Positions 1 through 64,000 of a stretch of 64,000 bases of DNA are shown here, piece after piece. The notes beneath the pieces were generated by a model that worked only from the letters and a program-made list of their open reading frames with translations, ran no database searches and had not been told where the DNA came from. The translations under genes were made by a program, and so were the position numbers. The stretch comes from Alitabrizicola rongguiensis (GTDB lineage: Bacteria; Pseudomonadota; Alphaproteobacteria; Rhodobacterales; Rhodobacteraceae). How positions within the stretch are numbered: the stretch's first letter is position 1; every line of letters begins with the position of its first letter. The DNA is taken from positions 682,001-746,000 of the forward strand of contig NZ_JAKENF010000003.1 in assembly GCF_021491355.1 (NCBI RefSeq), in the 5' to 3' direction.

Positions 1-107
1 CCTTCGCCTCGATCCGCGACCTTGCCCAAGCGCAGGGGCGTAGCGTGGCCGAGGTGATGGCCGAAATCCAGGCAGCGGCCGATGCCCATGCCGGGGATGG
101 TCCGTGA
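1..107 (+). CDS. C-terminal end of an unidentified protein
   Basis: Only the last 34 codons are in the window (reading frame from base 3), ending at TGA 105-107. The visible peptide is Ala-rich and probably helical, ending in HAGDGP. The stop overlaps the ATG of the DedA gene (TGATG), so the two are probably translationally coupled. I cannot name the family from this fragment. Confidence 0.6.
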   Translation, partial: FASIRDLAQAQGRSVAEVMAEIQAAADAHAGDGP

Positions 108-706
108 TGCAGCACATCATCCATGAACTCAACGCCCTGATCCCGGCGCATGGCGCCTCTGTCCTGTTCGTGGTGGCGCTGATTTCCTGCGCCGGCATCC
201 CCATGCCAACCTCGGCAATGATGATGGCGGCTGGCGCTTTCATCGCGGCAGGTGACATGCACATGGTGCCAGTGATGATCGCGACGCTGGTCGGCGCGGT
301 GATCGGCGACCAGATCGGCTTTTTCGCCGGGCGCTTCGGCGGCGAGCCTTTCTGGCAGCGGTTCCATCGAAATCTGCGGCTGGCCCCTACAATGGACCGC
401 GCCCAGAAGGAACTCGACCGGCGGGCGCTGATTGCGGTGATCATCAGCCGCTTTCCGCTTTCGGCGCTCGGCCCCTGGATCAATCTCGCCTCGGGCGCGA
501 CGCGGGTCGGATGGAGCCGGTTCTCGCTTGGCGTGCTGATCGGCGACGGGATCTGGATCCTCGCCTATATCGGCGGCGGGTATGTCTTTGCCGACAATGT
601 CAGTCATCTGAGCGCAAAAATGACCTCGGTGCTATCCGCCGTGGCCTTCCTCGGCCTTGCGATGATGGTCGGCAGAGCCATGTGGCGCAAGCACGAGGAC
701 GGCTGA
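107..706 (+). CDS. DedA family membrane protein (VTT/SNARE-associated domain)
   Basis: A 199-residue polytopic inner-membrane protein of the DedA family; members are implicated in lipid carrier or phospholipid transport across the membrane. Hydrophobic segments lie near residues 16-40, 50-75, 105-126, 137-160 and 168-190. The central ISRF...G.....SGATRVGW block matches the conserved VTT-domain loop. I chose ATG 107, which overlaps the upstream stop as TGATG; GTG 104 is an in-frame alternative one codon earlier. An M48 protease gene follows after 42 bases on the same strand. The transported substrate cannot be read from the sequence. Confidence 0.85.
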   Translation: MQHIIHELNALIPAHGASVLFVVALISCAGIPMPTSAMMMAAGAFIAAGDMHMVPVMIATLVGAVIGDQIGFFAGRFGGEPFWQRFHRNLRLAPTMDRAQKELDRRALIAVIISRFPLSALGPWINLASGATRVGWSRFSLGVLIGDGIWILAYIGGGYVFADNVSHLSAKMTSVLSAVAFLGLAMMVGRAMWRKHEDG

Positions 707-748
707 TCTGCGCTTGGCGACGGGAGAGATGCGCCCCATATTCGGATC

Positions 749-1444
749 ATGTTGAAGTTCCTGCCCCTCTTGCTGATGCTAGCCTATGGCTATGCCATGT
801 ACCGCTTTTCGGCCTGGCGGACGCTCAAGACGCTTGACGCGCAGTCGCGGCCGCTCGACGAGCCAGGCCTTGCCGTCATGACCGGCAAGATGGCCAAGGC
901 GCTCGACCTGCCGCAGGTCAAGGTCAACGTGTACGAGATCGGAGCCGTCAACGGCTTGGCCGCGCCGGACGGGCGGATCTTCCTGACCCGCGGCTTCGTC
1001 GAGAAGTACCGGCAGGGCATAGTCTCGGCCGAAGAGTTGGCCAGCGTGATCGCCCATGAGCTTGGGCATGTGGCCCTCGGCCACTCGAAGCGGCGGATGA
1101 TCGATTTCACCGGGGCGAACGCACTGGGGATGCTGCTGATGGCGACACTGGGGCGCTTCGTTCCGGGCATCGGTCCGGTGCTGGTCCGCACCGTCACCGG
1201 CGCCCTGACCGCCCATCTGTCACGGAGCGACGAACACGAGGCGGATGCCTATGCCTCGGCTCTTCTGGTCAGGGCCGGCATCGGCACCGGGCCGCAGAAG
1301 ACGATGTTCCGCAAGCTTGGCGCCCTGACCGGCAGCAGCGGCATGCCCGGAGGCGCACCCGCCTGGCTGGCAAGCCACCCACCAATCGAAGAACGCATCC
1401 GTCGGATCGAAGAACGCGAGACGCGCTGGAGCGTCGAGGCCTGA
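749..1444 (+). CDS. M48 family metalloprotease (HtpX-like)
   Basis: A 231-residue membrane-anchored zinc protease. Residues 1-20 form one hydrophobic N-terminal segment. The zinc motif HELGH is at residues 103-107 and the third ligand is the Glu of EHEADAYA near residue 164. The C-terminal SHPPIEERI block is typical of M48 enzymes, where it lies near the active site. It is shorter than classical HtpX (about 290) and has one clear N-terminal anchor. The likely role is turnover of membrane or periplasmic proteins; the target is unknown. It follows the DedA gene and may share its transcript. Confidence 0.87.
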   Translation: MLKFLPLLLMLAYGYAMYRFSAWRTLKTLDAQSRPLDEPGLAVMTGKMAKALDLPQVKVNVYEIGAVNGLAAPDGRIFLTRGFVEKYRQGIVSAEELASVIAHELGHVALGHSKRRMIDFTGANALGMLLMATLGRFVPGIGPVLVRTVTGALTAHLSRSDEHEADAYASALLVRAGIGTGPQKTMFRKLGALTGSSGMPGGAPAWLASHPPIEERIRRIEERETRWSVEA

Positions 1445-1477
1445 TCGCCCACTTCCGGGCGGGGCTGCCTTCTGGCC

Positions 1478-2026
1478 TCAGGTCCTGGGGTCAAGCGCCT
1501 TGCCGAGCCGTGGCAGGCTGGCTTTCTTGAGCAGCCGCCGCGCGGGCCAGCTTTCGCCCGACAGCCGCTCCGCCTCTCTCCGCACCGTCTCCACCGCCGC
1601 TGTCACTGCGTCCGGGTTGCGCTGCCAGAGGTCACGAAGGAAGCCGTCAGGGTCGAGCCGCGCGATGCCTTCCTCGGCGAGCAGATGGCGCGGGAAGTCG
1701 GAGGCATTGAAGGTCAGGATCGCATCTGCATGCGAGGCAATCGCCGTCGCCAACACGTGCCGGTCATTTGCGTCGGGCAAAAGAAGCCGGGCCTCGATCT
1801 CGGGATGCTCCGGCATTGCCGCACGGGGAAAGGCAGCGCGGGCCACGGCAATTTCGCCGCGCGCCACCGTCTCGGCACCCTGCCCCAGCTTGCGGGTCGC
1901 CCGCGCCCATTCCTCGAGGATGCGGTCGGACCAGACCGGCTGGTAGAGACCGGCTTGAGCCGCCTTGAGAAGGATCTCGCGCAGGACAGTTGGATAAAGA
2001 ACGCAGGCGTCCAGGACGATTTTCAT
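1478..2026 (-). CDS. PIN-domain protein (putative ribonuclease)
   Basis: A 182-residue PIN-domain protein starting MKIVLDACVLY, with the first acidic metal ligand at Asp6 and the later DANDRHVLATA and ILTFNASDF blocks of PilT-type PIN nucleases. The frame stays open upstream to 2206, but that part is antisense-like and the start at 2026 is clear: the ATG overlaps the stop of the rRNA methyltransferase gene by four bases (ATGA). PIN proteins are often VapC-type toxins, yet no antitoxin-sized gene is adjacent. The coupling suggests a function tied to the rRNA methyltransferase, which is inference. Confidence 0.78.
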   Translation of the reverse strand: MKIVLDACVLYPTVLREILLKAAQAGLYQPVWSDRILEEWARATRKLGQGAETVARGEIAVARAAFPRAAMPEHPEIEARLLLPDANDRHVLATAIASHADAILTFNASDFPRHLLAEEGIARLDPDGFLRDLWQRNPDAVTAAVETVRREAERLSGESWPARRLLKKASLPRLGKALDPRT

Positions 2027-3240
2027 CCGTCCAGCCGGAAGAACAGCGCCTTGAGATAGCCCCCTTCGGCGAGCTGCGGCAGGATCGGATGGTCGGGCCC
2101 GGCAAAGCCGGTATGGATCAGTTGCCCCCGCCTCCCGCCACGGCCGATCCCGCGCGCCGAGGCATTGCGGAACGCCGTCAGGTCCACCGCATGCGAACAG
2201 GAACACAGGACAAGATAACCACCGGGCGAAACCAGAGGTGCGGCCAGGCGTGCGACCCGCTCATAGGCGCGCAGCCCCGCTTCAACCGCGGGCTTCGCGG
2301 GCGCAAATGCCGGCGGATCGCAGATCACCAGATCGAAGCGGGTGCCCTCGGCGCCAAGGGCTTCGAGCACGGCGAAGGCGTCGCCTTGCCGCGTGGCGAA
2401 CCTCTCGCCTGCCCCCATGGCGACAGCGCCATCGGAAGCGAGCGCCAGGGCCGCCGCCGAGGCATCGACCGAAAGCGCCGAGGCCGCCCCGCCTGCAAGC
2501 GCGGCCAGCGCGAAGCCACCAACATGCGAGAAGACGTCAAGCACAGCCGCGCCCTTCGCCAGTCGCTGCGCGAAGGCGTGGTTCGGGCGTTGGTCATAGA
2601 AGAGGCCGGTCTTTTGGCCTCCCAAAAGGTCGGCCATATAGGTAGCGCCGTTCATCGGAACCGGGACCGGTCCCGACAGCGTGCCGATCAGAACATCTGT
2701 CTCTTCCTTCAGCCCCTCGAGACCGCGCGCGCGACCAGAGCCATTCTTGATGACCTTCGCGACCTTGGTGACGCTGATCAGCGCCGCAGTCAGAGCCGGC
2801 AGATGAGCCTCGGCCCAGACGGCATTGGGCTGGATCACCGCTGTATCTCCAAACCGGTCGATGACGATGCCGGGCAGTCCGTCGGCCTCGGCATGGACCA
2901 GCCGATAGAAGGGCGCATCAAACAGCCGTTCTCTCAGGGCCAGCGCACGGGACAGGCGCGAGGCAAACCAGCTTTCATCGATCACCGCGCCGGGGTCGCG
3001 GTCTAGCATCCGGGCGATGATCTTGGAGGCGGTATTGACGGTCACGAGGCCAAGCGGGCGGCGATCCTGATCCTCGAGCACGGCAAGCGCACCGGCGGCT
3101 AGGCCTTGCGTCCGCCGGTCGGTCACCAGTTCGTCGGCATAAATCCAGGGAAAGCCATGGCGGATCGCGCGCGCCTCGGCCTTGGGCCGCAGTCGGACGA
3201 CAGGATAGCGATAGGCGGGGGCGGCGGTATCATCGGTCAT
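2023..3240 (-). CDS. Class I SAM-dependent rRNA methyltransferase (RlmI-like)
   Basis: A 405-residue protein of the RlmI/YccW family, which makes 5-methylcytosine in 23S rRNA. The N-terminal PUA-like RNA-binding domain covers about residues 10-90 (start of PVVRLRPKAEARAIRHGFPW). The Rossmann domain has the SAM loop VLDVFSHVGGFALA near residues 225-238 and the catalytic-loop block ICDPPAFAP near 300. Length agrees with the family (about 395-400). The gene ends overlapping the PIN-domain gene by four bases. The exact target nucleotide is taken from family knowledge. Confidence 0.85.
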   Translation of the reverse strand: MTDDTAAPAYRYPVVRLRPKAEARAIRHGFPWIYADELVTDRRTQGLAAGALAVLEDQDRRPLGLVTVNTASKIIARMLDRDPGAVIDESWFASRLSRALALRERLFDAPFYRLVHAEADGLPGIVIDRFGDTAVIQPNAVWAEAHLPALTAALISVTKVAKVIKNGSGRARGLEGLKEETDVLIGTLSGPVPVPMNGATYMADLLGGQKTGLFYDQRPNHAFAQRLAKGAAVLDVFSHVGGFALAALAGGAASALSVDASAAALALASDGAVAMGAGERFATRQGDAFAVLEALGAEGTRFDLVICDPPAFAPAKPAVEAGLRAYERVARLAAPLVSPGGYLVLCSCSHAVDLTAFRNASARGIGRGGRRGQLIHTGFAGPDHPILPQLAEGGYLKALFFRLDG

Positions 3241-3525
3241 GCCCCTTCCCTAGCCGATCGATCCGGTCGGCGGAAGGGTTCAGCGCCCGGTGGTGTGACT
3301 GTTCGGCGCGGCGTTTCGCCTGACTATTTATTATGAAACCGGCCTACCCCACGCTGCCATCCGAATGATGGCTCATCGAATGGCGCATCTGTCGGCAACG
3401 GGCGCGTTCATGATGCGTCTTTCTTTCCGAAGATTGTGGCCAAGCGTCATCCAATTCTCCCAATTGGACGCCATAGAAGCTGCCACAGCAACAATGGCTG
3501 CTGAGGCAGACACCGTCAGTTCTCT

Positions 3526-3720
3526 TTATTCAACCGGCAGAATCCGCGGGGATATCTGGAGCCGGTGGGCCAGACCACGCGTCAGAGTGCGAAAGAATGC
3601 GGCGGCTCCAGCTACTATTTCCCGGTTGCGCTCGATATGCGCGGCGCGGATGAACGCGTCGACATCGACCTCGGCAAGGCTGCGATACTGGCGGAGGTTG
3701 GTTGCATCGGTGGTCATCAT
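3526..3720 (-). CDS. Small hypothetical protein
   Basis: A 64-residue protein starting MMTTDATNLRQYR, rich in charged and small residues (AHIERNREIVAGAAAFF). No signal peptide or membrane segment is obvious. Two adjacent ATGs (3720 and 3717) follow an AAGGAA ribosome site at good spacing, which supports a real gene and argues against the longer frame opening at 3816. I do not recognise a family. It is isolated between the rRNA methyltransferase gene and the edd promoter. The 285 bases between it and 3240 show no further gene. Confidence 0.5.
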   Translation of the reverse strand: MMTTDATNLRQYRSLAEVDVDAFIRAAHIERNREIVAGAAAFFRTLTRGLAHRLQISPRILPVE

Positions 3721-3852
3721 CAAAGTTCCTTCGTGACGGACACACCTCCCTGCCGCTAATCTAGACGTGTTGCGAAGAGTTGCATTCCCCGTTTGCGCAA
3801 CCCCGCCATGCGCCACGTCAATAGCACTGACATATTGAGGAGTCCTCGATTG

Positions 3853-3881
3853 TTGTTAGCGCTAACAGACAATGCTATATA
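3853..3881 (+). promoter_or_regulatory. edd promoter with overlapping CceR-like operator
   Basis: A -35 box TTGTTA (3853-3858), a 17-base spacer and a -10 box TATATA (3876-3881) give a good sigma-70-type promoter about 40 bases before edd. A perfect palindrome TGTTAGCGCTAACA (3854-3867) covers the -35 box and part of the spacer, the expected position for a repressor. This sequence is like the operator described for CceR, a LacI-family regulator of central carbon genes in Rhodobacter sphaeroides. The assignment rests on recall of that motif. Confidence 0.7.
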
Positions 3882-3921
3882 GCCGCCAGCCTAACGCCCG
3901 TGAGCCAGAACGGAGACGCCC

Positions 3922-5727
3922 ATGACACTCGACAGAACCATTGCCCGGGTCACCGACAGGATCCGCGCCCGGTCGGAAGACCGTCGGGGTCTCTATCTCG
4001 AGCGTCTGCGGAAGTCGGTCTCTGACGGGCCGGTCCGAGCGCATCTTGCCTGCGGCAACCAGGCCCATGCCTTTGCGGCGATGGGCGAGGACAAGGAGGC
4101 GCTCGCCGAGGGGCGCAACCCTAACATTGGTATCGTCACCGCCTACAACGACATGCTGTCGGCCCACCAACCGTTCGAAAGCTATCCGGGCCAGATCCGC
4201 GCCGCCGCGCGGCGGGCCGGGGCGACGGCCCAGGTTGCGGGCGGCGTCCCTGCGATGTGCGATGGAGTGACACAGGGCCAGCCCGGCATGGAGTTGTCGC
4301 TTTTCTCTCGCGACGTGATCGCGCTCGCCGCTGGCGTGGCGATGAGCCACAACTGCTTCGATGCCGCGCTTTACCTGGGCGTCTGCGACAAGATCGTGCC
4401 GGGCCTCATCATCGCTGCCGCGACATTTGGTCATGTGCCGAGCGTGTTCGTGCCCGCGGGGCCGATGACCTCTGGCCTGCCGAACGACGAGAAGTCCAGG
4501 ATCCGCAACCAGTTCGCCACGGGGGAGGTCGGCCGCGACGCACTGATGGCGGCCGAGATGGCCAGCTATCACGGTCCCGGCACCTGCACCTTCTACGGCA
4601 CCGCCAACACCAACCAGATGCTGATGGAGTTCATGGGGTTGCACCTGCCCGGTGCCAGTTTCGTCAATCCCGGCACCGAACTTCGTTCCGCCCTGACCGA
4701 CGCCGCCGTCGAACGCGCAGCCTCGATCACCGCGCTTGGCAATGATTTCAGGCCCGTGGGTGAAATCCTCGACGAACGTGCCTTCGTCAATGGCATTGTC
4801 GGGCTGATGGCGACGGGTGGCTCGACCAACCTCGTGCTGCACCTGCCGGCGATGGCGCGGGCAGCGGGCGTGATCCTCGACCTGCAGGATTTTTCCGATA
4901 TCTCGGACGTGGTGCCGTTGATGGCCAAGGTCTATCCCAATGGACTGGCCGACGTGAACCATTTCCATGCCGCCGGCGGACTTGGCTACATGATCGGCCA
5001 ACTTATTGATGCAGGCCTTCTGCATCCGGATGCACGGACGGTCGCGGGCGATGGTCTCGACCTCTACCGTCAGGAACCGAAGCTCAAGGACGGCAAGCTT
5101 GTCTGGGAAGCGGGCGCCCGCGAAAGCCTCAACGACAAGATCCTGCGCCCCGCCTCGGCCCCGTTCCAGAAATCCGGCGGACTGAAGCAACTGACCGGCA
5201 ATCTTGGCCGGGGCGTCATCAAGGTTTCCGCCGTCGCGCCCGAGCGCCACATCGTCGAGGCGCCCGCCCGGGTTTTCCACGACCAGTCCGAGGTCAAGGC
5301 TGCCTTCAAGTCGGGTCAGTTCACGTCCGATACAGTTGTCGTGGTCCGCTTCCAGGGGCCGCGGGCCAACGGGATGCCGGAACTTCATTCGCTGACGCCG
5401 ATGTTGTCGGTCCTCCAGGATCGCGGGCTCAAGGTGGCGCTGGTGACCGACGGGCGCATGTCCGGCGCCTCGGGCAAGGTGCCTGCCGCAATTCACGTAA
5501 GCCCCGAAGCGGCCGACGGCGGGCCGTTGGCCCGTCTTCGCGACGGCGACATCGTGCGGCTGGATGCCGTGGCCGGAACGCTGACAGTCATGGCCGAGGG
5601 TTTTGACAGCCGCGAGCTGGTTGTTGCCGACCTGTCGGCCAATGGCCACGGGATCGGGCGCGAACTGTTCGCGGCTTTCCGCACCCATGTCGGCCCCGCC
5701 ACCGAGGGCGCGGCCCTCGTCGTCTGA
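3922..5727 (+). CDS. edd: Phosphogluconate dehydratase
   Basis: A 601-residue cytoplasmic [4Fe-4S] dehydratase (IlvD/Edd family) that converts 6-phosphogluconate to 2-keto-3-deoxy-6-phosphogluconate, the first step specific to the Entner-Doudoroff pathway. Recognisable blocks include [18 protein letters not shown] near residue 73, the Cys-containing [14 protein letters not shown] near 113, and [16 protein letters not shown] near 145. Length matches Edd (about 603) better than IlvD. The ATG follows a CGGAGA ribosome site. The KDPG aldolase gene follows after 32 bases, forming the classic edd-eda pair, with a CceR-like operator in the promoter. Confidence 0.95.
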
Positions 5728-5759
5728 TCCGGTCCGCGATCGTACAAGGAGAAACTGCC

Positions 5760-6395
5760 ATGACCCCCGCCGAGCAAAGCCAGGCCGCGCTTGAAATCTG
5801 CCAACTTGCCCCGGTGGTGCCGGTGCTGGTGATCGACGAGTTGGCCCATGCACGACCGCTGGCAGAAGCCCTGGTCAAGGGCGGGTTGCCGGCGCTGGAA
5901 GTCACGCTTCGGACCCCGGTCGCGCTGGACGCGATCCGCGCCATGGCCGAGGTGGCCGGCGGGATTGTTGGCGCCGGAACGCTTCTTACCCCGGCGGACG
6001 TGAAAGCGGCAAAGAAGGCCGGTGCGCAGTTCGGTGTTTCTCCCGGCGCGACCGAGCGTCTGGTCGCCGCCTGTGAGGACGAGGGCCTGCCCCTGCTCGC
6101 TGGCGCGGTGACGGCCAGCGAGGTGATGGCGCTTCTGGAACGCGGCTATTCCATGCTCAAGTTCTTTCCGGCCGAAACCTCTGGCGGGGCGGCGGCAGTG
6201 AAGGCCCTCGGTGGACCGATGCCGCAGGTCAGCTTCTGCCCGACCGGCGGCATCAGCCTGAAGAACGCGCGCGACTATCTGATCCAGAAGAATGTGGTCT
6301 GCGTGGGGGGCAGTTGGGTCGCGCCGAAGGAGGCCATGGCCAAGGGCGACTGGGCAGAGATCACCCGGCTGGCTGCCGAGGCGGCGGCACTCTGA
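5760..6395 (+). CDS. eda: KHG/KDPG aldolase
   Basis: A 211-residue class I aldolase that splits 2-keto-3-deoxy-6-phosphogluconate into pyruvate and glyceraldehyde-3-phosphate. The Schiff-base Lys is in SMLKFFPAE (Lys134) and the catalytic Glu in LEVTLRT (Glu47); the phosphate loop is in the CPTGGIS segment. Length is standard. A strong AAGGAG ribosome site precedes the ATG. It lies 32 bases after edd and should be co-transcribed from the same promoter. The 68 bases after it show no clear terminator. Confidence 0.95.
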   Translation: MTPAEQSQAALEICQLAPVVPVLVIDELAHARPLAEALVKGGLPALEVTLRTPVALDAIRAMAEVAGGIVGAGTLLTPADVKAAKKAGAQFGVSPGATERLVAACEDEGLPLLAGAVTASEVMALLERGYSMLKFFPAETSGGAAAVKALGGPMPQVSFCPTGGISLKNARDYLIQKNVVCVGGSWVAPKEAMAKGDWAEITRLAAEAAAL

Positions 6396-6463
6396 AAGCC
6401 GTTCCTCGAACTTTCTGCGTGAACCCCGGAGCGGGTGGGGACTTTCGTCGAAAAATCGTCCGG

Positions 6464-6739
6464 TTACCCGGTTGCGCCCACACGGGCCGCGCGGCCGCCG
6501 CGCCGTTTGGGCGAAGCCGGCATGTTCAACCCGTCCTTCAGGACAGCGCTCATCGGGTGATCGGGCTCGGCGATCGCATATTCCGCGATCAACGTCCGGA
6601 CGGCCTCTGGGATCTGGGCATCGACCGGCAGGCTCAGCGCCCAGTCGATGAAGACCGACCTGCACTGATCGGGGGTGATACCCTCGATCCGGTAGCTTTC
6701 CCGTACCAGCCCCTTCGGATCGGCCTCATGCACCAGCAT
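6464..6739 (-). CDS. Conserved hypothetical protein downstream of glnE
   Basis: A 91-residue soluble protein starting MLVHEADPKG, with an acidic middle (ITPDQCRSVFIDWALSLP) and a basic tail (SPKRRGGRAARVG). The start at 6739 is favoured by an AGGAGA site seven bases upstream; it overlaps the end of glnE by 14 bases, so the two are probably coupled. I do not recognise a characterised family. Its place suggests a role near nitrogen control, but nothing in the protein itself shows that. Confidence 0.7.
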   Translation of the reverse strand: MLVHEADPKGLVRESYRIEGITPDQCRSVFIDWALSLPVDAQIPEAVRTLIAEYAIAEPDHPMSAVLKDGLNMPASPKRRGGRAARVGATG

Positions 6740-9581
6740 CGCCCGTCTCCTCATTGTGCGTCTCCCCGCCCTGCGCGGCCACATCCCCACCGACACCCAG
6801 GCGGGCATCGATGATTGATGCTGCATCATCCGTCGCCTCGACCAACGCCGCCGTCAAGGATGCGACGGTTTGCATGTCGGTTTCGCGCAGAAGGAAGGCC
6901 CGGCCGCCCTCGCCCCAGGTCTCCGGAGGCAAAGCCTCGTCAGCGATCAGGCGCGAGGCTGACTGGACGCGCCAGCAAAGCCGGTAGGTGGTCAGCAACC
7001 TCGCCTCGTCGGCTGCCGTCAGGAATCCGGCCTTCACTCCGGCGCGCAGTTGCGCCTCGACTCGGCGTTGCGGGCTTCCAGCATGCAGCGCCGCTGTCTG
7101 GGCCAGAAGCTCGATGTCCATCAGTCGCCCGGGTCCGTTCTTGGCCTCCCAGTCGCCGCCGGCGGGTTTGGCACTCCTGAGGCGCGCGCGCATCTCGGCC
7201 ACGTCGGTCAGGACTTTCTCTCCCCGTCCCTTGGCCGCCAGCAGATCACGGCGGAAGGTCTCGATCCGGTCGCCAAGCGCCCGATTCCCGGCAATGGCGC
7301 GGGCACGGGTAAGGGCGAGGTGCTCCCACGTCCAGGCCTCGTCCTGCTGATAGGCGCAGAAGGCGTCGAACGAAGTGGCAACCGGCCCCTGGCGGCCAGA
7401 CGGGCGCAGGCGCATGTCGACTTCGAAGAGCCTTCCCTCGGCCATCGGCGCGGTCAGGGCCGTGACCAGCGCCTGTGTCAGCCGGGCATACCATGTGCGG
7501 CTCGGCAACGGACGTCGCCCCTCGCTTATGTCTTGGCCGGCGGGGTCATAGATCACGATCAGATCAAGATCGGAACCGGCATTGAGTTGACCGGCGCCAA
7601 GGCTGCCCATCGCGAGCACCGTGGCCCCCTCGCCCGGAGGCGGGCCATGGCGGGCGGCCACTTCCGCCTCGACATGTGGATAAAGGGCGGCGACCACCGC
7701 CTCGGCCAGTTCCGCATAGGACTTGCCTGCCTCGAAAGCGTCGATCAGGCCGCGCAGGTGATGCACACCGATGCGGAAATGCCATTCCTTCATCCACCGC
7801 CGCGCCGCATCGAGGCGGCGTTCGTAATCGGCCGCATCGTCGAGTTGGGCCGCAAGCATCTGTGTCAGGGCGGCCGTTCCCGGCCAGGGCGCGAAGAAAG
7901 AACCACCGATCACTCCGTCTAGCACGCCCGAATTGCGCGACAGGTACGAGGCGAGTGCAGGCGAGGTCGAGCAGATGTCGACGATCAGGTCCACAAGCAC
8001 AGGGTTGGCCTCGAACAGCGAGAAAAGCTGCACCCCGGCGGGCAGCCCGGCAAGGAAACCGTCGAGCGCCAGAAGCGCTTCGTCCGGGTTGCTCGCCCGC
8101 GAGAGGCTCTTGAGCAGGCTCGGTCTGAGGCGGCGGAAGATCGCAGAGGCTCGATCGGATCGAAGTGCCGGATAGCGCGACCAGTTGGCGACGATCGACC
8201 GCGCATGGTCGCTGAGGTCCGGCCCCTCCGCCGCTTCCGAGGGCGCGAAGAAGCCCCCGGTCAGGCGTTCGACACGCTCCAGACGGTCAAGAAGATTGCG
8301 GCGGAAAGCGTCGACATCCGACTGTCCGAGAAAATGCGCGATCCGCGCGATGCCATCGGCGGTCGGCGGCAGGGTCTGGGTCTGCGCGTCGTTCACCATC
8401 TGAAGGCGATGCTCGATCTCACGCCAGTCGCGATAGGTCTGCGTCAGCTCGTCGGTCACGTCTGGCGGCACCCAGCCCTTGGCCGCAAGCGCGGCAAGGC
8501 CTCCGACAGTCGTGCGGTCGCGCAAGTCGGGGTCGCGGCCGCCGGCAATCAGCTGACGTGTCTGGGTAAAGAACTCGATCTCGCGGATGCCGCCCTGCCC
8601 GAGTTTCATGTTGTGGCCCTCGAGCTGGAGAGGGCCATGCAGATGGCGATGGTCGCGGATGCGGAGGCGCATGTCATGGGCATCCTGGATTGCGGCGTAG
8701 TCGAGGTGCTTGCGCCAAACAAAGGGGGTGAGCGTCTTGAGAAACCGTTCGCCCGCCGCCAGATCCCCGCCGCAGGGACGCGCCTTGATATAGGCCGCAC
8801 GTTCCCAGGTCCGGCCCTGCGCCTCGTAATAGGCTTCGGCGGCGGCCATCGACAGGCAGACGGGCGTTACCGCCGCGTCGGGCCGCAGGCGCAGATCGGT
8901 CCGGAATACATAGCCATCTCCGGTCTGGTCCGACAGAAGCGCGGTCAACTTGCGGGTGACCCGGATGAAGGCCGTGCGCGCCTCCTGATCTTCGCCGGGA
9001 TAACGTGCCTCGTCGAACAGGCAGATAAGGTCAATGTCGGAGGAGTAGTTCAGCTCCCCTGCCCCCATCTTTCCCATGGCAAGCGCGACCATGCCCGCCC
9101 CGGTCGCCGCGTCGGATTCTACCGTTCCAGGCAGCTTTCCCCGGCGGATTTCCTCGGCGACGAAGGCGGATATGCCAAGGGAAACCGCCCGGTCCGCAAG
9201 GATCGTCAGGGCCGTGGTGACCTGTTCCAGCGACCAGACCCCGCCAAGGTCGGCCAGGGCGGTCAGCAAGGCCACCCGGCGCTTGGTGCGCCGAAGCGCG
9301 GGCGCGAGAGGCTCGGCGCCAAGACCGTCGAGCGTGGCCAGTTCCAGAGAAAGACGCACCTCCGGCGCCTCTGTCATGGCCTCTCTCAGCCAGTCCGCTT
9401 CCCGCCGCATCAAATCACGCAAGAAGGGGCTGCAGCCCGCGGTCGCCGCCAAAAGATCCCGCAGGGGAGCGGGTATGTCTGCAAAGACCAAGGCAACATC
9501 CTTGGCTGCCTCGGCCTCATGCGGAATCGGCAGGCGCGTCAATCGTGCGGCAAAGGCGGTGGGTTGGGCGGTCGAGTGCAT
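6726..9581 (-). CDS. glnE: Bifunctional glutamine synthetase adenylyltransferase/deadenylase
   Basis: A 951-residue enzyme that adds and removes AMP on glutamine synthetase in response to PII. It has the duplicated architecture of the family: a nucleotidyltransferase motif GAGELNYSSDIDL near residues 173-185 (deadenylylase half) and GAGQLNAGSDLDL near 662-674 (adenylyltransferase half), each followed by a helical domain. I took ATG 9581 (MHSTAQPTAFAA); an in-frame ATG at 9650 would add 23 residues that look non-homologous. The length fits the family. A small unknown gene overlaps its 3' end. Confidence 0.93.
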   Translation of the reverse strand: MHSTAQPTAFAARLTRLPIPHEAEAAKDVALVFADIPAPLRDLLAATAGCSPFLRDLMRREADWLREAMTEAPEVRLSLELATLDGLGAEPLAPALRRTKRRVALLTALADLGGVWSLEQVTTALTILADRAVSLGISAFVAEEIRRGKLPGTVESDAATGAGMVALAMGKMGAGELNYSSDIDLICLFDEARYPGEDQEARTAFIRVTRKLTALLSDQTGDGYVFRTDLRLRPDAAVTPVCLSMAAAEAYYEAQGRTWERAAYIKARPCGGDLAAGERFLKTLTPFVWRKHLDYAAIQDAHDMRLRIRDHRHLHGPLQLEGHNMKLGQGGIREIEFFTQTRQLIAGGRDPDLRDRTTVGGLAALAAKGWVPPDVTDELTQTYRDWREIEHRLQMVNDAQTQTLPPTADGIARIAHFLGQSDVDAFRRNLLDRLERVERLTGGFFAPSEAAEGPDLSDHARSIVANWSRYPALRSDRASAIFRRLRPSLLKSLSRASNPDEALLALDGFLAGLPAGVQLFSLFEANPVLVDLIVDICSTSPALASYLSRNSGVLDGVIGGSFFAPWPGTAALTQMLAAQLDDAADYERRLDAARRWMKEWHFRIGVHHLRGLIDAFEAGKSYAELAEAVVAALYPHVEAEVAARHGPPPGEGATVLAMGSLGAGQLNAGSDLDLIVIYDPAGQDISEGRRPLPSRTWYARLTQALVTALTAPMAEGRLFEVDMRLRPSGRQGPVATSFDAFCAYQQDEAWTWEHLALTRARAIAGNRALGDRIETFRRDLLAAKGRGEKVLTDVAEMRARLRSAKPAGGDWEAKNGPGRLMDIELLAQTAALHAGSPQRRVEAQLRAGVKAGFLTAADEARLLTTYRLCWRVQSASRLIADEALPPETWGEGGRAFLLRETDMQTVASLTAALVEATDDAASIIDARLGVGGDVAAQGGETHNEETGDAGA

Positions 9582-9714
9582 GCGCAGACTGTGGCGGCAG
9601 GTGTGGCCGGGGTCAATCTGGCGAAAATCCGCTGATGCAGAGTTCGGCACCAGTCGATGTGAATTTCTTTAACATCGGGTCTTGACCGCATCCCTGCACT
9701 TCCCATCTGATGCA

Positions 9715-9733
9715 ATGTGAAAAGCATTCACAT
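9715..9733. promoter_or_regulatory. Inverted repeat in the glnE / DUF2852 divergent region
   Basis: ATGTGAA (9715-9721) and TTCACAT (9727-9733) form perfect seven-base arms around AAGCA. A further copy of ATGTGAA lies at 9658-9664. The repeat sits between two divergent genes, 20 bases before the DUF2852 start, and could be an operator. No regulator can be named. Confidence 0.35.
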
Positions 9734-9752
9734 CAACCTCGGGAGACCGCCC

Positions 9753-10196
9753 ATGAACACCTATACGGCGTCGGACACCGGCACCGGCATCTTCAGTTGG
9801 CCTCGTCGGGCGGAAGCCTGGCTTGACGATCGTGGCAAGCCCGCCTGGATCGCGGCCACCGTCCTTGGCTTTGTCGTCTTCTGGCCCGTGGGCATTGCCC
9901 TTCTCGGCTACACCATCTGGAGCAAACGCATGTTCAACCGTTCCGCCTGCCACGCCCGCCGCGAACAGTTCCGCGAGATGCACCGCATGCATCGCAGCGC
10001 CTGGATGCCTTCGGGTAACACCGCCTTCGACGCCTACAAGGCCGAAACGCTTCGGCGGCTCGAGGAAGAACAGGATGCGTTCAACTCCTTCCTGCAGCGT
10101 CTGCGTGACGCGAAGGACAAGCAGGAGTTCGACGCCTTCATGGAAGACCGGGCCCGCAAGGCCACCGAGACGAAATCGGACTCGCCCGAGGCGTGA
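9753..10196 (+). CDS. DUF2852 domain membrane protein
   Basis: A 147-residue protein with one transmembrane helix near residues 30-55 (WIAATVLGFVVFWPVGIALLGY) followed by a charged, helical, probably coiled-coil cytoplasmic part (AETLRRLEEEQDAFNSFLQRLRDAKD). This is the layout of DUF2852, common in Alphaproteobacteria and without a known function. ATG 9753 is preceded by CGGGAG at good spacing; the in-frame ATG at 9717 lies inside an inverted repeat and is less likely. A stem-loop follows the stop. Confidence 0.82.
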   Translation: MNTYTASDTGTGIFSWPRRAEAWLDDRGKPAWIAATVLGFVVFWPVGIALLGYTIWSKRMFNRSACHARREQFREMHRMHRSAWMPSGNTAFDAYKAETLRRLEEEQDAFNSFLQRLRDAKDKQEFDAFMEDRARKATETKSDSPEA

Positions 10197-10216
10197 CCCC
10201 CTTCCGCTGACCGATG

Positions 10217-10237
10217 CGCGGCCCCATATGGGCCGCG
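10217..10237 (+). terminator. GC-rich stem-loop after the DUF2852 gene
   Basis: CGCGGCCC and GGGCCGCG (10217-10224 and 10230-10237) form an eight-base stem with a five-base CATAT loop, 20 bases after the stop. There is no T-run directly after, so this is a weak terminator or an mRNA 3' end stabiliser. Confidence 0.4.
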
Positions 10238-10270
10238 TGTCCCAACCATTTCTTTTGGAACAACAGTACA

Positions 10271-10708
10271 ATGACCGCCCTGCCCGATCCGTACTTTCAG
10301 GCCGAGTTCTACTCCGACGTGCCGATGAAGCGCGGCCTGGCGTGGATCGTCGATACGATCCTGATCGCCATGCTGACGCTTGTGATCGTGCCGTTCACGG
10401 CGTTCACGGCCCTGTTCTTCCTGCCCTTGCTCTACATGACGCTGAGCTTCATGTACCGGACGATATCGCTTGCGCGGAAGTCGGCGACGCCGGGGATGCG
10501 GCTCTTCGGGATCGAGTTCCGCTCGCGTGAGGGCGAACGGTTCGATCTGGGCCTCGCGCTGGCCCATACGCTTGGCTACACGCTGTCGATGACGACCGTT
10601 CTGGTGCAGGTTTTCTCGATCGTGCTGATGCTGACTTCGGCGCGCCGGCAGGGTCTGACCGACCATGTGCTCGGAACCGTGGCAATCAACCGTCCTTCCA
10701 ACTGGTAA
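10271..10708 (+). CDS. RDD family membrane protein
   Basis: A 145-residue RDD-family inner-membrane protein. The family signature appears as Arg and Asp in KRGLAWIVDTIL (residues 20-31) and Asp in LTDHVLGT near the end. Two or three hydrophobic segments lie between residues 25 and 65 and near 95-120. Some RDD proteins act in ion exchange, but the function is generally unclear. I used ATG 10271 (MTALPDPYF); ATG-like starts further upstream run through the stem-loop. The aminoacyl-transferase gene bpt follows after 80 bases. Confidence 0.82.
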   Translation: MTALPDPYFQAEFYSDVPMKRGLAWIVDTILIAMLTLVIVPFTAFTALFFLPLLYMTLSFMYRTISLARKSATPGMRLFGIEFRSREGERFDLGLALAHTLGYTLSMTTVLVQVFSIVLMLTSARRQGLTDHVLGTVAINRPSNW

Positions 10709-10788
10709 GTCGCCACGCAACCCAACTGGATGCTTGGCGGCGAGGTCGGGTCTTGCTAACGTCTGCAAAATCCTGACTGCAATTCCAG

Positions 10789-11625
10789 ATGCGCCACACG
10801 CTACCCATAGCGCCCCAGTTCTATGTGACGGCTCCCCAAGCCTGCCCCTATCTCGAGGGGCGGATGGAAAGGAAACTGTTCACGGCGCTGCAGGGAGATC
10901 ACGCGCAGAAGCTGAATGACACGCTGTCGAAGCAGGGATTCCGCCGGTCTCAGAACGTGCTGTACCGCCCGTCCTGTGCCGAATGCTCGGCCTGCATATC
11001 GGCCCGGATCCGCGTATCTGACTTTCAGCCGTCGCGCACGCAGCGCCGCATCCTGAAGCGCAACGCCGGCCTTCAGCGCAATGCGACAAGCCCCTGGGCG
11101 ACCGAAGACCAATATGCGCTGTTCCGTCGCTATCTCGACCATCGCCATGCCGATGGCGGGATGGCCGACATGGATATCTTCGAATTCGCGGCGATGATCG
11201 AGGAAACCCCGATCCGCAGCCGGGTGATCGAGTATACCTCCGCCCCCGAGCCCGGCGATACGGCACGGCCGCTGACGGCGGTCTGCCTGACCGATGTGCT
11301 CGATGACGGATTGAGCATGGTCTACAGCTTCTACGATCCCGAACTGACGGCCGACAGCCTTGGCACCTATGTCGTGCTGGACCATGTGGCGATCGCCCGC
11401 GAGCTGGGCCTGCCCTACGTCTATCTGGGTTACTGGGTGCCCGGCAGCCGCAAGATGGGCTATAAGGCCAAGTTCAACGCGCTCGAGATCTACAAGGGCG
11501 GTGTCTGGCGCGACATCGGCGACCCGGCCGATCACAAGGCCGAACTCCACCCCCTCTCGGTCGATCCCATAGCCGAGCAGGTCGCCCGCATCACCCTGCC
11601 CGACAGCCGCGCGAAATCCGAGTAA
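10789..11625 (+). CDS. bpt: Aspartate/glutamate leucyltransferase
   Basis: A 278-residue Bpt-type aminoacyl-tRNA-protein transferase. It adds Leu to N-terminal Asp or Glu of proteins and so marks them for ClpS/ClpAP degradation (bacterial N-end rule). The N-terminal [14 protein letters not shown] and the Cys pair in [14 protein letters not shown] (near residues 58-66) are family hallmarks, as is the C-terminal [16 protein letters not shown] block. The length is typical. An arginyl-specific variant (Ate) is the alternative but is largely eukaryotic. The VOC gene follows after only four bases. Confidence 0.92.
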
Positions 11626-11629
11626 GCGG

Positions 11630-12016
11630 ATGACCGGCGCGAGTCTGGGCGCGGTGGCGCTTCTGGTGCACGACTATGACCCTGCGATCGACTTTTACAC
11701 CCGTGTACTGGGCTTCCGCCTGACCGCCGACATCGACCAGGGGCGCAAGCGGTGGGTCACGGTTGCTCCGCCCGGCGGCGGGTCCGCGCTCGTCCTCGCC
11801 CGCGCCGAGGGAGACCGTCAGAATGCGGCGGTGGGAGACCAATGCGGCGGGAGGGTTTTCCTGTTTCTCGAAACCGATGACTTTGCGCGCGACCATGCCG
11901 CCTTGACGGCGGCAGGTATCCTGTTCGAGGAAGAGCCGCGCCATGAACCCTATGGGACCGTCGCCGTGTGGCGAGACCCTTGGGGCAACCGATGGGACCT
12001 GATCGAACGCAAATGA
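11630..12016 (+). CDS. VOC family protein (glyoxalase/bleomycin-resistance fold)
   Basis: A 128-residue single-domain VOC protein. The pattern starts with LGAVALLVHDYDPAIDFYTRVLGFRL, contains the middle RVFLFLETDDFARDHAAL, and ends with a Glu-containing DPWGNRWDLIE strand, as in metal-binding glyoxalase-like folds. The substrate is unknown. The stop overlaps the start of the phosphotransferase gene (ATGA at 12013-12016), and bpt is four bases upstream, so the three genes form one unit. Confidence 0.85.
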   Translation: MTGASLGAVALLVHDYDPAIDFYTRVLGFRLTADIDQGRKRWVTVAPPGGGSALVLARAEGDRQNAAVGDQCGGRVFLFLETDDFARDHAALTAAGILFEEEPRHEPYGTVAVWRDPWGNRWDLIERK

Positions 12017-12789
12017 CTCCTCCTGCCCGCATTGATCCGCCCGATCTTTCAGCCTTCGGGACCTTCCGCGTGCTCGGACCCATGGTTGGCGGCCGCCGCG
12101 CCACCGTCTGGCGGGTCGAGGACGACATGGGCCGGCTCTACGTCGCCCGCAGCACCCGGCGGAGCGAGGCGCAATTGCGGTGGGTCTTGTCGCTGATGCG
12201 GCTTGCCCGCCAGGCCGGTTTCCGGGTTGCCCCCTACCGTACGACGTTGAGTGGTGCGGTCGCCCCTGCGGGCTGGACGCTCGAGCCCTTCCTCGACGGG
12301 CGTGGGGCGGGCGTGGCCGAGATGCGGGCGCTGGCGCCGCGCATCCGCGCTTTTCACGACCTGACGGCAGGGATTCCGCAACGCCCGGGCTTCGCCTCTT
12401 GCCTTGATCTTGTTACGGGCGATCGCGGCGGCGATGTGGACTTGTCCTTGGTGCCAGTCGACCTCGCCACGGAAATGCGCGCGACCTGGGAACCCTTTCT
12501 CGGCCGGCCGACCGCGGCGCTGCATGGCGATCTCGGGCCGGGCAACGTCCTGATGGCAGTCGGCGGGCCTGCCCTGATCGACTGGGACGAGGCGCGCTGC
12601 GACCTGCCGCTGCACGACCTGGCCACGGGCGGCGAGCTTTCGGTCACAGAGGCCCGCGCCCATCTCGCCTTCGAGATCGCTACGAGCTGGAGGGACGAGC
12701 CGGACTATGCCCGGGAACTGCTGGGGCAGTTCCGCCCCGTCGGCTTTCCCGATCCCCCGCGCAGGGCGAGTCGGGTGTTGCGCATCTGA
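12013..12789 (+). CDS. Phosphotransferase of the aminoglycoside/choline kinase fold
   Basis: A 258-residue protein-kinase-like phosphotransferase. The catalytic loop LHGDLGPGNVLM (near residues 174-185) and the metal-binding DWDEA motif (near 195) are intact, and an ATP-lobe Val-rich strand (ATVWRVED) precedes them. The APH-like fold covers small-molecule kinases; nothing indicates antibiotic resistance. The start overlaps the VOC stop as ATGA, suggesting coupled translation; the frame opens earlier, at 11968, but inside the VOC gene. Confidence 0.8.
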   Translation: MTPPARIDPPDLSAFGTFRVLGPMVGGRRATVWRVEDDMGRLYVARSTRRSEAQLRWVLSLMRLARQAGFRVAPYRTTLSGAVAPAGWTLEPFLDGRGAGVAEMRALAPRIRAFHDLTAGIPQRPGFASCLDLVTGDRGGDVDLSLVPVDLATEMRATWEPFLGRPTAALHGDLGPGNVLMAVGGPALIDWDEARCDLPLHDLATGGELSVTEARAHLAFEIATSWRDEPDYARELLGQFRPVGFPDPPRRASRVLRI

Positions 12790-12893
12790 ACGTGCTGCCG
12801 GTCGTTTTCCGCTTGTTGCGCGATCTCGGTCGACAAACGAAAGAAACGTGCGGCATTTTGGCCCGCCACGACACTTTCTATGCGCTTTTGCTG

Positions 12894-12921
12894 TTGACCT
12901 GCCCGAAGCCGCGCCCTAGAC
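12894..12921 (+). promoter_or_regulatory. Candidate promoter of the acetolactate synthase operon
   Basis: A TTGACC -35 box (12894-12899) is followed by CTAGAC (12916-12921) at 16 bases. The predicted start near 12928 would lie just before the leader peptide and attenuator, which fits a short regulatory leader of about 165 bases before the large-subunit gene. Confidence 0.6.
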
Positions 12922-12944
12922 ACCTCGTGCAGCGGATGGAGAGC

Positions 12945-12995
12945 ATGATGGCTCTGGTACTTGTACTTGGAAGGACGTGGCGCATGGGCCGGTGA
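12945..12995 (+). CDS. Val/Leu-rich leader peptide of the ilv attenuator
   Basis: A 16-codon reading frame, MMALVLVLGRTWRMGR, with five alternating Leu/Val codons in a row (CTG GTA CTT GTA CTT). ATG 12948, one codon later, has the best spacing to a GGAG site at 12938-12941; an in-frame ATG at 12936 is also possible. The stop (12993-12995) lies so that a terminating ribosome would mask the strand 12979-12987, which otherwise pairs with 13015-13023. This is how leader peptides of branched-chain amino-acid operons work. The peptide itself needs no function. Confidence 0.75.
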   Translation: MMALVLVLGRTWRMGR

Positions 12996-13047
12996 CGGCA
13001 CACCATGATGGTAACCATGCGCCCCCGATGAACTCGGGGGCTTTTTC
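12979..13047 (+). promoter_or_regulatory. Transcription attenuator before the acetolactate synthase genes
   Basis: Two exclusive pairings are visible. The terminator has arms GCCCCCGA (13021-13028) and TCGGGGGC (13034-13041), a five-base loop and TTTTTC after it. The antiterminator is a perfect nine-base helix between GGCGCATGG (12979-12987) and CCATGCGCC (13015-13023), which overlaps the first terminator arm. A ribosome stalled on the Val/Leu codons would leave the first strand free and so allow read-through; a ribosome at the leader stop would cover it and allow termination. Confidence 0.75.
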
Positions 13048-13094
13048 ATTCTGGCGGCACGACAGGCCCGGACGGGCAAGCAGAGGAACAGGCG

Positions 13095-14861
13095 ATGAGC
13101 AAGGCGCAGAGCCGGCAGATGACCGGCGCAAGGATGGTGGTGCAGGCGCTGAAGGATCACGGGGTCGACGTGGTCTTCGGCTATCCGGGCGGCGCCGTGC
13201 TTCCGATCTATGACGAGATCTTCCAGCAGAACGACATCCGCCACATCCTTGTCCGTCACGAACAGGGCGCGGTCCACATGGCCGAGGGCTATGCCCGCTC
13301 GACCGGGAAACCGGGCGTGGCGCTGGTGACCTCGGGCCCCGGCGCGACCAATGCCGTGACCGGACTGACCGATGCGCTGATGGATTCGATCCCGCTCGTC
13401 GTGCTGTCCGGCCAGGTTCCGACCTTCATGATCGGCACCGACGGGTTTCAGGAGGCCGATACGGTCGGCATCACCCGGCCCTGCACCAAGATGAACTGGC
13501 TGGTGAAGGACACTTCGAAACTGTCGGACACCATTCACCAGGCGTTCCATGTTGCCACCCAGGGTCGCCCCGGCCCGGTCTTGATCGACATACCGAAGGA
13601 CGTGCAGTTCGCGACCGCCGACTACACCCCGCCCGAAAGCGCGCGGATCGGCCATTACCAGCCGCGTACCAAGGGCGACCCCGAGATGATCGAGGCGCTG
13701 GTCGAGATGATCGAGACCGCTGAACGCCCGGTCTTCTATACCGGCGGCGGCGTGGTGAACTCGGGGCCGGCCGCCTCGCGACTACTGCGCGAACTGGTCG
13801 AGGCCACGGGCTTTCCGATCACCTCGACTTTGATGGGTCTGGGCGCCTATCCGGCGAGCGGAAAGCACTGGCTGGGGATGCTTGGAATGCACGGCCTCTA
13901 CGAGGCCAACCTCGCCATGCATGGCTGCGACGTGATGATCAATGTCGGCGCCCGCTTCGACGACCGGATCACCGGCCGGGTCAAGGACTTCTCTCCCCAT
14001 TCCCGCAAGGCGCATATCGACATCGATCCCTCCTCGATCAACAAGGTGATCCGCGTCGAGGTGCCGATCGTCGGCGATGTGTCCTCGGTGCTGGAAGACG
14101 TGCTGGAACGGTGGGTCGCGCGCGGCCGCAAGGTGAACCGCGAGGCGCTGGCCAAGTGGTGGGCGAAGATTGGCGAGTGGAAGGCGGTCAAATGCCTGAG
14201 CTACAAGCCCTCGACCAAGACCATCAAGCCGCAATACGCGCTGGAACGGCTCGAGGCGCTGACCAAGGGCATGGACCGCTACATCACCACGGAAGTGGGA
14301 CAGCACCAGATGTGGGCGGCGCAGTTCCTGGGCTTCGAGGAACCGAACCGCTGGATGACGAGCGGAGGGCTCGGGACCATGGGCTATGGCCTGCCCGCCT
14401 CGATCGGCGTGCAGATCGCCCATCCGGAGGCGCTGGTCATCAACGTCGCGGGCGAGGCCTCGTGGCTGATGAACATGCAGGAGATGGGCACGGCGATGCA
14501 GTTCCGCGCGCCGGTCAAGCAGTTCATCCTGAACAACGAACGCCTCGGCATGGTTCGCCAGTGGCAGGAACTGCTGCATGGCGAGCGCTACAGCCATTCC
14601 TGGTCGGAGAGCCTGCCCGATTTCGTCAAGCTCGCAGAGGCCTTCGGTTGCAAGGGCATCAAGTGCTCGGACCCGAAGGACCTCGACGACGCGATCATGG
14701 AGATGATCCGCTACGACGGACCGGTGATCTTCGACTGCCTGGTCGAGAAGCACGAGAACTGCTTCCCGATGATCCCGTCAGGCAAACCGCACAACGAGAT
14801 GCTGCTGGGCGAGGCCGACACGCAGGGCGTGATCGGGGCCAAGGGCGCGGTGCTGGTCTGA
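13095..14861 (+). CDS. ilvB: Acetolactate synthase large subunit
   Basis: A 588-residue thiamine-diphosphate enzyme that makes acetolactate and acetohydroxybutyrate, the first common step of Val, Leu and Ile synthesis. The N-terminal FGYPGGAVLPIYDEI block with the TPP-activating Glu in VRHEQGAVHMAEG, the central FAD-binding domain and the C-terminal TPP domain are all present. The usual GDG at the start of the metal/TPP motif reads GEA here (VAGEASWLMNMQE), followed by NNERLGMVRQWQ at normal distance; I believe this is usual in relatives. A GAGGA site precedes the ATG. It is controlled by the upstream attenuator. Confidence 0.94.
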   Translation: MSKAQSRQMTGARMVVQALKDHGVDVVFGYPGGAVLPIYDEIFQQNDIRHILVRHEQGAVHMAEGYARSTGKPGVALVTSGPGATNAVTGLTDALMDSIPLVVLSGQVPTFMIGTDGFQEADTVGITRPCTKMNWLVKDTSKLSDTIHQAFHVATQGRPGPVLIDIPKDVQFATADYTPPESARIGHYQPRTKGDPEMIEALVEMIETAERPVFYTGGGVVNSGPAASRLLRELVEATGFPITSTLMGLGAYPASGKHWLGMLGMHGLYEANLAMHGCDVMINVGARFDDRITGRVKDFSPHSRKAHIDIDPSSINKVIRVEVPIVGDVSSVLEDVLERWVARGRKVNREALAKWWAKIGEWKAVKCLSYKPSTKTIKPQYALERLEALTKGMDRYITTEVGQHQMWAAQFLGFEEPNRWMTSGGLGTMGYGLPASIGVQIAHPEALVINVAGEASWLMNMQEMGTAMQFRAPVKQFILNNERLGMVRQWQELLHGERYSHSWSESLPDFVKLAEAFGCKGIKCSDPKDLDDAIMEMIRYDGPVIFDCLVEKHENCFPMIPSGKPHNEMLLGEADTQGVIGAKGAVLV

Positions 14862-14872
14862 AGCGGAGAGCG

Positions 14873-14926
14873 CCGGGGGACTTTGCGTCCCCCGGACCCC
14901 CTGCAGGATATTTGTGAACAGAAGAA
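14873..14926 (+). repeat. Hairpin-plus-tail intergenic repeat, copy 1
   Basis: CCGGGGGAC (14873-14881) and GTCCCCCGG (14887-14895) form a nine-base stem with a TTTGC loop. It is followed by a tail with TGCAGG, ATTT and AGAAG spaced as in a second copy at 44306-44359. Here it lies between the two acetolactate synthase genes, where it may adjust the subunit mRNA ratio. Confidence 0.55.
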
Positions 14927-14947
14927 TGACAGGAAGGGAGCAGGCCG

Positions 14948-15508
14948 ATGTCGCCGCTCAACATCAAGAAAGGCTCGACGAGCCATTCCGCCTATGACCT
15001 TCGGGATCCCCATGCCGAGGTGATCGAGGTTCACACCCTCGCCGTGCTGGTCGACAACGAAAGCGGGGTTCTGGCGCGGGTGATCGGCCTGTTCTCGGGA
15101 CGGGGCTACAACATCGAGAGCCTGACCGTGGCCGAGGTCGACCGCACCGGCCACCGCAGCCGCATCACCGTCGTCACCACCGGCACGCCGCAGGTAATCG
15201 ACCAGATCAAGGCTCAGCTGTCGCGGATGGTTCCGGTGCACGAGGTGCATGACCTCACCGTGGATGGTCCGGCGGTGCAGCGCGAGCTCGCGCTGTTCAA
15301 GGTCGCTGGCAAGGGTGAGCACCGGATCGAGGCGCTCCGTCTGGCCGAGATCTTCCGCGCCAATGTGGTCGACTCGACGCTCGAGAGCTTTGTCTTCGAG
15401 ATCACCGGGACGCCGGAAAAGATCGACGCCTTCGGTGACCTGATGAGGCCGCTGGGCCTGCGCGAGATCGCGCGGACCGGCGTGGCGGCGCTGGCGCGCG
15501 GGGTCTGA
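14948..15508 (+). CDS. ilvN: Acetolactate synthase small (regulatory) subunit
   Basis: A 186-residue regulatory subunit that activates the large subunit and gives feedback inhibition by valine. The N-terminal ACT domain is at about residues 25-100 (HTLAVLVDNESGVLARVIGLF, GYNIESLTV), and the C-terminal ALS_ss domain follows (AEIFRANVVDSTLESFVFEITG). The family is also named IlvH. An AAGGGAG site precedes the ATG. It is separated from ilvB by a GC-rich hairpin. Its stop codon directly abuts the stop of the convergent hydratase gene, with no base between them. Confidence 0.94.
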   Translation: MSPLNIKKGSTSHSAYDLRDPHAEVIEVHTLAVLVDNESGVLARVIGLFSGRGYNIESLTVAEVDRTGHRSRITVVTTGTPQVIDQIKAQLSRMVPVHEVHDLTVDGPAVQRELALFKVAGKGEHRIEALRLAEIFRANVVDSTLESFVFEITGTPEKIDAFGDLMRPLGLREIARTGVAALARGV

Positions 15509-16285
15509 TCAGGCCCCGATGTAGCGCGGCTTTCGCTTCTCGAGGAAGGCGGCGACGCCTTCCTTGAAATCCTCGGTCCGCCCGCACTGGCCCTGAAGCC
15601 GCGCCTCGAGCGCCAGCTGTTCGGCAAGCGTGTTGCCGGGCGCGGCCCGCAGCGCCTGCTTGGCGGCGCGATAGGCCGCGGTCGGACCCTGGGCGAGCCG
15701 CATGGCGCGATCGCGCCAGCGGGTTTCGAAGTCGGAATCGGCGACAGCCTCGTAGATCATCCCCCACTCGGCCGCCTGCCGCGCCGGCACCGGATCGGCG
15801 AACAGGCAGGCCCCCATGGCGCGCGGCATGCCGATCTGGCGTGGCAGCCACCAGGTTCCCCCCGCGTCCGGGATCAGCCCGATCCGGCTGAAGGCCTGCA
15901 CGAAGACCGAGCTTTCCGCGGCGATCACCACATCGGCGGCCAGCGCGAGATTGGCGCCGGCCCCCGCCGCCGCGCCATTGACCGCCGAGATCGTCGGGAT
16001 CGGGCAGTCGTAGATCGCCATCAAGAGCGGGACATATTCGTCGTTTAGCACCTCCTCGAAGTCGAGGGCGCCCTGCATCGCCGGGTCTGACAGGTCCTGG
16101 CCAGAACAGAAGGCGCGCCCCGTGCCGGTCAGGACCACCGCCCTCGCCTCGCCCGCCGCCCGCCCAATCGCGTCGATCAGCTCCCCGCGCAGCATGCGGT
16201 TCAGCGCGTTCATCACTTCTGGGCGGTTTAGCGCGATGACGGCAAGTCCATCGACTTCGGTGTAGGTGATCGTCTCGTACGGCAT
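15509..16285 (-). CDS. Enoyl-CoA hydratase/isomerase family protein (PaaG-like)
   Basis: A 258-residue crotonase-fold enzyme starting MPYETITYTEVDG. Oxyanion-hole blocks are visible: VLTGTGRAFCSGQDL near residues 48-62 and AAGAGANLALAADVVIAA near 100-117. The GLIPDAGGTWWLPR segment, with Asp rather than the classical catalytic Glu, resembles PaaG-type isomerases of phenylacetate breakdown; no other paa genes are nearby. The C-terminal FLEKRKPRYIGA is typical for the fold. It is convergent with ilvN and downstream of ccmH. The physiological substrate is uncertain. Confidence 0.85.
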   Translation of the reverse strand: MPYETITYTEVDGLAVIALNRPEVMNALNRMLRGELIDAIGRAAGEARAVVLTGTGRAFCSGQDLSDPAMQGALDFEEVLNDEYVPLLMAIYDCPIPTISAVNGAAAGAGANLALAADVVIAAESSVFVQAFSRIGLIPDAGGTWWLPRQIGMPRAMGACLFADPVPARQAAEWGMIYEAVADSDFETRWRDRAMRLAQGPTAAYRAAKQALRAAPGNTLAEQLALEARLQGQCGRTEDFKEGVAAFLEKRKPRYIGA

Positions 16286-16351
16286 GCGCTTCTCCCCTGG
16301 CCTGACCGCGATCCTATCGGGGTCCTCGGCCAAGGGAAGCGGGACGACACG

Positions 16352-16822
16352 TCACTGCTGCATGAGTTCGTCGAGCCGCTTCTTCTCCTGCTCGCTCAGC
16401 ACCTCCGGAGACGGAGGCAATGCCACCCGGCGGTAGCGGCGGGAATTGGCATAGACGGCGATCCCGATCCCGGCGATCAGCATCGCCGGCCCGGCAATCC
16501 ACAGGATGAGGTTCGCGCCGTGGGTCGTCGGCTTGAGCAGGACATACTCGCCGTAGCGGTCAACCAGATAGGCCACCGCCTGATCGTCGGTGTCGCCTGC
16601 GGTCAGACGTTCGCGCAGGAGAATCCGCAGGTCGCGGGCGAGCGGGGCGTTGCTGTCGTCGATGTTCTCGTTTCGGCAGACAAGGCAACGGAGGTTCTGC
16701 GACAGGGCACGCGCCCGGGCTTCCAGCGTGGGATCCGGCAGGATCTCGTCCGGCTGCACCGCATGGGCCGCGGGCGCCAGCAGACTCAGGGCCAGAGCCG
16801 TGGCGGCGAGAAGGCGCTTCAT
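16352..16822 (-). CDS. ccmH: Cytochrome c maturation protein CcmH (Ccl2)
   Basis: A 156-residue membrane-anchored thioredoxin-like protein that keeps apocytochrome c haem-binding cysteines reduced for ligation. A signal sequence (residues 1-20) leads to a periplasmic domain with the redox motif LRCLVCRNENI (CXXC near residues 43-46), then one membrane helix (LILWIAGPAMLIAGIGIAVY). It lacks the TPR part of gammaproteobacterial CcmH, as is normal for alphaproteobacterial Ccl2. Its ATG overlaps the ccmF stop by four bases (16819-16822), so translation is coupled. Confidence 0.93.
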   Translation of the reverse strand: MKRLLAATALALSLLAPAAHAVQPDEILPDPTLEARARALSQNLRCLVCRNENIDDSNAPLARDLRILLRERLTAGDTDDQAVAYLVDRYGEYVLLKPTTHGANLILWIAGPAMLIAGIGIAVYANSRRYRRVALPPSPEVLSEQEKKRLDELMQQ

Positions 16823-18789
16823 TCGGCAGGCACCGCGTTCGCCGGTCGCCGCGCCCCGGCCGCGATGCGATAGCGGCGGTCGGTGAGGCTGAGCACCCCG
16901 CCCCCCGCCATCATCAGGGATCCGAGCCAGATCCAGTTGGCAAAGGGCTTGATATAGCTGCGCACGGCCCAACCCCCATCTTCCTGCTGATCGCCGATCA
17001 CCAGATAGACATCGCGGGTCACGCCATAGTCGATGGCGGCCTCGGTCGTGGGCATCCGCGCGAAGGTGTAGCTGCGCTTCTCGGGATGAAGCGTGGCAAT
17101 CTCGCGCCCATCCTTGGTGATCGTCATGGTTGCCATGTGCGAGGTGTAGTTCGGCCCCTGAATCTCATCGACGCCAGTCAGCGTCACCTGATAGGGGCCA
17201 AGGGCAAAGGGTTCGCCGGGCTTGACCACCCGGATATCCTCGACCGCCCAGGCGTTGATTGCCGCAACGGCGAAGATCGTCGTGCCGAAGCCCGCATGGG
17301 ACAACGCCTTGCCCCAGTCAGCGCGGGGCAATCGCGTCAGGCGCGACAGGCGATCGGATATGGTCCCCCTGCCCGCGCGCAGCCAGAGGTCAGTCAGCGC
17401 CCCGAGGATCACCCAGGCGGCAAGCAGGGCGCCGATCGGGCCAAGAGCGGATCGTCCGGTCTGGACCGACCAGATCAGCACGGCAAGCGCGAGCGACAGT
17501 ACCAGAGCGCCGCGCAGCGGCAGGATCGCACGGCGGAGATTGCCGCGCTTCCAGGGCAGGATCGCCCCGATCGGCAGGATCAGGGCCAGAGCGATCATGA
17601 AGGGCGTGAAGGCCGCGTTGAAGAAAGGCGCGCCGACCGACAGCTTGCGACCAAATCCCATCTCGGCGACCAGCGGCCAGATCGTGCCGACAAAGACGAC
17701 GAAGGCCGAAACCGAAAGAAGGATGTTGTTCGCGACCAGCGCGCTTTCGCGGCTCACCAGCGAGAAGATGCCCTTCGCTTCCATCGCGCCAGCGCGGGCG
17801 GCAAAGAGGGTCAGCGCACCGCCCATGAAGACCGCGAGGATCAGCAGCACGAAAACCCCGCGCTGCGGATCGTTGGCAAAGGCATGGACAGAGGTTATGA
17901 CGCCCGAACGCACGAGGAAGGTGCCGATCAGCGAGAAGCCGAAAGCCAGGATCGCGAGAAGGATCGTCCAACTCTTCAGCGACTCCCGCTTCTCCACGAC
18001 AATTGCGGAATGGAGCAGCGCGGCGGCAAAGAGCCAGGGCATGAAGGAGGCGTTCTCGACAGGGTCCCAGAACCAGAAGCCGCCCCAGCCGAGTTCGTAA
18101 TAGGCCCACCACGACCCGAGTGCGATGCCGATGGTCAGAAAGATCCAGGCGGCGAGCGTCCAGGGGCGCACCCAACGCCCCCATGCGGCATCGACCCGCC
18201 CCTCGAGCAGCGCGGCGACGGCGAAGGAGAAGGACATCGATAGCCCGACATAGCCGAGATAAAGGAAGGGCGGATGGAAGGCGAGGCCCGGATCCTGAAG
18301 GAGCGGGTTCATGTCCTGTCCATTCATCGGCGGCATGGCCAGCCGCAGGAACGGGTTTGATGTCAGGATCATGAAGGCCAGGAAGGCAACGCCGATCATC
18401 GCCTGCACCGAGAGGACGCGCGCCTTCAGCGTTGTCGGCAGGTTGCCGCCAAAGAGCGTGACCGCCGCGCCGAACAGGGCAAGGATCAACACCCAGAGTA
18501 GCAGCGACCCCTCGTGGTTCCCCCAGACGCCCGAGATCTTGTAGATCATCGGCTTCAGCGTGTGCGAATTCTCGACCACCAGCTTGAGCGAGAAGTCGGA
18601 CGTGACGAACGCCCAGGTCAGCGCCGCAAAGGCAAAACCGACCAGGAGAAGCTGGATCAAGGCGGCAGGCTCGGCCACCGCCATCCAGGACGACCAGCGA
18701 CGATGCGCGCCGACCAAGGGGATGGTCGACTGGACCAGTGCCACGACCAGCGCCAGGATCAGCGCGAAATGCCCCAGTTCGACGATCAT
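16819..18789 (-). CDS. ccmF: Haem lyase subunit CcmF (Ccl1)
   Basis: A 656-residue polytopic membrane protein that attaches haem to apocytochrome c in the system I pathway. It has the tryptophan-rich periplasmic segment GSWWAYYELGWGGFWFWDPVENAS near residues 228-250, conserved periplasmic His residues, and about a dozen or more hydrophobic helices. Length matches the family. It overlaps ccmH by four bases. The haem chaperone gene ccmE is in the window too, but 27 kb away next to argC; ccmABCDG are not seen. Confidence 0.94.
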   Translation of the reverse strand: MIVELGHFALILALVVALVQSTIPLVGAHRRWSSWMAVAEPAALIQLLLVGFAFAALTWAFVTSDFSLKLVVENSHTLKPMIYKISGVWGNHEGSLLLWVLILALFGAAVTLFGGNLPTTLKARVLSVQAMIGVAFLAFMILTSNPFLRLAMPPMNGQDMNPLLQDPGLAFHPPFLYLGYVGLSMSFSFAVAALLEGRVDAAWGRWVRPWTLAAWIFLTIGIALGSWWAYYELGWGGFWFWDPVENASFMPWLFAAALLHSAIVVEKRESLKSWTILLAILAFGFSLIGTFLVRSGVITSVHAFANDPQRGVFVLLILAVFMGGALTLFAARAGAMEAKGIFSLVSRESALVANNILLSVSAFVVFVGTIWPLVAEMGFGRKLSVGAPFFNAAFTPFMIALALILPIGAILPWKRGNLRRAILPLRGALVLSLALAVLIWSVQTGRSALGPIGALLAAWVILGALTDLWLRAGRGTISDRLSRLTRLPRADWGKALSHAGFGTTIFAVAAINAWAVEDIRVVKPGEPFALGPYQVTLTGVDEIQGPNYTSHMATMTITKDGREIATLHPEKRSYTFARMPTTEAAIDYGVTRDVYLVIGDQQEDGGWAVRSYIKPFANWIWLGSLMMAGGGVLSLTDRRYRIAAGARRPANAVPAE

Positions 18790-18908
18790 CCCCGTCCTCC
18801 TGCCTAGATGAGCGGCGACACTAGGGCGAATTGGCCGGGTCGGAAAGCGCCTGCGCGCGCTTGTCGCGGCCTTGGCGCCCTGCTCGCGCGAATGTCAGCG
18901 ACGACCCG

Positions 18909-20471
18909 TCATTTGCCCCGGAACAGCGACCCCAATACCCCCCGGACCAGCGCCTGCCCCGATTTGGTGCCAAGCTGCCGGGCGAGGCTCTTGGCAAAGA
19001 CTTCGGCCACGCTGTCGCTTTGCCGTGACGGCGAACGTGTTGCCGGCTTCGTCGCCGCACCGCCATCGTAGCGGCGGGCATTCTTGAAGGCGTCGTCGAT
19101 GGCCGATCCGCCCCCCTGTTTCTGGGATGCCTTTTCCTCTTCAGCGCGGGCAGCCTCTTCGGCTGCCTTGTCGGCGCGAGCCTTGAGGATCTCGAAGGCG
19201 CTTTCCCGGTCGATCGGCGTGTCGTACTTGCCCATCATGGGCGATGCCGCCATCACAGCCGCGCGTTGCGCAGGGTCGAGCGGGCCGACCTGCCCCGAGG
19301 GCGGCCGGATCATCGTGCGCTGGACGATTCCCGGAACGCCCTTGAGTTCGAGGAAGGATGTCACCGCCTCGCCCGTCCCGACCTCGCGGATCGCGGCCTC
19401 GGTCGAAAAGGCGGGGTTCGGACGATAGGTTTCCGCCGCGAGTTTCAGCCCCTTCTGGTCCTTCGGCGTAAAGGCGCGGAGCGCGTGCTGCACGCGGTTA
19501 CCGAGCTGGCCGAGGATCTTTTCGGGAATGTCGGCCGGATTCTGGGTGATGAAATAGACGCCGACCCCCTTGGAGCGGATCAGACGGGCAACCTGCTCCA
19601 CCTTGTCGACGAGCGCCTTGGGCGCGTCGTTGAACAGAAGATGAGCCTCGTCGAAGAAGAACACGAGCTTCGGCTTTTCGGGGTCGCCTACTTCCGGCAT
19701 CTGTTCGAAAAGCTCCGACAGCAGCCACAAAAGGAAAGTGGCGTAGAGACGGGGCGAGGCCATAAGCCGGTCCGAGGCGAGGATGTTGATCCGCCCTGCC
19801 CCGGTTTCGTCGACGCTCATCAGGTCGGCAAGGTCCAGCGCCGGTTCGCCGAACAGGTTATGGCCCCCCTGGTTCTCGAGAACGAGGAGTTGTCGCTGGA
19901 TCGAACCCACCGTCGCAGGAGAGATGTTGCCGTAGCGAAGCCCGATCGACGAGGCATTCTCGCCAATGAAGACCAGGAGCGACTGGAGGTCCTTCAGATC
20001 GAGAAGCGGCAGCCCCTCTTCATCCGAGATTCGGAAGGCGATGTTCAGCACGCCTTCTTGCGCCTCGCTCAATTCCATCAGGCGCGACAGGAGCAGCGGC
20101 CCCATCTCGGCCACCGTCGTGCGGATCGGGTGGCCCTGTTGACCGAAGAGATCCCAGAACGTGACCGGGAAGGCGCGATACTGCAGGTCGATGCCCATCG
20201 ACTCGGCGCGCTTCATGAAGGCATCGTGGCGCTTGTCCTGCTCTGATCCGGGTGCGGCCACACCGGAGAGGTCGCCCTTGATGTCGGCGGCGAAGACTGG
20301 AACGCCCGCTGCGGAAAATCCTTCGGCCAGCACCTGAAGCGTGACCGTCTTGCCGGTACCGGTTGCCCCGGCAATCAAGCCATGGCGGTTGCCATAACCC
20401 AATAGCAGGACCTGCGGGTCAGCATGCGTTTCGCCTGCGCCTCCTACGAAGATGCTCTCGGTGCCGGACAT
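18909..20471 (-). CDS. HerA-like helicase/ATPase (DUF853, YjgR type)
   Basis: A 520-residue P-loop ATPase of the DUF853 family. The Walker A motif GATGTGKT is at residues 35-42, the Walker B strand is KLVFFFDEAHLL near 254-265, and a downstream block reads VYFITQNPADIPE. The N-terminal DPQVLLLGYGNRHGLI matches known members. A Glu/Ala-rich coiled segment occurs near residues 428-445. These proteins resemble HerA/FtsK-type DNA motors, but the cellular role is not established. ATG 20471 is preceded by AAGGGGG; a GTG one codon earlier is the alternative. Confidence 0.87.
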   Translation of the reverse strand: MSGTESIFVGGAGETHADPQVLLLGYGNRHGLIAGATGTGKTVTLQVLAEGFSAAGVPVFAADIKGDLSGVAAPGSEQDKRHDAFMKRAESMGIDLQYRAFPVTFWDLFGQQGHPIRTTVAEMGPLLLSRLMELSEAQEGVLNIAFRISDEEGLPLLDLKDLQSLLVFIGENASSIGLRYGNISPATVGSIQRQLLVLENQGGHNLFGEPALDLADLMSVDETGAGRINILASDRLMASPRLYATFLLWLLSELFEQMPEVGDPEKPKLVFFFDEAHLLFNDAPKALVDKVEQVARLIRSKGVGVYFITQNPADIPEKILGQLGNRVQHALRAFTPKDQKGLKLAAETYRPNPAFSTEAAIREVGTGEAVTSFLELKGVPGIVQRTMIRPPSGQVGPLDPAQRAAVMAASPMMGKYDTPIDRESAFEILKARADKAAEEAARAEEEKASQKQGGGSAIDDAFKNARRYDGGAATKPATRSPSRQSDSVAEVFAKSLARQLGTKSGQALVRGVLGSLFRGK

Positions 20472-20545
20472 CACGCCCCCTTATCCTGCCGCTGCGTCAG
20501 CTCGAAAATACATCGTTAACCCAGTTGTGCCAGTGTCGATGTTGT

Positions 20546-20625
20546 TCCGGTTCAGGGCGTCTCAACCGGAGCGCGACTTCCTCCCTGTTGACTGGCCGCG
20601 CCTCGCTTAAGGCGCGGCTTTTTTT
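20546..20625 (+). ncRNA. Candidate small RNA 1 (CTCCCTGTTG motif, strong terminator)
   Basis: An intergenic + strand element. A first hairpin has arms TCCGGTT (20546-20552) and AACCGGA (20564-20570). A single-stranded linker contains CTTCCTCCCTGTTGACT. The terminator has arms GCCGCGCCT (20595-20603) and AGGCGCGGC (20610-20618) followed by seven T. No gene reads into it: the neighbour upstream is transcribed away. The linker resembles candidate RNA 3 at 51020-51099 and is partly complementary to candidate RNA 2. I found no convincing promoter, so the 5' end is uncertain. Confidence 0.5.
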
Positions 20626-20671
20626 CATGATTTTCAAAAGTACAGGTCGCAAATTCTCGTGAAGAAAGTCG

Positions 20672-20700
20672 TTGACGCATGTGCCGATCCGGCCTAGCGT
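20672..20700 (+). promoter_or_regulatory. Promoter of candidate small RNA 2
   Basis: TTGACG (20672-20677), a 17-base spacer and TAGCGT (20695-20700) form a sigma-70-type promoter. Transcription would start near 20707, about 70 bases before a strong terminator. Confidence 0.55.
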
Positions 20701-20706
20701 CCCGAA

Positions 20707-20777
20707 CCATGAAGTCGGCCAGTCCGACAGGGAGCAAAAAAACAAACCGGAAAAGGGCCTCGCTGCAGGCCCTTTTT
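20707..20777 (+). ncRNA. Candidate small RNA 2 (complementary to RNAs 1 and 3)
   Basis: About 71 bases between a good promoter and a terminator with arms AAAAGGGCCT and AGGCCCTTTT around CGCTGC, ending in a T-run at 20777. Near its 5' end a small hairpin GTCGG-CCAGT-CCGAC (20714-20728) is followed by an A-rich stretch. Positions 20721-20734 (AGTCCGACAGGGAG) can pair with all 14 bases of 51056-51069 in candidate RNA 3 (one G-U pair), and in two blocks of seven and eight with 20581-20597 in RNA 1. It could also be a leader ending at an attenuator, but the next gene starts 170 bases later. Confidence 0.5.
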
Positions 20778-20946
20778 CATTTCGGGCGGGGCGCGAACCG
20801 TAACGGGGCCTTCACATCCCCTCACGATTGAAAGATCGCTGCATGCAATCTCGGTGAGGATTCGTCCGTCCGCGCTTTTCGCACCTGACACCGTGCCCGG
20901 CGCGTGCTAATCGGCGGGCGAATGATGCGTCCTGATGGAACAGCCG

Positions 20947-21579
20947 ATGACCAGTTTGACCAAATCCCTCCTCCTTGCCCTCAGCCTGACCCTGCCGGTC
21001 GGGAACGCAGCCTTTGCCCAGACCGCGCCCGCAGATGCGGGTGGCAGCGCTCCCGCGGCAGGTGAAGCGGCACCGGGCTCCGGCCTGTCGATGGGCTCGG
21101 CAACGCAGGCGCCCGACGGTCCCGGCACGACCTATGTCGAGGCAACCTTCGATTCTTGGGAGAAGCGCTGCATCCGCACCGTGGACGGTTCCAATCCCTG
21201 CCAGCTCTACCAGCTGCTCAAGGATGACCAGGGTGGCCCGGTCGCCGAGTTCAGCATGTTCGCCATGCCCCCCGGCCAGCAGGCCGCGGCCGGTGCGACG
21301 ATTGTCGTGCCTCTGCAGACGCTGCTTGCCCCCGGTATCACGATTGCAATCGATACCAATCCGGCCCGCCGCTATCCGATGACCTTCTGCGCTCCGCCCG
21401 GTTGCGTGGCCCGCGTCGGCTTCACCCAGGCCGAAGTCGATGCCATGAAGAACGGCAAGTCGGCGAGCCTTACGATCGTTCCGGCGATGGCCCCGGATCA
21501 GAAGATCACGCTGAATGTCTCGCTCAAGGGCTTCACCGCAGGCTTCGAAGAAATGAAGAAGTCCGTTCCGCAGCAGTGA
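20947..21579 (+). CDS. Invasion-associated locus B (IalB) family protein
   Basis: A 210-residue secreted or periplasmic protein. A signal peptide covers residues 1-24 (hydrophobic core LLLALSLTLPVG, cleavage after AFA). An Ala/Pro/Gly-rich linker reaches to about residue 55, then the IalB domain begins with YVEATFDSWEKRCIRT. Four cysteines, in KRCIRT..NPCQLYQ and TFCAPPGCVARV, probably form disulfides. IalB was named in Bartonella, but homologues are widespread in free-living Rhodobacterales and the function is not settled. ATG 20947 is chosen because the signal peptide begins there. A terminator follows. Confidence 0.87.
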   Translation: MTSLTKSLLLALSLTLPVGNAAFAQTAPADAGGSAPAAGEAAPGSGLSMGSATQAPDGPGTTYVEATFDSWEKRCIRTVDGSNPCQLYQLLKDDQGGPVAEFSMFAMPPGQQAAAGATIVVPLQTLLAPGITIAIDTNPARRYPMTFCAPPGCVARVGFTQAEVDAMKNGKSASLTIVPAMAPDQKITLNVSLKGFTAGFEEMKKSVPQQ

Positions 21580-21603
21580 TGCGTAAGTTCAGCAATGCCG
21601 AGC

Positions 21604-21626
21604 GCCGCCCCAACCGGGCGGCGTTT
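21604..21626 (+). terminator. Terminator after the IalB gene
   Basis: GCCGCCC (21604-21610) and GGGCGGC (21616-21622) form a seven-base stem with a CAACC loop, followed by GTTTTG. It lies 25 bases after the stop on the same strand. Confidence 0.65.
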
Positions 21627-21639
21627 TGCTTTCTCCGGG

Positions 21640-21975
21640 TCAGCTGGACCTTGGGACGAACAGGATGATACCCGCCCCGGCAAGGCACAGGGTTACCCCG
21701 GCCAGGTCCCACCGATCGGGCCTTTGCCCCTCGATCAGCCAGAGCCAGCCAAGCGAGGCCGCGATATAGACTCCGCCATAGGCAGCATAGGCTCGTCCTG
21801 CAAAGGCCGCTGGCGACAGCGTCAGAAGCCATGCAAACAAAAGAAGCGAGGCCCCGCCCGGCACCAGCCAGACGGCGGATCGGCCAAGGCGCATCCAGGC
21901 CCAGATTGCAAAACAACCGGCAATCTCGGCCATCGCAGCCGCAAGATACAGCGAGAGCGCCGCCAACCCGGGCAC
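21640..21975 (-). CDS. YnfA family (UPF0060) membrane protein
   Basis: A 111-residue four-helix membrane protein of the UPF0060 family, distantly related to small multidrug-resistance transporters. Characteristic blocks are the N-terminal [20 protein letters not shown], the middle [21 protein letters not shown] and the end [20 protein letters not shown]. The length is standard. It starts four bases after the ketoacyl synthase stop and looks like the last gene of the operon beginning at 26255. Transport activity here is inference. Confidence 0.9.
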
Positions 21976-21979
21976 CGGA

Positions 21980-23188
21980 TCAGACCCGGCGCAAGGCCAG
22001 GACGGCGTTGAGCCCGCCGAAGGCGAAGGCGTTCGACAGGGCTACATCGACCTTTGCCTCGCGCGCGGTATTCGGCACCACGTCGAGCGCGCATTCCGGA
22101 TCCGGTTCCTCATATCCGATGGTCGGCGCGATTAACCCGTCGCGCAGCGCCATGATGCAGGCCAGAAGCTCCACCGCGCCTGTGCCGCCGATCAGGTGAC
22201 CATGCATCGACTTGGTGGACGAGATCATCAGCCGGTCGGCATGGGGGCCAAAGACATCGGCGACGGCCGCGCATTCGGTCTTGTCGTTGGCCGCCGTACC
22301 GGTGCCGTGAGCGTTGATATAGCCAACACTGTCGCCGCTGATCCGCGCATCGCGCAGCGCGCCGGAAATCGCCCGCGCCGCGCCCTGCTTCGATGGCATC
22401 ACGATATCGGCCGCGTCCGAGGTCATGGCAAAGCCCGCGACCTCGGCCAGGATCTCGGCACCGCGCTGCCGGGCGTGCTCGTATTCCTCGAAGACGAAGA
22501 CGGCTGCGCCCTCACCCTGGACCATGCCATTGCGATTGAGCGAAAACGGGCGGCAGGCATCCTTCGACATCACGCGCAGCCCTTCCCAGGCCTTGATGCC
22601 GCCGAAACACAGCATCGACTCTGACCCGCCGGTCAGCATCGCCTGCACCATGCCCGAGCGTATCATGTGAAAGGCCATGCCCATGGCGTGGTTGGAGCTG
22701 GCGCAGGCAGTGGCTACCGAGAAGCTCGGCCCCTTAAGGTTGAACTCCATCGAAAGGTGGCTGGCCGCGGCATTGTTCATCAGCTTCGGCACGACAAAGG
22801 GATGGACGCGGTTCTTTCCCTCTTCGTAGACGGCGCGATAGTTCTCGTCCCAGGTGTTCACGCCACCGCCAGCGGTGCCAAGAACGACACCCGTCTCGTA
22901 GCCCAGATGCCCGTCGAAATTCAGCCCCGACTGCGACACCGCCTCGCGTGCGGCGAGCAGGGTGAACTGGGTGAATTTGTCATAAAGAACAATCTGCTGG
23001 CGATTGAAATGCGCCTCGGGGTCCCAGTTGTGGACCTGTCCGCCGATCTGGATCGACAGCCGGTCCTTGTCGCGGATGTCGAGCTCACTGATCCCGCAGC
23101 GCCCCTCGCGGAAGGCTTCCAGCGTGCCGGGCACGTCATGGGCCAGCGCATTGATCGTGCCGGCTCCGGTGATGACGACGCGCTTCAC
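21980..23188 (-). CDS. Beta-ketoacyl-ACP synthase (FabF-like)
   Basis: A 402-residue condensing enzyme. The Cys-His-His triad is visible: Cys in [13 protein letters not shown] (near residue 163), His in [15 protein letters not shown] (near 297) and His in [15 protein letters not shown] (near 332). It differs from a housekeeping FabF in its N-terminal third, and it is encoded nine bases after a dedicated acyl carrier protein gene and close to an LpxD-like gene. This suggests elongation of a special acyl chain for an envelope lipid, an inference from context. Confidence 0.87.
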
Positions 23189-23197
23189 CGCCGGGCC

Positions 23198-23461
23198 TCA
23201 GCCCTTCTGCGCGACAAGGTCCTCGACCGCGCGCACGATGGCGGCAACCGAGGAGATGTCAAAGTCGCTCTGGGTCGGTTCGTTGGCGTTGAACGGCACC
23301 GAGATGTCAAACGCTTCCTCGATGGAGAAGATCGACTCGACCAGCCCGAGGCTGTCGATGCCAAGGCTTTCGAGAGTCGAGTCCATCTTCACGTCCGACG
23401 GGTCAAGCACGGCCTGTTCGGCAATGATCGCGATGACCCTGTCCTTCACGCTAACCGTCAT
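23198..23461 (-). CDS. Specialised acyl carrier protein
   Basis: An 87-residue acyl carrier protein. The phosphopantetheine attachment motif is LGIDSLGL, with Ser37 as the modified residue, followed by the acidic recognition helix VESIFSIEEAFDI. The stretch after that helix is longer and more polar (NANEPTQSDFDIS) than in AcpP, somewhat like AcpXL, the carrier for very long chains on lipid A in Rhizobiales. It lies between an LpxD-like gene and a ketoacyl synthase gene, so it probably serves them rather than general fatty-acid synthesis. Confidence 0.87.
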   Translation of the reverse strand: MTVSVKDRVIAIIAEQAVLDPSDVKMDSTLESLGIDSLGLVESIFSIEEAFDISVPFNANEPTQSDFDISSVAAIVRAVEDLVAQKG

Positions 23462-23491
23462 GGCCGCCTCTCACTTTCCTGCCCGGTTCGT

Positions 23492-24577
23492 TTAGTCTGA
23501 CTCGGCGGCCTTTGGAACGGTTTTTTCCGAGTCAAGGCGCGCCAGGACCTTCGGCAGACGGCGCAAGGCCTTGTACATCGACAGATGCTGGTCATAGCGC
23601 ACGGCAGGGTAGCCGAACACGACAGCATTGTCGGGGACGTTCGTCGCGACACCGGCATTTCCCATGACCACGGCGTTCCGGCCGACCCGCAGATGATCGG
23701 CAACGGCACAACGCCCCGCCAGCACCGCGCGATCCTCGATCACCGCCGAGCCCGCAACTCCGGCCTGGCCGCAGATCAGGCAATGCTCGCCGATCCGCAC
23801 GTTGTGACCAACCTGTACGAGGTTGTCGATCTTGGTGCCGCTGCCGATCACCGTATCGGTGATGGTGCCCCGGTCGATGCAGGAGTTTGCGCCGATCTCG
23901 CAATCGTCACCGATCCGCACCGCACCAAGCGAGTTGATCCGGACATAGGCATCCTGATCCTCGAAAGTGACCGTCTTTTCAGCCCTGGCCTGTTCCACGA
24001 CACCCGGGGTCGGCGTCACGAAGGAGAACCCATCGCCGCCAATCACCACACCAGGCTGGCCGATGAAGCGATGGCCGATCCGCACCCGCGCCCCGATCCG
24101 TACGCCGGGATGCAGCAGAACGTCATCCCCGATCACCGCGTCTTCCGCCACGGACACGTGCGACAGGATTCGCGCATTCGCACCAATCCGCGCCCGCGCC
24201 CCGACAACCACGAAAGGCCCGATCGAGGCATTGGCACCGATTTCCGCGGACGGATGGATCACCGCGAGCGGGTGAATGCCAGGTTCGGCTTCCACGGCCT
24301 TCTCGAAGACCCGCGTGATCCCGGCCATCGAATAGCGCGGTCTCGGCATGAAGATCGCCGCCTGAAGCCCGAGCGCCCGCCAGTCAGCCTCGGGCCAGAG
24401 CATGGCCGCCCTGGCCTGCCCCTTGGCCAGCCCCTCGGCATAGCGTTTGTCCAGTGCGATCGCGAGCGCATCGGGCCCAGCCTCGGAAGGTTCGGCTGTC
24501 CGGATGATGACCAGATCAAGATCGCCCTCGGCCCGCGCGCCAAGCGCGGCCGCGATATCCCGGATCGTGTGGCTCAT
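23492..24577 (-). CDS. LpxD-like UDP-3-O-acylglucosamine N-acyltransferase
   Basis: A 361-residue acyltransferase of the LpxD type, which adds a hydroxyacyl chain to the amino group of UDP-3-O-acylglucosamine in lipid A synthesis. The N-terminal uridine-binding domain (to about residue 105) is followed by a left-handed beta-helix of hexapeptide repeats ([15 protein letters not shown] and onwards). The catalytic His is in [12 protein letters not shown], and the [11 protein letters not shown] block is present. The start ([12 protein letters not shown]) excludes an upstream extension. No lpxA, fabZ or bamA is nearby, so this may be a second or displaced copy. Confidence 0.83.
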
Positions 24578-24608
24578 GTCAGGCTCCGCTCGCAGATCGC
24601 GGCGGACC

Positions 24609-26255
24609 CTATCCCTGAACGTCTCCAAGCGCCACCCCGGCATCGGACAGGGCGCGGAAGATCTCGGCATCGCGGCCATAGATGTCGCGGCGATAGGTCA
24701 TCTCACCCTTCGCGTCGGGGAATGCCGTGAAATAGACCAGATGCACCGGAACCGGCGAGGTCAGCTTGATCGAGGATTCGGCCTTGGTCTTGAGCTGGCC
24801 ATCGAATTCCGCCTTGGGATCGGCGGACTGCGGGGCCAGCATCGCATAGGCGAAGTCGATCGGGTCGGCGAGGCGGATGCAGCCGTGGCTATAGGCCCGC
24901 ACCTCTTGCGAGAAGAGCTGCTTCTGCGGCGTGTCGTGAAGGTAGATGTTGTACTGGTTCGGGAACAGGAACTTGACCTTGCCAAGCGCATTGCCATCCG
25001 AGGGCGGCTGGCGCATCGCAAAGGGAAAGTTCGCCGCCGTGTAGCGTGAGAAGTCGATCGAGGCGCGCGACACTTCGCGCCCTGACCGATCCACGATCTT
25101 CAGATGTCCGGCGGCGTTCGGGTTCGCCTTCAGAAGCGGCAGGTATTCCTTTGTTGTGATCGAGCGCGGCACGCTCCAACTCGGGTTGAGGACCATCAGT
25201 TCCATCTGGTCCGAGAACTCTGGCGTCTTGAGATCTCCGCTCGCCTTGCCGACGACGGCGCGCGTGACAAAGGTGTCGCGGCCATGGTCGACGATCCGAG
25301 CGGTGAAATCAGGCAGGTTCACCCAGACATGGCGCGTGCCAAGGTCTGGCTCCATCCAGCGCATCCGCTCCATCGCGACGAGCACGGATTTGAGCCGGTC
25401 CTCGGGACCGACATTGATCTCTTCGATCGTCGAGGCGCCGGCGACCCCATCCACAGTCAGGCCATGCGTGATCTGAAAGGTCTCGACGGCCTTGCGCATT
25501 GCCGCATCATATTCGGCCGAGGCCGTCGGGCGCAGGTAACCCATGGCAATCAGCCGGTCGCGCAGTGCGACCACCGCATCGCCGCTGTCCCCCGGTTCGA
25601 GCCTGTTCGATCCGACTTCGGGGCCCCAGCCGCCCGCCGCAATTTGCTGCATCAGATCGAAGCGCACCCGCATCAGCTGCGAGTATTCAGGCGCTGAAGG
25701 CGGCAGGTTACGCAGGTAGTCAGCGGGATCAGAGGCCAGAAAAGCATCGAGCTGCACCCGCCTGTCGCGAACCGGCACCTCGCGGACGATGCCGGCATCG
25801 ACCTTCTTCGGCACCAGAACACCGGTTTGCACGTCGCGCGCGTAGTCGAGGAAGGCCTCGGTCATCTGAACTTCGACCTGGCCGCGATCCCGTTCCGACT
25901 GGGCAGATCGCAACGCCGCGAGAAGTGCGCCCGCGTCGTAGCGCGATACGGGAAGCGCATGATCCCCGGCGCGAGACAGGGTCAGCAACAGCGCATTGCG
26001 CCGCGCCGCATCGTCGGCGTCGGTCCAAATCGCGGCATACCCAGTTTCGCGGTAGAAGGCGGCAACCGCTTCATCAGCCGCTGCGGCCTCGGCAACGGCC
26101 TGCACGAAACTCGAGTCGGGTGCTGCCACCTGCGCCACCGCAGGGGTCGTTCCGGTCAGGGCGGCGGCAGAGGTCGAGAGGAAATAGGCAAGAAAAGCTG
26201 AACGAGAAGAAAGACTTGAGACGAACATACGGGAAAAGGAAGAACTCACAGGCAT
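24609..26255 (-). CDS. L,D-transpeptidase (YkuD domain, LdtD/YcbB type)
   Basis: A 548-residue exported enzyme that forms 3-3 cross-links in peptidoglycan or links proteins to it. It has an N-terminal signal region (hydrophobic [13 protein letters not shown] near residues 20-32), a long scaffold domain, a peptidoglycan-binding domain ([15 protein letters not shown]), and the YkuD catalytic domain with the Cys motif [10 protein letters not shown] near residue 458. The start at 26255 has a GAGG site. It opens a same-strand run with the LpxD-like, ACP, ketoacyl synthase and YnfA genes (gaps 31, 30, 9 and 4 bases). A DUF882 peptidase gene is divergent to it. Confidence 0.9.
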
Positions 26256-26546
26256 CCGGACCTCGGGCGTAATGTCCCGCAACTTTCGGGGAGCCTCCAG
26301 GAATTGTCCATGCCCACGCGACATTCAGACAACGCCCCTGTCACAGAACTGCCACGCCGCCCTCTGGGCAGCGTTTCGCGTGCGTGAGCAAATTTCAGCC
26401 CAATTAACCCGCCTTTGCGAATTTGATGTCAATCAACGCTTGGGTCGAGAAAATCAGTATGGCATACAAGTGAAGCAATTGGGGACAAGTTGCGACAATC
26501 CGCCGTCAAGGCGGAGGCAGCACGAGCGACGGGACAGGCTTTTCAA

Positions 26547-27116
26547 ATGGCATCTTCGACTTCGGCCGGAATGACCCGGCGTGGGTTGATTGGGGTGTTT
26601 GCCGCAACCATGGTGGTGGCTGCGCCGACTTACTCCAACGCCTTCGGCCTGCTACGCGGTGCAGGCGATGTCCGCCGGATCCGGATGTACTCGGGCCGCA
26701 CCGGCGAAAGCATCGACACGATCTACTGGATCGAAGGTGAATACATCCCGCAGGTCATGAAGGAACTGAACCACTTCATGCGTGATTGGCGGACCGACAC
26801 CCAGGTCAAGATGGACGGCCGCACGATCGATATCGCTGCTGCGTCGCATCGCCTGCTGGATGTCAACGAACCCTACATGCTTCTGTCCGGTTACCGCAGC
26901 CCGCAAACCAATGCCATGCTGCGCGAACATTCGCGCGGCGTCGCCCGCAACTCGCTGCACATGAAGGGTCAGGCTGCTGACCTGCGTCTTTCCTCGCGCT
27001 CGGTCGGGCAGATATCGCGTGCGGCACTGGCCTGCTCGGCGGGTGGCGTTGGCAAGTATCCTCGATCGAACTTCGTCCACATGGATTGTGGGCCGGTTCG
27101 CACCTGGGGCGGCTGA
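26547..27116 (+). CDS. DUF882 / YcbK-like M15 family peptidase
   Basis: A 189-residue exported protein. A twin-arginine-like start (TRRGLIGVFAATMVVAAP) precedes the domain. Zinc-ligand blocks of the M15/D,D-carboxypeptidase fold are HMKGQAADLR (His and Asp seven apart) and NFVHMDCG. Such proteins cut or trim peptidoglycan cross-bridges. I chose ATG 26547; ATG 26571 directly before TRRG is an alternative. It is divergent from the L,D-transpeptidase gene across about 290 bases in which I saw no other gene, so the two wall enzymes may share control. Confidence 0.85.
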   Translation: MASSTSAGMTRRGLIGVFAATMVVAAPTYSNAFGLLRGAGDVRRIRMYSGRTGESIDTIYWIEGEYIPQVMKELNHFMRDWRTDTQVKMDGRTIDIAAASHRLLDVNEPYMLLSGYRSPQTNAMLREHSRGVARNSLHMKGQAADLRLSSRSVGQISRAALACSAGGVGKYPRSNFVHMDCGPVRTWGG

Positions 27117-27140
27117 TCCGAGACGTCGCCAGCCAGATGA

Positions 27141-27163
27141 AAGGGCGCCCCCGGGGCGCCCTT
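27141..27163. terminator. Terminator-like stem-loop between convergent genes
   Basis: AAGGGCGCC (27141-27149) and GGCGCCCTT (27155-27163) form a nine-base stem in the gap between the DUF882 gene and rlmE. Neither side has a strong T-run, so efficiency is uncertain. Confidence 0.5.
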
Positions 27164-27170
27164 CGTCATT

Positions 27171-27917
27171 TCAGGCTTCTGGCTCTGATTGATCGCGGCG
27201 TCCCCGGAACCCGGTCGCAACCACGAATTTCTCCGAGCTGTCCGCTCGGCTGGCGGGCGGCTTGACATTCGCGACCTTGGCGAAGTTCTGCTTCAGCATG
27301 GTCTGGAGCCCGATTTCGGCCCCACCGGCCAGCACCTTGGCGACGAACGTCCCACCCTCTTCCAGCACGTCGAAGGCAAATCCCGCCGCCGCCTCGCACA
27401 GCGCCACGATCCGAAGGTGGTCTGTCTGCTTGTGGCCCGAAGCAGCAGCGGCCATGTCGCTCATCACGACATCGGCGCGGCCACCGAGCCAGCCCTTGAC
27501 CTTCTCGTCGGCATCGTCCGACAGGAAATCGAGCCGGTGAATTTCCGCCCCGGCAATGGGTTCCACCTCCTGCAGGTCCACGCCAAGGACTGTGCCGACC
27601 GGTTTTCCCGCCTTCTGGCCAAGTGCATTCACCCGCTCAACCGCAACCTGGCACCAGCCGCCTGGGGCGCAGCCAAGGTCAACCACCCGCGCGCCGGGCC
27701 TGAGAAAACCGTACTTGTCATCAAGCTCGATGATCTTGTAGGCCGCCCTGCCCCGAAAACCCTCGCGTTTTGCCCGCTGGACGTAGGGGTCGTTCAACTG
27801 CCGCTCGAGCCATAGTGTCGAGGACAGCTTGCGCCCCTTCGCGGTCTTGACCTTGACCCGCAGATCGCGCTGGCCCCGGCCCGAGGTGTTCTTCGTGGTG
27901 TTCTTCTTTTCTGTCAT
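27171..27917 (-). CDS. rlmE: 23S rRNA (uridine-2552) 2'-O-methyltransferase RlmE (FtsJ)
   Basis: A 248-residue RrmJ/FtsJ enzyme that methylates U2552 of 23S rRNA in the 50S subunit. A basic N-terminal tail (residues 1-35, Lys/Arg-rich) precedes the methyltransferase domain. The SAM loop is [15 protein letters not shown] near residues 78-92. Catalytic-tetrad regions AAYKI, MSDMA and VAKV are visible. It is slightly longer than E. coli RlmE because of both ends. Its ATG overlaps the stop of the Ppx/GppA gene (27914-27917). Confidence 0.92.
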
Positions 27918-29053
27918 TCGTAGGGTCCGTCCTCGAGCACGCCATCAGCGCTCATCTGGGCATAAAGCAACCCTTCGCGCAGGCCGCGATCCGCCACAGA
28001 GAGGCGGTCCGTCGGCCAGATCCGCATCATCGCCTGGAGGATCGCTGCTCCCGACATGATAAGGGCGTGGCGGTCGCGCCCGATCCGCGGATCGGTCCGC
28101 CGGCCCTCCGGCCCAAGCGTCAGGTAATCGCGGATCACCGTGTCGATCTGGTCCGAGGTCATACGCAGCCCGTCGACCTTGGCCCGGTCATAGCGCCGCA
28201 GGCCAAGGAACGAGGCAGCGACCGTCGTCACCGTGCCGCTGGTGCCGATGATCTGGAATCCCTCGCGCGGGTTGTCGGCGTTGTAAGGCGAGAACTTCGA
28301 CAGATGTTCCTCGAAGAACCAACTCATCAGCGCAAAGCGCGCCGCATCGTCCTCGACATCGTGGAACTGATCGCGGAGCGTTGCGACCCCGAGCGGCACC
28401 GAGATCCAGTCCACCACCCGCGCCGCGCCCTCGCCTTGCGACTGGAACCCGGCATGCAGGCGCATGATCGATCGCGGCCGATCTTCCGGCGCGACATCGG
28501 ACAGATCGATCCAGACCAGTTCCGTCGAACCGCCACCAATATCGACGACCAGAAGCTGCTCGGTCCGCCGAGACACAAGCGGCGCGCAGGAAATCACCGC
28601 CAGCCGCGCCTCTTCCTCGGGCTGGATGATCTCGAGTTGCAGCCCGGTCTCGCGGCGGACCTGCCGGATGAAGTCCTTGGAATTCCGGGCGCGACGGCAG
28701 GCTTCGGTTGCGACAAGGCGCATCCGCCGCACGCCGTGTTTCTCGATCTTCTTCTGACAGATACGCAGCGCCTGGACCGTCCGGTTCATCGAGGCACGAC
28801 TCAGTCTCCCCGACGCCTCCAGCCCGACACCGAGCTGGACGGTCTTGGAAAAACTGTCGATCACCGTAAACTGACTGCCCTTCGGCTGGGCAATCAGCAT
28901 CCGGCAACTGTTCGTTCCGAGATCGAGCGCCGCATATAGACGGTCGTCCTCGGCCATGCGGGTGCCAGACGGTTCGCCCGGCGGCTCTGCGACCCATTGG
29001 GCAGCGGCCGACGTCGGGATCGCGTCCGCACCCAAGGGACGCTCGGGCGTCAT
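27914..29053 (-). CDS. Ppx/GppA phosphatase family protein
   Basis: A 379-residue ASKHA-fold phosphatase related to exopolyphosphatase and pppGpp phosphohydrolase. The two phosphate-binding motifs are [16 protein letters not shown] near residue 40 and [16 protein letters not shown] near 170. It lacks the extra C-terminal HD domain of long E. coli Ppx, as is usual for alphaproteobacterial forms. The first 32 residues are Pro/Ala-rich and may not belong; an internal ATG at MAEDDRLY is an alternative start. Polyphosphate or pppGpp as substrate cannot be decided. It is translationally coupled to rlmE. Confidence 0.86.
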
Positions 29054-29339
29054 TTTCGCCCTCCAATCGTGGTTGGGATCAACCTAGCCCCCGGAACCAC
29101 GCCACGCAAGACCATGATCCGCCAGAAGCCTGCCGGAGAGTCGCAGGCCATCGACAGGATTCATCTTGATGATGAAGAGAATGATCCCTTGGGGCTGTCG
29201 CACGAGGAAGCCGGTTGCGGTAGAAGATGCGGGGTCGGCAGCAAGGGTCGCTCCGCGTCACGAAGATGTCGAAAACCGACAGCGGATGTCGCGCTCCGCT
29301 CCGTAGAACGGACGCAGAAACGGCAGGGGGAATCAGCAC

Positions 29340-29636
29340 ATGCCCGAGGTCACGATCGTCTACTGGCGCGACATTCCCGCCCAGGTGATCGTCGGCAAGG
29401 GCCGGCGCGGATCCAAGGTGCAGCTCAGCGAACGCTTCGAACAGGCGATCGACCGCTGCGCCATGAAGATCGGAGCAAAGGATGCCGACGCCTACATGGC
29501 CGAATGGCGCAAGGCCGCCCCCTATGAGAAGGAGGGCGATCAGGACGAAGTCGCCCGTTCCGAGGCGGCCCGGCTGGAAGCCGAATACGACATGCCGCGC
29601 CTGAAGGCGCTGATCGACAACGAAGGCCGGGCCTGA
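29340..29636 (+). CDS. Small protein of the so-called virulence-factor family (PF13769-like)
   Basis: A 98-residue soluble, highly charged protein (MPEVTIVYWRDIPAQVIVGKGRR at the start, Glu-rich helix at the end). It resembles short proteins annotated as virulence factor, a label with little meaning here. It lies 22 bases before the MTHF reductase gene and reads in the same direction as the corrinoid methyl-transfer genes, so a role in that pathway is more plausible. A CAGGGGGA site precedes the ATG. The 286 bases upstream hold no gene that I can support. Confidence 0.75.
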   Translation: MPEVTIVYWRDIPAQVIVGKGRRGSKVQLSERFEQAIDRCAMKIGAKDADAYMAEWRKAAPYEKEGDQDEVARSEAARLEAEYDMPRLKALIDNEGRA

Positions 29637-29658
29637 GAGCGCCCAGAGGAGACCGGAC

Positions 29659-30579
29659 ATGGCCCTGTTCAACTTCCGCCGCGAGGCCGCTGCCCCATCG
29701 GGCGTGAACCCGGAGCTTGAGGCGCTGCTTGCCGGCTTCTCGATCGAGGTGATGCCGCGCACCGCCGAGAAGGTCGAAAACTTCCGCGACATCCTGCCAG
29801 CCGGCACGCGCGTCTACATTGCCCATATCGAAGGCACGCCGATCGAGGAAATGGTCGCAACCGCCAAGCGGATCTCCGGCGAAGGCTTCACCGTCATGCC
29901 GCACTTCCCGGCGCGTATCATCAAGAGCAAGGCCGAACTCTCCGACTGGATCGCCCGTTACCAGGGCGAGGCGGGCATCAAGCAGGCCCTGCTGCTCGGT
30001 GGCGGCGTGACCACACCGGCTGGCGAGTTCGACAGCTCGATGCAGATGATCGAGACCGGCCTCTTCGACGGCTTCGAGCGGCTCCACGTCGCCGGCCACC
30101 CCGAAGGCAACAAGGACATTGATCCCGACGGCTCGGACCGCGCCGTGATGGACGCCCTGCGCTGGAAGCAGAAATTCTCCGAGCGGACGGATGCCCAGAT
30201 GGCGATCGCGACCCAGTTCTGCTTCGAAGCCGGCCCGGTCATCGCCTGGGCCAACCGTCTCGCGGCCGAGGGCATCAAGCTGCCGATCCATATCGGCGTC
30301 GCGGGTCCGGCCAAGCTCCAAACCCTCATCAAGTTCGCCGTCGCCTGCGGCGTCGGCCCGTCGCTCCGCGTGCTGCAGAAGCGCGCGATGGATGTGACGA
30401 AGCTCCTGCTGCCCTACGAGCCGACCGAGTTCCTGACCGAACTCGCTGCGCACAAGGCCAAGACGCCCGGCTTCAACATCGAGCGCGTCCACTTCTTCCC
30501 CCTCGGCGGCATCAAGACCAATGCCACCTGGGCCACCGAAAACGGCGGCGCCTCGGGCGTTCCTGCCTCCCACGCTTGA
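29659..30579 (+). CDS. metF: Methylenetetrahydrofolate reductase
   Basis: A 306-residue protein with the TIM-barrel pattern of MetF, which reduces 5,10-methylene-THF to 5-methyl-THF with FAD. Supporting blocks are SIEVMPRTAEKVENF near residue 30, QALLLGGGVTTPAGEF near 112 and GLFDGFERLHVAGHPEGN near 136. It is divergent from E. coli MetF but is placed directly before a methyl-THF:corrinoid methyltransferase gene (15 bases), which uses its product. An AGGAGA site precedes the ATG. The family call leans partly on context. Confidence 0.83.
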   Translation: MALFNFRREAAAPSGVNPELEALLAGFSIEVMPRTAEKVENFRDILPAGTRVYIAHIEGTPIEEMVATAKRISGEGFTVMPHFPARIIKSKAELSDWIARYQGEAGIKQALLLGGGVTTPAGEFDSSMQMIETGLFDGFERLHVAGHPEGNKDIDPDGSDRAVMDALRWKQKFSERTDAQMAIATQFCFEAGPVIAWANRLAAEGIKLPIHIGVAGPAKLQTLIKFAVACGVGPSLRVLQKRAMDVTKLLLPYEPTEFLTELAAHKAKTPGFNIERVHFFPLGGIKTNATWATENGGASGVPASHA

Positions 30580-30594
30580 AAGACAGGTTGAACA

Positions 30595-31575
30595 ATGACC
30601 CGTACCGTTCTTGAATCCAAATCGAAAACCGTCATCATCGGTTTCGACGAACCCTTCTGCGTGATTGGCGAGCGCATCAACCCGACCGGCCGCAAGAAAC
30701 TCGCCGCCGAGCTGGAAGCGGGAGACTTCACCACAGTCGAGATCGATGCGCTCCAGCAAGTCGCTTGCGGTGCCACGGTTCTGGACGTCAACTCGGGCGC
30801 GGTCTTCACCAACAAGATGGCCGAAGACCCGCGCTATGCCGACAACAACTTCGTCGAACCGCCGCTGATGCGCGAACTCATCGCCCGCATCCAGGCGATC
30901 ACCGACGTGCCGCTCTGCATCGACTCATCGGTTCCGGCAGCGCTGGAGGCGGGTTTGGCCGCCTGCGAGGGCCGTCCGCTCCTGAACTCCGTCACCGGCG
31001 AGGAAGAGCGGCTGGAGCGCGTGCTGCCGCTGGTGAAGAAATACAACGTGCCGGTCGTGGCGATCTCGAACGACGACACCGGCATTTCGCCCGACCCCGA
31101 GGTTCGCTTCGCCGTGGCCAAGAAGATCGTCCAGCGCGCCGCAGATTTCGGCATCCCGGCGCATGACATCGTGGTCGACCCGCTGGTGATGCCGGTCGGC
31201 GCGATGGCGACCGCCGGTCAGCAAGTTTTCGCGCTGGTCCGGAAACTCCGCGAGGAACTGGGCGTCAACACCACCTGCGGCGCTTCGAACATCTCCTTCG
31301 GCCTGCCCCACCGCCACGGCATCAACGCGGCCTTCCTGCCGATGGCGATCGGTGCCGGCATGACCTCGGCCATCATGAACCCCGTCCGTCAGGTCGAGAT
31401 GGAGGCGATCCGCGCCGCCAACTTCCTGATGAACCACGACCCGAATGGCGGGGAGTGGATCCGCTTCTCGAAAGTGATCGAGGCCGTCGAAGCCGGTGCG
31501 ACCTTCGCGGAAGCCTCAGCCGCCGCCTCGCAGGCGACCTCCGGTCGCCGCGGCGGTCGTCGCGCCCGCGCCTGA
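30595..31575 (+). CDS. Methyltetrahydrofolate:cobalamin methyltransferase (pterin-binding component)
   Basis: A 326-residue pterin-binding TIM-barrel protein like the folate domain of MetH or AcsE. It transfers the methyl group of 5-methyl-THF to a corrinoid protein. Landmark segments are VIGERINPTGRKK near residue 23, VLDVNSGA near 63, LCIDSS near 106, LNSVTGEEER near 124 and CGASNISFGLPHR near 226. No homocysteine or B12 domain is present, so partners must be separate, as in the split methionine synthases known from marine Rhodobacterales. The C-terminus is an Arg/Gly tail (SGRRGGRRARA), unusual for this fold. Confidence 0.87.
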   Translation: MTRTVLESKSKTVIIGFDEPFCVIGERINPTGRKKLAAELEAGDFTTVEIDALQQVACGATVLDVNSGAVFTNKMAEDPRYADNNFVEPPLMRELIARIQAITDVPLCIDSSVPAALEAGLAACEGRPLLNSVTGEEERLERVLPLVKKYNVPVVAISNDDTGISPDPEVRFAVAKKIVQRAADFGIPAHDIVVDPLVMPVGAMATAGQQVFALVRKLREELGVNTTCGASNISFGLPHRHGINAAFLPMAIGAGMTSAIMNPVRQVEMEAIRAANFLMNHDPNGGEWIRFSKVIEAVEAGATFAEASAAASQATSGRRGGRRARA

Positions 31576-31614
31576 TAACGCGTCCTTAACCATGGCCCGG
31601 AGAAAATCCGGGGC

Positions 31615-31842
31615 ATGGGCCCTATACGCATTGCTGATCCGGAAGGCTGGATCGAGGAGGTTTTCTCGGCCAAGGCTGTGTCCAAGGGCGGCGTAATCCG
31701 CCGCGACCTTGCCTGGATCGACCGGGAGATTGGCCGGAACCGCTTCGTCGCCGAGGTCCGATCCAGGGGATTTCATCTTGTCGAAACGGGAGGCCAGTGG
31801 ATCGTGATCTGCAGTTCAGGGTTTTTCCGGGTCATCTGCTGA
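31615..31842 (+). CDS. Small hypothetical protein in the corrinoid cluster
   Basis: A 75-residue soluble protein (start MGPIRIADPEGWIEEVF) with the pattern FVAEVRSRGFHLVETGGQWIVIC near the end. It lies between the methyltransferase gene and the corrinoid activator gene on the same strand, 40 bases after the former. I do not recognise a characterised family. The stop is followed immediately by two tandem inverted repeats. Confidence 0.65.
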   Translation: MGPIRIADPEGWIEEVFSAKAVSKGGVIRRDLAWIDREIGRNRFVAEVRSRGFHLVETGGQWIVICSSGFFRVIC

Positions 31843-31845
31843 AGC

Positions 31846-31885
31846 GAATTTTCTCGCGAAAATTCTGATTTTTCGCAGAAAAATC
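31846..31885. promoter_or_regulatory. Two tandem inverted repeats before the corrinoid activator gene
   Basis: Arms GAATTTTC (31846-31853) and GAAAATTC (31858-31865) surround TCGC; one base later arms GATTTTTC (31867-31874) and GAAAAATC (31878-31885) surround GCA. Both have perfect eight-base arms of almost the same sequence. AT-rich stems without a T-run are poor terminators, so a tandem operator for the gene starting at 31992 is more likely. Confidence 0.5.
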
Positions 31886-31991
31886 GTATCCGTGACTCAG
31901 GATGACGCTTCCGCGCCGCCTTGCGCCGCGAACAGGCATGGCGCATCCACCACCCGTTCCTAGATAGACTGACGGAAACGGAGGCCTTGCG

Positions 31992-34034
31992 ATGTCTGAC
32001 GACGCACTCGTGATCTTCACCCCCTCGGGCAAGCGCGGCCGTTTCGCGCTTGGCACGCCGGTCCTGACCGCGGCACGGCAGTTGGGCGTCGACCTCGATT
32101 CCGTGTGCGGCGGGCGCGGCATCTGCTCGAAATGCCAGATCACGCCAGGCTATGGCGAATTCCCGAAGCACGGCGTTACCGTCCATGAGGGTGCGCTGTC
32201 CGACTGGAACGCGGTCGAGGACCGCTACGACCGCATCCGCGGTCTGCCGAAGGGCCGCCGCCTGGGCTGCCAGGCCAAGGTCATGGGTGACATCGTCATC
32301 GACGTGCCGCCGGAAAGCCAGGTCCACAAGCAGGTCATCCGCAAGTCGGCAACCGAGCGGGTCATCGCCATGGATCCCGCCACGCGGCTTCTCTATGTCG
32401 AGGTCGAGGAACCCGACATGCACGAACCGACCGGCGATTTCGAGCGGCTTGCCCGGGCGCTCGACGCGCAATGGCAGGTCAAGGATGTCGAAGCCGACCT
32501 CGCCCTGCTCCGCCGCCTTCAGCCCGCCCTGCGCAAAGGCGAGTGGAAGGTGACGGTCGCGCTGCACCAGGGCCACCGCGATGCCCGTCCGCGCATTCTC
32601 GACATCTGGCCGGGCTTCCACGAGGGGCCGCTTCTGGGCCTTGCCATCGACCTCGGCTCCACCACCATCGCCGCGCATCTTTGCGATCTGTCGGACGGGC
32701 GCGTGCTGGCCTCTTCCGGCCTGATGAACCCGCAGATCCGCTTCGGCGAGGACCTGATGAGCCGGGTCAGCTACGCGATGATGAATCCCGGCGGCGATCA
32801 GGAAATGACAGCTGCGGTCCGGCAGGCCCTGAACACGCTCGTCACCGCGATTGCGGAGGAAGCCAAGGTTGAGGCTACGGCGATCTACGAGATCGTCTTC
32901 GTCTGCAACCCGGTGATGCACCACCTTCTCCTCGGCATCGACCCGGTCGAACTCGGTCAGGCGCCCTTCGCGCTCGCAACCTCGGGGAGCCTCGACCTCG
33001 ATGCGCGCGACCTTGACCTGACTTCGGTCAACCGCGAGGCGCGAGTTTATGTGTTGCCCTGCATCGCCGGCCATGTCGGCGCCGACTGCGCTGCTGTGGC
33101 GCTGTCGGAAGAGCCGAACAAATCCAAGGACATGGTGCTGATCGTCGATGTCGGCACCAATGCCGAGCTGCTCTTGGGAAACGAGACGCGGGTGCTTGCC
33201 TGTTCCTCGCCGACGGGCCCCGCCTTCGAGGGCGCGCAGATTTCCTCGGGCCAGCGCGCGGCCCCCGGCGCAATCGAGCGGGTCGAGATCGATCCGGTCA
33301 CCAAGGAGCCACGCTTCCGCGTGATCGGCAGCGACCTCTGGTCGGACGATCCGGGCTTTGCCGAAGCCACGAAGACCACCGGCGTCACCGGCATCTGCGG
33401 CTCGGGCATCATCGAGGCGGTCGCCGAGATGCGCATGGCGGGCCTTGTCGATCCCGGTGGCCTGATTGGCAGCGCCGAACAGACCGGCACTGACCGCTCG
33501 ATCCCCTATGGCCGGACGCACAGCTACCTCGTCTACGACGGCAGCGAGAGCGGCGGACCGAAGATCATGGTCACGCAGGGCGACATCCGCGCGATCCAGC
33601 TGGCCAAGTCGGCGCTCTATGCCGGGGCACGGCTGCTGATGGACGAGATGGGCGTCGACAAGGTCGACAAGGTCACGCTGGCAGGGGCCTTCGGTGCGCA
33701 TATCAGCCCCAAACACGCGATGGTGCTGGGGATGATCCCCGACGTGCCGCTCGACCATGTGATATCGGCCGGCAACGCCGCCGGCACGGGTGCGCGCATC
33801 GCTCTGTGCAACAAGGCGTCACGGGCGGCGATCGAGGAAACGGTCCACCACATCCACAAGGTCGAGACCGCGATCGAGCCGCGCTTTCAGGAGCATTTCG
33901 TCAATGCCAACGCCATTCCCCATGCCGTCGATCCCTTCCCGGAACTCGGCAAGGTGGTCAGCTTGCCCGAGGTGAGCTTCAACACCGGCGGCGGTGGCGG
34001 CGCCGATGGCGGGCGGCGGCGGCGGCGCGGATGA
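31992..34034 (+). CDS. Corrinoid activation protein: 2Fe-2S ferredoxin plus ASKHA domain (RamA/RACo type, DUF4445)
   Basis: A 680-residue protein that reactivates oxidised corrinoid cofactors by ATP-driven one-electron reduction. The N-terminal ferredoxin domain has cysteines 39, 45, 48 and 93 (CGGRGICSKC and LGCQAK), a plant-type 2Fe-2S pattern. A linker follows, then the ASKHA ATPase domain with LAIDLGSTTIAAHLC near residue 217, LIVDVGTNAELLLGN near 383 and SSGQRAAPGAIE near 418. The C-terminus is a Gly/Arg tail (GGGGGADGGRRRRRG). It completes the corrinoid methyl-transfer cluster and would replace the reactivation domain of one-piece MetH. Confidence 0.9.
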   Translation: MSDDALVIFTPSGKRGRFALGTPVLTAARQLGVDLDSVCGGRGICSKCQITPGYGEFPKHGVTVHEGALSDWNAVEDRYDRIRGLPKGRRLGCQAKVMGDIVIDVPPESQVHKQVIRKSATERVIAMDPATRLLYVEVEEPDMHEPTGDFERLARALDAQWQVKDVEADLALLRRLQPALRKGEWKVTVALHQGHRDARPRILDIWPGFHEGPLLGLAIDLGSTTIAAHLCDLSDGRVLASSGLMNPQIRFGEDLMSRVSYAMMNPGGDQEMTAAVRQALNTLVTAIAEEAKVEATAIYEIVFVCNPVMHHLLLGIDPVELGQAPFALATSGSLDLDARDLDLTSVNREARVYVLPCIAGHVGADCAAVALSEEPNKSKDMVLIVDVGTNAELLLGNETRVLACSSPTGPAFEGAQISSGQRAAPGAIERVEIDPVTKEPRFRVIGSDLWSDDPGFAEATKTTGVTGICGSGIIEAVAEMRMAGLVDPGGLIGSAEQTGTDRSIPYGRTHSYLVYDGSESGGPKIMVTQGDIRAIQLAKSALYAGARLLMDEMGVDKVDKVTLAGAFGAHISPKHAMVLGMIPDVPLDHVISAGNAAGTGARIALCNKASRAAIEETVHHIHKVETAIEPRFQEHFVNANAIPHAVDPFPELGKVVSLPEVSFNTGGGGGADGGRRRRRG

Positions 34035-34098
34035 CGGTTTCGCGGCGGATCGGAACCCGCTAGTCTGGTGCGATCCGCTAAGAAAGATCGCCCGCCGC

Positions 34099-34647
34099 AT
34101 GACGAACGACGATCCCCTGGCCCCCCTCCTGTCGCGTGTCGCGGATGGTGATCGGGCGGCCTTCCGGGCGCTCTATGCTGCGGCATCGGCGAAACTCTTC
34201 GGCGTCGCGCTTCGTATCCTCGGCACGAGGTCCGAGGCAGAGGATGCGTTACAGGAAGTGTTCACCAGGGTATGGCTCAATGCCCGACGCTTCGATCCGG
34301 CAAAGGGGCGTGGCATGACGTGGCTGATCGCCATCGCCCGCAACCATGCAATCGATCGGCTGCGCGCCCGCCCAACCACGCCGGTATCGCAGGATGACTC
34401 GGTTCTCGAGCTTGTCGCCGATGACCGGCCTGGCGCCGAGGATCGCATCGTCGCCTTGGGCGAAAGCCGCCGGATCGCCGATTGTATGGGGGAACTCGAG
34501 CCCGACCGGGCGGCGGCGATCACGGGCGCCTATCTGAATGGCCAGTCCTACCAGGAGCTCGCCGAACGGTTCGGCGTTCCGCTCAACACGATGCGGACCT
34601 GGCTCCGCCGCAGCCTGCAAAGGCTGAAGGAGTGCATGGAGCGATGA
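34099..34647 (+). CDS. ECF-type sigma factor (SigK-like)
   Basis: A 182-residue group IV sigma factor with region 2 (AFRALYAAASAKLFGVALRILG, AEDALQEVFTRVWLNA, WLIAIARNHAIDRLR) and region 4 (AYLNGQSYQELAERFGVPLNTMRTWLRRSLQRLKE). The start MTNDDPLAPLL is chosen by family comparison; the open frame before it overlaps the activator gene. Its stop overlaps the start of the anti-sigma gene (ATGA at 34644-34647). With the RskA-like anti-sigma factor and the fasciclin gene it forms a trio parallel to sigK, rskA and mpt70/mpt83 of mycobacteria. Confidence 0.88.
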   Translation: MTNDDPLAPLLSRVADGDRAAFRALYAAASAKLFGVALRILGTRSEAEDALQEVFTRVWLNARRFDPAKGRGMTWLIAIARNHAIDRLRARPTTPVSQDDSVLELVADDRPGAEDRIVALGESRRIADCMGELEPDRAAAITGAYLNGQSYQELAERFGVPLNTMRTWLRRSLQRLKECMER

Positions 34648-35312
34648 GCGACCGTGACCTGCCCCCACCCGATGACGATCCGGACGCACTGGCCGCGGAA
34701 TATGTGCTGGGCCTGCTCGACCCGGCAGGGCGGGCGGCAGCCGAGGCGCGGATCCGGATCGACGCGGGCTTTGCCGCGCTCGTCGATCAATGGACTGAGC
34801 GACTTGCGCCCCTGAACGCCGGATTTGCTCCGGTTCCGCCGCCCGACTTGCTGCCCCGGATCGAAGCGCGGCTGTTCCCGGCTCTGCCACGGCGCCGATG
34901 GGCCGGTTGGCGTTTCCTTGCCGGGGTGGTGACGGCCGCGATGGTGGGACTCGCGATCCTGGTCTTCAGCGGGCCGCCCGCACCGCCCGGACCCATCCTG
35001 ACAGCCGAGTTACGGGCCGAAACGCAGCCGCTTCTCTTCGAAGCCCGCTACGATGGCAGTGCAGGTACAGTCACGCTGACAAGGCGCAGCGGCGCGGGGG
35101 CAGAAGCGGGCCGCGACTATGAACTGTGGTCGATCGGGGCCGACGGCATCCCGGCCTCGCTTGGACTTCTTCGCGGTGAGGAGATCACCCTGCCCGCCCC
35201 GGCGCTTGGACCGGGCATGGTGCTTGCAGTCAGCCTCGAGCCCGCAGGCGGCTCGACCACGGGCCAGCCGACTGGCCCGGTGCTGGTGACCGGCGCGCTG
35301 ATCAACGGATAA
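34644..35312 (+). CDS. Membrane-bound anti-sigma factor (RskA-like)
   Basis: A 222-residue anti-sigma factor. An N-terminal cytoplasmic helical domain (ALAAEYVLGLLDPAGRAAAEARI, residues 13-35), one membrane helix near residues 92-113 (FLAGVVTAAMVGLAILVFSG) and a periplasmic domain with the RskA C-terminal pattern (RDYELWSIGADGIPASLGLL). The zinc-binding HxxxCxxC motif of many anti-sigma factors is absent, as in RskA. It is translationally coupled to the sigma-factor gene and probably holds it at the membrane until a signal arrives. Confidence 0.87.
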   Translation: MSDRDLPPPDDDPDALAAEYVLGLLDPAGRAAAEARIRIDAGFAALVDQWTERLAPLNAGFAPVPPPDLLPRIEARLFPALPRRRWAGWRFLAGVVTAAMVGLAILVFSGPPAPPGPILTAELRAETQPLLFEARYDGSAGTVTLTRRSGAGAEAGRDYELWSIGADGIPASLGLLRGEEITLPAPALGPGMVLAVSLEPAGGSTTGQPTGPVLVTGALING

Positions 35313-35337
35313 CGAAAGCGTGATCTGGCAAGCGGTC

Positions 35338-35366
35338 TGAAACTTCTCCGCCGAAGCCTCCGTAGC
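35338..35366 (+). promoter_or_regulatory. Possible ECF-type promoter before the fasciclin gene
   Basis: GAAAC (35339-35343) and CGTAGC (35361-35366) are 17 bases apart, near the general ECF pattern of an AAC-containing -35 and a CGT-containing -10. It could be the target of the adjacent sigma factor. The match is loose. Confidence 0.25.
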
Positions 35367-35421
35367 TGCTGATGCAAGGGCGATCCCCCGCCCGGCATCA
35401 TACAGAGAGAGGAGAATTTCG

Positions 35422-35976
35422 ATGACCTTCACAATCCGGAGCGTGACGGCGGCCGCAGCCCTTTGCCTGACGACCAGCCTGGCCCTTGCGGCGAACCCGA
35501 TGGTCGGTGGCGCGGCGATGTATGACACCAAGACCATCGTCCAGAATGCCGTGAACTCCGCCGATCACACCACGCTGGTCGCGGCGGTCAAGGCGGCTGA
35601 CCTTGTCGATACGCTGAACGGCCCCGGCCCCTTCACTGTCTTCGCACCGACCAACGAAGCCTTCGCGAAACTGCCGGCGGGCACGGTTGAGAACCTGCTG
35701 AAGCCGGAAAACAAGGAGATGCTGACCAAGATCCTGACCTGCCATGTGGTCGCCGGTGACATCACCTCGGCCAAGATCTTGGACATGCTGAAGCAGGGCA
35801 ATGCGATCAAGGTCAAGACGGTCGGCGGCTGCGAGTACACGATCATGGCCAAGGGCGACAAGATCATGGTCAAGGACGGCATGAACGATGTCGCCACCGT
35901 CACCATCGCCGACGTGATGCAGTCGAACGGTGTGATCCACGTCATCGACACTGTGCTTCTGCCGCCGAAGATGTAA
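35422..35976 (+). CDS. Secreted fasciclin (FAS1) domain protein
   Basis: A 184-residue exported protein with a signal peptide (residues 1-23, hydrophobic VTAAAALCLTTSLALAA) and one FAS1 domain. The H1 motif is GPFTVFAPTNEAFAKLP near residue 70 and the H2 motif VIHVIDTVLLPP is at the end. Two cysteines (CHVVAG, GGCEYT) may pair. FAS1 proteins mediate adhesion at the cell surface or matrix. A good AGAGAGGAG site precedes the ATG. Position after the sigma/anti-sigma pair suggests that it is their main target. Confidence 0.9.
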   Translation: MTFTIRSVTAAAALCLTTSLALAANPMVGGAAMYDTKTIVQNAVNSADHTTLVAAVKAADLVDTLNGPGPFTVFAPTNEAFAKLPAGTVENLLKPENKEMLTKILTCHVVAGDITSAKILDMLKQGNAIKVKTVGGCEYTIMAKGDKIMVKDGMNDVATVTIADVMQSNGVIHVIDTVLLPPKM

Positions 35977-36160
35977 GCGGCGCGCCAGACTTCGCCCGGT
36001 CCTGTTTCTGCCGGCCGGGCGGAGTGGGCCGCGCAATTGCCTGAGTCCGGACCTGCCATTCCACGATCACGAAATTCGGACCCGCAGCGCGGCACTTTCC
36101 ACCAGCAGTTCCGGGCCGGTCCTGCCCCCAGGACGTTGCACCGCAAGCCCGGAAATGCCG

Positions 36161-36190
36161 ACGGGGCGCCTCCGATCGAAGGCGCCCCGT
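36161..36190. terminator. Bidirectional terminator-like hairpin
   Basis: ACGGGGCGCCT (36161-36171) and AGGCGCCCCGT (36180-36190) form a perfect eleven-base stem with an eight-base loop. It lies between the convergent fasciclin and aminotransferase genes. T-runs on both sides are weak. Confidence 0.6.
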
Positions 36191-36225
36191 TGCTGTTTCT
36201 CCCTGCCGGACTTGGCCGGTCTTCG

Positions 36226-37623
36226 TTACGCGGCGGCCTTCAGCCAGCCGTCGGCCTTCAGCGCCGCATAGGTCTCGTCGAGCGATTTCCAGGCGCGCTC
36301 GATGAGCACGTCGATTTCCGACGGCTCGATGACCAGGGGCGGCGAGATGATCATGCGGTCACCGACGTGGCGCATGATGAGGTCGTTGGCAAAGCAGCGC
36401 TCGCGGCAACGATAGCCGACCTTGCCTTCGTCGGTGGCGAACTTGGCGCGGGTGGCCTTGTTCGGGGTCAGCGCGATCGAGCCCATCAGGCCGACGAGCT
36501 TGGCCTCGCCGACCAGCGGGTGCTCGGTCAGGCTTTGCCATTTCACCGCGAGATAGGGATTGGCCACGTCGCGGACGTGATCGACGATCTTCTCTTCCTG
36601 CATGATCCGCAGGTTCTCCAGCGCCACGGCCGCGGCCACCGGGTGACCCGAATAGGTGTAGCCGTGGTTGAAGTCGCCCGCGCCGCCGACGGTCGCCGCC
36701 ACCTCGTCACAGACGATCGACCCGCCGATCGGCTGGTAGCCCGAGCTGAGGCCCTTGGCGATGGTCATGATATGCGGGCGGATGTTGAAGGTCTCCGACC
36801 CGAACCAGTTGCCGGTGCGGCCGAAACCGGTGATGACCTCGTCGGCGATCAGCAGGATGCCGTACTTGTCGACGATGCGCTGGATTTCCGGCCAGTAGGT
36901 CGAGGGCGGAACGATCACGCCGCCGGCGCCCTGGATCGGCTCGCCGATGAAGGCCGCGACATTCTCGACGCCAAGCTCAAGGATCTTCTCTTCCAGCTGG
37001 CGCGCACGGGCCAGACCGAATTCCTCGGGCGACATGTCGCCGCCCTGGGCCCACCAGTTCGGCTCGTCGATATGGACGATGCCTTCGATCTTGCCGCCAT
37101 GGGCATGGATCGACTTCATCCCGCCGAGCGAACCGCCGCCGAGGGTCGAGCCGTGATAGCCGTTCCAGCGACCGATGATCGTGCGCTTTTCGGGCTGGCC
37201 CTTGACCTGCCAGTAGCGGCGGACGAGGCGGATGTTGGTGTCATTGGCCTCCGAGCCCGAACCGGCGAAGAAGACGTGGTTCAGATCGCCCGGGGCAAGC
37301 TCGGCGAGCTTGGCGGCCAGCGCGATGGCCGGAACATGGGTGGTCTGGAAGAAGGTGTTGTAATAGCTCAGTTCTTCCATCTGGCGGGCAGCGGCCTCGG
37401 CCAGTTCCTTGCGGCCGTAGCCGATGTTCACGCACCACAGGCCTGCCATGGCGTCGAGGATCTTGTGGCCCTCGCTGTCCTTCAGCCACACGCCCTTGGC
37501 CGAAGTGATGACGCGTGCCCCCTTCTGGGCCAGTTCCGCATTCGCGGTGAAGGGATGCATGTGATGCGCGGCGTCGAGGCGCTGCAGCTCGGCGGTCGGC
37601 AGGTGGTTGGTGATCTTGTTCAT
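36226..37623 (-). CDS. Class III omega-transaminase (amine/diamine:pyruvate type)
   Basis: A 465-residue PLP-dependent aminotransferase. Landmarks are the N-terminal HHMHPFTANAELAQKGARV, the cofactor-phosphate segment FFAGSGSEANDTNIRL, NGYHGSTLGG, IADEVITGFGRTGNWFG and the PLP lysine in IAKGLSSGYQPIGG. It resembles broad-range amine:pyruvate transaminases of roseobacters and SpuC-type polyamine enzymes. The exact amine cannot be given. The start MNKITNHLP is chosen by similarity; the frame upstream to 37698 is promoter DNA with two TGATCA-centred palindromes. A GntR regulator gene lies directly upstream. Confidence 0.85.
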   Translation of the reverse strand: MNKITNHLPTAELQRLDAAHHMHPFTANAELAQKGARVITSAKGVWLKDSEGHKILDAMAGLWCVNIGYGRKELAEAAARQMEELSYYNTFFQTTHVPAIALAAKLAELAPGDLNHVFFAGSGSEANDTNIRLVRRYWQVKGQPEKRTIIGRWNGYHGSTLGGGSLGGMKSIHAHGGKIEGIVHIDEPNWWAQGGDMSPEEFGLARARQLEEKILELGVENVAAFIGEPIQGAGGVIVPPSTYWPEIQRIVDKYGILLIADEVITGFGRTGNWFGSETFNIRPHIMTIAKGLSSGYQPIGGSIVCDEVAATVGGAGDFNHGYTYSGHPVAAAVALENLRIMQEEKIVDHVRDVANPYLAVKWQSLTEHPLVGEAKLVGLMGSIALTPNKATRAKFATDEGKVGYRCRERCFANDLIMRHVGDRMIISPPLVIEPSEIDVLIERAWKSLDETYAALKADGWLKAAA

Positions 37624-37714
37624 GGCATCCTCGGACTTGGTCCGGGCGCGGACAGGCCGCCCTGGCCCCCTGCCCCGGTTCGGCGCCGGAATCGGCACCT
37701 CTCATGCTGCGACA

Positions 37715-37754
37715 ATATGATCAAAACCGACCGTCGCGCAAGATTTGATCAAAT
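37715..37754. promoter_or_regulatory. Paired GntR-type operators upstream of the transaminase gene
   Basis: ATTTGATCAAAT (37743-37754) is a perfect twelve-base palindrome. ATATGATCAAAA (37715-37726) matches it at ten of twelve positions, with centres 28 bases apart. A third copy lies before the GntR gene. They are the likely binding sites of that regulator. Confidence 0.55.
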
Positions 37755-37776
37755 TATTTCTGCACCGCCCCGAGGC

Positions 37777-38436
37777 TCAGACTTCGCCCGCCTTGAGCGC
37801 CGCCCGCACCTGTTCGACGCCCTGCTCGATGTCTTTCTCGATGGCCTTCGAGAGGGCGGCGAAATCGCCTGCGCGCAGTGCAGCCAGCGCCTCTTCATGC
37901 TGGTCGGGCAGGTTCTGCGCCCCGATCCGGGCGCAAACGACACGGAGCGCCGGGCCAAAGCGCAGCCAGAGCGAGCGGGCCATGTCGTTCAGCACATTGG
38001 CCTCGGCGGCATCGTAGAGCGTAAAGTGAAAGCGGGTATTGCCTTCGAGATAATCGTGCACGTCCCCGCGTTCGATCGCCGCATCGATGCCGTGGTCGAT
38101 GCGTTCCAGCCCGTCGATCTGCTCGGCGCTCAGGCGCGGCCCGGCCAGTTCGGCGAGCTTGGGCTCGATGGTCAGCCGGGCGAAGGCGATCTGGTCGAGC
38201 AGCGTCTCGGTCATCGGCGGCACCACGACGCGACGGTTGCCCTGCAACAGCAGCGCCCCTTCGGCGGTCAGGCGGCGGATCGCCTCGCGCACCGGCGTCA
38301 TGCCGGCGTCGAGGTCGCGGATCAGGCCCTGGATCGTCACCGGCTGGCCCGGTTCGAGCACGCCAAAAAGCACCATGTCGCGCAAGCGGCCGTAGGTGAC
38401 CTCATGCGTCGGGATGTTGCGATCTTCAGCGTTCAT
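37777..38436 (-). CDS. GntR family regulator (FadR/FCD subfamily)
   Basis: A 219-residue repressor-type protein. The winged-helix domain covers residues 10-75 (VTYGRLRDMVLFGVLEPGQPVTIQGL, GMTPVREAIRRLTAEGAL), followed by an all-helical FCD ligand domain with metal-site-like residues (ARLTIEPKLAEL, NTRFHFTLYDAA). It reads into the transaminase gene and is flanked by TGATCA-centred palindromes on both sides, indicating self-regulation and control of the transaminase. The inducer is probably an amine or a related metabolite, which is inference. Confidence 0.88.
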   Translation of the reverse strand: MNAEDRNIPTHEVTYGRLRDMVLFGVLEPGQPVTIQGLIRDLDAGMTPVREAIRRLTAEGALLLQGNRRVVVPPMTETLLDQIAFARLTIEPKLAELAGPRLSAEQIDGLERIDHGIDAAIERGDVHDYLEGNTRFHFTLYDAAEANVLNDMARSLWLRFGPALRVVCARIGAQNLPDQHEEALAALRAGDFAALSKAIEKDIEQGVEQVRAALKAGEV

Positions 38437-38460
38437 GCGCGCTACCTCGGGCACTCGGGA

Positions 38461-38472
38461 ATTTGATCAATT
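38461..38472. promoter_or_regulatory. GntR-type operator upstream of the regulator gene
   Basis: ATTTGATCAATT matches the perfect palindrome at 37743-37754 except for one base. It lies 25 bases before the regulator start, a position suited to autoregulation. Confidence 0.5.
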
Positions 38473-38492
38473 AGGCCAAGGCTGCGGCGGGA

Positions 38493-39611
38493 TCAACCGG
38501 CTTTGCCCTGAAGCGCGTCAGTCAGTAGCCGTTTGACCACATCTCCCGGCACGTCGTCGGCGACGAAGGCCTGACCGATCCCCCGCGCGAGAATGAAACG
38601 CAGCCGCCCGTCGATCACCTTCTTGTCCTGCGCCATCAGCGCGAGCAGCGCCTCAGCCCCCGGCAACTCGCCCGGAATGTCGGCAAGGTCGGTCTTCATG
38701 CCCATCGCCTTCAGATGGGCGCGGACCCGGCTTGGCGCCTCCTGCGAACACAGGCCAAGACGCTGGCTGAGTTCGAAGGCCAGAGCGCAGCCAATGGCCA
38801 CACCCTCGCCATGCAGCAATCTGTCGGAATAGCCGGTCGCGGATTCCAGCGCGTGGCAGAAAGTGTGCCCAAGATTGAGAAGCGCGCGCTCGCCCTCCTC
38901 GGTCTCGTCGCGCTCGACGATGCCAGCCTTCATCTCGACCGAACGCAGGACGGCGCGCTGGCGCAGGGCGGCATCGGTCGAAAGTCTCGGCCCCTCGACC
39001 TCGAGCCATTCGAAGAACAAGGGATCGCCGAGCAGGCCGTACTTGACCACCTCGCCATAGCCCGCAAGGAAATCACGGGCCGGCAGCGACTCGAGCACGC
39101 CGATATCGGCCAGCACGAGACTCGGCTGGTGGAAGGCTCCGACAAGGTTCTTGCCCTGAGCGGTGTTGATCCCGGTCTTGCCACCAACCGAGCTGTCCAC
39201 CTGCGCCAGAAGCGAGGTCGGAACCTGCACGAAACGTACGCCCCGGCGCAGGATGGCCGAGGCAAAACCGATCAGGTCGCCGATCACGCCGCCGCCAAGC
39301 GCCACCACGACATCGCGCCGTTCAACCTTCTGCTCCAGCAGCCATTCGGTCGCCCGCGCGAGGTGCGCCCAGTCCTTGGTCCCCTCGCCTGCAGGCAGCA
39401 CCAGCGCCGAGGATGCGATGCCTTCGGCCTCAAGCGCCGCCTGAAGCCGTGCCAGATGCAGGGGCGCGACGCGGTTCTCGGTGACGATCGCCACCCGCTT
39501 GCGCTTCAGGAGACGTACGATCTCGGCCCCGGCGCGATCGATCAGCCCCTCGCCGATGCGCACCTCATAGGACCGCGCCCCAAGCGCGACCGGAACCGTC
39601 TGGATCGTCAT
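38493..39611 (-). CDS. aroB: 3-dehydroquinate synthase
   Basis: A 372-residue NAD- and metal-dependent enzyme of the shikimate pathway that converts DAHP to 3-dehydroquinate. The NAD-binding and active-site blocks VVALGGGVIGDLIGFAS near residue 103 and QVPTSLLAQVDSSVGGKTGIN near 128 are intact, as is the metal-ligand segment LNLGHTFCHALE near 247 (His). The length is usual. The start (39611) is one base from the shikimate kinase stop, giving the common aroK-aroB pair in one transcript. Confidence 0.95.
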   Translation of the reverse strand: MTIQTVPVALGARSYEVRIGEGLIDRAGAEIVRLLKRKRVAIVTENRVAPLHLARLQAALEAEGIASSALVLPAGEGTKDWAHLARATEWLLEQKVERRDVVVALGGGVIGDLIGFASAILRRGVRFVQVPTSLLAQVDSSVGGKTGINTAQGKNLVGAFHQPSLVLADIGVLESLPARDFLAGYGEVVKYGLLGDPLFFEWLEVEGPRLSTDAALRQRAVLRSVEMKAGIVERDETEEGERALLNLGHTFCHALESATGYSDRLLHGEGVAIGCALAFELSQRLGLCSQEAPSRVRAHLKAMGMKTDLADIPGELPGAEALLALMAQDKKVIDGRLRFILARGIGQAFVADDVPGDVVKRLLTDALQGKAG

Positions 39612-39612
39612 G

Positions 39613-40185
39613 TCACTTTCCTTCCCATAGGTCGGGGCGCGCCTGCAGGGCCGTCAGCACTCGTCCAGCCATCTCGTCGACGGAATAGGACGGGCTGCTC
39701 TCGACCGTCACATCAGCCAGCGCATAGATCGGCACCCGCGCCTCGTAGATCGTCCGCAAGGTCTCGCGCGGGTTGGCCGTGCGCAGAAGCGGGCGCGTCG
39801 TCTTGTGGCGGACCCGCTGCCACAGAAGATCAAGATCTGCCTTCAGCCAGACCGATACGCCCTGCTCGGCAACCAGCTTGCGGTTCGTCTCGGCCAGAAA
39901 GGCGCCGCCGCCGGTCGACAGGATGCAGGGCTCGCCGCGCAGCAGGCGGGCCAGCACCTCGGTTTCCCGCGCCCGGAAGAACGGCTCGCCGTCACGCTCG
40001 AAGATCTCGGCGATCGAGCGATGGGCGGCGCGGACGATTTCCTCGTCCGAATCGAGGAAGGGCACGCCCAGCATCCGGGCCAGCGCCGTACCGACGGCCG
40101 TCTTGCCGGCGCCCATCATTCCCACCATCACGACGGTTTTGTTCAGCCGTCCACCCAATTTCGGCAGCGTCCCGCGCAAGTTCAA
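39613..40185 (-). CDS. aroK: Shikimate kinase
   Basis: A 190-residue P-loop kinase that phosphorylates shikimate. Walker A is GMMGAGKTAVG near residues 22-32, followed by FLDSDEEI, RDGEPFFRARE, STGGGAF and RPLL substrate and lid segments. There is no ATG at the expected place; TTG 40185 with an AAGG site seven bases upstream gives MNLRGTLPKLGGRLNKTVV, and an internal ATG just before GMMGAGKT would cut the first strand. The frame is open far upstream, but those residues are not kinase-like. It is followed by aroB. Confidence 0.88.
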   Translation of the reverse strand: MNLRGTLPKLGGRLNKTVVMVGMMGAGKTAVGTALARMLGVPFLDSDEEIVRAAHRSIAEIFERDGEPFFRARETEVLARLLRGEPCILSTGGGAFLAETNRKLVAEQGVSVWLKADLDLLWQRVRHKTTRPLLRTANPRETLRTIYEARVPIYALADVTVESSPSYSVDEMAGRVLTALQARPDLWEGK

Positions 40186-40330
40186 CTTTCTGCCTTGAAT
40201 GGCGTGAAGTCGCAGAGAATGCCATATATATTCGCACCGCTCGACATCGAGACCCGGAACGGGCATGGGAGCGGCAGGCGATGCCCCGCGCATCGCAGGC
40301 TGACAAGAAACGGAACAAGGCAAGGCAGGC

Positions 40331-40465
40331 ATGGCACGCATTTTCATCGCAGTTCTGGTTCTGGCGGTTCTGGCGGTGGCGGTTCTGGCCGTGTTTGCCT
40401 ACTTCGGGGACCTCACACCACAACAGGCCCCGGTGACCGTGCCGGTGACGCTGGATGTCAACTGA
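40331..40465 (+). CDS. Small single-pass membrane protein
   Basis: A 44-residue protein: a short positive start (MARIF), one helix of Ala/Val/Leu repeats (residues 4-24) and a polar tail with PVTVPVTLDVN. AAGGCAAGG precedes the ATG. It overlaps the next gene by eleven bases, which argues for a real, coupled gene. The function is unknown. Confidence 0.65.
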   Translation: MARIFIAVLVLAVLAVAVLAVFAYFGDLTPQQAPVTVPVTLDVN

Positions 40466-41996
40466 GACGGGGCGCGTCGCCCTTCTGATGTTGGCGTTCC
40501 TGGCGCCGCCCGCCTGGGCGGAGGCGCCACTGTCCGCGATCGACTGGCTGTCGAACTCGATCAACGAACCCGTCGCGCCCCTTCCTGCCAAGCCCGAGGA
40601 ACCCGCAGTGACCAGTGGCGCAGCGATCGGGGCAGATATCGCGGTCAGTGTCATCGGGGCGCCCTCGCCCGATGCAGTCGGCCTCTTGCCCCCCGCCGTC
40701 ACAGGACTGCCGTCGAGTCTCTGGGGGCTTGGCCGCACCGAAGAGATCGCGGCCCTGATCCGCCAACCCCGACCGGGAACATTGCCGGCCCTGCAATCGC
40801 TGCTGACCGCGGTGCTTTTGGCCGAGTCCGAACCACCTGCCGATTCCGGGGGATCGGGTACGCTCCTTCTGGCGCGGATCGACGCGCTGCTCGACATGGG
40901 CGCGCTGGATCAGGTCGCCGCGCTGATCGATGTGGCCGAAAGCAACGACCCCGAGGTCTTTCGCCGCGAATTCGACGTGGCGCTTCTGACTGGCGACGAG
41001 GATGCGGCCTGCAAGAAGATGCAGGAATCGCCAACCCTTGCGCCGACCTTTCCGGCACGAGTCTTTTGCCTGGCCCGCTCGGGCGACTGGAACGCCGCGG
41101 CGCTGACGCTGCGCACGGCCGAGGCGCTCGGCTATGTCAGCGCAGACGAGGAGGAATTGCTGGCCCGGTTCCTCGACCCCGAACTGTCGGATGGCGCGCC
41201 TGACCTTCCGATCCCCGACCGCCCCTCGCCTCTTGTCTGGCGGATGTACGAGGCCGTAGGCCAGCCCTTGCCCACGACGCAGCTTCCGCTCGCCTTCGCC
41301 CATGCCGAACTGCGCGAAACCGCGGGCTGGAAGGCACAACTCGACGCGGCGGAACGCCTTGCCCGTGCCGGCGCCGTGCCGCCGAACCAGCTTTTGGGGC
41401 TATACACCCTGCGTAAACCGGCTGCCTCTGGCGGTGTCTGGGACAGGGCTGCGGGGATCCAGAAGCTCGAGGCCGCGATCGCGGCACAGAATACAACCGA
41501 TGTGGCCGAGATGCTGCCCGGCGTCTGGGACCTGATGGTGACGAGCGAGCTTGAGGTGCCCTTCGCCACGATCTTCGCCGCGCCACTCGCCGCGCTGCCG
41601 CTCAAGGGCTATGCCGCGAGCCTGGCCTTTCGCATCGAGCTTCTGTCGCCGGACTACCGAAAGCTCACCACGGGGTACAAGCCGGTCGATATTGCCGAAG
41701 GGTTCCTGCTGGGGCTGGCTCGCGGCAGCCTGGTCGGAACGACCGCGCCCGACAGTCTGGGACGGGCGATCGCGCCGGCATTCACAAGGCCCGAGCTTTC
41801 GGCCCAGTCGAAGCTGCTTCTGGCTGACAACCGGGTGGGTGAGGCGATCCTGAATGCGATCGACGAAATCGCCAAGGGGCTGAGCAGCGACCTCAAGGGG
41901 GTGACGACAGGGCTTTCGCTCCTGCGCAAGGTCGGGCTCGAGGATGCCGCCCGGCAGACCGCACTGGAACTGATGCTCCTGGAACGCAGGGGCTAA
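40455..41996 (+). CDS. Exported hypothetical protein with helical repeats
   Basis: A 513-residue protein with a signal peptide (residues 1-22, VALLMLAFLAPPAWA) and then a long Ala/Leu-rich helical part that looks like degenerate TPR-type repeats (for example ARIDALLDMGALDQVAALIDVAE and NAAALTLRTAEALGYV). Two Cys near residues 177 and 197 may pair. I recognise no enzyme motif. It lies between a tiny membrane-protein gene (11-base overlap) and xerD (five bases), so it belongs to one operon. A role at the cell envelope is likely, but no specific function can be given. Confidence 0.75.
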   Translation: MSTETGRVALLMLAFLAPPAWAEAPLSAIDWLSNSINEPVAPLPAKPEEPAVTSGAAIGADIAVSVIGAPSPDAVGLLPPAVTGLPSSLWGLGRTEEIAALIRQPRPGTLPALQSLLTAVLLAESEPPADSGGSGTLLLARIDALLDMGALDQVAALIDVAESNDPEVFRREFDVALLTGDEDAACKKMQESPTLAPTFPARVFCLARSGDWNAAALTLRTAEALGYVSADEEELLARFLDPELSDGAPDLPIPDRPSPLVWRMYEAVGQPLPTTQLPLAFAHAELRETAGWKAQLDAAERLARAGAVPPNQLLGLYTLRKPAASGGVWDRAAGIQKLEAAIAAQNTTDVAEMLPGVWDLMVTSELEVPFATIFAAPLAALPLKGYAASLAFRIELLSPDYRKLTTGYKPVDIAEGFLLGLARGSLVGTTAPDSLGRAIAPAFTRPELSAQSKLLLADNRVGEAILNAIDEIAKGLSSDLKGVTTGLSLLRKVGLEDAARQTALELMLLERRG

Positions 41997-42000
41997 GGCG

Positions 42001-42927
42001 ATGGACCGCTGGATCTCAGCCTTCCTCGAGGCGCAGTCGGCGGAACGGGATGCCGCGCGCAACACGCGCCTTGCCTATGGCCGGGACCTGAAGGATTTCG
42101 CCGACTGGCTGGAGCGGCGCGGTAGCGACTTTGCGCAGGCAGGCCGGGCCGAGGTCGAGAATTACCTTGTCTTCTGCGAGGCACAGGGCCTGTCCAAGGC
42201 CACCCGCGCCCGGCGTCTGTCAGCCATCCGCCAGATGTACCGCTTTGCCCATGAGGAGGGCTTTCGCGCCGACAACCCGGCCCTGCCGATCAAGGGACCG
42301 GGCCGGATGCAGCGCCTGCCCAAGACGCTGAGCCAGGCCGAGGTCGACGCGCTTCTGACCGCTGCTGCTACCACGGGGCGCGACGAGGGCGAGCGCCTGC
42401 GCAACCGCTGCCTCATGGAACTGATCTATGCGACCGGCCTTCGGGTTTCGGAACTGGTGGAACTGCCGATTGCGGCGGTCCGGGGCGATCCGCGCATGAT
42501 CCTCGTCCGGGGCAAGGGCGGCAAGGAACGGATGGTTCCTCTGTCCACACCTGCCCGTGCGGCGCTGACAGCGTGGCTCGCGGTTCGCGACCGGGACGAG
42601 GATCTGGCGCGCACCAAGGGTATCCCGCCGTCCCGCTTCGTCTTTCCCGCGGGCGGCAAGGAAGGGCACCTGACCCGCCAGAGCTTCCATTCGCTGGTCA
42701 AGACGCTCGCCCTGAACGCCCGGATCGACCCGGAACGGGTAACGCCCCACACCCTGCGCCATGCCTTCGCCACCCATCTTCTGGAAGGCGGCGCCGACCT
42801 GCGCGTGATCCAGACGCTGCTTGGCCATGCCGATCTCGCCACGACCGAGATCTACACGCATGTTCTGGACGAACGCCTGAAGTCACTTGTCCTGACCCAC
42901 CATCCCCTCGCCCGCGACACCGACTGA
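42001..42927 (+). CDS. xerD: Tyrosine recombinase XerD
   Basis: A 308-residue site-specific recombinase that resolves chromosome dimers at dif together with XerC. The SAM-like N-terminal core-binding domain covers residues 1-95. The catalytic domain has Arg in ATGLRVSEL (near 149), Lys in RGKGGKER, the HTLRHAFATHLL box, the LGHADLATTEIYTHV box with the nucleophilic Tyr. The length matches XerD. It has a housekeeping position next to aroKB and a CorC-like gene, so an integrase of a mobile element is unlikely. Confidence 0.92.
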   Translation: MDRWISAFLEAQSAERDAARNTRLAYGRDLKDFADWLERRGSDFAQAGRAEVENYLVFCEAQGLSKATRARRLSAIRQMYRFAHEEGFRADNPALPIKGPGRMQRLPKTLSQAEVDALLTAAATTGRDEGERLRNRCLMELIYATGLRVSELVELPIAAVRGDPRMILVRGKGGKERMVPLSTPARAALTAWLAVRDRDEDLARTKGIPPSRFVFPAGGKEGHLTRQSFHSLVKTLALNARIDPERVTPHTLRHAFATHLLEGGADLRVIQTLLGHADLATTEIYTHVLDERLKSLVLTHHPLARDTD

Positions 42928-42986
42928 CGCCTTGCGTGCAACTTGTCCTGCGCCGCATAAGCGGGGCAGGTTTCTAGGGTGCCCTG

Positions 42987-44288
42987 ATGGATTTCTCCAG
43001 TCTCGATACATCATTCTGGCTGACATGCGCTGCCATCGTCGCGCTTCTGGTGATGTCAGCCTTCTTTTCCGGATCGGAGACAGCCCTGACCGCCGCGTCT
43101 CGGGGCAAGCTCAGGGCACAAGCCGACAAGGGGTCGACGGGGGCCACCTCAGCGTTGAAAGTCACTGATGACAACGAGCGGATGATCGGTGCGCTGCTTC
43201 TGGGCAACAATGTCGTCAACATCACCTCGGCCGCGCTCGCCACCGCCGCGCTGACCCGTCTCTTCGGCGACAGCGGCGTGGCGATTGCTACCTTCGTGAT
43301 GACACTGCTGGTCCTGATTTTCGGTGAGGTGCTGCCCAAGACCTATGCGATCAGCAATGCCGAAGCAGTCTCGACCCGGGTTGCACCGCTGATCCTGATC
43401 GTGATCCGGGTTTTTTCGCCCATCGTGACCGTGGTGCGGGCCGCCGTCCGGGGTATTCTTCGGCTGTTCGGCGTCAAGACGGACCCCGATGGCCACATGC
43501 TGGCGCTGCGCGAGGAGATCGTCGGCGCCATCGCCCTTGGCCATTCCGGCGGCGCGGTGGAGAAGGAACATCGCGACCGCCTGATGGGCGCGCTCGACCT
43601 GACAGACCGCACCGTGGACGAGATCATGCGCCACCGCAGCCAGATCGAGATGATCGATGCGGATGCTTCGCCCGACGCGATCCTGACCCAGTGCCTCGCC
43701 TCGCGGCACACGCGGTTGCCGGTCTATCGCGAAAGTCCCGAGAACATCCTTGGCGTCGTCCATGCCAAGGACCTACTGCGCGAGGTCGACAGCCTGTTGC
43801 GCGGCCCCGAGGCCGACCCGGCGGCGTTGGCGGACCTCGACATCCTCAAGGTCGCGATGAAGCCCTACTTCATCCCGGACACCACGACGCTGGACGAGCA
43901 GATGCGCGAATTCCTAAAGCGGCGCACCCATTTCGCCCTGGTCGTCGATGAATACGGTGCGCTCGAGGGGCTCATCACGCTCGAGGATATCCTCGAAGAG
44001 ATCGTGGGCGACATTGCCGACGAGTTCGACATCGCACCGACGACAGTGCTGAAGCGCGCGGCGGATGGCGACTATCTTGTCGAGGGATCGATGACGATCC
44101 GCGACCTGAACCGGACGATGGACTGGTCGCTGCCCGATGACGAGGCGAATACCGTCGCCGGACTGGTCATCCACGAGGCGCAGATGATCCCGAACGAGGG
44201 CCAGGCGTTCAGCTTTCACGGCTTCCGCTTCCAGGTCGCCGGGCGACAGGACAACCGCATCACCAAGCTCAAGGTGCGACCGCTCTGA
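42987..44288 (+). CDS. CorC/HlyC family transporter-associated protein (DUF21, CBS pair, CorC_HlyC)
   Basis: A 433-residue membrane protein. The DUF21/CNNM domain with four hydrophobic segments covers residues 1-180 (FFSGSETALTAASRGKLRA is the typical start). A CBS-domain pair spans about 205-335 (PVYRESPENILGVVHAKDLL; FALVVDEYGALEGLITLEDILEEIVGDI). A CorC_HlyC domain ends the protein (NTVAGLVIHEAQMIPNEGQAFSFHGFRF). Relatives act in magnesium or cobalt efflux and resistance; the old haemolysin name is misleading. A GC hairpin repeat follows. Confidence 0.9.
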   Translation: MDFSSLDTSFWLTCAAIVALLVMSAFFSGSETALTAASRGKLRAQADKGSTGATSALKVTDDNERMIGALLLGNNVVNITSAALATAALTRLFGDSGVAIATFVMTLLVLIFGEVLPKTYAISNAEAVSTRVAPLILIVIRVFSPIVTVVRAAVRGILRLFGVKTDPDGHMLALREEIVGAIALGHSGGAVEKEHRDRLMGALDLTDRTVDEIMRHRSQIEMIDADASPDAILTQCLASRHTRLPVYRESPENILGVVHAKDLLREVDSLLRGPEADPAALADLDILKVAMKPYFIPDTTTLDEQMREFLKRRTHFALVVDEYGALEGLITLEDILEEIVGDIADEFDIAPTTVLKRAADGDYLVEGSMTIRDLNRTMDWSLPDDEANTVAGLVIHEAQMIPNEGQAFSFHGFRFQVAGRQDNRITKLKVRPL

Positions 44289-44305
44289 TGCGGCAGCCAT
44301 GGAAA

Positions 44306-44359
44306 CGGGGGGCATTGCGCCCCCCGCCCCGCCCGCAGGGCATTTTTGCAAAGAAGGAA
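44306..44359 (+). repeat. Hairpin-plus-tail intergenic repeat, copy 2
   Basis: CGGGGGGC (44306-44313) and GCCCCCCG (44319-44326) form an eight-base stem with loop ATTGC; the following tail shares CGCAGG, ATTT, TG and AGAAG at matching positions with copy 1 (14873-14926). It separates convergent genes here and could end transcription. Confidence 0.55.
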
Positions 44360-44369
44360 TCGGGGAGCG

Positions 44370-44861
44370 CTAGGTCTGCGACCGCCGCCAGTCTTCCAGC
44401 GCGGCATTCTCTGCGTCAGGCGGCACGGTCGCCGCTGTCTTCACCGCCTTGGCCAAGGCTGCGGGTCGCGTGCGAAAGTAATGCGCCTCACGCGCGCCGA
44501 AATAGAAGCTGACGACCGCGCCAAGAAGCCACCACAACGGCTCGGGCACCTGGGCGAGGCCTGCCATCCGCTCGCCGAAGCTCTGAGGTGCTACCATCGC
44601 ATAAACGAACAGGCCAAGCGTGCCGAAGGCCAGAAGCGGGCGCGGCAGGCGGTTCAACCCATTGACGATGCGATCAAACCGCCCATCACCCGTGGCCTGG
44701 AACTCGGTCGAGAACTGCGTCAGAGCGGCTTCCTGCGCTTCGGCCGAAATTTCCATCTGCCGGGTCGCATTCGGGGTGAAGACCTCGGCAACAGTCTTGA
44801 CCGTCGAGCCCACGGCCTCGACTGCGCCGGAATTTCCGAGGATCGTCCCGATCAACCCCAT
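44370..44861 (-). CDS. Holin of the gene-transfer-agent lysis pair (3TM holin family)
   Basis: A 163-residue protein resembling the GTA holin of Rhodobacter (PF11351 type). It begins MGLIGTILGNSGAVEAVGSTVKTVAEVF, has an amphipathic middle part and two clear membrane segments (LLAFGTLGLFVYAMVAP near 94 and EPLWWLLGAVVSFYFGA near 122), then a cytoplasmic tail. Holins form membrane holes through which an endolysin reaches the wall. Its start overlaps the endolysin gene by ten bases. The GTA structural gene cluster is not in the window. Confidence 0.82.
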   Translation of the reverse strand: MGLIGTILGNSGAVEAVGSTVKTVAEVFTPNATRQMEISAEAQEAALTQFSTEFQATGDGRFDRIVNGLNRLPRPLLAFGTLGLFVYAMVAPQSFGERMAGLAQVPEPLWWLLGAVVSFYFGAREAHYFRTRPAALAKAVKTAATVPPDAENAALEDWRRSQT

Positions 44862-45463
44862 GCCGCCACCCTTGCCTTGTGCTGTGCGTCGGTCAGGCGG
44901 TACTTCGCAGCCATGAACACCTCTGCCCGGGCAATCCAGCCGCCCTTGCCTCCATCCTTGCGCCGCGCGAACTTGCGGCTGGCGGGCCGTGCGTCGGCAA
45001 GGGCGTAGTAGTAGTTGCGCCGCGCGATGGCATAGGCGTCGGCCAGATAGGCCGGGGCCGCATCCCACGCGAGCTGCGCGGCCCGGATCGTCAACGGACC
45101 GACCACGCCATCGTCAGAGCAGGCGAAACCCATCTGAGTCAGCAGACGTTGCAGGACCTTCACCGCATTCGAGCCGGCATTCACATACATGTCGAAAACG
45201 TCCGGGTGCAGCACTTCGGGCAAGGCGCCCAAATTCGGCGTTTCGAAGTAGTGCCGGATGAAGATCTGCACCGCCTCTGCCCGCGTCAGTCGCCGCAGGT
45301 CATCCTCGGCCACCTGCCCGTCGCCGGTCAGATCCAACCCCAGGCGCCGGAGGGTTGCAAGGGTCACGCCCAGATTGGTCGCGCCGCCCGGATCGTCTGG
45401 ATCGTTCACGAAGCCGCCCTCGCGGGCAACAATCTCTTCGGCCAGTTCCTGAACCGATATCAT
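44852..45463 (-). CDS. GTA-type endolysin (glycoside hydrolase 108 family)
   Basis: A 203-residue muramidase. The GH108 N-terminal motif EEIVAREGGFVNDPDDPGG has the catalytic Glu15 in EGG; the C-terminal part (LTQMGFACSDDGVVGPLTIRA) is a peptidoglycan-binding type 3 domain. No signal peptide is present, so release depends on the holin encoded just downstream. The pair matches the lysis genes of the Rhodobacter capsulatus gene transfer agent, which also lie apart from the main cluster. A TTAAC sequence occurs about 60 bases upstream, but no complete CtrA site. Confidence 0.85.
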   Translation of the reverse strand: MISVQELAEEIVAREGGFVNDPDDPGGATNLGVTLATLRRLGLDLTGDGQVAEDDLRRLTRAEAVQIFIRHYFETPNLGALPEVLHPDVFDMYVNAGSNAVKVLQRLLTQMGFACSDDGVVGPLTIRAAQLAWDAAPAYLADAYAIARRNYYYALADARPASRKFARRKDGGKGGWIARAEVFMAAKYRLTDAQHKARVAAWG

Positions 45464-45533
45464 GGTCTCTCCTGCCTCACGCTCCCCCGCGCGTCACGGA
45501 AGGGAGGGTGGGACAGGAGGGTTAACGCGGGCG

Positions 45534-45992
45534 TTACGAACCGCTCGGAGCCGCCTTCGGATCGACATAGACACCCTGCTCCTTCAGAGCGTCGACGACC
45601 TCTTTCGGCATGTAGCTTTCGTCATGCTTGGCGAGGATTTCCGTGGCAACGAAGGTGCCGTCCTGCATCGAACCGGTCCCGACCATGCCCTGGCCTTCCT
45701 TGAACAGATCGGGAAGCACGCCGGTATAGGCGACCGGCACGCTCTTGTTCGTATCAGTCACCCGGAACGTCACCGTCTCGCCCTGCCCCCGCACCAGCGT
45801 GCCCTCTTCGACCAGACCGCCGATACGGAAGACCTCGGACGGCCCCGGAGGGGCTTCGGCAACCTGGGTTGGCGTGCGGAAATAGTTGATGCCGTCGCGC
45901 ATGGCGTAGCCGATCAGGCCGGTCGCCACCAACAGCGCCACGACCGCCAGTAAGACGATCTGGACGCGACGCTTCTTCTTCAGCCCTCGCAT
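45534..45992 (-). CDS. ccmE: Cytochrome c maturation haem chaperone CcmE
   Basis: A 152-residue periplasmic, membrane-anchored protein that binds haem covalently and passes it to CcmF. A basic N-terminus (MRGLKKKRR) and one helix (residues 11-30) anchor a beta-barrel domain; the haem-binding His123 is in ILAKHDESYMPKE, with Tyr127 four residues on. The C-terminal tail is flexible. It follows argC by seven bases. Its functional partners ccmF and ccmH are at 16.3-18.8 kb, so the maturation genes are dispersed. Confidence 0.93.
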   Translation of the reverse strand: MRGLKKKRRVQIVLLAVVALLVATGLIGYAMRDGINYFRTPTQVAEAPPGPSEVFRIGGLVEEGTLVRGQGETVTFRVTDTNKSVPVAYTGVLPDLFKEGQGMVGTGSMQDGTFVATEILAKHDESYMPKEVVDALKEQGVYVDPKAAPSGS

Positions 45993-45999
45993 TCTCGCC

Positions 46000-47028
46000 T
46001 CACGGGAAGACGGGAGCGAGCATCAGCCCGGCCGTCTCTTCGATGCCCAACATCAGGTTCGCATTCTGGATGGCTTGCCCCGACGATCCCTTGCAGAGGT
46101 TGTCGAGAACAGCCACCACAACGGCACGGCCAGCCATCCGGTCGCCGGTCACACCGATATGGACATAGTTGGATCCGCGGATATCGCGCGTCGAGGGGAG
46201 TGCGCCAAAAGGCAGCACCTTGAGGAACGGCTCGCCCTGATACGCCTCGGCCAGCGTGGTATGGACCGCCGCCGGGTCGCCGTCGACATAGGCGGTGGCA
46301 AGGATGCCGCGGTTCATGGGCAGCAGGTGCGGCGTGAACTGCACCTGAACAGGGCGGCCGGCGATCTTCGAGAACTCCTGGTCGAATTCGCCCAGGTGCC
46401 GGTGCTTGCCGCCGGCGGAATAGGCGTGGGTGCCCTCGGAAAGCTCCGCATGAAGCAGGTTTTCCTTCAGGCTGCGCCCCGCCCCGCTGACCCCGGCCTT
46501 GAGGTCGATGATGATCCGGTCAAGGTCGATCACCTGCTTCTGGATCAGCGGGCGCAGCGCATATTGCCCGGTCGCGGCATTGCAGCCGGTTCCGGCGACC
46601 AGCCGCGCCGCCGTGATCTCGGGACGGTAGAACTCGGTCAGGCCATAGACGGCCTCTATCTGCAGGTCGGGCGCCGAATGCGGCTTGCCGTACCATTTTT
46701 CATAGGCAGAGAGATCCCGCAGCCGGAAATCCGCGGAGAGGTCCACCACCTTGAGGTCGCTCGGCAACTGGGCGATTACCGCCTGAGACGTTGCATGAGG
46801 AAGGGCGCAGAAGGCCAAGTCGATACTGGAGAAATCGACATCTTCGATCTTCGTCAGGTCCGGCAGGTCAAGATGGCGCAGGAACGGGAAGACCTCGGCC
46901 ATCGCCATGCCCGCCTTTCGGTCGCCGGTCAGCGCCGCGATCCGCATCGAGGGATGCGTCGCGATCAGGCGGACAAGCTCCGCCCCGGTGTAGCCGGAGG
47001 CTCCGAGAATGGCGATGTTCTGGGTCAT
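46000..47028 (-). CDS. argC: N-acetyl-gamma-glutamyl-phosphate reductase
   Basis: A 342-residue NADPH-dependent enzyme of arginine synthesis that reduces N-acetylglutamyl phosphate to the semialdehyde. The NADP-binding start is [19 protein letters not shown]; the catalytic Cys is in the segment [14 protein letters not shown], where many other ArgC proteins have NPGCYPT. The His segment [13 protein letters not shown] and the end [20 protein letters not shown] are typical. The frame is open 85 codons further upstream, but that part is low-complexity and covers a terminator, so ATG 47028 is the start. ccmE follows in the same operon. Confidence 0.92.
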
Positions 47029-47087
47029 GGGTGGTCCCCCTTGGATGAGACGGGGGAGTGATGGGGGAAACACCCCGGAATGGCAAG

Positions 47088-47135
47088 GGAAAAGCGAAAG
47101 CGAAAGGCCGGCGTCCGCGCGGGCAGACACCGGCC
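47088..47135 (-). terminator. Rho-independent terminator of the VPLPA-CTERM gene
   Basis: Read on the minus strand, GGCCGGTGTC and GACGCCGGCC (47135-47126 and 47115-47106) form a ten-base stem with one G-U pair, followed by a T-rich tail TTTCGCTTTCGCTTTTCC. It separates the exported protein gene from argC. Confidence 0.7.
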
Positions 47136-47173
47136 AACCGATTGATTTTGCAGGGGCGGTCGTGCCCCGGCGA

Positions 47174-47818
47174 TCAGACCGCCTTGCGACGGCGGGCGAC
47201 TCCCGCAGCGCCAAGCGCCCCAAGGCCCGCCAGCAGGAGCGGCGCGGCGGCGGGCAGCGGGACGGCGGCCGGAACCGGCTCATCCGGTACGATGACCGGA
47301 TCGGTCGGCGTCACGCTTGCAGAAGCATTGCCCGGTGCGAAGATCGAGTATCTCAGCGTACCGTAGGTGTTCAGCAGCGCGAGATAGAGCGAGCCACCGA
47401 AATCGTCGCCCAGGTTGATGGTCCAGGTGAAGTCGTTGTTCCGGTTCCAGTGCTGGATGCCGACCGAGGCCAGCCAGTTGCCTTCCCAGGCGCTGTAAAG
47501 GAACTGCGAAGTCTTCCACAGCACAGTGCCGCCGGCCGAGAACGACCAGTCGGTGTCGCCGATCGGGCTCAGCGGCGCGAAGGTCAGGGTGATGGCTTGC
47601 GCACCGGCTTTCAGGCCGGTGAAGGCGAGAAGATCGTAGTCACCGCCGCCCGACCAGACGCCGTCCACCTGCGTCGCGCCATTCGCGATCACGGTCGGGG
47701 TCGAGTAGCTGCCGGAGAAATCGCCAAGATCGCCCTCGGTCACGGTCGCGGCCATCGCCGGGCCGGCCATCAGGGCGGCAAAGGCTGCCGCAAGAACGCT
47801 GCGGTTGAAGTCGAACAT
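47174..47818 (-). CDS. VPLPA-CTERM sorting domain protein
   Basis: A 214-residue exported protein. A signal peptide (residues 1-23, [17 protein letters not shown]), a Gly/Thr/Asp-rich beta-type domain, then the C-terminal sorting signal: [11 protein letters not shown], a hydrophobic segment and the basic end VARRRKAV. Such tails are cut by a dedicated exosortase (XrtD type in Rhodobacterales), usually for surface or extracellular-matrix proteins. No exosortase gene is in the window. ATG 47818 is preferred over a GTG/ATG three codons earlier. It has its own terminator. Confidence 0.88.
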
Positions 47819-47990
47819 TTGAATCACCTGAGTTCAGTACATCGTCCGGTTCACCGGTACGAGCGCGAGATGGCGGTGCTGTGCGGCAAGAACAAGGCAG
47901 AAGACTGGAAACAATAGGTATTCCGGCCATGACGTGGCGTCACGACCGGACGAATCCGTGAGGATGAATTCGAGATCCGTCCCCGAGCGG

Positions 47991-48803
47991 TCAGGCCGCC
48001 TCGAACTCGATCCGATGTCGCAGGAACTGCGTCGCCTTGTCCGATACCTTCTTCGGATCGCCGGTCGTGAGGAACTTCGGCGTCTTACCCGTCCCGCGGA
48101 ACTCGGGCCGGCGGGCAAGGTAGTCGGCCAGGCTTTCGGCGACGAGATTGGCCTGCGAATAGACCTTTACGCCCGACCCGAGCGCCTCGGCAAAGGTCTT
48201 TTCCAACAGGGGATAATGGGTGCAACCGAGGATCGCCGCCTCGGGATGCGGCATACGCCGCTTCAGCGCCTCGACATGCGACCGCACGAGCGCCTCGGCC
48301 AGCATCTCGTCCCCCGCCTCGATCGCATCGACCACGCCGCCGCAGGGCTGGGCCTCGACATCGACGCCGATGGCGCGGAACGCGAGTTCGCGCTGGAAGG
48401 CACGGGACGACACGGTGGCAGGCGTCGCGAACAGCGCCACATGCTTGACGGCCACCTCGCGGGGCGGCGAGTTGTCGCCCCATTGCCGTTCGGTCAGCGC
48501 CTCGATCAGCGGCACGAAGACGCCGAGCACCCGCTTGTCCTTCGGGACCCAGGTTTCCTGCATCCGCTTCAGCGCGGCGGCCGAGGCGGTGTTGCAGGCC
48601 AGGATCACCAGATCGCAGCCCTCGGCCCAGAGCCGCTCCACCCCGGCGCAGGTCAGGTTGAAGATGTCATCGGCATCGCGCACGCCATAAGGTGCATGGG
48701 CGTTGTCGCCGTAATAGACGAAGGGCACGTCTGGCAGGCGCTTGGCGACCGCCTCGTAGACCGTCAGGCCGCCCAGACCGGAATCGAAGATGCCAACCGC
48801 CAT
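47991..48803 (-). CDS. murI: Glutamate racemase
   Basis: A 270-residue cofactor-independent racemase supplying D-glutamate for peptidoglycan. Both catalytic cysteines are visible, in [12 protein letters not shown] (near residue 69) and [13 protein letters not shown] (near 193), and the substrate-binding start [14 protein letters not shown] is intact. The length is standard. It lies 33 bases downstream of an acyltransferase gene on the same strand. About 170 bases to the VPLPA-CTERM gene hold no recognisable feature. Confidence 0.94.
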
Positions 48804-48836
48804 GTTTCGCCCCTTCTCTTCCGGGGTCAGCGAAAG

Positions 48837-49715
48837 CTACTGCGCCCGGTATCTCTGCTCGAACTCGTAGCCGTAGTCATAGGACTTGAGCGGTTCCGGC
48901 GAAAGGGCATAGGTGGCGCGGCGCAGATGATCCATCAGCGCCTTCGGGTCGGCCTTGAGCGGTTGCAACTCGGCCGCCGCGATGGGCTGGCCGATGACGA
49001 CGCGCACCGGCTCGTCCACCCGCGCGCGGAATTCCTTGATGAGCAGGCCAAGCCGCAAGTTCGAGTGGATGTGACTGGCCAACTGGAAAAGACGACTGTT
49101 ATGGCCGGCGAAATAGACCGGCACGACGGTCGCATCCGATTTCGCTATCATCTTGGCGGTGAAGTTCCGCCAGCCTGGGTCCATCGGCCGGGAAAAGGGT
49201 CTCGCCGAAGTCGAGACGGTGCCGCCCGGAAACACGCCGATCGCCCCGCCCTGCGCGAGGTAGCGAAACGCCTCGGCACGGGTCTGGAGGTTCAGCTTCA
49301 CGGCTTCCTTCGTCTCGTCGAAGGAGATGGGCAGGATCACGCGGTTCAGCTCCTCGGCCCGGCGGAAGACCGAGTTCGCCAGGATGCGGAAATCGCCTCT
49401 GACCCGGTCCAGCAGATGACCCATCATCAGACCGTCGAGGATACCGTAGGGATGATTGGCGATCAGGATCAGCGGTCCGTTGGCCGGGATCTGCGCCAGC
49501 GACCCGCCGACCACATCAAGCGACAGGCCGTAGCGCTCGGAGATCACCTCCCAGAAGCTGCGACCCGCGGCAACCTCGCGTTCATAGCCGTCGGCCCGGC
49601 GGATCAGCGACAGGCGGCCAGTGGCATTTTCAAGAACGCGGATGAATGCCCGACCGGGCTTGGACCGGGCGGAATAGGCATAGGTGATATCCCGCGTGAC
49701 CTGCCGTCTGTTCAT
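48837..49715 (-). CDS. Lysophospholipid acyltransferase family protein (PlsC-like)
   Basis: A 292-residue acyltransferase. The catalytic motif is NHPYGILDG (H-X4-D) near residues 88-96, with the second block IGVFPGGTVSTS near 165. Unlike PlsC it lacks strong membrane helices. It resembles OlsA/haemolysin-type acyltransferases that work on ornithine lipid or related substrates, but the acceptor is uncertain. The start MNRRQVTRD is chosen because the upstream frame (to 49883) is intergenic. A LysR gene diverges from it across 233 bases in which I saw nothing else. Confidence 0.82.
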   Translation of the reverse strand: MNRRQVTRDITYAYSARSKPGRAFIRVLENATGRLSLIRRADGYEREVAAGRSFWEVISERYGLSLDVVGGSLAQIPANGPLILIANHPYGILDGLMMGHLLDRVRGDFRILANSVFRRAEELNRVILPISFDETKEAVKLNLQTRAEAFRYLAQGGAIGVFPGGTVSTSARPFSRPMDPGWRNFTAKMIAKSDATVVPVYFAGHNSRLFQLASHIHSNLRLGLLIKEFRARVDEPVRVVIGQPIAAAELQPLKADPKALMDHLRRATYALSPEPLKSYDYGYEFEQRYRAQ

Positions 49716-49948
49716 GCCCTGAATGGCTCCCCCAAAGCGATCGCGTCCTCCTACGTCCGTATTGGGATTTGCGCCACAAAAGATGACAGGCTGGTGACGA
49801 ATTCCTTCGGTCTTGCGCCGTCGCAGCCAAAGCGAAGCGGCAATTCGGCAACGATGCCGCATTGCGGAAAGATCTCGAGCCATGCCATCATTGCAAGGCA
49901 GGCATGTCGATCTTAGATAATGCTGCGCTCATCGGCGGGAATTTCGTT

Positions 49949-50842
49949 ATGGATTGGGATAAACTCAGGATATTTCATGCCGTGGCCGATGCCGGCAGCC
50001 TGACCCATGCCGGCGAAAGCCTGCATCTGTCGCAGTCCGCCGTCTCGCGCCAGATCCGCGCGCTTGAAGAGAGCCTGAACACGACCCTATTCCATCGCCA
50101 TGCGCGCGGGCTGATCCTGACCGAGCAAGGCGAACTGCTGTTCGACGCGACCCAGGCGATGGTCAAACGGCTCGACGCCGCCGCAGCCCGCATCCGCGAC
50201 GCGGAGGACGAAGTTCTCGGTGAGCTGCGGGTGACCACGACCACCGGCTTCGGCACGCTCTGGCTGGCCCCGCGGCTGGGCACGCTTTACGAGAAATATC
50301 CGTCGCTCAAGATCGACCTGATGCTTGAAGAGCGTGTGCTCGACCTGCCGATGCGCGAGGCCGACGTGGCCATCCGCATGAAGGAACCGAGCCAGGCCGA
50401 CCTGATCCGCAAGCGACTTATGAATATCCGGATGCAGCTTTACGCGAGCCCGGCCTATCTGGAGAAGAACGGCACCCCGACCCGACCCGAGGATCTGTCG
50501 CAGCATCGCCTCATCAGCCAGCATGCCTCGACCCCGCAGGTCGCAGCCGGCGCGCATCTGGTTCAACAGCTCATGGCCTACGACATCCCGTCGACGCTGA
50601 CGGTGAACAATTATTTCGGGGTGCTTCAGGCGGTTCTGAACGATCTGGGGATCGGCGTTCTGCCCGACTATCTCCTGGATGACTTCCCGAACCTGGTTCG
50701 CGTCCTGCCCGAGATCGAGTCTGGGGAGGTTCCAGTCTTCATCGCCTACCCGGAAGAGCTGCGCCATTCGAAACGCGTGGCGGCCTTCCGCGATTTTGTG
50801 ATGGAAGAGATTTTCGCCTACAGGAAACGCCAGCAGATCTGA
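49949..50842 (+). CDS. LysR family transcriptional regulator
   Basis: A 297-residue LysR protein. The N-terminal winged helix-turn-helix (MDWDKLRIFHAVADAGSLTHAGESL, QSAVSRQIRALEESL) covers residues 1-62, and the rest is the periplasmic-binding-like effector domain (GTLWLAPRLGTLYEKYPSLKIDLML). It is divergent from the acyltransferase gene, the arrangement in which LysR proteins often control the neighbour. The effector is unknown. A GGCGGGAA stretch precedes the ATG. Confidence 0.88.
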   Translation: MDWDKLRIFHAVADAGSLTHAGESLHLSQSAVSRQIRALEESLNTTLFHRHARGLILTEQGELLFDATQAMVKRLDAAAARIRDAEDEVLGELRVTTTTGFGTLWLAPRLGTLYEKYPSLKIDLMLEERVLDLPMREADVAIRMKEPSQADLIRKRLMNIRMQLYASPAYLEKNGTPTRPEDLSQHRLISQHASTPQVAAGAHLVQQLMAYDIPSTLTVNNYFGVLQAVLNDLGIGVLPDYLLDDFPNLVRVLPEIESGEVPVFIAYPEELRHSKRVAAFRDFVMEEIFAYRKRQQI

Positions 50843-50937
50843 TCGACGCCTCTTGCGACGAGACGATTTCAGACTGTGAACCAAGGGGGCGAGAAGACCC
50901 CGCTTCTGCCTTGTTTTCATGTGACAAAAATATCGCC

Positions 50938-50952
50938 ATGCGAAAAACGCAT
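50938..50952. promoter_or_regulatory. Inverted repeat upstream of candidate small RNA 3
   Basis: ATGCG and CGCAT flank five A residues (perfect arms). A second small hairpin, TGCTGC-ACTA-GCAGCA, lies at 50961-50976. Both precede the promoter at 50985 and could bind a regulator or end the LysR transcript. Confidence 0.3.
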
Positions 50953-50984
50953 AGCGGCGTTGCTGCACTAGCAGCATTCTTCAC

Positions 50985-51013
50985 TTGAACCGACTCGTTC
51001 GCCCCCCTAGATC
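50985..51013 (+). promoter_or_regulatory. Promoter of candidate small RNA 3
   Basis: TTGAAC (50985-50990), a 17-base spacer and TAGATC (51008-51013) form a good sigma-70-type promoter with a predicted start near 51020. Confidence 0.6.
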
Positions 51014-51019
51014 GGTCGG

Positions 51020-51099
51020 CGAGGCGGTGATCGAGTTTCTCTCACTTCCTCATACCTCCCTGTTGGACTTGGGCCGAGCTTCTGCTCGGCCTTTTTTTT
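51020..51099 (+). ncRNA. Candidate small RNA 3 (CTCCCTGTTGGACT motif, strong terminator)
   Basis: About 80 bases from a clear promoter to a strong terminator: arms GGCCGAGC (51072-51079) and GCTCGGCC (51084-51091), loop TTCT, then eight T. The stretch before the stem, CCTCATACCTCCCTGTTGGA, is pyrimidine-rich like anti-Shine-Dalgarno small RNAs and resembles candidate RNA 1. Positions 51056-51069 can pair along all 14 bases with 20721-20734 of RNA 2. The T-run is on the + strand only, so this is not the terminator of the convergent sigma-factor gene. No coding frame fits. Confidence 0.65.
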
Positions 51100-51117
51100 G
51101 CTTTCTGCATCGCAGCG

Positions 51118-52359
51118 TCACGACGCCCAACGTTCGCGCAGTTTTTCCCGACGGTTGCAAAGAAATTCGGCGTCCGCGGAATTTGTGGCAAGGGTGATTG
51201 CCCGGTCATAGGATGCAATCGATTCGTCCAGCCGCCCTGCCCGGCCGAGGAATTCGGCCCGCGCGGCATGATAGGGCTGGTAATCCGTAAGGTCTTCCGA
51301 GACCGCCCCAAGTTCTGCCAACGCCCCGGTCAGATCGCCGGCCTCGCCAATCGCGACGGCAAGGTTCAACCGGACCACTGCGGTCGGCTCGTATCGCAAC
51401 AGTGCCCGATAAAGCGCGGTGATCTGCAGCCAGTCAGTGCCTGCAGGACCGGCGGTGACATGCAGGGCCGCGATCGCCGCCTTGATCTGAAAAGGACCCG
51501 GCGCACTGCGCGCGATGGCGCGGTCGAGCAGGTCCAGCCCCTCCTGCCGCTGATCGGCATCCCACAGGTTGGTGTCCTGATCCTGCAGCGGAACCAATTG
51601 TCCGGCGGCGTCATGGCGGGCGCAGCGGCGGCAATGGGTCAGCAACAGCAGGGCAAGAAGCCCCTCGATCTCGGCATCGCCGGGGCGCAGGACATCGACC
51701 AGCCGGGCCAGAAAGATCGCCTCTTCACAAAGATCGGTCCGGACTGGCGCCTCGTGCCGCCCGACCGAATAGCCTTCGTTGAAAATGAGGTAGATCACTG
51801 CCAGAACCGAGCCGAGTCGCTCGGCCCAAAGCTCCGGCCCCGGGATGGCAAAGGGAATCCCGGCGGTAGCGATCTTGGCTTTTGCTCGGCTGAGCCGCTG
51901 TCCCATCGCCGTTTCGCTGTCGAGAAACGCGCGGGCAATTTCCGCTGTCGTCAGCCCGCCGATCGTCCTGAGGGTCAGGGCTATGCGCGATTTCGGCTCC
52001 AGGGCCGGATGGCAGCAGGTGAAGATCAGGCGTAGGCGGTCATCGGCAATGTCCTCGGGCGTCATCTCGGCCCCCTCCTCGGCGGCGAGAACGGTTTCCG
52101 CCTCCAGATGGCGCTGGTCGCGCGCCCGGCGGCGCAGCCGGTCCAGCGCCTTGCGCCAGCCGACCCGCAGGATCCAGCCCTGTGGCGAGACCGGCGGCCC
52201 GCTGCGCCGCCAATGGACCAGAGCCGCCTCGGTCGCGTCCTGCAAGGCATCCTCGGCCAGCTGGAAATCCCCGGTCCGGGCGATCAGGGCGGCCAGCAGC
52301 CGCCCGCGGTCAGCGCGAAGCGCGGCCTCGAGGGCCGCGCGCGCCGGATCATCGCTCAC
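51118..52359 (-). CDS. ECF42-type sigma factor with C-terminal TPR-like domain
   Basis: A 413-residue ECF sigma factor of the long ECF42 type (DUF6596). Sigma regions are at the N-terminus (ARTGDFQLAEDALQDATEAALVHW; LTLRTIGGLTTAEIARAFLDSETAMGQRLSRAK), followed by a conserved helical extension (LLLLTHCRRCARHDAAGQLVPLQDQD; ALYRALLRYEPTAVVRLNLAVA). This class has no anti-sigma factor; its partner is a DGPF protein, encoded directly upstream. The start is GTG 52359, overlapping the DGPF stop by four bases. Confidence 0.88.
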   Translation of the reverse strand: MSDDPARAALEAALRADRGRLLAALIARTGDFQLAEDALQDATEAALVHWRRSGPPVSPQGWILRVGWRKALDRLRRRARDQRHLEAETVLAAEEGAEMTPEDIADDRLRLIFTCCHPALEPKSRIALTLRTIGGLTTAEIARAFLDSETAMGQRLSRAKAKIATAGIPFAIPGPELWAERLGSVLAVIYLIFNEGYSVGRHEAPVRTDLCEEAIFLARLVDVLRPGDAEIEGLLALLLLTHCRRCARHDAAGQLVPLQDQDTNLWDADQRQEGLDLLDRAIARSAPGPFQIKAAIAALHVTAGPAGTDWLQITALYRALLRYEPTAVVRLNLAVAIGEAGDLTGALAELGAVSEDLTDYQPYHAARAEFLGRAGRLDESIASYDRAITLATNSADAEFLCNRREKLRERWAS

Positions 52360-52694
52360 CTGAACACCACGACCGGGCGCAATTCTACCGTGCCGAACTG
52401 CGCCCCGGGGATCTGCGCTGCCCATTTGATCGCCTCGTCCAGATCGGCGCAGTCAATGAGGTAGTAACCTCCGAGATGTTCCTTTGTCTCGGCAAAGGGT
52501 CCGTCCATCGTCTCGACCTTGCCGCCGCGCACGCGAACCGAGGTCGCGCTCGATACCGGATGCAGGGCGTCGCCCGCCCGCATCACCCCGGCCTCCCGCA
52601 TCCTTTTCGTAAGCTCGAAATACTCGCCATTCATCTTCTCCCCCATCTCGGGGGCCTTGGCCGGGTCGGTGTAGATCAGGGCCATGTATTGCAT
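52356..52694 (-). CDS. DGPF/YCII-related protein
   Basis: A 112-residue small protein of the YciI-like fold carrying the DGPF signature in VETMDGPFAETKEHLGGYYLIDC (near residues 61-83). The N-terminal MQYMALIYTDPAKAP is also typical. DGPF proteins are genetic partners of ECF42 sigma factors and are often their targets; the biochemical role is unknown. The gene is translationally coupled to the sigma-factor gene. The 222 bases before it contain a small hairpin (CTGTCC/GGACAG at about 52750-52770) but no gene. Confidence 0.87.
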   Translation of the reverse strand: MQYMALIYTDPAKAPEMGEKMNGEYFELTKRMREAGVMRAGDALHPVSSATSVRVRGGKVETMDGPFAETKEHLGGYYLIDCADLDEAIKWAAQIPGAQFGTVELRPVVVFR

Positions 52695-52916
52695 CGGGCT
52701 GTCTCCTCAGGTTGCCGGTCCCGGCCCCAGGCGTCCGGGCGGGATCGAAATGACTGTCCTGTTATCCGGACAGCACAAGGACGCGCGGGGGCGCTGCTTT
52801 TCGACATGCTAGCCGAAAAAAATCTATCCCGTGCAACCGGCCTCTCGTTGCCCCCTTTTCCCCCGTCCGCGCTTGCCCTAAGAGGCCCGCAAGGCGCCGG
52901 CCAAAGGGGATGAACA

Positions 52917-55076
52917 ATGACCGAACCCGTGATCACCGAGGACCTGATTGCCGCGCACGGGCTGAAGCCCGACGAATACCAGCGCATCCTCCAGATCATC
53001 GGGCGGGTCCCGAGCTTCACCGAGCTTGGCATCTTCTCGGCCATGTGGAACGAGCACTGTTCCTACAAGTCGTCGAAGAAATGGCTGCGCACGCTGCATA
53101 CCACCGGGCCGCAAGTGCTCTGCGGGCCGGGCGAGAATGCGGGCGTCGTCGATATCGGCGACGGGCTGGCGGTCATCTTCAAGATGGAAAGCCACAACCA
53201 CCCCTCCTACATCGAGCCGCATCAGGGCGCGGCGACCGGCGTGGGCGGCATCCTGCGCGACGTCTTCACCATGGGCGCGCGCCCGATTGCGGCGATGAAC
53301 GCACTGTCCTTCGGCGAGCCGTCGCATCCCAAGACCGCGCATCTGGTCAAAGGCGTGGTCGAGGGGATCGGCAGCTATGGCAACGCCTTTGGCGTGCCCA
53401 CGGTCGGGGGCGAGGTGCGCTTCCATCGCAGCTATAATGGCAACTGCCTGGTCAACGCCTTTGCCGCGGGCCTCGCCGAGGCCGACAAGATCTTCTACTC
53501 TGCCGCGTCGGGTGTCGGCATGCCGGTCGTTTATCTCGGTGCCAAGACCGGGCGAGACGGTGTTGGCGGGGCGACTATGGCCTCGGCCGAGTTCGACGAC
53601 ACGATCGAGGAAAAGCGCCCGACGGTGCAGGTCGGCGACCCCTTCACCGAAAAGCGCCTGCTCGAAGCCTGCCTCGAGCTGATGGCCTCGGGCGCGGTCA
53701 TCTCCATCCAGGACATGGGTGCGGCGGGCCTGACCTGCTCGGCGGTCGAAATGGGTGACAAGGGCGGTCTCGGCATCAAGCTGCAACTCGACTCCGTCCC
53801 GCAGCGCGAAGCGAAGATGACGGCCTACGAGATGATGCTGTCGGAAAGCCAGGAGCGGATGCTCATGGTGCTGAAGCCCGAGATGGAGGCTGAGGCCAAG
53901 GCGATTTTCGACAAGTGGGACCTCGACTTCGCAATCGTCGGCGAGACGATCCCCGAGGACCGCTTCCTGATCCTGCACGGCAACGAGGTGAAGGCCGACC
54001 TGCCGCTGTCGAAACTCTCCTCCAGCGCCCCGGAGTACGACCGGCCCTGGGTGCCGACGCCCGCCGCCGCACCGCTCGGCGCGGTGCCGGCCATCGACCC
54101 CATCGACGCACTCAAGGCGCTCCTCTCCTCGCCCAGCTATGCCCACAAGGCCTGGGTCTGGGAACAGTATGACAGTCAGGTCATGGCCGACACGATCCGC
54201 ACACCGGGCCTTGGTGCTGGCGTGGTGCGGGTTCATGGCACTGCGAAGGCGCTGGCCTTCACCTCGGACGTGACGCCACGCTACGTGAAGGCGAACCCGG
54301 TCGAGGGCGGCAAACAGGCGGTGGCCGAAGCCTGGCGCAACCTCGTCGCGGTCGGCGCGACGCCCCTCGCCGCGACCGACAACCTGAACTTCGGCAATCC
54401 GGAAAAGCCCGAGATCATGGGCCAGTTCGTCGGCGCGATCAAAGGCATCGGCGAGGCCTGCCGCGCGCTCGACTTCCCGATCGTCTCCGGCAACGTCAGC
54501 CTTTACAACGAGACCGACGGAAAGGGCATCCTGCCCACGCCCACCATCGGTGCAGTGGGCCTTCTGGACAGCGTGGATGACCTGATCGGCGGCCAGCCGC
54601 AGGAGGGGGATGTCGCCGTTCTGATCGGTTCCGGCACGGGCCATCTTGGCCAGTCCGCCCTTCTGGCCGAGGCCTTCGGCCGCGAGGACGGCGATGCGCC
54701 GCAGGTCGATCTTGCCGTCGAGCGTAGGAATGGCGAGTTCCTGCTGGCCAACCGCAAGCATATCGTCGCGGCAAGCGACCTGTCTGACGGCGGCCTTGCG
54801 CTGGCCGCCTTCGAGATGGCCGAGGCCGCCGGGATCGGGCTGAGCCTTGAGCTGGCAGAGACCCCTGCACTCTTCGGCGAGGATCAGGCCCGCTACCTTC
54901 TGGCCTGCAGGCCCGAAGCGGTCGAGGCGCTGCTTGCGGCGGCCAGTGCGGCAGGCGTTCCCTGCGCCCAGGTCGGCCGTTTCACCGGCACCGACTTCCG
55001 CATGGGCCACTCCGCCGCTTCAATGGCTGAATTGTCCGGCGTTTACCGCTCAGCCTTCGAGGCTGCTGTCGGCTGA
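52917..55076 (+). CDS. purL: Phosphoribosylformylglycinamidine synthase subunit PurL
   Basis: A 719-residue small-type PurL, the ATP-dependent catalytic subunit of FGAM synthase in purine synthesis, working with PurQ and PurS (not in the window). Key segments are [17 protein letters not shown] near residue 41, [24 protein letters not shown] near 89 and the duplicated AIR-synthase fold with GNVSLYNET near 525. The length fits the small type (about 740). The ATG follows AAGGGGA. No purS or purQ precedes it, so the subunit genes are dispersed or further upstream. Confidence 0.95.
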
Positions 55077-55156
55077 GCCTGTACGCGCCCCGCTTGCACC
55101 GCCTTTCCGCCGGCACTACATTTTCACGAAGGCCCGGCAGCAAAGGACAGCCGCAG

Positions 55157-55399
55157 ATGGCGATGGAAGCCCAGGATATCGAAGACCTGATCCGCGAGAC
55201 CTTTCCCAAGGCGCGGATCACCATCACCGACTTGGCCGGAGATGGGAACCATTGGGCTGCCGAGGTCGTCGACGAGAGCTTTCGCGGCTTGAACCGCGTC
55301 CAGCAACAGCGCGCGGTCTACGCTGCGCTCAAGGGCAAGATGGATGGTCCGAACGGCGAGTTGCACGCGCTCGCCCTGACCACCAAGGCCCCCGAATGA
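55157..55399 (+). CDS. BolA family protein
   Basis: An 80-residue BolA-like protein. Features are [25 protein letters not shown], the beta-loop [23 protein letters not shown] and a conserved C-terminal His in [11 protein letters not shown] that can ligate a shared [2Fe-2S] cluster. ATG 55157 ([11 protein letters not shown]) is chosen; the frame upstream has no ribosome site. The monothiol glutaredoxin gene follows after 17 bases, the usual BolA-Grx4 partnership in iron-sulfur handling. Confidence 0.92.
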
Positions 55400-55416
55400 C
55401 CCTGAAAGGAACCACC

Positions 55417-55779
55417 ATGGCAACCGCTGAAGAGCAGATCCGCGACACGATTGAAAAGAATGATGTCGTGCTGTTCATGAAGGGCACGAAGATGATGCCG
55501 CAATGCGGCTTCTCCAGCCGCGTCGCCGGCGTGCTGAATTACATGGGTGTCGAGTATCAGGACGTGAACGTGCTGGCCGATGCCGAAATCCGCCAGGGGA
55601 TCAAGGACTTCTCCGACTGGCCCACGATCCCGCAGCTCTATGTGAAGGGTGAATTCGTCGGCGGCTGCGACATCGTCACCGAGATGACGCTCTCGGGCGA
55701 GCTGGACCAGCTCTTCGACGCCAAGGGCGTTGGCTACGACAAGGATGCGGCGGAAAAGATCCGCGCTGCGAACGCCTGA
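55417..55779 (+). CDS. grxD: Monothiol glutaredoxin, CGFS type (Grx4)
   Basis: A 120-residue monothiol glutaredoxin. The CGFS active site is at Cys30 within [12 protein letters not shown], with glutathione-binding residues in [24 protein letters not shown] glutaredoxins carry and transfer [2Fe-2S] clusters, alone or as a heterodimer with BolA, whose gene is just upstream. An AAAGGA site suits ATG 55417; an earlier in-frame ATG at 55396 overlaps the bolA stop and would add seven residues. Confidence 0.94.
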
Positions 55780-55823
55780 CCGGCGCCGGTGCTGGTTCCG
55801 GCCCCATAAAGCGCGAGGCGCCG

Positions 55824-56477
55824 ATGACGGGCACCGTGACGATCTGGACCTATGACTGGGTGCCGAACGGCCCGCGCGGCCATGTGCGCGACCTCCGTCT
55901 GCGGTGGGCGATGGAAGAAGCAGGCATCCCCTACGCCATCGCAACCGTCCCAATCGCGGATCGCGGGCCGGATCATGTGGCCCGCCAACCGTTCGCTCAG
56001 GTGCCTTTCATCGAGGATGATGGTGTCCGCCTGTTTGAAAGCGGCGCCTGCCTTCTGCATCTGGCCGAGCAGAGCGAAATCCTGATGCCGCGCGACCCCA
56101 AGATGCGGGCCGAGACGATGCAATGGATCTTCGCTGCCCTGAACTCGGTCGAGATGGTGACGGTACCCTGGTGGTATATCCGGATGAAGGGTGTCACCGA
56201 AAATCCGTTGGCCGGCTGGATGCGGCAGCGCTTCGAAAAGCTCGAAGTCGTTCTGGCGTCGCGCGACTGGCTTGCCGCCAACCGCTTCACTGCCGCAGAT
56301 CTGCTGATGGCGGATGTTCTGCGCATTCCGGCCAAGCTGGGGCAACTGGAAGAATTTCCCGCCCTGACGTCCTATCTTGAACGGGTCTGTGACCGTCCTG
56401 CCTTTCGGAAAGCAGTTCAGGACCAGTTGGACCATTTCGAGGCGGCCGACATACAACGGAAACAGGCGGGCGCCTGA
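55824..56477 (+). CDS. Glutathione S-transferase family protein
   Basis: A 217-residue GST-like protein. The N-terminal thioredoxin-fold part includes VTIWTYDWVPNGPRGHVRDLRLRW and the glutathione-binding QVPFIEDDGVRLFESGACLLHLAE (near residues 60-83); the C-terminal helical domain has ADLLMADVLRI. The substrate class is uncertain. It lies 44 bases after grxD on the same strand and may be co-transcribed. ATG 55824 is the first in frame with a GAGGCG site before it. Confidence 0.83.
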   Translation: MTGTVTIWTYDWVPNGPRGHVRDLRLRWAMEEAGIPYAIATVPIADRGPDHVARQPFAQVPFIEDDGVRLFESGACLLHLAEQSEILMPRDPKMRAETMQWIFAALNSVEMVTVPWWYIRMKGVTENPLAGWMRQRFEKLEVVLASRDWLAANRFTAADLLMADVLRIPAKLGQLEEFPALTSYLERVCDRPAFRKAVQDQLDHFEAADIQRKQAGA

Positions 56478-56523
56478 CCCGAAGTCTTTCCGCGTTTCCC
56501 GCCGGTGCCGTCGTAGCGGACTA

Positions 56524-56883
56524 TCAGGCCCCTGCCCGTTCCTCGACAGCCTGGGCGAGTGCCTCGACCCGGGCAGCAATCTCGCCAAGCGTATCGATGA
56601 CCGCAGGAGGCACCTGTCGCACTTCGCCCGCCGCCTGGGCCTGGAGCGTCGCGGCCTGAGACTTGACCAGCCGCAGTTCATCCTCGAGTGCGGCCATCCG
56701 GTCAGCAAGCATCAATGCCGCCATCAGCAGCATACGGGATTCCGGCATCCGTCCCATCTGCTGGACAAGCGGCTGTGCCTCGTTGTCGAGCAGTTTCGCG
56801 GCGGCGCGCAGGAAATGCTCTTCTCCCGGCTGGCAGGCGACCTGGAAGGTTCGTCCCCCGATGTGGATGTCGACCTCAGGCAT
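56524..56883 (-). CDS. zapA: Cell division protein ZapA
   Basis: A 119-residue ZapA. The N-terminal globular part (PEVDIHIGGRTFQVACQPGEEHFLRAAAKLLD) is followed by a long coiled coil (ADRMAALEDELRLVKSQAATLQAQA). ZapA binds and bundles FtsZ polymers at the division ring. The start overlaps the upstream coiled-coil gene by eight bases, so the two are coupled. The position next to tkt and gap genes is common in Rhodobacterales. I looked for 6S RNA nearby and found no support. Confidence 0.9.
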   Translation of the reverse strand: MPEVDIHIGGRTFQVACQPGEEHFLRAAAKLLDNEAQPLVQQMGRMPESRMLLMAALMLADRMAALEDELRLVKSQAATLQAQAAGEVRQVPPAVIDTLGEIAARVEALAQAVEERAGA

Positions 56884-57355
56884 CCTGCGCCTCCAGTACC
56901 AGCGGCCGGAGTTCGGCCAGGATTTCGTCGATCTCGAAGATCTCACTCTGCCGGGTTGCGTACAGAGCGTCCAGTTCGGCCTGCATCGCCCGGTTGATGA
57001 GTTCGGCATCGGTGATGCCTTCCGCATGGGCCTCGCGCAGGGATCGGACCGCGTCGCGCAGCCGGAAGACGCGCTTGCGCAGTTTCTGGATTTCGAGGCC
57101 CTGCTGATCGAGCTGGCGGGTCAGCCGTTCGAGCTTGTCGGTCAGATCGGCATTCTCGGTCGCCGCCTGTTCCCGGGTCAGTCGAAGCCGCTCGGCGAGC
57201 TGCGCTGCCGCCAGCCGCTCGGTCTCAAGCGCTTCAGTCAGTTCGGCAGCGCTTTCATCCAGTCCGGCCTCCGGACCCGGCAAATCAGCCAGTCCGCGCT
57301 CGATCCGGTCAAGCGCCGCAGTGATGCGGTTTCCGAGTTCCGTGATATCGCTCAT
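56876..57355 (-). CDS. Coiled-coil protein coupled to zapA
   Basis: A 159-residue acidic protein, almost wholly helical, with heptad patterns from about residue 35 to 115 (LTEALETERLAAAQLAERLRLTREQA; LTDKLERLTRQLDQQGLEIQKLRKRV) and a C-terminal EIFEIDEILAELRPLVLEA. There is no membrane segment or enzyme motif. It overlaps zapA by eight bases and may act with it at the division ring, a ZapB-like role that is only inferred. The 266 bases from here to tkt show no further gene. Confidence 0.78.
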   Translation of the reverse strand: MSDITELGNRITAALDRIERGLADLPGPEAGLDESAAELTEALETERLAAAQLAERLRLTREQAATENADLTDKLERLTRQLDQQGLEIQKLRKRVFRLRDAVRSLREAHAEGITDAELINRAMQAELDALYATRQSEIFEIDEILAELRPLVLEAQDA

Positions 57356-57621
57356 CGGCACGGCTCCCCTTCTTGCCTCGCGACCGCTTCGCGTGCGGCC
57401 TTCTTGTCTTTGCCCTCCCGAGGGGGACACCGATCCGTCCTCCCCAGAACGAATCGTAACTTGCCCCATCTTCCCCGAATTTGCACGAAAGGCGAAGGGC
57501 TTTGCGCCCCTTTCCGCCCAATGGGCTGCGGGCCGCGCTTGAACAATCCGCCTAGGCTGGTATTGAGCCGGTCGAGAGCACCCGCCGGCCAACAGCGCCC
57601 CCATCCCGAAGGATCGGACCC

Positions 57622-59637
57622 TTGGATATTGCGACCCTGCGCGCCCAGCACCCCGAGCACTGGAAGAAAGCCGCCGCCATCCGCGTCCTGACGCTGGATG
57701 CGGTCGCCGCCGCCAATTCCGGCCATTCCGGCATGCCGATGGGCATGGCCGACGTGGCAACCGTTCTTTTAGAGAAGCACATGAGCTTCGATGCTTCGGC
57801 CCCCGATTGGCCGAACCGCGACCGCTTCATTCTGTCGGCCGGCCACGGCTCAATGCTGCTCTATTCGCTGCTGTATCTCACCGGCTATGCCGACATGACG
57901 CTGGAGCAGATCAAGAACTTCCGCCAGTGGGGTGCAATCACCGCGGGTCACCCGGAATACGGTCATGCAAAGGGCATCGAGACGACGACGGGTCCTCTAG
58001 GTCAGGGCATCGCCAACTCGGTCGGCTTCGCCATCGCCGAGGAATCGCTCCGCGCCCGGTGGGGGTCGAAGATCATCGACCATTATACCTATGTCGTCGC
58101 CGGTGACGGCTGCCTTATGGAAGGCGTCAGCCAGGAGGCGCTGGCACTTGCCGGTAAGCAGCAGCTTTCGCGCCTGATCGTGCTGTGGGACAACAACGGC
58201 ATTACCATCGACGGCAAGGTTTCCCTCTCCGACGTGACCGACCAGAAGGCGCGCTTCGCCGCCTCGGGCTGGGACGTGTTCGAGTGCGACGGCCATGATC
58301 CGGTGGACATCGACCGCGCGCTGACCGCCGCGAAGGCATCGAAAGGGCCGGCTCTTGTCGCCTGCAAGACGCATATCGCTCTTGGTTCCTCGGCGCAGGA
58401 CACCTCCAAGGGCCACGGCGCGCTGACCGATGCGAAGCTGATCGCCGATACCCGCGCGGCCTATGGCTGGGATCACGGCCCGTTCGAGATTCCGGCGGAT
58501 ATCAAGAAGGCCTGGGAAGCCATCGGCCATCGTGGCGTGCCCGCCCGCAAGGAATGGGAAGCGCGTCTTTCCGCGCTGTCTCCCGCCAAGCAGAAGGAAT
58601 TCGCGCGCATCTTCGCTCACGAAGTGCCGGCCCGTCTTGCCTCTGTCATCCGTGGCGTGAAGAAAGCTGCGGTCGAGGCCCTGCCGAAACTCGCGACCCG
58701 CGCGTCGTCGGAAAAGGTGCTCGCCGCGATCAACCCGGTGATGCAGGAAACGATCGGCGGCTCGGCCGACCTGACCGGCTCGAACAACACCAAGACGCCC
58801 GATCTTGGCACCTTCGAACCCGGCAACCGCAAGGGCCGCTACGTCTACTACGGCATCCGCGAGCATGGCATGGCGGCCGCGATGAACGGCATGGTGCTGC
58901 ATGGCGGCATTCGCCCCTATGGCGGGACCTTCATGTGCTTCACCGACTATGCCCGCCCCTCGATGCGGCTTTCGGCGCTGATGGGTGTTCCTGTCGTCTA
59001 TGTGATGACGCATGACTCGATCGGCCTCGGAGAAGACGGTCCGACGCACCAGCCGGTCGAGCATCTCGCGATCAGCCGTTCGACGCCGAACACCTTGGTG
59101 ATCCGCCCCGCCGACCTCGTCGAGACCGCCGAGGCGTGGGAAGTGGCGCTGAACCAGAAATCGACGCCGACGGTGCTGGCGCTGAGCCGCCAGAACCTGC
59201 CGGCGGTCCGCAAGTCTCACACCGCGCAAAACCTTGTTGCCAAGGGCGCCTATGTGCTGGCCGAGTCGACCCGGCGCCGTCAGGTCATCCTGATCGCCAC
59301 CGGCTCCGAAGTGGAAATCGCGCTGAAGGCCCATGAATTGCTGGAAGCGCAGGGGATCGGCACCCGTGTCGTCTCGATGCCCTGCCAGGAGTTGTTCGCC
59401 CAGCAGGACGCCAGCTACCGCAAGAAGATCCTGCCGCCCGGTCCGGTCCGGATTGCGATCGAGGCTGGCGTGCGGTTCGGCTGGGATCGCTGGCTCTTGG
59501 GCGAAGGCGGCAAGGCGAACAAGGCCGATTTCGTCGGCATGGAGGGCTTCGGCGCCTCGGCCCCGGCAGACCGGCTTTACAAGGAGTTCGGCATCACCGC
59601 CGAAGCGACCGTCGCCAAGGCCAAGGCGCTGCTCTGA
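57622..59637 (+). CDS. tkt: Transketolase
   Basis: A 671-residue thiamine-diphosphate enzyme of the pentose-phosphate pathway (and Calvin cycle where present). The N-terminal [16 protein letters not shown], the metal/TPP motif [13 protein letters not shown]...[11 protein letters not shown] near residues 165-195, the [15 protein letters not shown] block and the C-terminal domain are complete. The start is TTG 57622 with an AAGGAT site at good spacing; no ATG is available in the right place. No cbb gene is adjacent, so a non-autotrophic role is likely. A terminator follows directly. Confidence 0.94.
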
Positions 59638-59660
59638 CAGATCAGTCCCGCTAAAGGAAA

Positions 59661-59693
59661 CGCCCAGCCCAAGGCCGGGCGTTTTCGTTTTTG
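59661..59693 (+). terminator. Rho-independent terminator of tkt
   Basis: CGCCCAGCC (59661-59669) and GGCCGGGCG (59673-59681) form a stem with one mismatch, followed by TTTTCGTTTTTG. It lies directly before the convergent DUF1330 stop codon. Confidence 0.75.
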
Positions 59694-60020
59694 TCAGCCG
59701 GCCCTGAGATAGGGAATCGTCCCGGCAAGGTCGGTGTCGTCGATCAACCGGAAGCGGCTGACGCTCCCGGCCTGCCGTGCCTTGCCGAACGGGGCATAGT
59801 CGGGATCGGCGGCAAAGGCCTCGACCGCCTCGCGGCTAGGAAATGAGACCAGCGCGATCAGCGTGCTGTCCTGATCGCCCCCTTCGAGATTGGCGATGTT
59901 GCCGCTGCGGGACAGATATCGCCCGCCGTGGCGCTCGACCAGCTTGTGGACCTTGGCGGCATAGTCGGGGACCCAACGGTCGTCGGTGATCTTGATGTCG
60001 GCAATCAGATAGACGGTCAT
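59694..60020 (-). CDS. DUF1330 family protein
   Basis: A 108-residue ferredoxin-like-fold (dimeric alpha-beta barrel) protein of DUF1330. It begins MTVYLIADIKITDDRW and has ALVSFPSREAVEAFAADPDYAPF, the signature of the family. The function is unknown; related folds are found in monooxygenases and dye-decolorising proteins. The start at 60020 is preceded by AGGAGCG. It diverges from the HxlR regulator gene, which may control it. Confidence 0.88.
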   Translation of the reverse strand: MTVYLIADIKITDDRWVPDYAAKVHKLVERHGGRYLSRSGNIANLEGGDQDSTLIALVSFPSREAVEAFAADPDYAPFGKARQAGSVSRFRLIDDTDLAGTIPYLRAG

Positions 60021-60186
60021 GGCACGCTCCTGAGACTCGGTTCCCGCGGGATTGCAGGAGGCCTTCAGGGTCAGGCACTGCGACAAAGGCATCCAGTCTC
60101 GGGTCTGGAGCAACGGGTACAGTTTCTGGACTGGATCGAAGACGTATTCGGCGCAATCCTGACTTCATGCAAAGCGGGAGGTTCCC

Positions 60187-60879
60187 ATGACCCAGGCCAG
60201 CTACAAGCAGTTCTGCCCCCTCTCCATGGCCGCCGAGATCCTGTGCACGCGCTGGACGCTGGTGCTCCTGCGCGAGTTCATCGCTGGATCGACGCGGTTC
60301 AACGACCTGCGCCGGGGAGTGCCCAAGATGTCACCGACGCTTTTATCCCAACGTCTCAAGGAGTTGGAGGATGCAGGCGTCATCGAGCGCCGCGCGGTCC
60401 CGCGCGAGCGCGGCGTTTTCGAGTATCACCTGACCGAGGCGGGCCGCGACCTGCGCAGCGTGATCGAGAGCGTCGGCTTCTGGGGACAGAAATGGGTTCA
60501 ATCCAGCCTGTCGCTGAAGAATCTCGATCCGTCGCTGCTGATGTGGGATATGCGGCGCAACCTGAACCCCGAGCCCCTGCCCCGCAAGCGCACGGTGATC
60601 CAGTTTCTGTATCCCGAACTTCCGGCCTCGAAACAGCTGTGGTGGCTTGTGGTCGAGCCGCAGGGCGAAGTCGATCTGTGCTGGTCCGACCCGGGGTTCG
60701 ATGTGGATTGCTACGTCACCACCGACCTCAGGACCATGACCGCCATCTGGATGGGCGTGACCACCGTCGAGAAGGAGCGCGACCGGATCGAGTTGTCGGG
60801 TCCGCGCGCCATCACCTCGACGATGCAGGTCTGGCTGGGCCTCAGCCCCTTCGCCGTGGAGCCCAAGCGCGTCAGTTGA
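60187..60879 (+). CDS. HxlR family transcriptional regulator with C-terminal extension
   Basis: A 230-residue regulator. The HxlR winged helix covers residues 1-95: CPLSMAAEILCTRWTLVLLREF, GSTRFNDLRRGVPKMSPTLLSQRLKELEDAG and a wing with RREVPRERG-like basic residues. Residues 120-230 form an added domain with an SCP2/sterol-carrier-like feel (EVDLCWSDPGFDVDCYVTTDLRTM), seen in a subset of HxlR proteins. Cys13 and Cys22 could serve as redox sensors. It diverges from the DUF1330 gene. The signal is unknown. Confidence 0.87.
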   Translation: MTQASYKQFCPLSMAAEILCTRWTLVLLREFIAGSTRFNDLRRGVPKMSPTLLSQRLKELEDAGVIERRAVPRERGVFEYHLTEAGRDLRSVIESVGFWGQKWVQSSLSLKNLDPSLLMWDMRRNLNPEPLPRKRTVIQFLYPELPASKQLWWLVVEPQGEVDLCWSDPGFDVDCYVTTDLRTMTAIWMGVTTVEKERDRIELSGPRAITSTMQVWLGLSPFAVEPKRVS

Positions 60880-60888
60880 GCACAACGC

Positions 60889-61851
60889 TCACCCGGCACG
60901 AAAGACAAGACGGGCAAGCGGCGAGATGACCTTCGTTGCGACCGGGATCAGCAAGAGGCCGAGCGCAAGCCCGACCACGCCATCGCAAAGCGCCGTGACA
61001 AGCCACGAGACCAGCCCCTGGATTGCGCCGGGCGCATGATGTGCGGCAGCTTCGGCCCAGTGGTGGATCATGTCGTAGGGACCGGCAAACCCCAACTCGG
61101 CAAGTCCATGCAGCACGATGTTGCCGCCAACCCAGAGCATCGCAGCGGTGCCGACCGTGGACAGGACCGACAGGAGCCGCGGCATCGCCCGCACGAGCCC
61201 GCGCCCAACGGCCCGCGTCGCACCGAGCCGCGCAGTCTTGGCCAGATGCAATCCGACATCGTCCATCTTCACGATCAGGGCGACCGCACCATAGACGCCG
61301 ACTGTGATAAGCATACCGACCAGCGCCAGCGTCACCGCTTGCAGCCACAGGCTGTCGCCGGGGATCACCGCCAGTGCGATCGTCATGATCTCGGCCGACA
61401 GGATGAAATCCGTCTTGATCGCGCCGGAAACCCTCTGCTCTTCCAGATGTGCGGGGTCTCTGGTGTCGAAATCCTGCTCGACCGCATGATCCGCATGGGG
61501 CGCGACCGCATGCAGCAACTTCTCGGCGCCTTCGAAACACAGATAGGCGCCGCCCAGCATCAGAAGCGGCGTGATCGCCTGCGGCAGAAAGGCTTCCAGC
61601 AGCATCAGCGCGGGCAGCAGGATCAGGAGCTTGTTGCGGACCGAGCCGAGGGCAATGCGCCCTATCATTGGCAGTTCGCGACTGGCCTCGAAGCCGGTGA
61701 CGTATTTCGGGGTCACCGCCGCGTCGTCGATGACAACCCCCGCCGCCTTGGTTCCGGCCTTTGCCGCTGCCGCCGCAACATCGTCGACCGAGGTTGCCGC
61801 CAGCTTGGCGATCGCCGCCACGTCATCCAGCAGCGCAAGCAAGCCGCTCAT
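60889..61851 (-). CDS. DUF808 (YedI-like) membrane protein
   Basis: A 320-residue polytopic membrane protein of the DUF808 family. The conserved start GLLALLDDVAAIAKLAATSVDDVA and the segments KAAGVVIDDAAVTPKYVTG and LLMLGGAYLCFEGAEKLLH are typical, with about six or more helices after residue 70. The function is unknown. It is convergent with the HxlR gene (nine bases between stops). The divergent gap gene begins about 196 bases upstream, behind two CceR-like boxes. Confidence 0.87.
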   Translation of the reverse strand: MSGLLALLDDVAAIAKLAATSVDDVAAAAAKAGTKAAGVVIDDAAVTPKYVTGFEASRELPMIGRIALGSVRNKLLILLPALMLLEAFLPQAITPLLMLGGAYLCFEGAEKLLHAVAPHADHAVEQDFDTRDPAHLEEQRVSGAIKTDFILSAEIMTIALAVIPGDSLWLQAVTLALVGMLITVGVYGAVALIVKMDDVGLHLAKTARLGATRAVGRGLVRAMPRLLSVLSTVGTAAMLWVGGNIVLHGLAELGFAGPYDMIHHWAEAAAHHAPGAIQGLVSWLVTALCDGVVGLALGLLLIPVATKVISPLARLVFRAG

Positions 61852-61919
61852 CCACCAACCTCTCGATCGTTTCCACGCTCAAACCTAATTGATGACAGAA
61901 CTTGCACAAGCCCCTCCGC

Positions 61920-61952
61920 CGTTAGCGCTACCACCGCAAGTTTGCGCTAACA
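61920..61952. promoter_or_regulatory. Two CceR-like operator boxes before the first gap gene
   Basis: CGTTAGCGCTACCA (61920-61933) and AGTTTGCGCTAACA (61939-61952) each match the perfect edd palindrome TGTTAGCGCTAACA at 12 of 14 positions. Their centres are 19 bases apart. The boxes lie 96-128 bases before the start codon. No convincing promoter could be placed between them and the gene. Confidence 0.6.
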
Positions 61953-62047
61953 CCATGAAATACCGTCGTTTTTAGTCTTTCCATGAATCTTTTCTCGGGG
62001 TAACTGCTCTGCATCCCTTCGCATACGCAGCATTTTCGGAGTCATCC

Positions 62048-63052
62048 ATGACGATCACCGTCGGAATCAACGGCTTCGGCCGGATCGGCCGCTGCACGCT
62101 GGCCCATATCACCGAAGCCGCCCGGAACGACGTCCAGGTCGTCGCGATCAATGCGACCGGTCCGGTGGAGACCAACGCCCACCTGCTGAAATACGATAGC
62201 GTCCATGGCCGCTTCCCCGGCACCGTCAAGGTCGTGAACGGGGCGCTTGACCTCGGCCGTGGCCCGATCCGCGTAATGTCGACCTACAACCCGGACGAGC
62301 TCGACTGGGAAGGCGTGGATGTCGTGCTGGAATGCACCGGCAAGTTCAACGATCGCGACAAGGCCGCGGTCCACCTGACCCGCGGCGCCAAGCGCGTTCT
62401 GGTCTCGGCGCCGGCCAAGCGCGCCGACAAGACCGTGGTCTATGGCGTGAACCACCGCCAGCTTCTGCCCGAGCATCTGGTCGTCTCGAACGGCTCCTGC
62501 ACCACGAACTGCCTCGCGCCGCTCGCCAAGGTGCTGAACGACGCGATCGGCATCGAGTCGGGGATCATGACCACGATCCACAGCTATACCGGCGACCAGC
62601 CGACGCTCGACCGCCGCCACAAGGACCTCTACCGCGCCCGCGCTGCCGCCATGGCGATGATCCCGACCTCGACCGGCGCGGCCAAGGCCCTGGGCGAAGT
62701 GCTGCCGGAACTGGCGGGCAAGCTTGACGGGACCGCGATCCGTGTGCCGACCCCGAACGTCAGCGCCGTGGACCTGACCTTCGTCGCGTCCAAGGACGTA
62801 ACGGTCGAGAACGTGAACGAAATCGTGCGCGAAGCCGCCGCCGGTTACATGGGCATGGTTCTGGCCTATGACCCCGAGCCGAAAGTCTCGATCGACTTCA
62901 ATCACACCACGCATTCGTCTATCTTCGCCCCTGACCAGACCAAGGTCGTCGGCAAGCGCACCGTGCGCGTGCTGGCCTGGTATGACAACGAATGGGGCTT
63001 CTCCTGCCGGATGGCCGATGTGGCCGGCGCCCTGGGGCGGCTCGCAAGCTGA
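62048..63052 (+). CDS. gap: Type I glyceraldehyde-3-phosphate dehydrogenase, likely NADP-accepting
   Basis: A 334-residue GAPDH. The NAD-fold start is [13 protein letters not shown], the catalytic Cys is in SNGSCTTNCLAP, followed by [27 protein letters not shown] and WYDNEWGFSCRM. At residue 36, where NAD-specific enzymes have Asp (AIND), this protein has Ala (AINATG), as in the anabolic GapB-type enzymes that accept NADP. It therefore may serve gluconeogenesis. Two CceR-like boxes lie upstream. A second gap gene with Asp at this position follows after 275 bases. Confidence 0.93.
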   Translation: MTITVGINGFGRIGRCTLAHITEAARNDVQVVAINATGPVETNAHLLKYDSVHGRFPGTVKVVNGALDLGRGPIRVMSTYNPDELDWEGVDVVLECTGKFNDRDKAAVHLTRGAKRVLVSAPAKRADKTVVYGVNHRQLLPEHLVVSNGSCTTNCLAPLAKVLNDAIGIESGIMTTIHSYTGDQPTLDRRHKDLYRARAAAMAMIPTSTGAAKALGEVLPELAGKLDGTAIRVPTPNVSAVDLTFVASKDVTVENVNEIVREAAAGYMGMVLAYDPEPKVSIDFNHTTHSSIFAPDQTKVVGKRTVRVLAWYDNEWGFSCRMADVAGALGRLAS

Positions 63053-63081
63053 GAGGAGCCTCGGGGGCCCTGCCCCCGCCC

Positions 63082-63225
63082 ATGACCGACCGTTTGGCAC
63101 TTGTTCTGGGCGGGCTCGTCCTCGGCCTGATTGTCCTTGACCTCGGCGTCCTTCACACGGGCGCAACGCTTTTCCTTGCGCGAAAGTTCGCGGACCTCGT
63201 GGAATATCTTTCCTTCTGGCGTTAA
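63082..63225 (+). CDS. Small membrane protein between the two gap genes
   Basis: A 47-residue protein: MTDRLALVLGGLVLGLIVLD starts a membrane helix (residues 5-21), followed by a tail with FLARKFADLVEYLSFWR. The combination of one helix and an aromatic amphipathic end looks conserved-protein-like rather than random. It overlaps a GC-rich hairpin just after the first gap gene and has no strong ribosome site. I recall similar short proteins next to gap in relatives. The function is unknown. Confidence 0.68.
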   Translation: MTDRLALVLGGLVLGLIVLDLGVLHTGATLFLARKFADLVEYLSFWR

Positions 63226-63266
63226 TCTGCCTTTGCAGGCGGTTGCATTTGCCGTCATGACGATGA

Positions 63267-63280
63267 TGTTAGCGCTATCA
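63267..63280. promoter_or_regulatory. CceR-like operator before the second gap gene
   Basis: TGTTAGCGCTATCA matches the perfect edd palindrome at 13 of 14 positions. It lies 47 bases before the start codon, a distance suited to promoter control. Confidence 0.65.
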
Positions 63281-63327
63281 GAATTGGCGAGTCGCCCGGC
63301 GGGGCGTCCTTCAGCAAGGAGAGTGGC

Positions 63328-64000
63328 ATGGCGGTCAAGGTTGCTATCAACGGCTTCGGCCGGATCGGGCGGAACATCCTGCGCGCGATCATCGAATCCG
63401 GGCGGACAGATATCGAAGTCATTGCGATCAATGACCTTGGCCCGGTCGAGACCAATGCCCACTTGCTGCGCTTCGACTCGGTCCATGGTCGCTTCCCGGC
63501 CGAGGTAACCACCGGCCCCGACTGGATCGATGTCGGCCGTGGCCCGATGCAGGTCACCGCGCTGAAGAATCCCGCGGACCTTCCGTGGAGCAATGTCGAC
63601 ATCGTTCTGGAATGCACCGGCATCTTCACCTCGAAGGAGAAATGCCTGCCCCATCTCGAGAACGGCTCGAAGCGCGTGCTGATCTCGGCCCCGGGCGATG
63701 GCGCGGACAAGACCATCGTCTATGGCGTGAACCACAATGTCCTGACCAAGGACGACATCGTGGTCTCGAACGCCTCCTGCACCACGAACTGCCTGTCACC
63801 GGTCGCCAAGGTGCTGCATGACACGATCGGCATCGAGAAGGGGATGATGACCACCATCCACTCCTATACCGGCGACCAGCCGACGCTCGACACGATGCAC
63901 AAGGATCTCTACCGCGCCCGCGCAGCGGCACTCAGCATGATCCCGACTTCGACGGGGGCCGCCAAGGCCGTGGGCCTTGTCCTGCCGGACCTCAAGGGCA
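63328..64000 (+). CDS. gap: Type I glyceraldehyde-3-phosphate dehydrogenase, NAD type (3' end beyond the window)
   Basis: The first 224 codons of a second GAPDH; the gene runs off the end. It starts [16 protein letters not shown] and has Asp36 in [12 protein letters not shown], the mark of NAD preference, the catalytic Cys in [12 protein letters not shown] and [18 protein letters not shown]. It is clearly homologous to the preceding gap gene but differs at many positions, so it is not a recent copy. An AAGGAGAG site precedes the ATG and a CceR-like box lies upstream. It is probably the glycolytic/Entner-Doudoroff enzyme. Confidence 0.94.

Follow-up and report, generated by a model that had tools for sequence, protein, structure and literature searches.

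Predicted CceR/GapR operators at edd-eda and the gap genes of Alitabrizicola rongguiensis, with a small DUF1127-like gene as a candidate further target

The LacI-family central-carbon regulator of Rhodobacteraceae has been described as GapR (RSP_1663; Ravcheev 2014, PMC4052901) and as CceR in Rhodobacter sphaeroides and Paracoccus denitrificans (PMC11323563, PMC4344238, PMC5507952). Its motif is given as GTT N6-8 AAC (PMC4344238), and Imam 2015 is cited for 6-phosphogluconate as the effector of CceR (PMC4419725, PMC5507952). For CceR of P. denitrificans, repression of glycolytic and activation of gluconeogenic enzymes were reported (PMC11323563). FruR/Cra (Enterobacteria), HexR (gamma/beta), PckR (Rhizobiales) and GluR (Caulobacter) are also global switches of glycolysis and gluconeogenesis, but they are described as non-orthologous to CceR and have other motifs or effectors (PMC4052901, PMC4419725).

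The palindromic boxes of A. rongguiensis are very probably operators of this regulator, and the finding is largely known already as a clean instance of the published GapR/CceR regulon (Ravcheev 2014; Imam 2015). With GapR, as presented in the available text of PMC4052901, the system shares the LacI family, the palindromic motif, the target list, a regulator gene unlinked to its targets and autoregulation. With CceR of R. sphaeroides and P. denitrificans it has the target set and the GTT-N8-AAC geometry in common (PMC11323563, PMC4344238, PMC5507952), and the effector proposed there, 6-phosphogluconate (PMC5507952), is the same in our model for A. rongguiensis. It differs in that sdh, pdh and ATP synthase, which have been reported as CceR targets, were absent from the motif places of the genome at ≤2 mismatches.

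Four boxes were found by pattern search in the window, i.e. the whole stretch of 64 kb that was analysed (C7:682001-746000), before edd and two gap genes and with the places and mismatches that the first-pass annotation had given. The perfect palindrome TGTTAGCGCTAACA (3854..3867), a predicted operator of CceR type, is located 54 bp 5' of the edd ATG. A tandem pair precedes gap1, namely CGTTAGCGCTACCA (61920..61933) at 114 bp and AGTTTGCGCTAACA (61939..61952) at 95 bp 5' of the ATG, 19 bp apart, and the predicted operator TGTTAGCGCTATCA (63267..63280) lies 47 bp 5' of the gap2 ATG. All four are intergenic and were assigned to neither strand. Compared with TGTTAGCGCTAACA, the gap1 boxes have two mismatches each and the gap2 box has one, while the edd box has none. 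At ≤3 mismatches, TGTTAGCGCTAACA gave 4 matches in the window against 0.54 expected; the maximum in 100 dinucleotide shuffles of the window was 3, and 0/100 reached 4. With a PWM of 20 columns built from sites of other genomes, the same boxes took the top four places of the window with 27.8 (edd), 23.8, 17.8 and 11.6 bits, followed by 6.8 bits for the next best. The earlier count of four boxes in 60 kb understates the cluster, because a fifth box is located 3 kb beyond the end of the window and zwf has one at about 47 kb to the other side, ahead of the edd box.

The first target, edd (phosphogluconate dehydratase; 3922..5727, + strand), matched TIGR01196 with 955 bits (cut-off 708) and is accompanied by eda (KDPG aldolase; 5760..6395, + strand), which matched TIGR01182 with 249 bits, over the cut-off. 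A possible edd promoter, TTGTTA-17-TATATA (3853..3881, + strand), would share its -35 with the operator. It fits by eye, but a consensus scan scored no promoter of sigma-70 type at edd or gap1, and the proposed overlap with the -35 box was thus not confirmed. Repression at edd through such an overlap is what we infer.

Both gap genes code for type I GAPDHs with 408 and 420 bits on TIGR01534 (cut-off 367). The protein of gap1 (62048..63052, + strand) is without the NAD-type Asp (INA), while that of gap2 (63328..64000, + strand, running on beyond the window end) has it (IND); this is the site that sets the NAD preference of GAPDH. A small ORF of 47 residues, probably membrane-spanning, lies between the two genes (window 63082-63225). 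For gap genes without the Asp (n=6), the best box was 75-103 bp from the ATG, and a box pair spaced by 19-20 bp was present in 4/6 of them (gap1 and 3/5 others) versus 1/26 of the Asp type. Asp-type gap genes had a box in 19/26 cases, at a median of 48 bp from the ATG. The comparison of the two kinds of gap gene gave p 0.001, for a small sample with genes partly from the same genomes. Gemmobacter aquatilis (L404) has tandem boxes before gap1 and one box before gap2. The tandem boxes farther upstream suggest a regulatory mode of gap1 that differs from gap2, and activation of gap1 through them would be a guess. The box pair at gap genes without the NAD-type Asp is apparently a new detail that is not in the sources consulted; tandem gap1 boxes were not found in the available text of the GapR regulon description of Ravcheev 2014 (PMC4052901).

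In the genome of 4.20 Mb, 13 motif places were found at ≤2 mismatches, compared with 7 for the reversed pattern as control, and 6 compared with 0 at ≤1 mismatch. Eight of the 13 fit the published regulon or the regulator itself: edd, zwf, fba, gap1 (twice), gap2, tal and cceR. The genome-wide scan, which the first-pass annotation had called for, therefore yielded places that are not random relative to carbon genes, and zwf, edd-eda, gap, fba and tal were found as predicted regulon targets. The box of zwf-pgl-pgi is located about 30 bp before zwf, the fba with a box is of class I and stands beside pgk, and the tal with a box has a best NCBIfam model of the fsa/talC type. One place, before a small ORF past gap2, offers a new candidate target. 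The other four, at acs (L030), ccaF1-ccsR (L031), an xylF-like gene and phaC, showed no fit to the regulon; the latter two (L028 and L032; names read from the sequence) are inside coding sequence, while acs was also compared with NCBIfam models. The published CceR target pckA has a weak box, TGGTTGCGCTAACG (12.2 bits), >200 bp upstream (L391).

Two of these places were rejected as CceR targets. The first precedes a second DUF1127 gene (C6:646112, TGTTTGCCCTAACA) of a ccaF1-ccsR-type operon, in which Rfam CcsR1 was detected with 81.6 bits, over the gathering score (L031 2887-2972), next to three more copies below it. At first sight this box seemed to be conserved (26/64 unlinked loci at ≥13 bits). 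Within 21 aligned upstream regions, its TGTT half falls on the conserved CCCCATNTT, which is retained where the palindrome is lost and which resembles an RpoH -10. The box is not counted as a CceR box because of this and because ccaF1-ccsR is reported to depend on RpoHI/HII (PMC10253847); an RpoH-type promoter explains it better (see also PMC8307010). The upstream region of the ccaF1-like operon (L031 2613-3304, 21 genomes) has the form ATTGTGCA..TGCAGCAT...CCCCATNTT and is conserved beyond what a promoter needs. The second is acs (L030 2765-2778, C5:700264), which is not supported as a target: its own box reaches 16.9 bits and is poorly conserved, with boxes of ≥12.9 bits in only 5/29 loci including its own and at varying distances.

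Among the ten LacI-type genes of the genome, one of CceR type is present on another contig than the window (C8:285971-286996). Only this putative CceR/GapR gene codes for SEMTVSR in the recognition helix, a stretch similar to that of gluconate repressors, and only it has a box at ≤2 mismatches in its own promoter. Its protein has the HTH and sugar-binding domains of the LacI family (PF00356 with 62.7 bits and PF00532 with 79.1 bits, both over the cut-off). Of the NCBIfam models, the gluconate repressors GntR and IdnR come closest, with scores that fall well short of the cut-offs. Counterparts with about 76-88% identity occur, for instance, in Tabrizicola sp. TH137, G. aquatilis, Rhodobacter capsulatus SP108 (79%) and Thioclava pacifica. 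With a PWM trained on 48 sites from relatives, two of them cceR promoters, a box was found before the regulator gene in 39/80 named records and in none with column-shuffled PWMs. The 41/80 named records without a box at this strict threshold speak against the assignment to CceR; for GapR, autoregulation was reported in 5/13 genomes (PMC4052901, available text). The 48 sites form an even palindrome GTT-N8-AAC, with the CG centre at 97% and GTT/AAC at 93-98%.

The regulator and the motif occur together across the family. Of 120 family genomes that are ≥95% complete and each represent a different genus, 102 carry a regulator ortholog with ≥63% identity and 18 have no match or one of ≤52%; other LacI proteins reach ≤57%, leaving a gap below the ortholog group. 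At ≤1 mismatch, the motif was found 239 times versus 76 for the control in the 102 genomes with the regulator, and 10 times versus 15 in the 18 that lack the regulator (rank test p 9e-6, a statistic that ignores shared ancestry). The enrichment is thus limited to genomes bearing the regulator, with the exception of G458, which is without the regulator and has 4 motif places versus 0 for the control, none of them at a known target. The earlier assignment of the motif to a CceR regulon is borne out by the carbon-gene targets, the CceR-type LacI gene and an enrichment that follows the regulator across genera. A class-wide search (385 genomes, 57 of them with a match) was too diluted, the own family being represented by only 5 genomes. 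Outside the family (f51, f13, f156), a motif excess was seen, for example, in G267 (7 versus 2), G244 (3 versus 0) and G175 (5 versus 2).

In relatives, targets were assessed at the 69 non-own sites among the matches listed, a set that covers some of the genomes. Of the sites in this set, 58/69 stand before cceR, the small ORF or genes of the known regulon type, namely zwf (17), edd (15), gap (13), fba (3), scrK-like (3), pycA (2), cceR (2), maeB, eno and the small ORF (1 each). The scrK-like genes stand for fructokinase, two of the three being without an NCBIfam match at 1e-10 and named by likeness to the third. The other 11 of the 69 sites had none of these genes downstream, 6 of them being from genomes without the regulator. 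Again among the matches listed, sites could be assigned in 57/62 cases with the regulator versus 1/7 without it. In four genomes of named organisms, 10/13 sites were before edd, zwf, fba, gap2 or cceR. A DMT/EamA-type transporter-like gene (by eye) directly follows a box in L095 and L101 and may be a further target; the one in L095 gave no model match at 1e-10.

It is improbable that the boxes belong to another gluconate-type LacI/GntR regulator of similar specificity instead of CceR. Such a regulator would agree with the likeness of SEMTVSR to gluconate repressors, with GntR and IdnR as nearest NCBIfam models and with LacI paralogs of 33-57% identity in many family genomes; yet SEMTVSR is confined to the one of ten LacI genes whose own promoter bears a box, the motif excess occurs in genomes with a high-identity ortholog and not in those without it, and the targets found include no gene for gluconate uptake. 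A chance origin of the four palindromes, or a role as general promoter elements, as the 7 places of the reversed control at ≤2 mismatches might suggest, can practically be dismissed in view of the excess over expectation in the window, the 6 versus 0 places in the genome at ≤1 mismatch and the conservation of the boxes ahead of the same genes across many genera.

The fifth box (C7:749056-749069) has letters identical to the gap2 box TGTTAGCGCTATCA and lies 82 bp upstream of an ORF of 54 residues (C7:749152-749313), with an antiporter-like gene (after gap2) on one side and coaD on the other; box and ORF together span C7:749056-749316 (L027 4057-4317). The protein scored 12.3 bits on PF06568, below the gathering score of 23.3, and is for this reason only named DUF1127-like. 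In an alignment of the protein, 12/14 members matched PF06568 at E≤10 (best 6.5e-6), and a profile search gave a match in 77/120 genomes. Among 43 loci with linkage to gap/coaD or a high score, an upstream box of ≥13 bits was present in 29, of which 16 had ≥17.7 bits; these are 29/42 loci with the regulator and 0/1 without it. The CG centre was kept in 28/29 boxes, and in some of them both halves were altered in concert (e.g. TGTTTGCGCAAACA). The box of G. aquatilis is 74 bp before the small ORF. Against the small gene as a target stand the 14/43 loci without a box and scores mostly below those of edd or zwf. Random windows, which serve as the usable control, reached ≥13 bits in 0/1357 cases in unlinked and 16/1048 in linked loci, the latter 16 probably being the gap promoters of the same loci. 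The control upstream of other genes gave 18/177 at 13 bits and is contaminated by intergenic regions shared with the small genes, judging from its four top rows; in the shuffled-PWM control, one shuffle was nearly like the true PWM and gave up to 13 matches.

In a literature search covering sources other than Imam 2015, DUF1127 was not found together with CceR or with gluconate; DUF1127 and LacI do occur together in one paper. The small gene was also not found in the available text of the GapR regulon description (Ravcheev 2014, PMC4052901). From the sequences compared, it seems to be under the CceR switch in many relatives, apparently a new detail.

Around the observed boxes, targets, regulator gene and co-occurrence, a model can be outlined in which binding, effector and sign of regulation are inferred or taken from the literature. 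Without 6-phosphogluconate, CceR would be bound to the palindromes. Where the box is about 30-54 bp from the start, as at edd-eda, zwf-pgl-pgi and gap2, it would most likely block transcription. Sugar would raise the level of 6-phosphogluconate, the substrate of Edd, upon which CceR would be released and the Entner-Doudoroff genes expressed. The gap1 tandem pair 95-114 bp upstream would have a different role, possibly the activation of a gluconeogenic GAPDH. The joint reading, that CceR controls the small DUF1127-like gene and that tandem and single operators control gap1 and gap2 in opposite directions, has an even chance of being right.

With the family-wide co-occurrence test, a known regulon is firmly assigned to a genome that had been unstudied. 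The extension offered is a conserved small-protein gene beside gap2 that is seemingly switched together with central carbon metabolism. For other DUF1127 proteins, binding of RNA by CcaF1 (PMC10253847) and binding to the kinase PhoR (PMC12501420) were reported. If the extension is true, the carbon switch would directly determine the amount of a small protein with a possible function in binding RNA or a sensor kinase, and carbon status could be connected with post-transcriptional or phosphate control.

Follow-up and report, generated by a model that had tools for sequence, protein, structure and literature searches.

We find that an intergenic locus at 20707-20780 of the 64,000-nucleotide window of Alitabrizicola rongguiensis DNA analysed here encodes a candidate small RNA, RNA-2, that is probably a sponge, preventing the sibling small RNAs SorY, SorX and RNA-1 from switching off genes for nutrient transporters. 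Few stress small RNAs of Rhodobacter have been studied as closely as SorY and SorX, and a conserved sponge for them would, if confirmed, explain the thresholding and resetting of their output. The initial annotation had proposed a single partner 30 kb away; pairing with that partner, a SorY homologue, stands, but two further partners, SorX and the nearest one, RNA-1, had been overlooked, bringing the number to at least three. The idea of a titrating sponge for an anti-Shine-Dalgarno RNA is well supported by conservation, kept complementarity and co-occurrence, with sponge activity in vivo being what we infer from them, and the case is broader than first stated; sponges of this kind are already known from CrfA.

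RNA-2 (plus strand, ~72-74 nt; 81.9 bits in the window with our own covariance model R1) consists of a 5-bp hairpin, GUCGG-CCAGU-CCGAC (20714-20728, from fold and alignment), followed by AGGGAG, an A-rich linker and a Rho-independent terminator (~20749-20776, from sequence and fold). It has a predicted folding energy of -26.1 kcal/mol (z -2.6 against dinucleotide shuffles), with the AGGGAG end of the pairing site CGGCCAGUCCGACAGGGAG (20716-20734, plus strand) unpaired; positions 20721-20734 of this site pair with SorY and 20716-20734 with RNA-1. In alignment A1, no part of RNA-2 is more conserved than the pairing site; the hairpin is paired in 99.6% of cells among 48 sequences, with a double change in two of its pairs, and the terminator shows compensatory changes at 8/8 stem pairs of the model. 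TTGACG (20672-20677) and TAGCGT (20695-20700), separated by 17 nt, form a sigma-70-type promoter on the same strand; in 142 of 146 loci a TTGAC lies no more than 60 nt ahead of RNA-2, and in 141 it is accompanied by a -10-like hexamer at a distance of 16-18 nt, and the promoter looks to be of the housekeeping class and apparently constitutive. A small open reading frame in RNA-2 was considered and rejected, as the ATG at 20709 is unconserved and alignment A1 contains no shared reading frame. Some genomes (e.g., G152 and G225) have 2-4 matches to the RNA-2 model.

The initial annotation knew of no described pair of this kind; that is no longer the case, as the partner at 51.0 kb, RNA-3 (51018-51099, plus strand), matches Rfam SorY (RF02651) with 72.0 bits and an E-value of 7.9e-15, and our own model R3 with 91.5 bits. 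The SorY features, a CCUCCCUGUUGGACUU core and a terminator (hairpin 51071-51092 plus T8), are both present in RNA-3, and its core CAUACCUCCCUGUUGGACUUGGGCCGAGC is identical to that of the Rfam SorY model. The stretch complementary to RNA-2, CCTCCCTGTTGGACTT, lies at 51055-51070 on the plus strand; the fold has a z of -4.0 against dinucleotide shuffles and leaves the pairing seed unpaired, and RNA-3 is situated downstream of a LysR-type gene. An Rfam search at gathering thresholds gives no match, while a relaxed search returns SorY, SorX and MmgR. RNA-3 falls below the RF02651 gathering score (72.0 versus 111 bits), a cutoff that is species-specific, since only one of 249 genera of the family, represented by R. 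sphaeroides (115 bits), passes it; by model score and core, RNA-3 is a SorY homologue, though no member by Rfam's rule. It has its own promoter, CTTGAA (50984-50989) and CCTAGAT (51006-51012) on the plus strand, which we assign to the RpoHI/RpoHII type as judged by sequence, and the CTTGA element of SorY is present in 37 of 40 further genera. In R. sphaeroides, SorY depends on RpoHI/RpoHII (PMC5036791). SorY is further characterised by repression of takP and by induction under singlet oxygen. Of the two units initially described as having their own -35 and -10 boxes at 17-base spacing and terminators, both possess terminator-like hairpins and RNA-2 the spacing, but the second unit is better assigned to the RpoH type than to sigma-70; a strict promoter scanner detected neither the RNA-2 nor the SorY-homologue promoter.

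The complementarity first noted between 20721-20734 (AGTCCGACAGGGAG) and 51056-51069 (CTCCCTGTTGGACT) is confirmed in both coordinates and pairing, with 14/14 pairs including one G-U, and across the whole 4.2-Mb genome these two segments alone match the pattern CTCCCTGTYGGACT exactly. Searching the genome with the RNA-1 model recovers RNA-1 itself, SorY and one more sibling, which is on another contig and located downstream of an OmpR-type gene, as SorX is. By model match and gene context this third sibling is the SorX orthologue and a third predicted partner of RNA-2. The hybridisation gain computed for full-length RNA-2 is -18.0 kcal/mol with SorY (0/200 dinucleotide shuffles of RNA-2 as good), -19.6 kcal/mol with RNA-1 (1/200) and -17.4 kcal/mol with SorX (7/200).

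Our covariance models (R1 for RNA-2, R2 for RNA-1, R3 for SorY) were then applied to one genome per genus for 249 Rhodobacteraceae genera. RNA-2 is present in 228 genera at E<=1e-3 (213 with E<=1e-8), R3 matches in 238, and R2, which picks up siblings too, also in 238. Outside the family, a class-wide sample returns RNA-2 model matches at noise level only (20-27 bits), apart from genome G297 (34.5 bits, the best extra-family match), which was rejected, its locus being without the core. Eleven of the 249 genomes have no SorY match, and nine of these are also without RNA-2 (Fisher p 1.7e-9, kinship ignored), with RNA-2 matches in the remaining two at noise level only; since R3 can recognise siblings, a genome counted here as lacking SorY lacks every close sibling. 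RNA-2 and SorY occur together in Rhodobacteraceae, which is the outcome of the co-occurrence check that the initial annotation had proposed. One and the same SorY core, CCTCCCTGTTGGACT, is shared by 28 loci and by 40/40 further genera. The RNA-2 site, taken from sequences of 142 genera extracted by covariance model rather than by motif, pairs with this invariant core at 14/14 positions in 131 genera, and the remaining 11 reach 13/14. Independent variation of the two segments would have spoken against the pairing, and they do not drift apart. Covariation between SorY and RNA-2 is almost nil because both cores hardly vary; the predicted pairing is strongly supported by conservation, and covariation gives no proof of it.

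RNA-1 (20537-20626, plus strand; R2, 66.9 bits) is an anti-Shine-Dalgarno small RNA of MmgR/SorX-like architecture (hairpin, CUUCCUCCCUGUUGACUGGCC, terminator) that lies ~140 nt upstream of RNA-2 on the same strand, with CUUCCUCCCUGUUGACUGGCCG between hairpin and terminator. Its seed, TTCCTCCCTGTTGACTGGCCG (20578-20598, plus strand), is the complement of RNA-2 20716-20734 with one bulged base. The complementarity between the two RNAs reaches up to 19 nt, and the 1-nt bulge in this genome arises because one G is missing from RNA-1; in several relatives the RNA-1 core, CTCCCTGTCGGACTGGCCG, is the exact reverse complement of 19 RNA-2 bases. The Rfam scores of RNA-1 are weak, 28.7 bits for SorX and 23.8 bits (E 0.009) for suhB/mmgR, both under gathering. 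Like MmgR/alphaR8 (suhB, RF00519), RNA-1 has a weak hairpin, an unpaired UUCCUCCCU and a terminator, and its CUUCCUCCCU matches the alphaR8 UUUCCUCCCU 10-mer at 9/10 in the right position between hairpin and terminator, but it differs in scoring 23.8-25.6 bits, under the gathering score of 41. Upstream of RNA-1, at 20505-20540, a motif ATACA..TTAACC...TGCCAGT is conserved in most relatives; it is not a sigma-70 box and may represent either a CtrA-like half site or the divergent ATPase gene's promoter.

The proximity of RNA-1 raises the alternative that the two form a local pair, in which RNA-2 controls, or is controlled by, adjacent RNA-1, with the SorY/SorX match a by-product of the core that the siblings share. 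RNA-1 is kept directly upstream of RNA-2 in 124 of 146 loci, and its match to RNA-2, the longest at up to 19 nt, gives the strongest duplex energies (cores, -34.9 kcal/mol versus -13.2 kcal/mol for shuffled cores); furthermore, the cores of RNA-1 and RNA-2 resemble an inverted duplication. RNA-2 variants are matched by changes in RNA-1 at loci L185 and L306 (RNA-2 CAAGTC, RNA-1 GACTTG), L365 (RNA-2 ...GGTCAGTC, RNA-1 GACTGACC) and L399. Cognate pairs across the 124 loci have a mean predicted energy of -34.89 kcal/mol versus -34.71 kcal/mol for permuted pairs (permutation p 0.0035), a small effect in a set partly chosen by exact pattern, and the test was redone on the 142 genera found by covariance model. 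Here, 94.2% of RNA-1/RNA-2 cells are paired versus 93.9% when shuffled, with 3/300 shuffles as high, and double, compensatory changes occupy 6 cells versus 2.3 expected, with 6/300 shuffles as high. This covariation excess is real and small, in a statistic that ignores kinship. However, in 85 of 120 genera one column carries an A-C mismatch of RNA-1 to RNA-2, as compared to the 14/14 pairing of SorY in 131 of 142, and RNA-2 persists without a recognisable adjoining RNA-1 in some genomes. We consider a purely local pair unlikely, if the foremost of the alternatives.

The same locus can be followed into R. sphaeroides 2.4.1, which we recognise in genome G089 because its SorY match at 1,632,645 agrees with the published SorY 5' end at 1,632,642 (PMC6238624). 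The order there is catalase, RNA-1-like, RNA-2 and an IalB-like gene, with the two small RNAs adjacent to each other. RNA-2, at about 1,426,528-1,426,606 on the minus strand of chromosome 1, is placed at RSP_2778 because the neighbouring katE is RSP_2779. The R. sphaeroides RNA-1, CCTCCCTGAACTGGACTGGCC, contains a small insertion that breaks the long match to RNA-2, while the SorY/RNA-2 complementarity stays full. RSs2778, renamed UdsE, has a 5' end that is a transcription start, with a promoter that is not RpoH-type; it is affected by RNase E and PNPase, has no reported function, and is published as 5'-UTR-derived with a co-transcript, Hfq being absent from the listed factors (PMC8625941). 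The locus of RNA-2, between katE and the IalB-like gene, and its non-RpoH promoter class fit UdsE, which differs in being described as 5'-UTR-derived. RNA-2 is probably the UdsE/RSs2778 orthologue, an identity drawn from position only; if so, a sponge role would give the orphan UdsE a function.

The published 5'-UTR origin and co-transcript of UdsE, if it is RNA-2, also fit a cis-acting element, that is, a leader or attenuator of the downstream IalB-like gene to which anti-Shine-Dalgarno small RNAs bind to control readthrough, and an ialB-like gene does come next in the loci inspected by eye. A strong terminator nevertheless separates RNA-2 from ialB, a ~150-nt gap and a separate promoter-like CTGACA-16-CTAATC precede ialB, and the pairing site is coupled to no start codon, which together leave this reading improbable. 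Less probable still is that RNA-2, with its Shine-Dalgarno-like AGGGAG, acts as an ordinary regulator of mRNAs that contain stretches resembling CUCCCUG, or that it is a decoy to which the 16S anti-Shine-Dalgarno sequence binds, as the conserved site runs far beyond AGGGAG into a 14-19-nt match with sibling small RNAs, SorY alone in this genome contains, outside RNA-2, an exact complement of the 14-mer (SorX fits with one change), and RNA-2 is without a conserved start codon. Chance complementarity between unrelated terminator-ended RNAs is conceivable for one 14-nt match in a 64-kb window, where 1/60 random 14-mers from the window find a second complementary site (with at most one G-U), but is scarcely credible for a match that recurs over 142 genera, with both segments strongly conserved and three partners.

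The explanation that we favor, and consider fairly likely, is that RNA-2 is a constitutive, Hfq-type small RNA that titrates the sibling anti-Shine-Dalgarno RNAs via a decoy AGGGAG and so sets a threshold for their action. The computed pairing gains, the likeness to a ribosome-binding site and the fit to transporter targets lead us to read RNA-2 as a target-site decoy: AGGGAG, with AC before it, is ribosome-binding-site-like, and when single-stranded would mimic the ACAGGGAG ribosome-binding site that fronts the genes of transporter solute-binding proteins. In this model, pairing would start between AGGGAG and the single-stranded CUCCCU of SorY, SorX or RNA-1 and extend along the 3' arm and the loop of the small hairpin in RNA-2 until the duplex measures 14-19 bp, which would mask the sibling seeds and/or send the siblings to decay; the full 14 bp requires melting of the RNA-2 stem, which counts against this explanation, as do the 5'-UTR origin published for the probable orthologue UdsE and the absence of Hfq from the factors listed for it. 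During growth, RNA-2 would be transcribed in this strain and mop up basal SorY, SorX and RNA-1. Heat or oxidative stress would raise the siblings driven by RpoH above the level of RNA-2, so that they repress transporter mRNAs, and once the stress is over RNA-2 would clear them. It is because the RNA-2 promoter is sigma-70 and that of SorY RpoH that RNA-2 would set a threshold, with control running in this direction.

The published targets point to the same gene class, takP in metabolite uptake for SorY and a spermidine transporter for SorX. In the A. rongguiensis genome, ACAGGGAG-N3-10-ATG sites number 25 versus 4 for the reversed pattern, mainly a general ribosome-binding-site signal, and 8 of 10 tested genes behind a ACAGGGAG site encode solute-binding proteins of transporters, a figure to be read as a lead and not a rate because the genes were picked after their N-termini were seen. 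Solute-binding-protein loci behind ACAGGGAG in this genome include L247, L251, L254, L257, L259, L262, L264 and L240. Solute-binding-protein genes with a ACAGGGAG ribosome-binding site are the likely target class of SorY and RNA-1, and we offer them as a list of likely targets.

The closest known system is CrfA of Caulobacter crescentus, which sponges the alphaR8 siblings SisA-D via their UUUCCUCCCU core (PMC12559287). SisA-D repress transporter and receptor mRNAs and share this anti-Shine-Dalgarno core, and in both systems a separately transcribed small RNA pairs through a G/A-rich stretch with the anti-Shine-Dalgarno core of the siblings; RNA-2 itself combines conserved complementarity to small RNA seeds with a separate promoter and terminator, as read at the sequence level. 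The two differ in that they belong to different orders, in that RNA-2 pairing runs 14-19 nt, beyond the anti-Shine-Dalgarno 10-mer, and in that RNA-2 adjoins one of its partners and seems constitutive, unlike CrfA, which has a starvation-induced promoter. The best reading is that RNA-2 works like CrfA, by analogy with the described architecture of CrfA and not with its sequence. Sponges of anti-Shine-Dalgarno siblings in a second alphaproteobacterial order would, if confirmed, suggest that this may be a general design. The R. sphaeroides counterparts of the proposed partners are SorY (RF02651) and SorX (RF02784), to which RNA-3 and the third sibling correspond, and no sponge for either was found in the literature searched, which excluded the original SorY, SorX and StsR papers; a text search with the core sequences returned unrelated papers only. 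StsR/UpsM of R. sphaeroides is likewise a small RNA targeting a small RNA in the same group of organisms, with neither RNA involved here; identity with it was rejected, as the reverse complement of the StsR probe, CCGTTCTACCTTCACTGTCC (PMC11354728), is absent from the loci.

A more far-reaching view, which we hold tentatively and at somewhat less than even confidence, is that RNA-2 descends from an inverted duplication of RNA-1 and serves the whole family as a master sponge, its decoy ribosome-binding site controlling all of the anti-Shine-Dalgarno small RNAs (RNA-1, SorY and SorX) with which Rhodobacteraceae tune their nutrient uptake, and that an aminotransferase mRNA has recently received a second copy in its 3' UTR. 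That second element (36154-36233, minus strand) has an RNA-2-like hairpin, AAGTCCGGCAGGGAG (AGTCCGGCAGGGAG) and a terminator and sits immediately past the stop codon of a gene for a class III aminotransferase. Its R1 score (26.8 bits) is at noise level, yet its core is exact, with SorY pairing at 14/14 and two G-U. Among relatives it is present only in the closest, G003, and a conserved aminotransferase 3'-UTR sponge was rejected on this ground; the element is possibly a recent 3'-UTR sponge.

A contig from a viral collection, IMGVR_UViG_3300017830_000029 (L301), ends with RNA-2 (12583-12603) followed by an ialB-like gene, and this copy is likely to come from host DNA at the edge of a prophage or from a contig that was misassigned.
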